Origin: a virus
Virus record (IMG/VR): IMGVR_UViG_3300025141_000867
Location: 1-22,066 of that record
Length of the DNA: 22,066 nucleotides
Strand: one strand, 5' to 3'
Below, one piece after another: positions 1-22,066 of this stretch. The notes below the pieces were generated by a model. The model made no database searches and was not told where the DNA came from. It saw only the letters and a list, made by a program, of their open reading frames with translations. Every line of letters begins with the position of its first letter. Within the stretch, counting starts at the first letter, position 1. Position numbers and translations under genes: made by a program.

Positions 1-204
1 CCATGTCCCAATTTTATAGCTATTGATGAGGGGTTTGGAAATTTAGATCCCGAGAATATTAATTCCATGAATACTCTTTTTAACTATTTAAAAAATTACT
101 TTGATTTTATATTAATAATTTCTCATATTGATACAATGAAAGATACTACCGAGGACTTAATTGAGATTAATAAGATCGGAGATTATAGTTTAGTTAATTA
201 TTAA
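1..204 (+). CDS. 46: Recombination endonuclease ATPase subunit, gp46/Rad50-like (3' end only)
   Basis: The reading frame is open from the first base and ends with TAA at 202-204, giving the last 67 residues of a larger protein. Visible are a Walker B plus D-loop signature (FIAIDEGFGNLD, fragment residues 5-16, with the catalytic Asp-Glu at 9-10) and, about 26 residues later, the switch histidine in IISHIDTMK (H42). This order is the C-terminal ABC-ATPase half of SMC/Rad50/SbcC proteins. In T4-like phages the equivalent is gp46, which with nuclease gp47 resects DNA ends for recombination-dependent replication. The T4-like head genes downstream make gp46 more likely than a bacterial SbcC. The N-terminal half, coiled coil and zinc hook lie outside the window. 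Confidence 0.82.
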   Translation, partial: PCPNFIAIDEGFGNLDPENINSMNTLFNYLKNYFDFILIISHIDTMKDTTEDLIEINKIGDYSLVNY

Positions 205-207
205 ATT

Positions 208-217
208 GATATTTATA
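208..217 (+). promoter_or_regulatory. Candidate late promoter element (GATATTTATA)
   Basis: This copy of a recurrent intergenic element lies just after the gene 46 stop codon and 51 bases before the next start codon. The core GATATTTAT recurs ahead of other gene blocks at 2030, 4561, 6839, 10337 and 17444. A promoter role is inferred from position and recurrence only. Confidence 0.35.
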
Positions 218-258
218 ACTGCATTTATTAATTTATTATTTTAGGATTTCAGAATAGA

Positions 259-2016
259 ATGGCACAAAAAATTCTTCGAAGATATTTAGAGAAAATTCCC
301 GTTTCCGTAGAGGATAATAGTCTTAATTCACCAGATTATTTTGGATTTGATCCAGATTCCCTACCAGGATTTTTTCGTCTTGGAATAAACAAGATTATTT
401 CTAAACCCAATATAGATAATTTGCAAATAAATAGTGAAATTGAAATGGAAGCTATTGATGGTGAGGGATATGCATTACCGTTTACAGTAGAGGGTAAAAT
501 AGATTCAGCTGATAAAGTGGTATTAAATTTAAGAGTTAGTGAAGATACTCCAATATATAATTTAAAGCTTTATTTTGTTGGAACTCTAAAAGGTGGTTCA
601 AAAGTCCGATGGTATAGAACATTTACCGTTAATAGAGAAGGCGTTAAATTTTTTGGATCTCCTTCTGGTTCATTAATTACGGGTTCATTTTTTATTGGTA
701 GAGCTCCTGGAAGGGGGATGGAGATGTCTGGTAAGAGGTCTTCATTTATTAAATCAACTGACTATCAGGGCTTTAATTTGGCCACAGGTTCTCAAGCTCC
801 TTCTGGTTTTATAATGTTTAGTGGATCGGTGCTTCCAACATCTGGAGACGATTATAAGGGTGTTGGTTTAGAGTTGGTATCTGGAAATAAACATTATTTT
901 AGATTCCGATCAAGTCCGGGAGCTTTAGAAATAAAAACTGATAATATTGATATAAGTGGTAGCAATGTTAAGATAAATACTCCATCATTTTTCCTTGGCA
1001 GTAGAAATCCTCCTGCTATGCTAAGCGGATCTAATGGTATATTGGAAATTAGCTCTTCAAAATTTTCTTTAGATGTTGGAGGTGGTATTTCGGCAAGTGC
1101 AGCGGTATTTCAAAACAGCTGTAAAGCAGATATGTTTATCTATAGAGAAACTAAAATAAGTCCATCCGGCGTAAATGCTGATAATCATCTATTAAATAAG
1201 TATGTCTATGGCAGCAGAAATTATATTGTTTTGGAAATGACCGGCAGCTCTGATTATGGAGGTCCTGATACCGGTCATTTCATAAGAATCCAAGGTTTAA
1301 CAGGAACCTATTCTCCCTTAGCCGAAGAATATCCAATTGGGGCAATTAATATTGCTGGGCCCGGAGATAATAAATACGTTTCCTTTATTATGATAGAAAA
1401 TGCTATGGGGTCTGGTAATAAACTATATTTTGCTCATGGCAAAACCCATCCGGCCGGTGGCAACATTGAAATTCTGAAATCAGATACTGATGATTGGACA
1501 GAAAAATCTTGGAATCAAACAACTGCCTCAGCTGAAGGAGCTTATTCCGGTCTTTTAGCTTTAGATCATGGAGCTCGACTTTTATTTTATAAATCTGAAT
1601 TTGATTGGAGAATACAATCTACTTCTGAATATAATCATATAGCACCATCATTTTATTCTGGATCTCACCATGGTAATACAAGTCAAACAACAGCTATTAA
1701 CGCTTATGGGGATATTGATGTTACTAGTGGAAATATATACACAACTGGAAATATAAGTGCAAGCGGGCATATAAGCGCCTCTTCAGGCCATTTTGGAACA
1801 ATATCAACAACAGTAGCGGATAATATTTTTACTTCTGGTCATATAACAGCCTCTGGAAATTTAGAAGTTGCAGGAGATATAAGCGGAAGTAGTCTTGCAA
1901 CCTTCAAAAGCTTACGTTTGGATTATGATTCTTTACCAACCTCGGATCCAGCTGTTGCAGGAGTAATTTATATCAACCCCAGTGATAATAGTTTACATAT
2001 ATCTCAAGGGGGATAA
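259..2016 (+). CDS. Ser/Gly-rich virion structural protein, probably tail fibre or baseplate-associated
   Basis: This 585-residue protein has no recognisable enzymatic motif. Residues 1-130 look like a folded, beta-rich N-terminal domain. From about residue 135 onward the chain is full of SGS, TGS and SASGHIS motifs typical of beta-structured phage fibre and appendage proteins. Residues 490-560 carry short repeats such as SGNISASGHISAS and the chain ends with a short YINPSDNSLHIS-type tail. Part of its 3' end is identical in DNA to part of the giant fibre gene at 17921 (26 bases, 1835-1860), which supports a shared fibre building block. The N-terminal domain may be the attachment to the virion and the rest the exposed shaft. 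There is a weak AGGA about 12 bases before the ATG. The exact part of the virion cannot be told from sequence. Confidence 0.6.
   Translation: MAQKILRRYLEKIPVSVEDNSLNSPDYFGFDPDSLPGFFRLGINKIISKPNIDNLQINSEIEMEAIDGEGYALPFTVEGKIDSADKVVLNLRVSEDTPIYNLKLYFVGTLKGGSKVRWYRTFTVNREGVKFFGSPSGSLITGSFFIGRAPGRGMEMSGKRSSFIKSTDYQGFNLATGSQAPSGFIMFSGSVLPTSGDDYKGVGLELVSGNKHYFRFRSSPGALEIKTDNIDISGSNVKINTPSFFLGSRNPPAMLSGSNGILEISSSKFSLDVGGGISASAAVFQNSCKADMFIYRETKISPSGVNADNHLLNKYVYGSRNYIVLEMTGSSDYGGPDTGHFIRIQGLTGTYSPLAEEYPIGAINIAGPGDNKYVSFIMIENAMGSGNKLYFAHGKTHPAGGNIEILKSDTDDWTEKSWNQTTASAEGAYSGLLALDHGARLLFYKSEFDWRIQSTSEYNHIAPSFYSGSHHGNTSQTTAINAYGDIDVTSGNIYTTGNISASGHISASSGHFGTISTTVADNIFTSGHITASGNLEVAGDISGSSLATFKSLRLDYDSLPTSDPAVAGVIYINPSDNSLHISQGG
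1835..1860 (+). repeat. 26-base repeat shared with the giant fibre gene (copy 1)
   Basis: These 26 bases are identical to 18975-19000 and encode the peptide GHITASGN with flanking residues, in the same frame in both genes. Outside the block the two sequences diverge at DNA level although the Ser/Gly-rich peptide style continues. Confidence 0.85.
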
Positions 2017-2029
2017 AAATAATAAAAGT

Positions 2030-2039
2030 AATATTTATA
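2030..2039 (+). promoter_or_regulatory. Candidate late promoter element (AATATTTATA)
   Basis: This variant of the recurrent [G/A]ATATTTAT element sits in the 43-base gap before the large fusion gene, with the ATG 30 bases downstream of its first base. An AAAAGGAA ribosome-binding-like stretch lies between the element and the start codon. Confidence 0.3.
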
Positions 2040-2059
2040 ACAAATAAAAGGAATAGAAA

Positions 2060-4549
2060 ATGCCGTTAGGAAAATGGTTAATAAATAGATTAATTTCTGA
2101 AGACAAGGATATTAAAACAATAGTGGCTATTTACCCGGGTCGATTCCAACCCATGGGCAAACATCATGCTGAGACTTTTAAGGGGTTACGCAAAAAATTT
2201 GATGATGCTTATATTGCAACAAGCGGTAAAGTTGATTTACCAAAATCACCATTTAACTTTAATGAGAAAAAGAAGATTATAAATTCTTATGGCATATCAA
2301 ATATTGTCCAAGTTAAAAACCCATACAAAGCAGAAGAGATTCTTAAAAAATATGATCCTGAAACTACTGCAGCAGTATTTATGGTTGGACAAAAAGATGC
2401 AAGTCGCCTTGGTGGTAAATTCTTTAGACCTTGGAAAGGAAAGGCCGAGGTTGGATATGAAGATGGTGCTTATACATTAATAGCTCCTCATAAATCTCTT
2501 AGTGTTCCCGGGTATGGTGAAATGAGTGGAACAACAATCAGAACTGCATTGGGTGATAAGTCTTTGGATCCTAAAGAAAAGAAAAAATTATTTAAGGATA
2601 TTTTTGGTCACACAAAGAATTATGATTTGATTGTTAAAAAATTAGGAAGTCTTCAAGAATCTCTGATAGAAAAATTTGTAATCAAATCGGATTTTAAAAA
2701 GATATTGAGTGAAGCAACTAGTACTGTTGGTTTGGGAGGAGGAATGGTTGATGATGGTCCAGTAACTGTATTTTCATCTTTTAAAGGGTATTCATCGAAG
2801 GGAGATTTTTATGCTAAGCAGATTGGATGGACAGTAGTAGATTATATATTATCTGGAGCAAAAGAAGTAAAGATAACACCAGATCGTAAGATCGATCCCG
2901 TAACATATTTCCCCGCTGGAGTTGCTGGAAAAAAAACACCCATCAATCCAATAGATTTAAAATCAACTCCAGCATATAAAGCCTACGTAAAGAGAATATC
3001 TAATATAGCTTTACGGCTTGGATATAAGTTTTTAGATTTTATGGGAGCAGAAGACTCCAAAGAGAAAAAGACTTTTGACAAAGAAAAAATAAAAGAGCCA
3101 GATAAATCAATTAAGACACCGACAAACTTATCAGAAAGATTGTTGGATCCCGGTATTTGGAAATCTATAATGGAGACTATTACTCTTCCGGTTGAAATTG
3201 GTGATACAGTTTATATGGGCAAATTTAAAAATAAAAAAGTTGTTGTTAAAACTATAAGTTGGAACGAAAAGGGAGATTTGTTGATCAATGGTAAGTCTGC
3301 CATGAGAATGAGGATACCGCCCAAACCAAACATTTTTGATGGAGTTGTTATAACGGAGGGTGGAGCTTATGGTCATATGGCTCATCCGTTTGATGATAGA
3401 GGATTGACCTTTGGTGATTTTAAAAATATTATTGAGCTATCACTACAAGGTCAATTGGATCTAGAAAGTAGTGCAACAGAAAAAACTGATGGACAAAATC
3501 TATTTATTACCTGGTCGGATGGAAAACTAAAAGCAGCTAGAAGTACTGGAGATGTCAAACGTGGTGGCATGGACGTTAAGGCCGTAGCTTCAAAATTTAA
3601 GGGCAGAGGAAATATTGAAAAAGCATTTAACTTTGCAATGAATGATTTATCCAAGGCAATAGGTGGTTTAAGTGATAAACAAAAAGCTAAAATATTTGAT
3701 GGTGGAAACAATTGGGTTAATATGGAGATCATGTACCCTGCATCTCCGAATGTAATTGTATATGATGCACCACATCTTCAGTTTCACAATGTTTTAAAAT
3801 ATAAAGATGGCAAGGCAATTGGAGCTGTATCAGATGGAGCTCGAATTTTGGCCGGGATGATACAGCAGATAAATGCAAATGTTCAAAAAAGTTTTAGCGT
3901 AATAGGTCCACAGATTCTCAAGGTAAAACCCCATCAAGATTTTGGAGCCAAGAGATCATATTTCAATTCTAAATTAGATAAGTTAAAATCTAAATTTGGA
4001 TTATCTGATGCTGCTACATTTTCAGAATATCATCAGACGTGGTGGGAAGATTATGTAGATAAAAATTTTCCAGGAATAGAAAATGCCATAAAAATGGGAT
4101 TGGTTAAGCGATGGGCTTTTAATGATAAGAGTTATAGACTAAATCTAAAAACCATACCAGATAAAGAACTTCTTAATAAAATTAAATCATTAGATAAGGT
4201 TAAGGTTGAACAACAGGTTAAAAAGAATATGTTACCATTTGAAAATTTATTTTTTGAATTGGGTGCTGAAGTCCTCAAGAATGCAGAAGGATTTTTAGCT
4301 GCTAATCCTGACAAATCTGTACAAGCTATAAGAAAGCAAGTTGCTAAAGCAATAAGAGATGTTAGGAAGGGTGGAGACCTTAAAAAATTAAATAAAGTTA
4401 AGGAACAGTTGGCCAAGATACAAGCTATAGGTGGATTTGATAAGATAGTGCCATCAGAAGGACTTGTTTTTATTTATAAGGGAAATACTTATAAGCTCAC
4501 AGGAGCATTTGCGAGCATCAATCAAATTACGGGATTAATGACTTTTTAA
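2060..4549 (+). CDS. Multidomain nucleotidyltransferase: HxGH-type adenylyl/cytidylyltransferase domain plus ligase-like KxDG domain
   Basis: This 829-residue protein has at least three parts. Residues about 18-190 carry GRFQPMGKHH (27-36), a variant of the nucleotide-binding motif of the NMNAT/phosphopantetheine/cytidylyltransferase superfamily, and SGTTIR (156-161), matching that family's second motif. Residues 215-430 form a middle region; at about 375-420 a short block (IGDTVYMGKFKNKK...INGK) resembles a small beta barrel. Residues about 440-829 resemble the covalent nucleotidyltransferase (ATP-dependent ligase) fold: motif I KTDG with candidate nucleotidylated Lys475, a likely motif III glutamate in NMEIMYP (E556), motif IV EGLVF (800-804), and a motif V-like YKLTG (K812). 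Substrate is unknown. RNA ligation, end repair or nucleotide/NAD salvage are possible. Multidomain proteins with similar N-terminal and middle parts occur in marine T4-like phages and are usually annotated only as nucleotidyltransferases. Confidence 0.72.
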   Translation: MPLGKWLINRLISEDKDIKTIVAIYPGRFQPMGKHHAETFKGLRKKFDDAYIATSGKVDLPKSPFNFNEKKKIINSYGISNIVQVKNPYKAEEILKKYDPETTAAVFMVGQKDASRLGGKFFRPWKGKAEVGYEDGAYTLIAPHKSLSVPGYGEMSGTTIRTALGDKSLDPKEKKKLFKDIFGHTKNYDLIVKKLGSLQESLIEKFVIKSDFKKILSEATSTVGLGGGMVDDGPVTVFSSFKGYSSKGDFYAKQIGWTVVDYILSGAKEVKITPDRKIDPVTYFPAGVAGKKTPINPIDLKSTPAYKAYVKRISNIALRLGYKFLDFMGAEDSKEKKTFDKEKIKEPDKSIKTPTNLSERLLDPGIWKSIMETITLPVEIGDTVYMGKFKNKKVVVKTISWNEKGDLLINGKSAMRMRIPPKPNIFDGVVITEGGAYGHMAHPFDDRGLTFGDFKNIIELSLQGQLDLESSATEKTDGQNLFITWSDGKLKAARSTGDVKRGGMDVKAVASKFKGRGNIEKAFNFAMNDLSKAIGGLSDKQKAKIFDGGNNWVNMEIMYPASPNVIVYDAPHLQFHNVLKYKDGKAIGAVSDGARILAGMIQQINANVQKSFSVIGPQILKVKPHQDFGAKRSYFNSKLDKLKSKFGLSDAATFSEYHQTWWEDYVDKNFPGIENAIKMGLVKRWAFNDKSYRLNLKTIPDKELLNKIKSLDKVKVEQQVKKNMLPFENLFFELGAEVLKNAEGFLAANPDKSVQAIRKQVAKAIRDVRKGGDLKKLNKVKEQLAKIQAIGGFDKIVPSEGLVFIYKGNTYKLTGAFASINQITGLMTF

Positions 4550-4560
4550 TCTAAAGTTTT

Positions 4561-4572
4561 GATATTTATTTA
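4561..4572 (+). promoter_or_regulatory. Candidate late promoter element (GATATTTATTTA)
   Basis: The element lies within the 31-base gap between the fusion gene and the next gene, 20 bases upstream of the ATG at 4581. It shares twelve bases exactly with the copy at 10337-10348. Confidence 0.4.
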
Positions 4573-4580
4573 TACAAATC

Positions 4581-5150
4581 ATGAAGAAAAATATAAAAGA
4601 ATCTAAAGTTCAAAGGATGAGAAATATTGTCATGGGAAACCACCATGATAAAACTAAAACTCAATCCGGATGGAAAAAATATAAAAATGAAGAACGTGTA
4701 GAGGGTGATGTTTGGGACGAAGGTGGAAAAACCTGGACAATAAAGAATGGAATAAAGCAAAATATTACTAAAATGGATAAGATTCGTGAATTGACTAAAA
4801 TTCCCCCATTTTGTCCAGTATCTGGTAAGCCAATTAAAACCATATATGATAAATTTTGTTATAAAAAATATAAAATGGGATGGGAAGCTTGGATTGAACA
4901 AGAAACCAATAAAAAAATAAATAAAACTTGGGAAGAAGATATAAAAGAAAGAAGTCTTAAGAATAAGTATGCATGGCTCAAGGACATAAGAGAAGAATTT
5001 GAAGAGTGGGTTAAAGAAGATCCTTCTCGAAAATTTATAACGGAGAATGGTCAAATTGAAGATTGGTCTTGCGGATTAAATAAAGAAAAAACTAAAAAAG
5101 AATTTTATAAAAAAGCAAAGAAATTTGAAAAAAATTTAAAGAAAGAATAA
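4581..5150 (+). CDS. Conserved phage hypothetical protein with reduced Cys motif
   Basis: This 189-residue, very Lys/Glu-rich soluble protein has an N-terminal block (RMRNIVMGNHHDKTKTQSG), then EGDVWDEGGKTWTIKNGIKQ, then FCPVSGKPIKTIYDKFCYKK. I recall this order from small proteins of environmental T4-like phages whose middle part has a CxxC...CxxC zinc-ribbon-like arrangement. Here only single cysteines remain at the two positions (about residues 78 and 93, in FCPVSG and KFCYKK), so metal binding is doubtful. The C-terminal third is predicted helical and charged. No function is known to me. The start at 4581 has no clear Shine-Dalgarno sequence but follows a candidate promoter element closely. 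Confidence 0.7.
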   Translation: MKKNIKESKVQRMRNIVMGNHHDKTKTQSGWKKYKNEERVEGDVWDEGGKTWTIKNGIKQNITKMDKIRELTKIPPFCPVSGKPIKTIYDKFCYKKYKMGWEAWIEQETNKKINKTWEEDIKERSLKNKYAWLKDIREEFEEWVKEDPSRKFITENGQIEDWSCGLNKEKTKKEFYKKAKKFEKNLKKE

Positions 5151-5154
5151 AATA

Positions 5155-5469
5155 ATGGGATCAGATTTATCAAACGATTTTAATAGGGTTGGACATCCTG
5201 GGAAATATTGGAAAGTAATAAAGCATTCTGGTGGAATAACTGATTATACTGGGTCTTTATATGGTGCAGGAGCCATATATATAAGTGGGAGTGGTTTTTC
5301 TTCGGATGACTATGTAAGGTTGTCTGGTGGAGGTGATATATCTCTATTTGATTTAAGAAAGAATAGTTATTCGGATCTTTATGAACTTTCTGTTAGTCAA
5401 ATCTCAAGTTCTGCTGTAAGTCCCGGAGTTTATGTGTTATTCACAAATAAACCAAGGGGGGTAATTTAA
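5155..5469 (+). CDS. Small beta-rich putative virion protein
   Basis: This 104-residue protein starts four bases after the preceding stop. It has a conserved-looking core GSLYGAGAIYISGSGFS followed by LSGGGDISLFDL and a segment ending in YELSVSQIS, which reads as alternating beta strands and Gly-rich turns. The composition matches small structural or decoration proteins of environmental tailed phages, and the SGS style is shared with the fibre genes in this window. No signal peptide, membrane segment or catalytic motif is visible. The assignment to the virion is inferred from composition and context. Confidence 0.55.
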   Translation: MGSDLSNDFNRVGHPGKYWKVIKHSGGITDYTGSLYGAGAIYISGSGFSSDDYVRLSGGGDISLFDLRKNSYSDLYELSVSQISSSAVSPGVYVLFTNKPRGVI

Positions 5470-5470
5470 A

Positions 5471-5665
5471 ATGGCAAAAGTAAAAGCGGCAGTTGATAAA
5501 ATTCTATCAAGATTTATAAGTAAAAAATTAACAGTATGGTTGACAGCAACAGGTCTGTCTCTCTATGGTGGAGTAACTTCCGGAGATTGGGTTACCATTT
5601 CTATGGTTTATATTGGATCTCAAGCAGCTGTGGATTTAGTTGTTGCCCTTAAACAGCAACGGTAA
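5471..5665 (+). CDS. Small membrane protein, possible holin
   Basis: This 64-residue protein has a basic N-terminus (KVKAAVDKILSRFISKK) followed by two hydrophobic stretches at about 20-34 and 40-60, separated by a short Gly/Ser/Asp turn, and a basic C-terminal tail (KQQR). Small size, two membrane spans and charged ends fit a class II-like holin, which would make holes in the inner membrane to trigger lysis. It is preceded by a strong Gly-rich ribosome-binding site (AGGGGGG, 5455-5461) nine bases before the ATG, and starts one base after the previous stop codon. The next three genes also encode membrane or exported proteins. The holin role is inferred from topology and context, not from a diagnostic motif. 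Confidence 0.5.
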   Translation: MAKVKAAVDKILSRFISKKLTVWLTATGLSLYGGVTSGDWVTISMVYIGSQAAVDLVVALKQQR

Positions 5666-5670
5666 AGAAA

Positions 5671-6084
5671 ATGCCTAGAAAAACAAATCAACAATTATTT
5701 TTAGAATTAAAGGACGAGATGGCGGAAATAAGGGATCAGTTGCCAAATGGGGAACTGTTGGAAATAAAAAAATGCATGAATAATATATCCCTTCAGCAAA
5801 AAATTTTAAATGAAGATTTCTCAGAAATGAGGGGTGATTTATCTATGCTGAAGAAAAAATTACTTAATCCTGAAAATGGAGTAGTTGTAAGAGTTAATAA
5901 AAATACTAGTGATGTTGCTGAACTTAGTAAATATTCGAAAAAATTTTTAGATGAGTGTGGTAATATAAAACATGATATAAAAGAAATTAAAAAATTTAAA
6001 AATGGAATTCATAGGGCTATGTGGATAGTTTATACTGCCATTATGAGTATAATTGTTAAATTATTATTTTTTGATGGGAAGTAA
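5671..6084 (+). CDS. Coiled-coil protein with C-terminal membrane anchor
   Basis: This 137-residue protein is charged and helical over residues 1-110 with heptad-like hydrophobic spacing, suggesting a coiled coil. Then comes a hydrophobic stretch (AMWIVYTAIMSIIVKLLFF, about 115-133) and a short tail. It would be anchored in the inner membrane by its C-terminus. It starts five bases after the putative holin gene and its stop codon is one base from the next start. Roles could include lysis regulation (antiholin-like) or an envelope-spanning function. No family-specific motif is recognised. Confidence 0.5.
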   Translation: MPRKTNQQLFLELKDEMAEIRDQLPNGELLEIKKCMNNISLQQKILNEDFSEMRGDLSMLKKKLLNPENGVVVRVNKNTSDVAELSKYSKKFLDECGNIKHDIKEIKKFKNGIHRAMWIVYTAIMSIIVKLLFFDGK

Positions 6085-6085
6085 G

Positions 6086-6415
6086 ATGATTAAAAAGTTT
6101 AAAAATTGGATCATTGGATTATTTTCTGCTTTGGGAGCTTTTTTTGTATTATTATCAATCTTCAAAAAGAAAAAATTAAAAGATATAAAAGAAGTAAAAG
6201 AAAACGAGAAAGAAATTGAAATTATAAAATCGGATTTAGATAATCTGAAAAAGGTCAAAAAAGAAGCCAAGAAAAAAGTCAAAAAACTCGAAAAAACTGC
6301 TGACGGAAGAAGTAAAAAAGTTAAAACTGCTAAGAAAGAAGCTTCAAAGGTTGATAAGACTATAAAAGATTTAGAAGCCGAATTGAAAGCAAAAGAAAAA
6401 TTATTGGGTTTATAG
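6086..6415 (+). CDS. N-terminally membrane-anchored Lys/Glu-rich coiled coil, possible inner-membrane spanin-like protein
   Basis: I take the ATG at 6086, giving 109 residues, because GGGAAG lies four bases upstream and this start leaves one base after the preceding stop. In-frame earlier ATGs at 6053 and 6074 would overlap that gene. The protein has one hydrophobic segment (about residues 8-26, WIIGLFSALGAFFVLLSIF) then a continuous charged helix rich in Lys and Glu. A single N-terminal anchor followed by a long coiled coil is the architecture of inner-membrane spanins, which with an outer-membrane partner disrupt the outer membrane at the end of lysis. The next gene encodes an exported protein, consistent with a pair. 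Evidence is architectural only. Confidence 0.48.
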   Translation: MIKKFKNWIIGLFSALGAFFVLLSIFKKKKLKDIKEVKENEKEIEIIKSDLDNLKKVKKEAKKKVKKLEKTADGRSKKVKTAKKEASKVDKTIKDLEAELKAKEKLLGL

Positions 6416-6418
6416 GTA

Positions 6419-6820
6419 ATGAGAAGGTTATTTTTATTTTTATTGATTATTCCAAATTTATGTTTTTCTCAAATTGATACTTGTGAGACTTACAAGGAAT
6501 TATATTCTACGTCCAAAGCTTTAAATTTGGAATACAAGAAAAAAATTTCTAAATTAGATATTGTTATATTGGAGCAGGATTCATTAGTCTCAGTCAAAAA
6601 TGAGATATTATTCCAAAAAGATTTTATGTTGAGAAATGATAGCTTGCAGTTTGATTTATATAATAAACAAATTAAATTGTTAAATGAAAATTTATCAATA
6701 TACCAAAAGGAACGGGAAAAGCAAGGAAAATGGCATAAGAGATTTGTACCCGGTTTTGTAGTTGGAACGATTGGAACTGTTTTTTTGATAAACGCTATTA
6801 ATTATAGTCTGCCTCAGTAA
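6419..6820 (+). CDS. Exported protein with Bacteroidota-style signal peptide and C-terminal hydrophobic segment
   Basis: This 133-residue protein begins MRRLFLFLLIIPNLCFSQ, a signal peptide with a two-Arg start, a Leu/Ile/Phe core and a likely signal peptidase I cut near Ser17/Gln18. Signal peptides ending FSQ or FAQ are characteristic of Bacteroidota. The cysteine is not in a good lipobox. Residues 20-105 are helical and charged. Residues about 110-127 (VPGFVVGTIGTVFLINAI) form a hydrophobic segment that could span a membrane, followed by a short tail. Being exported and directly downstream of an inner-membrane coiled-coil protein, it could be an outer partner in lysis. It could equally be an envelope-modifying protein. 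The host hint is more secure than the function. Confidence 0.5.
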   Translation: MRRLFLFLLIIPNLCFSQIDTCETYKELYSTSKALNLEYKKKISKLDIVILEQDSLVSVKNEILFQKDFMLRNDSLQFDLYNKQIKLLNENLSIYQKEREKQGKWHKRFVPGFVVGTIGTVFLINAINYSLPQ

Positions 6821-6838
6821 TTTAATTAATTATTTTTT

Positions 6839-6850
6839 GATATTTATATA
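6839..6850 (+). promoter_or_regulatory. Candidate late promoter element before terminase (GATATTTATATA)
   Basis: The element lies in the 33-base gap ahead of the terminase gene, with the start codon 15 bases from its first base. It is preceded by a T-run. It matches the core of the copies at 4561 and 10337. Its closeness to the ATG would imply a very short leader. Confidence 0.4.
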
Positions 6851-6853
6851 TAG

Positions 6854-8437
6854 ATGAAAAATCAAAAGTCCATAAAGGAAATTATTGCCGAGGAATATAA
6901 GAAATGTGCTGTTGAACCCAGTTATTTTATGAAAAAATATTGCCAGATTCAGCATCCAACCAGAGGCAAAATAAATTTTAATTTATATCCATTCCAAGAA
7001 AAAGTATTAAATCAATTTAGAGAAAAAGATTATAATATAATTCTTAAATCAAGACAATTAGGAATTTCTACTCTTACTGGGGGATATTCTTTGTGGTTAA
7101 TGTTATTTCACACAGATAAAAATGTTTTAGTAATTGCTACCAAACAAGATGTAGCTAAAAATCTTGTAACAAAGGTTCGAACAATGCATGAAAATCTTCC
7201 TTCTTGGTTGAGGGGAGAAACAATTGAAGATAATAAACTTTCACTTAGATTTGCAAATGGATCTCAAATAAAAGCAATTTCTGCATCAGCTGATGCTGGT
7301 AGATCTGAAGCATTATCTTTATTAGTTTTAGATGAAGCAGCTTTTATTGATAGAATTGATGATATTTGGGCATCTGCACAACAAACACTTGCAACTGGTG
7401 GTAAATCAATTATTTTGTCAACTCCAAATGGAATTGGTAACTTTTTTCATAAGACTTGGGTAAAAGCCGAAGATGGTGAAAATAAGTTTAATACTATTCG
7501 ACTACACTGGTCATTGCATCCTGAAAGAAATCAGGAGTGGCGAGACGAACAAGACGAATTACTCGGAGTCAAATTAGCAGCCCAAGAATGTGATTGTGAT
7601 TTTATTAGTTCTGGTAATTCTGTAATAGATGGTAGTTTGATAGAATGGTATAAAGAAACTTATGCTGAAGAGCCCATAGAAAAAAGAGGCTTTGATGGAA
7701 ATTATTGGATCTGGGAACCTCCTAATTATGTTAAAGATTATATAGTAGTTGCTGACGTTGCTCGAGGTGATGGGACTGATTATTCGGCATTTCATGTAAT
7801 AGATATTGATGAGGTTAAACAAGTAGCTGAATATAGGGGATTATTGACTCCAAAAGATTTTGGAAATATGTTGGTGGGGGTATCAACAGAATATAATGAT
7901 GCTTTATTGGTTATTGAGAATGCCAATGTGGGTTGGGGATCTTTACAGGCTGCCATAGATCGAGGGTATAAAAATTTATATTATACGTATAAACAAGAAG
8001 GAACAGTTGATTCTTCAATTCAACTTCAAAAAGGTTATGATTTAAAAGACAGGTCACAAATGACACCAGGTTTTACGACTTCAATGAAAACTCGTCCTCT
8101 TTTAATTTCAAAGCTTGATATTTATTTTAGAGAAAAAGTATGTATTGTTAAATCGAAACGATTGCTTGAAGAGTTGAGAGTCTTTATTTGGAATGGGCAT
8201 AAAGCAGAAGCTCGACAAGGATATAATGATGACTTAACAATGGCTTTTGCTATTGGACTTTGGGTTCGAGACACAGCTCTTAAACTTAGAAATGAGGGCC
8301 TTGAATTAGATAAAAAAGCTTTGGGATTAATGGGAAAATCTTCTCCGGAGATATATACGGGAATCATGCCCGAAAACGATCCTTGGAATATGAAAATAAA
8401 GGGAGAGAACGAAGATATTACCTGGTTAATTAATTAA
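6854..8437 (+). CDS. terL: Terminase large subunit, gp17-like DNA-packaging ATPase/nuclease
   Basis: This 527-residue protein cuts concatemeric DNA and drives it into the prohead through the portal. The ATPase half shows a P-loop-like SRQLGIST (66-73), Walker B LLVLDE (156-161, D160/E161) and the coupling motif STPNG (189-193). The nuclease half shows an RNase H-like first acidic residue in VVADVARGDGTDYSAF (D301), LLVIENANVG (E355) and GYNDDLTMA (D459/D460), the expected three acidic positions. The Lys normally found before Ser/Thr in the Walker A motif (GKT in T4 gp17) is Ile here, a variant I recall in environmental T4-like terminases. It is shorter than T4 gp17 (610 residues). The portal gene follows after eight bases, so the two are probably co-transcribed. 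Confidence 0.95.
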   Translation: MKNQKSIKEIIAEEYKKCAVEPSYFMKKYCQIQHPTRGKINFNLYPFQEKVLNQFREKDYNIILKSRQLGISTLTGGYSLWLMLFHTDKNVLVIATKQDVAKNLVTKVRTMHENLPSWLRGETIEDNKLSLRFANGSQIKAISASADAGRSEALSLLVLDEAAFIDRIDDIWASAQQTLATGGKSIILSTPNGIGNFFHKTWVKAEDGENKFNTIRLHWSLHPERNQEWRDEQDELLGVKLAAQECDCDFISSGNSVIDGSLIEWYKETYAEEPIEKRGFDGNYWIWEPPNYVKDYIVVADVARGDGTDYSAFHVIDIDEVKQVAEYRGLLTPKDFGNMLVGVSTEYNDALLVIENANVGWGSLQAAIDRGYKNLYYTYKQEGTVDSSIQLQKGYDLKDRSQMTPGFTTSMKTRPLLISKLDIYFREKVCIVKSKRLLEELRVFIWNGHKAEARQGYNDDLTMAFAIGLWVRDTALKLRNEGLELDKKALGLMGKSSPEIYTGIMPENDPWNMKIKGENEDITWLIN

Positions 8438-8445
8438 GGATAAAA

Positions 8446-10320
8446 ATGGCTAACAAATCACTTTTTAGCAGATTAAGAAAATTATTTTCAACTGGTATTA
8501 TAATCAGGCGTGTCGGTGACAAAAAATTAAAAGTTGTCGATACAGATTCCCTGCAGGCAGATGGAAATTTAGAAACAAATAAATTAGTAGATCGATATAG
8601 TAGATTATATCCGGGAACAAGCTGGGCTGATTACCAAACCCAACAGGGAAATATTGGGATTCGTTCAGAATTATTTAATGATTATGAAGCCATGGATATG
8701 GATTCTATTATAGCTTCTGCATTAGATATTTATTCAGAAGAATCCACAGTTAAAAATGGCTTTGGAAATGTATTAGATATTAGATCTCCAAAAAAAGAAA
8801 TTTATGATATATTACACAATCTATTTTATGATATTCTAAATATAGAATTTAATTTATATCTTTGGATCCGGAGTATGTGTAAGTATGGAGATTTTTTCCT
8901 CAAGATGGATATTGTTGAAAAATATGGAATAGTAAATGTTATTCCAATATCTCCTTATTTTATGGTCAGAGAGGAAAGCATAGATCCTTCTAAGCCAGAC
9001 GAAGTTAGATATTATATAGATGAATCTCTTGGCGGAAATGCTTATGCATCTGGATTAGTAACTGGTGGAAAAAGGGATTATTTAGAAAATTATGAAGTAG
9101 CTCATTTTAGACTGATAGGAGATACAAACTATCTTCCATATGGAAAAGCCATGATCGAACCGGCTAGGAGGGTTTGGAAACAATTAACCCTTATGGAAGA
9201 TGCAATGTTAATTCATAGGATCATGCGAGCGCCCGAGCGTAGAATATTTAAAGTAGATATTGGAAACATTCCACCAAATGAAGTTGAAAGTTACATGCAA
9301 AAAGTTATAAATAAAGTAAAAAAGACTCCGTATGTTGACAATACAACGGGAGATTATAACTTAAAGTTTAACCTGCAGAATATGTTAGAAGATTATTATA
9401 TGCCAGTACGAGGAGGACAAAGTGGTACTGAAATAGAAACTTTGAGCGGAATGGAATTTGGAGGAATTGATGACATTGAATATTTAAGAAATAGAATGTT
9501 TGCAGCTCTCAAGGTTCCAAAAGCTTTTATTGGATATGAGGAAGCAGTAGAAGGGAAAGCAACTTTAGCAGCCCAAGACGTTAGGTTTGCCAGAACAATA
9601 GAGAGAATTCAAAAAATAGTTACTTCGGAATTAACAAAACTAGCAATTGTTCATTTATATTCTCAGGGATATACAAACGAGGATCTTGTTGATTTTGAAT
9701 TGGAATTAACAAACCCATCTACAATAGCCGAGGGAGAAAAATTAGAATTGTGGAATGAGAAAATTAGTATTGCTAGTTCGATTAAGGATCTTAATATGCT
9801 TTCTGAAGATTGGATATATAAATATATATTTGATCTGTCTACTGAGGACGTTAGTGTAGAGAGGGAAAAAGTAATTGAAGATCTTAAACAAAGATTTAGA
9901 AAAGAAGAAATTGAAACCCAAGGAAATGATCCAATGAAGACTGGTGAAATCCGAGGAACAGAATATGCACTTGCTCAAATAGATACCGGTGGACAAGCAG
10001 CTCCAGGACAACCACAACCATCTGGAGGAGAATCTGAAGAAACCGAATTAGCTTTTGAAGGCAATAAAAAAGTTGGAAGACCTGATGAAGGTCCAAAATC
10101 TGGTAACCAAGATAGTGCAAGAGGCAGAGATCCAATTGGTAAAGAAAAAAGAAAGAGGGATATTAAAAATAGAGATCGTTCGATAAAGGGTAGTAATAAT
10201 AAGTCTCCATTGGCTAGAGAAGTTAAAAATTCTATGAATGGAAAGTTTAGAAACACGAAAATATTGAATGAAAGATCCCTTTTAGACGAAAATAATTTAA
10301 TAAATGACGAAAACTTATAA
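8446..10320 (+). CDS. 20: Portal vertex protein, gp20-like
   Basis: This 624-residue protein resembles T4-like portal proteins. The N-terminal and central region (about 50-490) includes DYEAMDMDSIIASALDIYSEE, LWIRSMCKYGDFFLK, YEVAHFRL and the segment LIHRIMRAPERRIFKVDIGN, all characteristic of gp20. Twelve copies would form the ring at one capsid vertex that nucleates prohead assembly, docks the terminase and later the neck. The C-terminal 120 or so residues are hydrophilic and low-complexity (Pro/Gly/Gln, then Lys/Arg-rich) and make it longer than T4 gp20 (524 residues). An AAGGA ribosome-binding site sits just before the ATG. The core assignment is secure; the role of the tail is unknown. 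Confidence 0.94.
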   Translation: MANKSLFSRLRKLFSTGIIIRRVGDKKLKVVDTDSLQADGNLETNKLVDRYSRLYPGTSWADYQTQQGNIGIRSELFNDYEAMDMDSIIASALDIYSEESTVKNGFGNVLDIRSPKKEIYDILHNLFYDILNIEFNLYLWIRSMCKYGDFFLKMDIVEKYGIVNVIPISPYFMVREESIDPSKPDEVRYYIDESLGGNAYASGLVTGGKRDYLENYEVAHFRLIGDTNYLPYGKAMIEPARRVWKQLTLMEDAMLIHRIMRAPERRIFKVDIGNIPPNEVESYMQKVINKVKKTPYVDNTTGDYNLKFNLQNMLEDYYMPVRGGQSGTEIETLSGMEFGGIDDIEYLRNRMFAALKVPKAFIGYEEAVEGKATLAAQDVRFARTIERIQKIVTSELTKLAIVHLYSQGYTNEDLVDFELELTNPSTIAEGEKLELWNEKISIASSIKDLNMLSEDWIYKYIFDLSTEDVSVEREKVIEDLKQRFRKEEIETQGNDPMKTGEIRGTEYALAQIDTGGQAAPGQPQPSGGESEETELAFEGNKKVGRPDEGPKSGNQDSARGRDPIGKEKRKRDIKNRDRSIKGSNNKSPLAREVKNSMNGKFRNTKILNERSLLDENNLINDENL

Positions 10321-10336
10321 TATAGTTTTTTAACAT

Positions 10337-10348
10337 GATATTTATTTA
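10337..10348 (+). promoter_or_regulatory. Candidate late promoter element (GATATTTATTTA) in the post-portal gap
   Basis: This copy is identical over twelve bases to the one at 4561-4572. The 67-base gap also holds a related GATATATTTAA at 10356-10366 and AATATTTATA at 10378-10387 abutting the next start codon, so three similar AT-rich elements are clustered here. The upstream one is best placed to act as a promoter. Confidence 0.4.
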
Positions 10349-10387
10349 AGAAATTGATATATTTAAATATATAGTGGAATATTTATA

Positions 10388-11245
10388 ATGGTGAAACATA
10401 ATAAGATTAAAAATACTGGCATTATTTTTGAAGTGTTGATTAGACAATTAACTTCTGATGTATTAAATGATAAGAATAAGACTCCAGCCGTAGGAATAAT
10501 CAGAGAACACTTTAAATCTGGTAGTCAACTTAAGAAAGAATTAAATCTTTATCGTGGACTCTTCGAAGAAAAATTTTCGTCAGAAGCTAAAGCCTCTAAG
10601 TTTTTAGATTTGATTTTAAAAGAACGAAAAAATCTTAATAGTTCAAACTTAAGAAGAGAAAAATATAATTTGATTAAAGCAATTCAAGAAGATTATGAAA
10701 TTAATGATTTTTTTAAGACTAGAATTAATGAATATAAAATTTATGCTTCTATTTATAGATTATTCAATTCCGATAGTGAAAAGGTAACTCCAAAAAAATT
10801 AACTGAATCATATTACACTCTAGTTGAAAATTTACAAAAAAAAGGTTCGAATATAAAAAAGACTGGTGGTATTGAATTATCGGAACAATCTAAAGATATT
10901 AAATTATTATCATATAAGATTCTTGTTGATAAGTTTAATGATAAATATGGAGATAAATTGAATGAGAATCAAAGAAATCTTTTATCTAGTTATATAAGTA
11001 ATGTTTCAAAAAATAAAGCTCTAAAGACAGAATTAAAAAATCAAATTGAATTGGTTAGTAGGGAACTTTTAAATTGCATCAAGAAAATAAATAATAAAAC
11101 CATCAAAATAAAATTAAAAGAGATTTCAAGTTATTTAAAAGGTATGAACGATTTAAACATTATAAAAGAAACTCATGTTTTATCTTTGATGAGATTTCAT
11201 GAATTAATTAGGGAGCTAAAAAATGTCGATAAAAAAATTAGATAA
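10388..11245 (+). CDS. Lys-rich helical protein of the head-gene region, function unknown
   Basis: This 285-residue protein is predominantly helical and basic (many Lys and Asn) with no signal peptide or membrane segment. It begins MVKHNKIKNTGIIFEVLIRQLTSDVL, a start I recall from proteins next to the portal gene in environmental T4-like phages, where they are annotated hypothetical or as prohead core components. It lies between portal and prohead protease, the position of core genes 67 and 68 in T4, though it is much longer than those. Its 3' end overlaps the next gene by 23 bases, suggesting translational coupling. An assembly role is inferred from location only. Confidence 0.65.
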   Translation: MVKHNKIKNTGIIFEVLIRQLTSDVLNDKNKTPAVGIIREHFKSGSQLKKELNLYRGLFEEKFSSEAKASKFLDLILKERKNLNSSNLRREKYNLIKAIQEDYEINDFFKTRINEYKIYASIYRLFNSDSEKVTPKKLTESYYTLVENLQKKGSNIKKTGGIELSEQSKDIKLLSYKILVDKFNDKYGDKLNENQRNLLSSYISNVSKNKALKTELKNQIELVSRELLNCIKKINNKTIKIKLKEISSYLKGMNDLNIIKETHVLSLMRFHELIRELKNVDKKIR

Positions 11246-11651
11246 CCTGATTGAAAAATTATCAAAAGACGAAGAAGTTGATGAAATTAGTACAACTTCT
11301 GGAATTGCTGGATATGAGACTCCATATGCATTTTCTGATGAAGACGAAGAAGATAGCAAGAAGATTGGAGAAACCAAATACAAAAATATAATGAAAGAAA
11401 TATACAGTTTAAATTATGACTCATATAAAAAGGACGAAACCTTAAATTCAAAGCAGAAAGTAAATGGAGCTATATCTGAAATATCAAAGAGATTATTTGA
11501 GATTGAAAGAATTTTGGGTCGTAATCTTAAATTAAAAAAAGAGCAAGGTCTTGAATCAACTTCTTACTGGAAATCTACAAAGGGAAAACTTGGAAAAATT
11601 TCCGAAAGAATGAATAGAATAGCCGTTAAGATGAGAGATCTCTCGGCATGA
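11223..11651 (+). CDS. Small head-region protein, function unknown
   Basis: This 142-residue soluble protein has an acidic N-terminal third (KDEEVDEISTTSGIAGYETPYAF, then a run of Asp/Glu around residues 40-48) and a helical Lys-rich remainder ending MNRIAVKMRDLSA. The conserved-looking ISTTSGIAGYETPYAF patch resembles a short sequence found in small head-module proteins of environmental T4-like phages. It overlaps the gene before (23 bases) and its stop codon overlaps the next start (ATGA), so the three are probably translated as a coupled unit. No catalytic or binding motif is seen. Confidence 0.65.
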   Translation: MSIKKLDNLIEKLSKDEEVDEISTTSGIAGYETPYAFSDEDEEDSKKIGETKYKNIMKEIYSLNYDSYKKDETLNSKQKVNGAISEISKRLFEIERILGRNLKLKKEQGLESTSYWKSTKGKLGKISERMNRIAVKMRDLSA

Positions 11652-11776
11652 AAAAAAAGATATTAAAAGAGGAATTAACAAAATCGGACTTAGAAATAAT
11701 ACGAAAATTAATAAGAAAAGAATTATCTTCAATATATTTTGACTTATATAGGTTAAAATCTACTTGGGTTCGATAG
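11648..11776 (+). CDS. 42-residue helical small protein
   Basis: The start overlaps the preceding stop in an ATGA arrangement and the frame ends with TAG at 11774-11776. The product, starting MKKKILKEELTKSDLEIIRK and ending YRLKSTWVR, is a charged amphipathic helix with a short aromatic tail. Without it there would be a 134-base hole in an otherwise packed operon. T4-like phages carry very small prohead core proteins (gp67, gp68) in this neighbourhood, so a core role is plausible, but I cannot show homology. Confidence 0.6.
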   Translation: MKKKILKEELTKSDLEIIRKLIRKELSSIYFDLYRLKSTWVR

Positions 11777-11785
11777 GAAATCATT

Positions 11786-12007
11786 ATGAGCAATATACCA
11801 AAACAAAAGTTAACTTGGCCAGAGTGGTCAAGAATTTCCGAAAATCAAAAGCTGATTGGGGAAAGTATGGTAAAAGCTAAGATTAAATATCAGCACGATT
11901 TATCTTTAGCAGAAAATTATAATAGATATCTGATGAATATGATGGGATTAGTTTCAACACCATCAGCTCCTGGTATAAAAACAGGCGGCAGCAGTGATAA
12001 TAAATAA
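11786..12007 (+). CDS. Small head-region protein, function unknown
   Basis: This 73-residue soluble protein starts nine bases after the previous stop. Its first two thirds (WPEWSRISENQKLIGESMVKAK... and YNRYLMNMM) look like one or two amphipathic helices. The last 20 residues are Ser/Gly/Pro-rich and probably disordered. It belongs to the row of small genes between portal and protease. No family is recognised with confidence. Confidence 0.6.
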   Translation: MSNIPKQKLTWPEWSRISENQKLIGESMVKAKIKYQHDLSLAENYNRYLMNMMGLVSTPSAPGIKTGGSSDNK

Positions 12008-12018
12008 GAAGGAAAAAA

Positions 12019-12324
12019 ATGGCAAAAGTAACTAGAACAGTACTAAAGACTTATTTCAATACTGGAGATAAGCCCACAGAAACTCAATTTGCTAGTTTGA
12101 TTGATAGTAATTTGAATTTGAATGATGGCGGAGATGTTAGTGGATCAGTAACGATCAATTATGCTTCTCAATCGTTTTCATTAAGTGCAAGTTTATCTGC
12201 TGTTAAGTTTGACAATCTACCTACTACTCTTGCACAGGCAAGACTTATTGGTAGTGGTTCTTTATTTGCTTCTGGTAGCCTGCAAAATGCTGGTAGTAAA
12301 GCAGTACATGTATTCACTGGATGA
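12019..12324 (+). CDS. Small Ser/Gly-rich virion-type protein
   Basis: This 101-residue protein has an N-terminal helix-like motif (VLKTYFNTGDKPTETQFASLIDSNLN) that recurs at the start of fibre and appendage proteins in environmental phages, followed by beta-rich Ser/Gly sequence (GGDVSGSVTINYASQSFSLSASLSAV and IGSGSLFASGSL). It lies between portal and protease, an unusual position for an appendage protein, so it may instead be a small capsid decoration or neck component. An AAGGAA ribosome-binding site sits seven bases before the ATG. Confidence 0.6.
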   Translation: MAKVTRTVLKTYFNTGDKPTETQFASLIDSNLNLNDGGDVSGSVTINYASQSFSLSASLSAVKFDNLPTTLAQARLIGSGSLFASGSLQNAGSKAVHVFTG

Positions 12325-12348
12325 TATAAATTAATATTGGAGGATGAT

Positions 12349-12546
12349 ATGCCCTTAGAAGATCTAATAGGTACATCTAAGTTTGATAAGATAAAAAAGG
12401 AATCCACTTTGGCTGGAATGACTGGTCCTATTGGTAATTATGCAAAGAATAAGGGAAATCCCTTGGAAGACTTTGCAGTAGATCCAGTGGCTTCGAAATT
12501 TAATATAGATGGAATACCAGAAAAGTATTCTAATAAGGTAGGATAA
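12349..12546 (+). CDS. Small head-region protein, function unknown
   Basis: I start this gene at the ATG at 12349 (65 residues, MPLEDLIGTSKF...) because a strong GGAGG at 12339-12343 is spaced five bases ahead. An upstream in-frame TTG at 12337 would place that ribosome-binding site inside the gene. The product is short, rich in Gly, Pro, Asn and Lys, without membrane or signal features, and probably largely extended. It ends two bases before the protease gene, so the two are likely co-translated. Confidence 0.65.
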   Translation: MPLEDLIGTSKFDKIKKESTLAGMTGPIGNYAKNKGNPLEDFAVDPVASKFNIDGIPEKYSNKVG

Positions 12547-12548
12547 AT

Positions 12549-13205
12549 ATGGCCAAACAGCTTTTAATTGATTATACCCCTTTTGAAATAACTCCTCGAA
12601 TGATTAAAGAATCCGAGGAAAGAAACGATGGGAAAGTAATTGTACAAGGAACTCTTCAAAGAGCCGGATCTAAAAATCAAAATGGAAGGGTTTATCCAAA
12701 AGATATCCTCATAAGAGAAGTCAAGAAATACAATGACAATCAAATTAAAGAAAGTAGAGCTCTGGGCGAGTTAGATCATCCAGAAAGTTCTGTTGTTAAT
12801 TTGGCCAATGTTTCTCACAATATATTGGAAACCTGGTTTGACGGGGATGATGTTATGGGAAAAGTTGAAGTCTTGGGAACGCCCAGCGGAAATATATTAA
12901 AGGAGCTTTTAAGAGCAGGTATTAAACTTGGAATTAGTTCTAGAGGTCTTGGCAGTGTTAAACCTTTGTATGAAGAAGGAGATCACACTGTAGAAGTTCA
13001 GCCAGATTTTGAGTTGATTTGTTGGGATTTTGTTTCTAATCCTTCTACCCATGGGGCATTTATGGCTCCAATGCATGAATCTGTTGGCTCTAAAGTCAAG
13101 CTTGATAAATATCATAAAGTGAATAAGATAATAACCAATATAATTTGTGAAATGACCGGAGTTTGTAGAATTCCCACTCACAAAAAATCTAATTGTAAAT
13201 GTTGA
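12549..13205 (+). CDS. 21: Prohead core maturation protease, gp21-like (peptidase family S77)
   Basis: This 218-residue protein is the capsid-maturation protease of T4-like phages, which cuts scaffold, core and capsid proteins after (Leu/Ile)-x-Glu. The family fold is visible: GRVYP near residue 49, ELDHP with the catalytic-type His77, GISSRG with the candidate nucleophile Ser (130 or 131), and LICWDFVSNPSTHGAFM around 157-173 supplying the third acidic residue candidate. Length matches T4 gp21 (212). The C-terminal tail is unusual for its cysteines (C200, C206, C216, C218) around His211. Position directly ahead of the scaffold and capsid genes matches T4 order. Confidence 0.92.
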   Translation: MAKQLLIDYTPFEITPRMIKESEERNDGKVIVQGTLQRAGSKNQNGRVYPKDILIREVKKYNDNQIKESRALGELDHPESSVVNLANVSHNILETWFDGDDVMGKVEVLGTPSGNILKELLRAGIKLGISSRGLGSVKPLYEEGDHTVEVQPDFELICWDFVSNPSTHGAFMAPMHESVGSKVKLDKYHKVNKIITNIICEMTGVCRIPTHKKSNCKC

Positions 13206-13214
13206 GGAAACAAA

Positions 13215-13496
13215 ATGGCCAATATTAATTTAAAATCTCTTGTAAAAGAATCTATATTGGGAGATTTGCCAAGTTCAAAGCTTTTTAAATATAACAAGGG
13301 AACTGGTAAATATGATTCGCCAGTATCTGTTAATGAAGCACCAATGGATATAGAACTTCAGGAGGATATATCTGATGTTCTTGTATTATTAGGTAGTATT
13401 TCTAAAAAAGTCAAATCATATAGTCCAAAAGCTTTTGGTAAGATCCAATCAGTTATGAAAACCTTAGTACAAGCTAAAAAAGATATTAGAAGTTAG
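13215..13496 (+). CDS. Small head-region protein, function unknown
   Basis: This 93-residue soluble protein has an N-terminal helix (NINLKSLVKESILGDL) resembling the amphipathic starts of several small proteins encoded near scaffold genes in environmental T4-like phages, a Gly/Pro linker, and a C-terminal helical part (IELQEDISDVLVLLGSISKKVKSY...). It begins nine bases after the protease stop, preceded by GAGGAAA. A minor prohead core component is a reasonable inference from location. No specific family can be named. Confidence 0.6.
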   Translation: MANINLKSLVKESILGDLPSSKLFKYNKGTGKYDSPVSVNEAPMDIELQEDISDVLVLLGSISKKVKSYSPKAFGKIQSVMKTLVQAKKDIRS

Positions 13497-13524
13497 ACAA
13501 ATTTAATCATTATAGGAAAAACTC

Positions 13525-14094
13525 ATGAAATTAAAAAAAATACTTAAAGAAGCTAGAAAGCACCAATGGAACGAAGAAAATAAAAGAGCTTTTCTTGAAG
13601 CTGTTTCTAATTTTAATGATTATGGGTCTAGTATTTATAAAAATGAAACCATTAAGGAATCATTAAAGACTATAACCGAATTAATTTATAAAGCAGAATC
13701 TTTTACTATGAATGAATCTGATGATTGGTTTGATGGTATTTCAGTAAAAAGAGATATGAAGCAATTAAAAGAATCTTCCGGTCTTTTTGCAAAAACTGTT
13801 AATGAGATGGGTTTACTACAGCAGAGATTAGAATCCTTATACGAAGACATGGGTTATAAGCTTGGAAAGTATTTTGAGATAAAGGAAAAAATAGATAATA
13901 TTTCAGATAAAGAAGCAGCAACAGATTTTGATGATTTAAAAGACAAAGATGTTGATAATGATGGAGACACAGATGATTCAGATGAATATCTCCATAAAAA
14001 ACTTGGAGTTGTTGCTAAAAAAGTAGAGTCACGTATTCCTGCTTTTTCAGAAATGAAATCTACAAGTACTCCCAGCAAATTTAAAAGAATGTAA
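13525..14094 (+). CDS. Helical head-region protein with EF-hand-like calcium loop
   Basis: This 189-residue helical protein contains DLKDKDVDNDGDTDDSDEYL near residues 137-156. The loop 142-153 (D-V-D-N-D-G-D-T-D-D-S-D) has acidic residues at positions 1, 3, 5, 7, 9 and 12 and Gly at 6, as in EF-hand or dockerin-type calcium loops. The flanking helices are short. The N-terminus (MKLKKILKEARK) has an L-K-E followed by Ala, a potential prohead protease cut. It sits between the protease and scaffold genes, suggesting a core or shell-associated protein. Calcium binding is inferred from the motif. Confidence 0.6.
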   Translation: MKLKKILKEARKHQWNEENKRAFLEAVSNFNDYGSSIYKNETIKESLKTITELIYKAESFTMNESDDWFDGISVKRDMKQLKESSGLFAKTVNEMGLLQQRLESLYEDMGYKLGKYFEIKEKIDNISDKEAATDFDDLKDKDVDNDGDTDDSDEYLHKKLGVVAKKVESRIPAFSEMKSTSTPSKFKRM

Positions 14095-14161
14095 AAATAA
14101 TTTTTTTATTTGAATTTTATTTCGTATATTTAAGTAGTTATTAATTTACTAAAAAATAGTT

Positions 14162-14437
14162 ATGCAAAAAAATAGATTTTATAAAAAACCCAAAAAAGAA
14201 GATTTTATAATTCCCGGAGTGCCCAATGGAGTAAAAGTTCCTCCTGGATATCTTGAAGTGGCCTTAAGAAAATTTAAGAAACAAACCAAAGAATTTGAAA
14301 TCTTAGCTGAACATAGGGATAGGCAGGCTTATATTAAAAAGTCAGCTAGGAAAAGAATATTAAAAGAAAGTGCTATCGAAAAATTGAGAAGAGATGTTGA
14401 AAGACAAAAGATAATTGATAAAGATTCGTGTTTTTAA
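14162..14437 (+). CDS. Small basic protein, function unknown
   Basis: This 91-residue, strongly Lys/Arg-rich protein begins MQKNRFYKKPKKEDFIIPGVPNG and continues as a charged helix to the end. It could bind nucleic acid or an acidic partner such as the scaffold protein, but no motif proves this. It follows a 67-base AT-rich gap without clear ribosome-binding sequence and is the last gene before a terminator, so it closes the protease block. Confidence 0.55.
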   Translation: MQKNRFYKKPKKEDFIIPGVPNGVKVPPGYLEVALRKFKKQTKEFEILAEHRDRQAYIKKSARKRILKESAIEKLRRDVERQKIIDKDSCF

Positions 14438-14466
14438 ACTTTCGAATACAATATTTTAATTAATTT

Positions 14467-14498
14467 AAGAGCTTTTTTAACAAAAGGCTCTTTTTTTT
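14467..14498 (+). terminator. Rho-independent terminator after the protease block
   Basis: AAGAGC (14467-14472) pairs with GCTCTT (14487-14492), extended inward by TTTT/AAAA pairing with one bulged G, and the 3' arm runs into eight consecutive T. This separates the protease block from the scaffold/capsid operon. Confidence 0.8.
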
Positions 14499-14642
14499 GT
14501 GCTTTTTATTATGTTTTTGGGATATATTGATATACTTATATACATAATACGCTATTTCTAATATAGCGATAACATTAAATTAACCTACCTATTATAGTTC
14601 CAAATAACTATATTTCCTAAAAATAAATTTAAGGAGAAAGTA
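14499..14642 (+). promoter_or_regulatory. Scaffold/capsid operon leader with AT-rich promoter-like region and two hairpins
   Basis: This is most of the longest gap in the window. GATATATTGATATACTTATA near 14521-14540 resembles the AT-rich elements ahead of other gene blocks but is not an exact match. Next come two perfect inverted repeats: CGCTAT/ATAGCG (14550-14555 with 14563-14568, 7-base loop) and TATAGTT/AACTATA (14593-14599 with 14606-14612, 6-base loop). An AAGGAG ribosome-binding site at 14631-14636 is six bases ahead of the scaffold ATG. Neither hairpin is followed by a T-run, so they are unlikely to be terminators. Confidence 0.5.
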
Positions 14643-15680
14643 ATGAGCGATTTATTGAAAGAAGCCATTGCAGATGCAAAAGCAGTTCGTGAAACGGCTA
14701 TTGAAAATGCAAAGATGGCTCTTGAAGAAGCTTTTACTCCCAAACTACAATCTATGTTGTCAGCAAAGATTGAGGAAGAATTAGAAGACGAGGCCGATTT
14801 ACCTGCAGCTATAAGCCCAGGTGAAGTGGATGAGCAATCTGATTCATCGGATATCGGAAATGGTGATAATAAAGTTGATGTTGCTGATGGTGGTGATCAA
14901 GAAGATCCTGGTAAAGGAAAATTATCTGAAGACGAAGATGCTGAAGATTTGGAAGAATCAGAACATGGCATGGAAGGCGAAGAAACAGTTTTAGATGATT
15001 TAAAAGAAGAGGATGAAGAAGAGGTCTATGAAGATGAAGATTCCGAATATGTTGAGGAACAAGAGTCTGAAGAAGATCTAGAACTTGAATCTATTATCAA
15101 AGAACTTGAAGACGAACTGGAAGAGGACGAACACGAAGAAGAACTGGAAGTTGATACTGAAGTTCCCGTTGAAGAACCTCCAGTTGCCGACGTAGGTGTA
15201 GAAGAAGATGAAGAAGAAGTTGATCTAGAAGAAATTCTTAAATCCCTAAGGGAAGAAGAAGATGAGCTTGAAGAATCAGAAGATGGATATGAAGGAGAAA
15301 CTGAAGTGGTTGATACTCTAAAAGAACAATTAGAAGAAGCCTATGGCACTATTCGTTCTTTAAAGGGAACAATTAATGAAGTAAATCTTTTAAATGCCAA
15401 ACTTTTGTTTTCTAACAAGATCTTTAGGAATCACACTTTATCTGAATCTGAAAAAGTTCGAGTAATCGAAAACTTTGATAGGGCTAGAAGCTTACGTGAA
15501 ATTAAATTGATTTATTCAACATTGGCTGAATCTTTTAAAATTTCACCAAAATTAAAGAAAAAAATTACCGAAGGCTTTGCTTCGAAGTCGGTCTCAACGA
15601 CCAAGGCTTCAAAAAGAAAAGTAATAGCTGAAGGTAATGAATTAACTAACAGAATGAAAAAATTAGCCGGACTAATTTAA
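14643..15680 (+). CDS. 22: Prohead scaffolding/core protein, gp22-like
   Basis: This 345-residue protein has an N-terminal helix (MSDLLKEAIADAKAVRETAI, to about residue 65), an extremely acidic central region (about 48-230, dense Glu/Asp), and a conserved-looking helical C-terminal part including LRSLKGTINEVNLLNAKLLFSNKIF-type sequence and ENFDRARSLREIKLIY, ending NRMKKLAGLI. That C-terminal part and the position directly before the capsid gene identify the T4 gp22 role: the main core protein that shapes the prohead and is then degraded by the gp21-type protease. Several (Leu/Ile)-x-Glu sites are present. It is longer than T4 gp22 (269 residues), mainly through the acidic region. A strong AAGGAG precedes the start. 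Confidence 0.85.
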   Translation: MSDLLKEAIADAKAVRETAIENAKMALEEAFTPKLQSMLSAKIEEELEDEADLPAAISPGEVDEQSDSSDIGNGDNKVDVADGGDQEDPGKGKLSEDEDAEDLEESEHGMEGEETVLDDLKEEDEEEVYEDEDSEYVEEQESEEDLELESIIKELEDELEEDEHEEELEVDTEVPVEEPPVADVGVEEDEEEVDLEEILKSLREEEDELEESEDGYEGETEVVDTLKEQLEEAYGTIRSLKGTINEVNLLNAKLLFSNKIFRNHTLSESEKVRVIENFDRARSLREIKLIYSTLAESFKISPKLKKKITEGFASKSVSTTKASKRKVIAEGNELTNRMKKLAGLI

Positions 15681-15699
15681 AAAATAAGGAGAAATTAAA

Positions 15700-17364
15700 A
15701 TGACAAAAATTTCAAATTTATTGCAAGACGCCGGTGCCTCATATAAGAATCAAATCAATGAAACTAAAGGTTTGGTTAATAAGTGGGATAAAACAGGACT
15801 TCTCGAGGGAATGGACCAGGAATATGATAAATCTGGTATGGCCGTTCTTTTGGAGAATCAAGCTCGTCAATTAATTGATGAGGCTTCTGCAACCGGCGGA
15901 TCAAATGCCGAAGAATGGTCGGGTGTTGCTCTACCTCTTGTAAGAAGGATCTTTGCTGAAATTGCAGCTAAAGATTTTGTATCTGTTCAACCTATGAATT
16001 TACCATCAGGACTAGTTTTCTATCTTGATTTTAAATATGGTACAAGTGCAGCAGCAAATGATGCGGGAAGATTTACTGGAGACATCTTTGGTAATACTTC
16101 AGCTTCTGCTGATCCAACTGGCGGTCTTTATGGTGATGGTCGATGGCCTTTTTCCATAAAAGATGATGTTGCTGCAGTATCAGCAGTAAATGTATTTACA
16201 GCATCCTGGAAAGAAATCGGATTTAACTCCGCTTTATCTACCTCTCTTAATATGGGAGGAAATAGTGATTCTGAGACTCTTTTGAAGATATCCTTTCCAT
16301 TGGATAAATTAACTAGACCTGATAATCAGGGAGTTAAAGGCTGGACAATAACTGGATCCGGGGTAACTGCAGCTAATAATATTAGCTCATACAACTATGT
16401 TAGTAATACTATTGCTAGCGCAGGAAGTAATACTCCAATCTATGGATCTAATTTAACAAGTGCCTTATCAGCATCGATATTTGTCCTTGCAACTAGTGCA
16501 ATGCCAAAATTGGGTGCAACTATGCACGTTAACTATGGCCGACAGCCCACAGAATCTACAAGAGGTGATTTTGAAGATACAGCTGGTGATGGAACAACTA
16601 TCAATATTCCAGAAGTTAACGTTGGAATGCATTCAGAGCCAATTGTTGCTAAGACACGAAAGTTGAAAGCAGTCTGGTCTCCAGAATTTGCTCAAGATTT
16701 AAATGCTTATCATTCAATTGATGCTGAAGCTGAATTGACTTCAATGCTTTCTGAATATATCTCGATGGAGATTGATTTAGAGATCATAGATATGCTTTTA
16801 CAGAATGCTGTAACAACTGAGTATTGGTCTGTTACACCTGGTCAGTCAATAAATAACGCAGGAACAGCTTTTGACGATGGAACATCAGCAGAAGCTTATA
16901 ATCAGGGAACCTGGTTCCAAACTATTGGAACTAAAGTTCAGAAAGTTTCTAATAAAATCCATGCAAGAACTCTTCGAGGAGGTGCTAATTTCTTAGTTAC
17001 TTCTCCAGACGTTGCAACGATTATAGAATCTATTCCTGGATATGCTGCTGATACTGATGGAGGCTCAATGGGAGCACAGGGTTTTGCAATGGGTGTACAA
17101 AAAGTGGGTCAGCTTAATAGCAGATTTACAGTGTACAAAAATCCATACATGCAAAGGAATGTTATTCTCATGGGATTCCGTGGAACTCAATTCTTGGAAA
17201 CTGGAGCGGTCTACGCACCATATATTCCATTAATCATGACTCCACTGGTATATGATCCTACCAACTTTACACCAAGAAAAGGTGTGATGACACGGTATGC
17301 TAAAAAGATCGTACGTCCAGAATTCTATGGTAAGATTTATATTAAAGGATTGAACAGAGTTTAA
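15700..17364 (+). CDS. 23: Major capsid protein, gp23-like
   Basis: This 554-residue protein forms the hexamers of the capsid shell. The N-terminal 60 or so residues are helical and charged, like the cleaved propeptide of T4 gp23. IDE at residues 59-61 fits the gp21 cleavage rule, near the T4 site after Glu65. The mature part starts with WSGVALPLVRRIFAEIAAKDFVSVQPMNLPSGLVFYLDFKYG (about 73-114), a hallmark of gp23, and ends with a conserved-looking RYAKKIVRPEFYGKIYIKGL. Length is close to T4 gp23 (521). AAGGAG lies eight bases ahead of the ATG and the gene shares a leader with the scaffold gene. A strong terminator follows. Confidence 0.94.
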   Translation: MTKISNLLQDAGASYKNQINETKGLVNKWDKTGLLEGMDQEYDKSGMAVLLENQARQLIDEASATGGSNAEEWSGVALPLVRRIFAEIAAKDFVSVQPMNLPSGLVFYLDFKYGTSAAANDAGRFTGDIFGNTSASADPTGGLYGDGRWPFSIKDDVAAVSAVNVFTASWKEIGFNSALSTSLNMGGNSDSETLLKISFPLDKLTRPDNQGVKGWTITGSGVTAANNISSYNYVSNTIASAGSNTPIYGSNLTSALSASIFVLATSAMPKLGATMHVNYGRQPTESTRGDFEDTAGDGTTINIPEVNVGMHSEPIVAKTRKLKAVWSPEFAQDLNAYHSIDAEAELTSMLSEYISMEIDLEIIDMLLQNAVTTEYWSVTPGQSINNAGTAFDDGTSAEAYNQGTWFQTIGTKVQKVSNKIHARTLRGGANFLVTSPDVATIIESIPGYAADTDGGSMGAQGFAMGVQKVGQLNSRFTVYKNPYMQRNVILMGFRGTQFLETGAVYAPYIPLIMTPLVYDPTNFTPRKGVMTRYAKKIVRPEFYGKIYIKGLNRV

Positions 17365-17388
17365 TCTGGATCTTGATTCATAATAAAG

Positions 17389-17423
17389 TAAGGCTCTATT
17401 GAAAAATAGGGCCTTATTTTTTT
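17389..17423 (+). terminator. Strong Rho-independent terminator after the capsid gene
   Basis: TAAGGCTCTATT (17389-17400) pairs with AATAGGGCCTTA (17405-17416) over twelve base pairs with one G-U wobble, closed by a GAAA tetraloop (17401-17404) and followed by seven T (17417-17423). It ends the scaffold/capsid operon. Confidence 0.9.
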
Positions 17424-17443
17424 GGTTTCTTATTTTAAAAAAA

Positions 17444-17453
17444 GATATTTATT
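17444..17453 (+). promoter_or_regulatory. Candidate late promoter element (GATATTTATT) before the fibre operon
   Basis: The element follows the capsid terminator by about 20 bases and precedes the next ATG by 46 bases, exactly where a new transcription unit must start. This copy gives the best positional support for a promoter role. Confidence 0.45.
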
Positions 17454-17489
17454 GTTGGTTTATAGATTAATAAAATATGGGAACACTTT

Positions 17490-17918
17490 ATGGCTGCAGG
17501 AATTTATTCTTTTACTATTGAACAGGGAACTACTGTGGATTTTCAAATTGATTATAAAGATTCAAATGGAAATCCTGTAAATTTAAAAAATTATCAAGCA
17601 AGGATGCAAATAAGACCTTCAAAGACATCCAATGATACTATATGCATACTCTCATCCTCTCTACAATCAGATGGAACTGGTTTGAATACAACTCCACCAT
17701 CCGCGTCTACCACTATTCCGGTTTCTTCTGGTAGTATAAGAGTTTTTATTTCCGCTTTTAGTTCGTCTCAGTTTTCATCTGGATCAAATGTATCTTGGAA
17801 TCAGGCTAATTATGATTTAGAAATACGTAGTGGTAGTGGAGTAACTACTGTCGTTAATAGGATATTAGAAGGTAAAGTTAAGCTATCAAAAGAAACAACT
17901 AGAAATGGAAATCCTTAA
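17490..17918 (+). CDS. Small beta-rich virion protein
   Basis: This 142-residue protein begins AAGIYSFTIEQGTTVDFQIDYKDSNGNPVNLKNYQARMQIRPS, an Ig-like/beta-sandwich-type opening that I recall from small virion proteins next to tail fibre genes in environmental tailed phages. The middle is Ser/Thr-rich (SSSLQSDGTG... to SSGSNVS) and the end (YDLEIRSGSGVTTVVNRILEGKVKLS) completes the beta pattern. It opens the operon after the capsid terminator and ends two bases before the giant fibre gene, so it may be a fibre-linked or baseplate component. The specific function is unknown. Confidence 0.6.
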   Translation: MAAGIYSFTIEQGTTVDFQIDYKDSNGNPVNLKNYQARMQIRPSKTSNDTICILSSSLQSDGTGLNTTPPSASTTIPVSSGSIRVFISAFSSSQFSSGSNVSWNQANYDLEIRSGSGVTTVVNRILEGKVKLSKETTRNGNP

Positions 17919-17920
17919 TT

Positions 17921-20900
17921 ATGGCAAATAATATTGTGACCACCAATGCAACCACAAATGTAATAACAGTATCTACTCCAGGACCAGGAGGACCGATAGG
18001 ACCACCGGGCGCGACCGGAACAATTGCTTCTAATACTGGAATGAGCGTAACTGGAAGTGCAGTAATTTCGGGTTCTCTATTTAATGAAGGAAACTTTAAT
18101 CAATATGGGGATGCTATCATAACTGGATCCCTAATACTTAAATCTACTACAGTTGGAGCTGGAACAGTAGGAAATGATTTTCAAGTTGGTGGGAGGAAAG
18201 AATTTGTATCTCTCCATGGTGATACAAAAATAACTGGTTCACTATATGTAACTGGATCATCAATTGAAGTAGTATTTGGAAATTCATTACGATGGTCAAA
18301 CCCAACAGGTTCCTTAACTCTTACTGGAAGTATGAATATTTCTGGAAGTCTTAATATTAATGGTACTCCTATTACCCCTCTTGATACGGGTTCTCTGGGA
18401 AATACTATAATAACAGGATCTTTAATAGTAACTGGATCAATCACTGGAAGCCCTGGAGTAATAAATCAATTAACTGCTTCATATGCTATATCTGCTTCGT
18501 ACGCCATATCATCGTCTGTTGAAATTACCAAAGAAATATCATCCTCACATGCTAATACAGCTGATACTGCAGCTGGATTAACAGGACAACCCTCAATCTA
18601 CGTTACAAATATAACATCCTCTGGAGATATAAGTGCAAGCGGAACTATAACGGCAAATACTTTTGTAGCTGATGCTGTTGGAATTGGAACAACAAGTCCT
18701 AGTACGGCATTACATATCGTTTCATCATCTACTAGAGACAGTAATCTATGGCTTGATAAAGGTAGTCGTGGATATGGAGTCTCAAACATATATTTTAGAT
18801 ATCAAGATCCAGGCGGATCTATTATTCAAAGTGATAGAGATTTATTATTTAAAACAGGAAATAGTTTAGCTTCTAGAATGTTTATAACTGGGTCCAATGG
18901 TTATATAGGAATTGGAACAGTAACTCCAGAAGCGGCATTACATATTGCTGGAAATATCTGGACAAGTGGATCTGCTGGTCATATAACAGCCTCTGGAAAT
19001 ATAAGTGCAAGTGGTACTTACTATGGAGATGGAAGTAATCTAACAGGTATATCAGCAGGTTTCTGGACAGGAAGCAGTGGAACAATAACAAGAGAAGGTG
19101 GTGTTCAAATAACAGGTTCACTAATTATCTCGGGGTCATTTATAACTTCAAGAAATTCAGACTTATCTAATACAATAATAGGTTCTTCTTCCGCGGCCTC
19201 TATGGGTAGTGGTGCAACTGGAAATGTAATTATTGGCAATGAAACAGCAAAATCCCTTACTTCTGGAGATGATAACGTTATAATAGGGGAAAATGCTGGC
19301 CAAAGTATAACAACAGGGTATGATAGTGTATATATAGGGCATAGTTCAGGTTTACAAGCCCACTCAACTAATGCTATTGGTAATGTTGTAATAGGAACTG
19401 ATGCAGGTTTAGGTTCGGGGGGTGCATCATCTTCTAGAAATGTTTTTATAGGTCAAAATGCAGGAAGAGAAGTAGATGGAACAAATAATGTATATATAGG
19501 TAGAGAAGCAGGTAGAGGAGAGGCTGGGGCAGATGGAACCGGTAATATAGGATATGGGGCATTTGCTTTAACTGATAATAGGGATGGAAATTATAATATT
19601 GGAATTGGATATTATGCTGGTGGATTAATAAAAGATGGAAGTAATAATATCTTTATAGGATCAGGTAGTTTAGGTCAAGCAACAGGCATGAGTGATCAAC
19701 TTCGAATAGGTCACGCAGATTTAATAACAATCTCTGCTTCATTAGCAACAGGTGATATCATCTTCCCAAGCACAGCTTCAGCAGCTTATTTAGTAGCAAC
19801 TAATACTTCAACAGCTGAAAAATTTCAAATTATAAATGCCCAAGAGAATTTAATAATAGGTAATGCATCAACCCTTGCAATAAATTCTGAAGAAGGTTCT
19901 ACTAAGGTTGGTTATTATGCAGGATCTCAGGGAGATGGAGGTGGAGATTATAGTACTCTTATAGGAAGAAGCGCAGGTCAATATAATACAACAGCATATA
20001 ATACTGCTATAGGAACAAATGCTTTATTATCGGGAGATGGTGGAATAGCTAAAACGGCTATTGGAGCAGAGGCATTATATAATTCCGCAGGCAATTACAA
20101 TATAGGATTAGGTTATAAAGCAGGAAAATATCTTACCTCTGGTGTAAGTAATATAATAATAGGACACGATGCAGCTTCAGGTTCAGCAGTAGCAATGTCT
20201 AGTCAATTATTTATTGGATCTGGATCTCTTGCAATTATATCTGGAAGTTTAGTAACTGGGGATATAATCTTTCCAAGCACAGCTTCAGCAGCTTACTTCT
20301 CAGGAGATGGTTCAAATCTAACAGGCATAGCAGCTGGTTTCTGGACAGGAAGCAGTGGAACAATAACAAGAGAAGGTGATGTTCAAATCTCGGGATCTCT
20401 TATCATATCAGGATCAAAACTAACAACAACCTCTACAATGCTATCAGTAGAAGGAAGTGGATCTGTTAGTGGTTCAGCTATCTTTGAAGTAAAAGGAGCA
20501 GCAGGAACTTTATTTGCTGTAAATGATGGTTTATCTGGAGAACTATTTGCAGCTAATAATATTTCAGGATTACCAGTTATATCAGCTAATGCAGACAATA
20601 CTGTTAGATTAGGAAAATACCAAGGATTTGGAATTGTAATATCAGGTTCAACTCCTGGACCAACAGATGAAGCAGCAAAAATATCAATAACAGGTTCTAT
20701 ATATCATACAGGTTCAGTAGCAGAATTTACAAGTAATGTTGAAATAAAGGGAGAGGTATTAGCCCATCCTTCTACATTATCTAATAATAATATTATAGTA
20801 GGTAGTGGTGCTGGAGGTAGTTTGACTGGGGGAACTTATAACGTAATAGCAGGATATGAAGCAGGAAAGTATGGTTCTTTACCCCAAAATAATGTTGCAT

Positions 20901-22066
20901 TAGGTAGGTATGCGGGGTATGCTTTAGGTACAGGATATAATAATGTATTTGTAGGATATAAAGCAGGATATGCAAATGGTACTACTGGTATTAGTTATAC
21001 CCCTTTATATAATACAGCTGTAGGTGCATTTGCATTAAATGATTTATTAAGTGGAGATAATAATACTGCATTTGGGTATAGGGCAGGTCAAAATATCACG
21101 GGTGGAGATAATTTAGTACTTGGATTTTATGCAGGTGATAGTATAGTAGCTGGAAATGCTAATATTGTAATAGGTTCTGGTAGTCTTGGCGAAGCAGCAA
21201 TGTCTAATCAACTACGAATAGGTGGTAAATATGCAACAGATGGTAGTGACATTACAACAATCTCTGCTTCATTAGTAACAGGCGACATCATTTTCCCAAG
21301 CACAGCTTCAGCAGCTTACTTCTCAGGAGATGGTTCACAATTAACAAACCTTCCTGCAAGTAGTACTTTTCCATATACAGGAGATGCTCAAATAACAGGT
21401 TCGCTTATAGTATCAAGCTCCGGTATATCATCTATAGGATCTATAACTGGTTCTGAAATTTTTATAAATAATGGTACTAATATTTCTCCCGGAAGTACTG
21501 CTCCAGGCCAATTAAGAATAGCAGGTTCAGGGTATAATGGTTATATTGCTATGAATGCTACTGCAATGTATATTGGAAATAATAGTAGCGGCCGAGATTT
21601 AGTTTTACAAACTGATGAGACTGATAGATTTACTATAGCAGGAGCTAACAATCAATTTACTTTTTCAGCAACTGGTGGGGATGGTGTCAATATCTCTAAT
21701 GGAGCTACAAGAATAGATGGGAATACTCAAATAACGGGTTCATTAAGAATATCCGGAAGTTCATTACCATTAAGAGCTATGGGCAGTGGCTCAACAGTAT
21801 TCGATGTAATAGGAAGTGAAGGAACTTTATTCTCAGTTGATGATGATTTAACAGGAATGTTATTTACTACAAATGATATTTCAGGATTACCAGTATTACA
21901 AGCTTCAGCTTCTGGAGAAACATTCATAGGAAAATCTCCTCAATCACTTTACACTACTGCAGTAATTAGTGCTACATCTGCTTCATCAACGGCATCTCTT
22001 TGTACTTTAAGTACTAGTTCTTATGATGGAGCATTTTTTGATTATACAATGACTTCTGGCTCTAAC
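17921..22066 (+). CDS. Giant tail fibre/adhesin with YadA-head-like modules (5' part, runs off window)
   Basis: The ATG at 17921 opens a frame with no stop for 1382 codons, up to the last base. The N-terminus has a short collagen-like stretch (GPGGPIGPPGATG, about residues 24-36), as in trimeric phage fibres. Residues about 40-400 are rich in TGS, SGS and YAISASYAIS motifs. Three modules at about 410-605, 640-780 and 945-1113 consist of repeats of the type NNVxIGxxAG, resembling the beta-roll head repeats of trimeric autotransporter adhesins (YadA/Hia). Modules 1 and 3 end with close variants of IGSGSLGxA..MSxQLRIG; module 2 ends with a rearranged form. All three are followed by TGDIIFPSTASAAY. 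Two copies of a GTLFxVxDxLxGxLF...DISGLPV domain lie near 863 and 1303. It most likely forms a long trimeric host-binding fibre. The receptor-binding end lies beyond the window. Confidence 0.8.
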   Translation, partial: MANNIVTTNATTNVITVSTPGPGGPIGPPGATGTIASNTGMSVTGSAVISGSLFNEGNFNQYGDAIITGSLILKSTTVGAGTVGNDFQVGGRKEFVSLHGDTKITGSLYVTGSSIEVVFGNSLRWSNPTGSLTLTGSMNISGSLNINGTPITPLDTGSLGNTIITGSLIVTGSITGSPGVINQLTASYAISASYAISSSVEITKEISSSHANTADTAAGLTGQPSIYVTNITSSGDISASGTITANTFVADAVGIGTTSPSTALHIVSSSTRDSNLWLDKGSRGYGVSNIYFRYQDPGGSIIQSDRDLLFKTGNSLASRMFITGSNGYIGIGTVTPEAALHIAGNIWTSGSAGHITASGNISASGTYYGDGSNLTGISAGFWTGSSGTITREGGVQITGSLIISGSFITSRNSDLSNTIIGSSSAASMGSGATGNVIIGNETAKSLTSGDDNVIIGENAGQSITTGYDSVYIGHSSGLQAHSTNAIGNVVIGTDAGLGSGGASSSRNVFIGQNAGREVDGTNNVYIGREAGRGEAGADGTGNIGYGAFALTDNRDGNYNIGIGYYAGGLIKDGSNNIFIGSGSLGQATGMSDQLRIGHADLITISASLATGDIIFPSTASAAYLVATNTSTAEKFQIINAQENLIIGNASTLAINSEEGSTKVGYYAGSQGDGGGDYSTLIGRSAGQYNTTAYNTAIGTNALLSGDGGIAKTAIGAEALYNSAGNYNIGLGYKAGKYLTSGVSNIIIGHDAASGSAVAMSSQLFIGSGSLAIISGSLVTGDIIFPSTASAAYFSGDGSNLTGIAAGFWTGSSGTITREGDVQISGSLIISGSKLTTTSTMLSVEGSGSVSGSAIFEVKGAAGTLFAVNDGLSGELFAANNISGLPVISANADNTVRLGKYQGFGIVISGSTPGPTDEAAKISITGSIYHTGSVAEFTSNVEIKGEVLAHPSTLSNNNIIVGSGAGGSLTGGTYNVIAGYEAGKYGSLPQNNVALGRYAGYALGTGYNNVFVGYKAGYANGTTGISYTPLYNTAVGAFALNDLLSGDNNTAFGYRAGQNITGGDNLVLGFYAGDSIVAGNANIVIGSGSLGEAAMSNQLRIGGKYATDGSDITTISASLVTGDIIFPSTASAAYFSGDGSQLTNLPASSTFPYTGDAQITGSLIVSSSGISSIGSITGSEIFINNGTNISPGSTAPGQLRIAGSGYNGYIAMNATAMYIGNNSSGRDLVLQTDETDRFTIAGANNQFTFSATGGDGVNISNGATRIDGNTQITGSLRISGSSLPLRAMGSGSTVFDVIGSEGTLFSVDDDLTGMLFTTNDISGLPVLQASASGETFIGKSPQSLYTTAVISATSASSTASLCTLSTSSYDGAFFDYTMTSGSN
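18975..19000 (+). repeat. 26-base repeat shared with the 259-2016 fibre-like gene (copy 2)
   Basis: These 26 bases are identical to 1835-1860, in the same reading frame, encoding GHITASGN and flanking residues. The two copies are about 17 kb apart in direct orientation. Confidence 0.85.
19058..19100 (+). repeat. 43-base direct repeat inside the giant fibre gene (copy 1)
   Basis: This block is identical to 20336-20378 and encodes GFWTGSSGTITREG. It precedes the VQISGSLIISGS-type strand motif in both places and marks a repeated fibre unit. Confidence 0.9.
20273..20314 (+). repeat. 42-base direct repeat inside the giant fibre gene (copy 1)
   Basis: This block is identical to 21296-21337 and encodes PSTASAAYFSGDGS. 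A shorter related copy (23 identical bases) begins at 19766, so the unit occurs after each of the three YadA-like modules. Confidence 0.9.
20336..20378 (+). repeat. 43-base direct repeat inside the giant fibre gene (copy 2)
   Basis: This block is identical to 19058-19100, in the same frame, about 1.28 kb downstream of the first copy. Confidence 0.9.
21296..21337 (+). repeat. 42-base direct repeat inside the giant fibre gene (copy 2)
   Basis: This block is identical to 20273-20314, in the same frame, and follows the third YadA-like module. Confidence 0.9.

What the first reader, a model, noticed from the sequence alone, without database searches (positions are those of the whole stretch)
2060..4549. 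Two different nucleotidyltransferase folds fused in one phage protein
The N-terminus shows GRFQPMGKHH and SGTTIR of the HxGH (NMNAT/cytidylyltransferase) superfamily. The C-terminus shows KTDG (K475), a motif III-like glutamate (E556), EGLVF (800-804) and YKLTG (K812), the ordered motifs of covalent nucleotidyltransferases such as RNA and DNA ligases. One domain makes or transfers a nucleotide cofactor; the other could form an enzyme-nucleotide intermediate. Together they suggest a self-contained RNA/NAD-related repair, capping or salvage enzyme. The motifs are seen, the fold assignments rest on family knowledge, and the joint function is inference.
Basis: partly seen in the sequence, partly recalled or inferred. 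Interest (0 to 1): 0.75.

Follow-up and report, generated by a model that had tools for sequence, protein, structure and literature searches.

The report
Cleavable phage polyprotein with RNA-ligase-like enzyme
A marine T4-like phage makes one long protein that joins a cofactor-making type of enzyme to an RNA-ligase-like enzyme; it looks built to be loaded into the virus head, cut into separate enzymes and injected into the host, probably to repair RNA at the very start of infection.

Summary
The ORF, all quoted motifs and the two-fold fusion are real. Residues ~19-205 model as a HIGH-superfamily adenylyltransferase (PPAT/NMNAT/NadM; Foldseek probability 1.0). Residues 434-829 model at pLDDT 89, and the best PDB fold matches are all RNA ligases (T4 Rnl1, Rnl3, Rnl2), with modest scores. 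K475, D477, G478, R494, E556, E800, G801 and K812 are invariant in 63 sequences down to 22-25% identity. Neither Pfam nor PHROGs recognises this ligase-like domain; its nearest relative is cyanophage/pelagiphage DUF6267, of unknown function.

(2) T4 prohead-protease-type sites ([LI]xE) end the N-terminal peptide, sit at domain junctions, and are avoided inside domains. (3) The cyanophage HIGH homologue was detected in purified virions. Best reading: a head-packaged polyprotein, cut by the prohead protease and delivered with the DNA as an RNA-repair (probably tRNA) kit. Folds and pairing are well supported; packaging and cleavage likely; substrate inferred. New variant of a known kind.

The parts
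2060..4549 (+). whole ORF, 829 aa, modular polyprotein
2060..2101 (+). residues 1-14, MPLGKWLINRLISE: probable capsid-targeting propeptide ending in an [LI]xE cleavage site
   Evidence: [LI]xE in residues 9-24 in 26 of 29 full-length relatives versus about 10% of random 16-mers; T4 propeptides and the gp21 L/I-X-E rule, PMC9026906
2114..2674 (+). residues ~19-205, HIGH-superfamily adenylyltransferase domain (GRFQPMGKHH, SGTTIR)
   Evidence: AlphaFold2 pLDDT about 88 over this part; Foldseek to PPAT/NaMNAT/NadM, probability 1.0; Pfam CTP_transf_like below its cut-off
2657..2713 (+). residues ~200-218, junction with LQE|S, LIE|K and ILSE|A sites
2714..3094 (+). residues ~219-345, middle domain of unknown function (DDGP...); not confidently modelled
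   Evidence: found in 55 ligase-domain ORFs; low pLDDT
3170..3319 (+). residues ~371-420, small mobile module (LPVEIGDTVYMGKFKNKKVVVK...), preceded by the site IME|T at 372
   Evidence: seen in 44 ligase-domain ORFs and in 37 other ORFs; stand-alone copies start at the residue matching 374 in L006, L007 and L021
3350..3358 (+). residues 431-433, ITE| cleavage site immediately before the ligase-like domain
   Evidence: [LI]xE at this exact place in 22 of 29 relatives; random tripeptides 0.9%
3359..4546 (+). residues 434-829, covalent-nucleotidyltransferase (RNA-ligase-like) domain with a ~190-residue helical insertion between motifs IIIa and IV and no OB-fold domain after motif V
   Evidence: pLDDT 89.3; Foldseek PDB and BFVD; invariant motifs
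3482..3484 (+). codon of K475, predicted nucleotide-accepting lysine (motif I)
   Evidence: aligned with T4 Rnl1 KEDGS and with Rnl2 K-x-x-G by HHalign
12549..13205 (+). prohead (head maturation) protease of the same phage, the predicted processing enzyme
   Evidence: phrog_207, E 1.4e-55
15700..17364 (+). major capsid protein with ...RQLIDE|ASATGG..., a reference [LI]xE site in the region matching the T4 gp23 propeptide end
   Evidence: phrog_138, E 5e-69; alignment to T4 gp23 (cleavage position read by eye, the alignment is gappy there)

Best explanation
The gene encodes a precursor of several head-packaged proteins of a T4-like myovirus. An N-terminal targeting peptide carries it into the prohead. 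The phage's own prohead protease cuts after [LI]xE at the peptide and at the domain junctions, releasing (i) a HIGH-fold adenylyltransferase, (ii) a middle domain, (iii) a small accessory module and (iv) an RNA-ligase-like covalent nucleotidyltransferase that forms a lysyl-nucleotide at K475. The pieces enter the host with the DNA. There the ligase seals broken RNA, most likely tRNA cut by host defence nucleases, together with a kinase and a CCA-adding enzyme in relatives that carry them, while the HIGH enzyme works in the same pathway or supplies NAD+. Shown here by computation: the two folds, invariant active-site residues, the conserved pairing and the distribution of sites. Shown by others for a homologue: presence in virions. 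Inferred: cleavage, injection, RNA substrate.
For: Ligase-like fold: AlphaFold2 pLDDT 89, pTM 0.84; the top 14 PDB matches are T4 Rnl1, archaeal Rnl3, an Aquifex ligase and Rnl2; viral library also returns many RNA ligases; residue-level HHalign to Rnl1 and Rnl2; active-site residues invariant in 63 of 63. HIGH fold. Pairing: 69 fused, 3 adjacent, 1 absent, 20 undetermined for the window family; 1 fused, 62 adjacent, 0 absent, 20 undetermined for DUF6267. Domain order reversed in L087 and separate neighbouring genes in L081. RNA-repair company: CCA-adding enzyme in L033 and L086; P-loop kinase in 8 of 93 family ORFs and near DUF6267 in 45 of the 62 loci with the HIGH gene nearby. Processing: in 29 dereplicated relatives [LI]xE[ASGTND] occurs 97 times in linkers against 40 +/- 6 expected, and 17 times in the two conserved domains against 38 +/- 6; no other tested motif is both enriched in linkers and depleted in domains this way. 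Packaging: the HIGH homologue T4-GC190 was found in purified S-SM1 virions (PMC3037559), and cytidyltransferases are frequently detected in cyanophage virions (PMC10665884); T4 gp21 cuts at L/I-X-E and N-terminal propeptides target cargo (PMC9026906).
Against: No sequence-level match of the ligase-like domain to a solved ligase. Foldseek PDB E-values do not pass 0.001 and TM-scores are about 0.23. HHalign probabilities are low (0.7-19%), although known Rnl1 versus Rnl2 gives only 0.8% here. In 7 of 29 relatives the Glu before the ligase domain is missing (LLLM|GG). Linkers contain amphipathic stretches that inflate related motifs such as E.[LI]. The relatives are not phylogenetically independent. 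The authors of PMC10665884 warn that virion detection may be carry-over. In cyanophages the homologous genes lie among replication genes. The GxHH change may weaken the HIGH enzyme. No substrate is shown.
Confidence: 0.5

Rival explanations
1. The protein is an ordinary intracellular, uncut multidomain enzyme made late in infection: an RNA ligase tethered to an NMN adenylyltransferase, acting in the infected cell and not packaged.
For: Fusion alone explains conserved pairing; the cyanophage homologues sit among replication genes, not head genes; virion detection of homologues could be carry-over (caution in PMC10665884).
Against: Conserved short N-terminal peptide ending in [LI]xE, junction sites and their avoidance inside domains; location among head genes in the window and in Mel-JY01; detection of the HIGH homologue in S-SM1 virions.
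Confidence: 0.25
2. The ligase-like domain is an active covalent nucleotidyltransferase but not an RNA ligase: it adenylylates or guanylylates something else (DNA nick sealing, RNA capping, protein AMPylation).
For: It has the shared superfamily motifs but no C-terminal OB-fold domain and a unique ~190-residue helical insertion; the fold search also lists DNA ligases and a capping enzyme lower down.
Against: RNA ligases fill the top of the PDB fold list; CCA-adding and kinase modules accompany it in relatives.
Confidence: 0.15
3. Both domains are degenerate and the protein only has a structural or scaffolding role in the head.
For: Altered HxGH (GxHH) in the HIGH domain; gene lies in the head region.
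Against: Invariance of every catalytic ligase motif residue in 63 sequences down to 22-25% identity; kept SGTxxR and final His; canonical HxGH or TxGH in several relatives.
Confidence: 0.06

Closest known systems
DUF6267 (Pfam PF19782; T4-GC 71; N-terminal part of phrog_455) of cyanophages and Pelagibacter phages, unknown function
   Same: Ligase-like motifs in order (KWDG, GTKS, QGDLL, PEGYVA, VKLVDR), a similar N-terminal signature (HLEHLEDD / HLEHPED versus HMAHPFDD), a HIGH-domain partner fused (S-PM2) or adjacent, often a kinase; Foldseek links the window domain to the S-PM2 protein with probability 1.0
   Different: No Pfam match between the window protein and PF19782; motif III has Asp in place of Glu; usually separate genes in the replication region; HHalign probability only 3.7%
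T4 RNA ligase 1 (Rnl1, gp63) with Pnkp tRNA repair
   Same: Best PDB fold match (2c5u, E 3.2e-3, probability 0.92); K475 aligns with KEDGS and NMEIMYPASPNVIVY with NFEFVAPTNRIVLAY
   Different: 12% identity, large helical insertion between motifs IIIa and IV, fused to other modules and probably packaged; T4 Rnl1 is made in the infected cell (own knowledge)
NMN adenylyltransferase / NadM / phrog_395 'cytidyltransferase' of cyanophages
   Same: Fold, GRFQP and SGTxxR
   Different: GxHH instead of (H/T)xGH in most members; embedded in a polyprotein
Polyvalent proteins (Iyer et al. 2017, PMC5512222)
   Same: Large multidomain proteins with varied enzymatic modules, predicted to be packaged and injected
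   Different: Text searches of that paper gave no NMNAT, and its RNA ligase mentions say only that its 2H domains are never found with RNA ligases; here processing by the prohead protease at [LI]xE is proposed instead of autoproteolysis
T4 internal head proteins IPI-IPIII and Alt
   Same: Short N-terminal targeting propeptide removed at L/I-X-E by the prohead protease (PMC9026906)
   Different: Those are single cargo proteins; here several enzymes are predicted to come from one chain

Membership tests
Covalent nucleotidyltransferase superfamily (DNA/RNA ligases, capping enzymes) | motif I KxDG | tested here: met
   K475, D477 and G478 invariant in 63 of 63
Covalent nucleotidyltransferase superfamily (DNA/RNA ligases, capping enzymes) | motifs Ia, III, IV, V in order on a nucleotidyltransferase fold | tested here: met
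   R494, E556, E800-G801, K812 invariant; fold search
Covalent nucleotidyltransferase superfamily (DNA/RNA ligases, capping enzymes) | lysyl-nucleotide intermediate | not testable with these tools
   needs an assay
RNA ligase families (Pfam RNA_ligase PF09414 and others) | profile match above cut-off | tested here: not met
   window protein has no ligase hit; only relative L087 gives a sub-threshold PF09414 match, E 0.022
T4 Rnl1 family | Rnl1-like fold and motif spacing | tested here: inconclusive
   top fold hit but E 3.2e-3 and TM 0.23; HHalign probability 0.7% with correct motif register
NMN adenylyltransferase (HIGH superfamily) | Rossmann HIGH fold | tested here: met
   Foldseek probability 1.0
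NMN adenylyltransferase (HIGH superfamily) | (H/T)xGH motif | tested here: not met
   GKHH in the window protein; GxHH in 56 of 62 readable fused relatives; final His kept
NMN adenylyltransferase (HIGH superfamily) | ISSTxxR-type motif | tested here: met
   SGTTIR 156-161
NMN adenylyltransferase (HIGH superfamily) | NMN specificity | not testable with these tools
   PPAT, NaMNAT and NadM score alike
DUF6267 (PF19782) | Pfam match | tested here: not met
   no PF19782 hit for P0001
T4-type packaged, prohead-protease-processed cargo | N-terminal propeptide ending in L/I-X-E | tested here: met
   LISE at 11-14; 26 of 29 relatives
T4-type packaged, prohead-protease-processed cargo | presence in the virion | not testable with these tools
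   only reported for the HIGH homologue in S-SM1 (PMC3037559)
Polyvalent proteins | multidomain enzyme arrays with exchangeable modules | tested here: met
   CCA-adding, kinase, HExxH and small modules vary between relatives
Polyvalent proteins | packaging and injection | not testable with these tools
   inferred only

The most novel reading that the evidence does not exclude
A phage polyprotein, matured like those of animal viruses but by the prohead protease inside the capsid, delivers a ready-made RNA-repair set (kinase, ligase, end-restoring enzyme) on infection. Its ligase belongs to a new family shared with DUF6267, and the constant HIGH partner may feed it: NMN released by an NAD+-using ligase would be turned back into NAD+.
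Probability: 0.3. Interest if true: 0.85.

Novelty: new variant of a known kind. Interest (0 to 1): 0.66.

Why it matters
It gives a testable biochemical role to a widespread unannotated domain and to DUF6267, which hundreds of sequenced cyanophage and pelagiphage relatives probably share and which no paper in the searched library mentions. It also suggests that phages can package several counter-defence or repair enzymes as one cleavable chain, so that RNA repair begins before any phage gene is expressed.

Tried and rejected
Profile searches of the ligase-like domain against PDB sequences found only chance hits (ribosomal protein eS6, TetR). YopX is below cut-off and was rejected. HHalign between families was run with narrow profiles; probabilities are low and used only for register, with column-shuffled controls for DUF6267 and Rnl1 (the Rnl2 control run failed). 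The middle domain was not modelled well and stays unassigned. The idea that the LLxEGG stretch is only part of the ligase fold was kept open, because stand-alone relatives L081 and L091 carry both a targeting-like N-terminus and this stretch. The small module was first thought to be a repeat; it is usually single. A search of gut jumbo-phage relatives found few further loci. Phages with isolated hosts carrying the window family: only Microcystis phage Mel-JY01.

Full report
Observation. The ORF at 2060-4549 is intact, and every quoted motif is present at the stated residue. The window belongs to a T4-like myovirus head region: large terminase, portal, prohead protease and major head protein follow downstream. 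The window is a 22,066-base viral record with nothing else of its genome held.

C-terminal domain. AlphaFold2 on 53 window and IMG/VR sequences gave pLDDT 89.3 and pTM 0.84, with strands at motifs I, Ia, III, IIIa, IV and V and a long helical insertion between IIIa and IV. Foldseek against the PDB ranks T4 Rnl1 first, then archaeal Rnl3, an Aquifex ligase and Rnl2. E-values are 3e-3 and weaker and TM-scores are low, so it is the consistency of the list rather than any single score that persuades. The viral library returns close family members, then the S-PM2 'cytidyltransferase-like' protein and many annotated RNA ligases. HHalign puts K475 on the Rnl1 KEDGS lysine and on the Rnl2 lysine, and NMEIMYP on NFEFVAP. 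The probabilities are low, but Rnl1 against Rnl2 scores no better here. All motif residues are invariant in 63 sequences. No Pfam, PHROG or NCBIfam model recognises the domain in the window protein.

N-terminal domain. Residues 20-210 model well and match PPAT, NaMNAT and NadM at probability 1.0. The catalytic signature is GxHH in most fused relatives, HxGH or TxGH in a few. Activity is therefore plausible but not assured, and the substrate cannot be told from the fold.

Pairing. In relatives the two domains are fused in the same order, fused in reverse order (L087), or encoded by neighbouring genes (L081), with several kinds of module inserted between them. For the window family 69 ORFs are fused, 3 adjacent, 1 lacks the partner nearby and 20 are cut by contig ends. 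For DUF6267, scanned with a query that contains no HIGH domain, the counts are 1, 62, 0 and 20. The first set is biased because its query contained both halves; the second is not. DUF6267 has the same order of ligase-like motifs and a similar N-terminal H-x-x-H signature. I infer that it is a divergent relative, although direct profile similarity is weak.

Company. Two relatives carry a tRNA CCA-adding enzyme (PDB 1miv, E 1.3e-30; PHROG tRNA nucleotidyltransferase 1.6e-57). A P-loop kinase (Zeta_toxin/AAA_33) is a module in 8 of 93 family ORFs and lies near DUF6267 in 45 of the 62 loci with a HIGH gene nearby. Kinase, ligase and CCA addition together are the logic of tRNA repair as in T4 Pnkp/Rnl1 (established knowledge; phage RNA repair reviewed in PMC7824862). 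Kinase specificity is not shown.

Processing and packaging. T4 gp21 cleaves after L/I-X-E, and short N-terminal propeptides target cargo into the prohead (PMC9026906). The window protein has such sites at 14, 200, 204, 218, 359, 372 and 433, nearly all at junctions. Over 29 dereplicated relatives the stricter motif is enriched in linkers (97 against 40 +/- 6) and depleted in the two conserved domains (17 against 38 +/- 6). Controls show that linkers also favour some helix-type patterns, so the depletion inside domains is the more specific half of the signal. Stand-alone copies of the small module begin at the residue matching 374, just after the predicted cut at 372. The cyanophage HIGH homologue T4-GC190 was found by mass spectrometry in S-SM1 virions (PMC3037559); later authors note frequent detection in cyanophage virions and warn about carry-over (PMC10665884).

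Verdict. Two nucleotidyltransferase folds in one chain: confirmed. A new RNA-ligase-like family with a constant HIGH partner: strongly supported. A capsid-packaged polyprotein cut by the prohead protease: likely. RNA, probably tRNA, repair early in infection: the best inference, untested. The closest concept is the polyvalent protein (PMC5512222). The new elements are the ligase family, the constant pairing and the proposed processing route.

Noticed in passing
L033 and L086 (long relatives, 1590 and 1907 aa): Three different nucleotidyltransferase folds in one chain: CCA-adding (Pol-beta type), HIGH and ligase-like.
   Followed up: partly
L100-L179 (DUF6267 loci): DUF6267, a P-loop kinase carrying the same small module, and a HIGH-domain gene are near neighbours in Pelagibacter-phage-like contigs.
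   Followed up: partly
L091 and L092 (400-kb contigs in gut MAGs): Many neighbouring genes start with MKSL.QYI.E-like peptides resembling the T4 capsid-targeting sequence, suggesting a large packaged cargo set.
   Followed up: no
L074 and L077, relatives of 1133 aa: A module with an HEIDH zinc-peptidase-like motif lies between the HIGH and ligase-like domains.
   Followed up: no
L057 around residues 600-750: A module starting IYHYTDKKGLAGILKSNSIK looks like a DarT/ART-type ADP-ribosyltransferase by eye; Pfam gave no hit.
   Followed up: no
window 17921-22066 and 259-2016: Long fibre-like proteins rich in ITGSL/SGS repeats flank the head genes.
   Followed up: no
window 2714-3094: Middle domain (DDGP...) conserved in 55 ligase-domain ORFs, without any match and poorly modelled.
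   Followed up: partly
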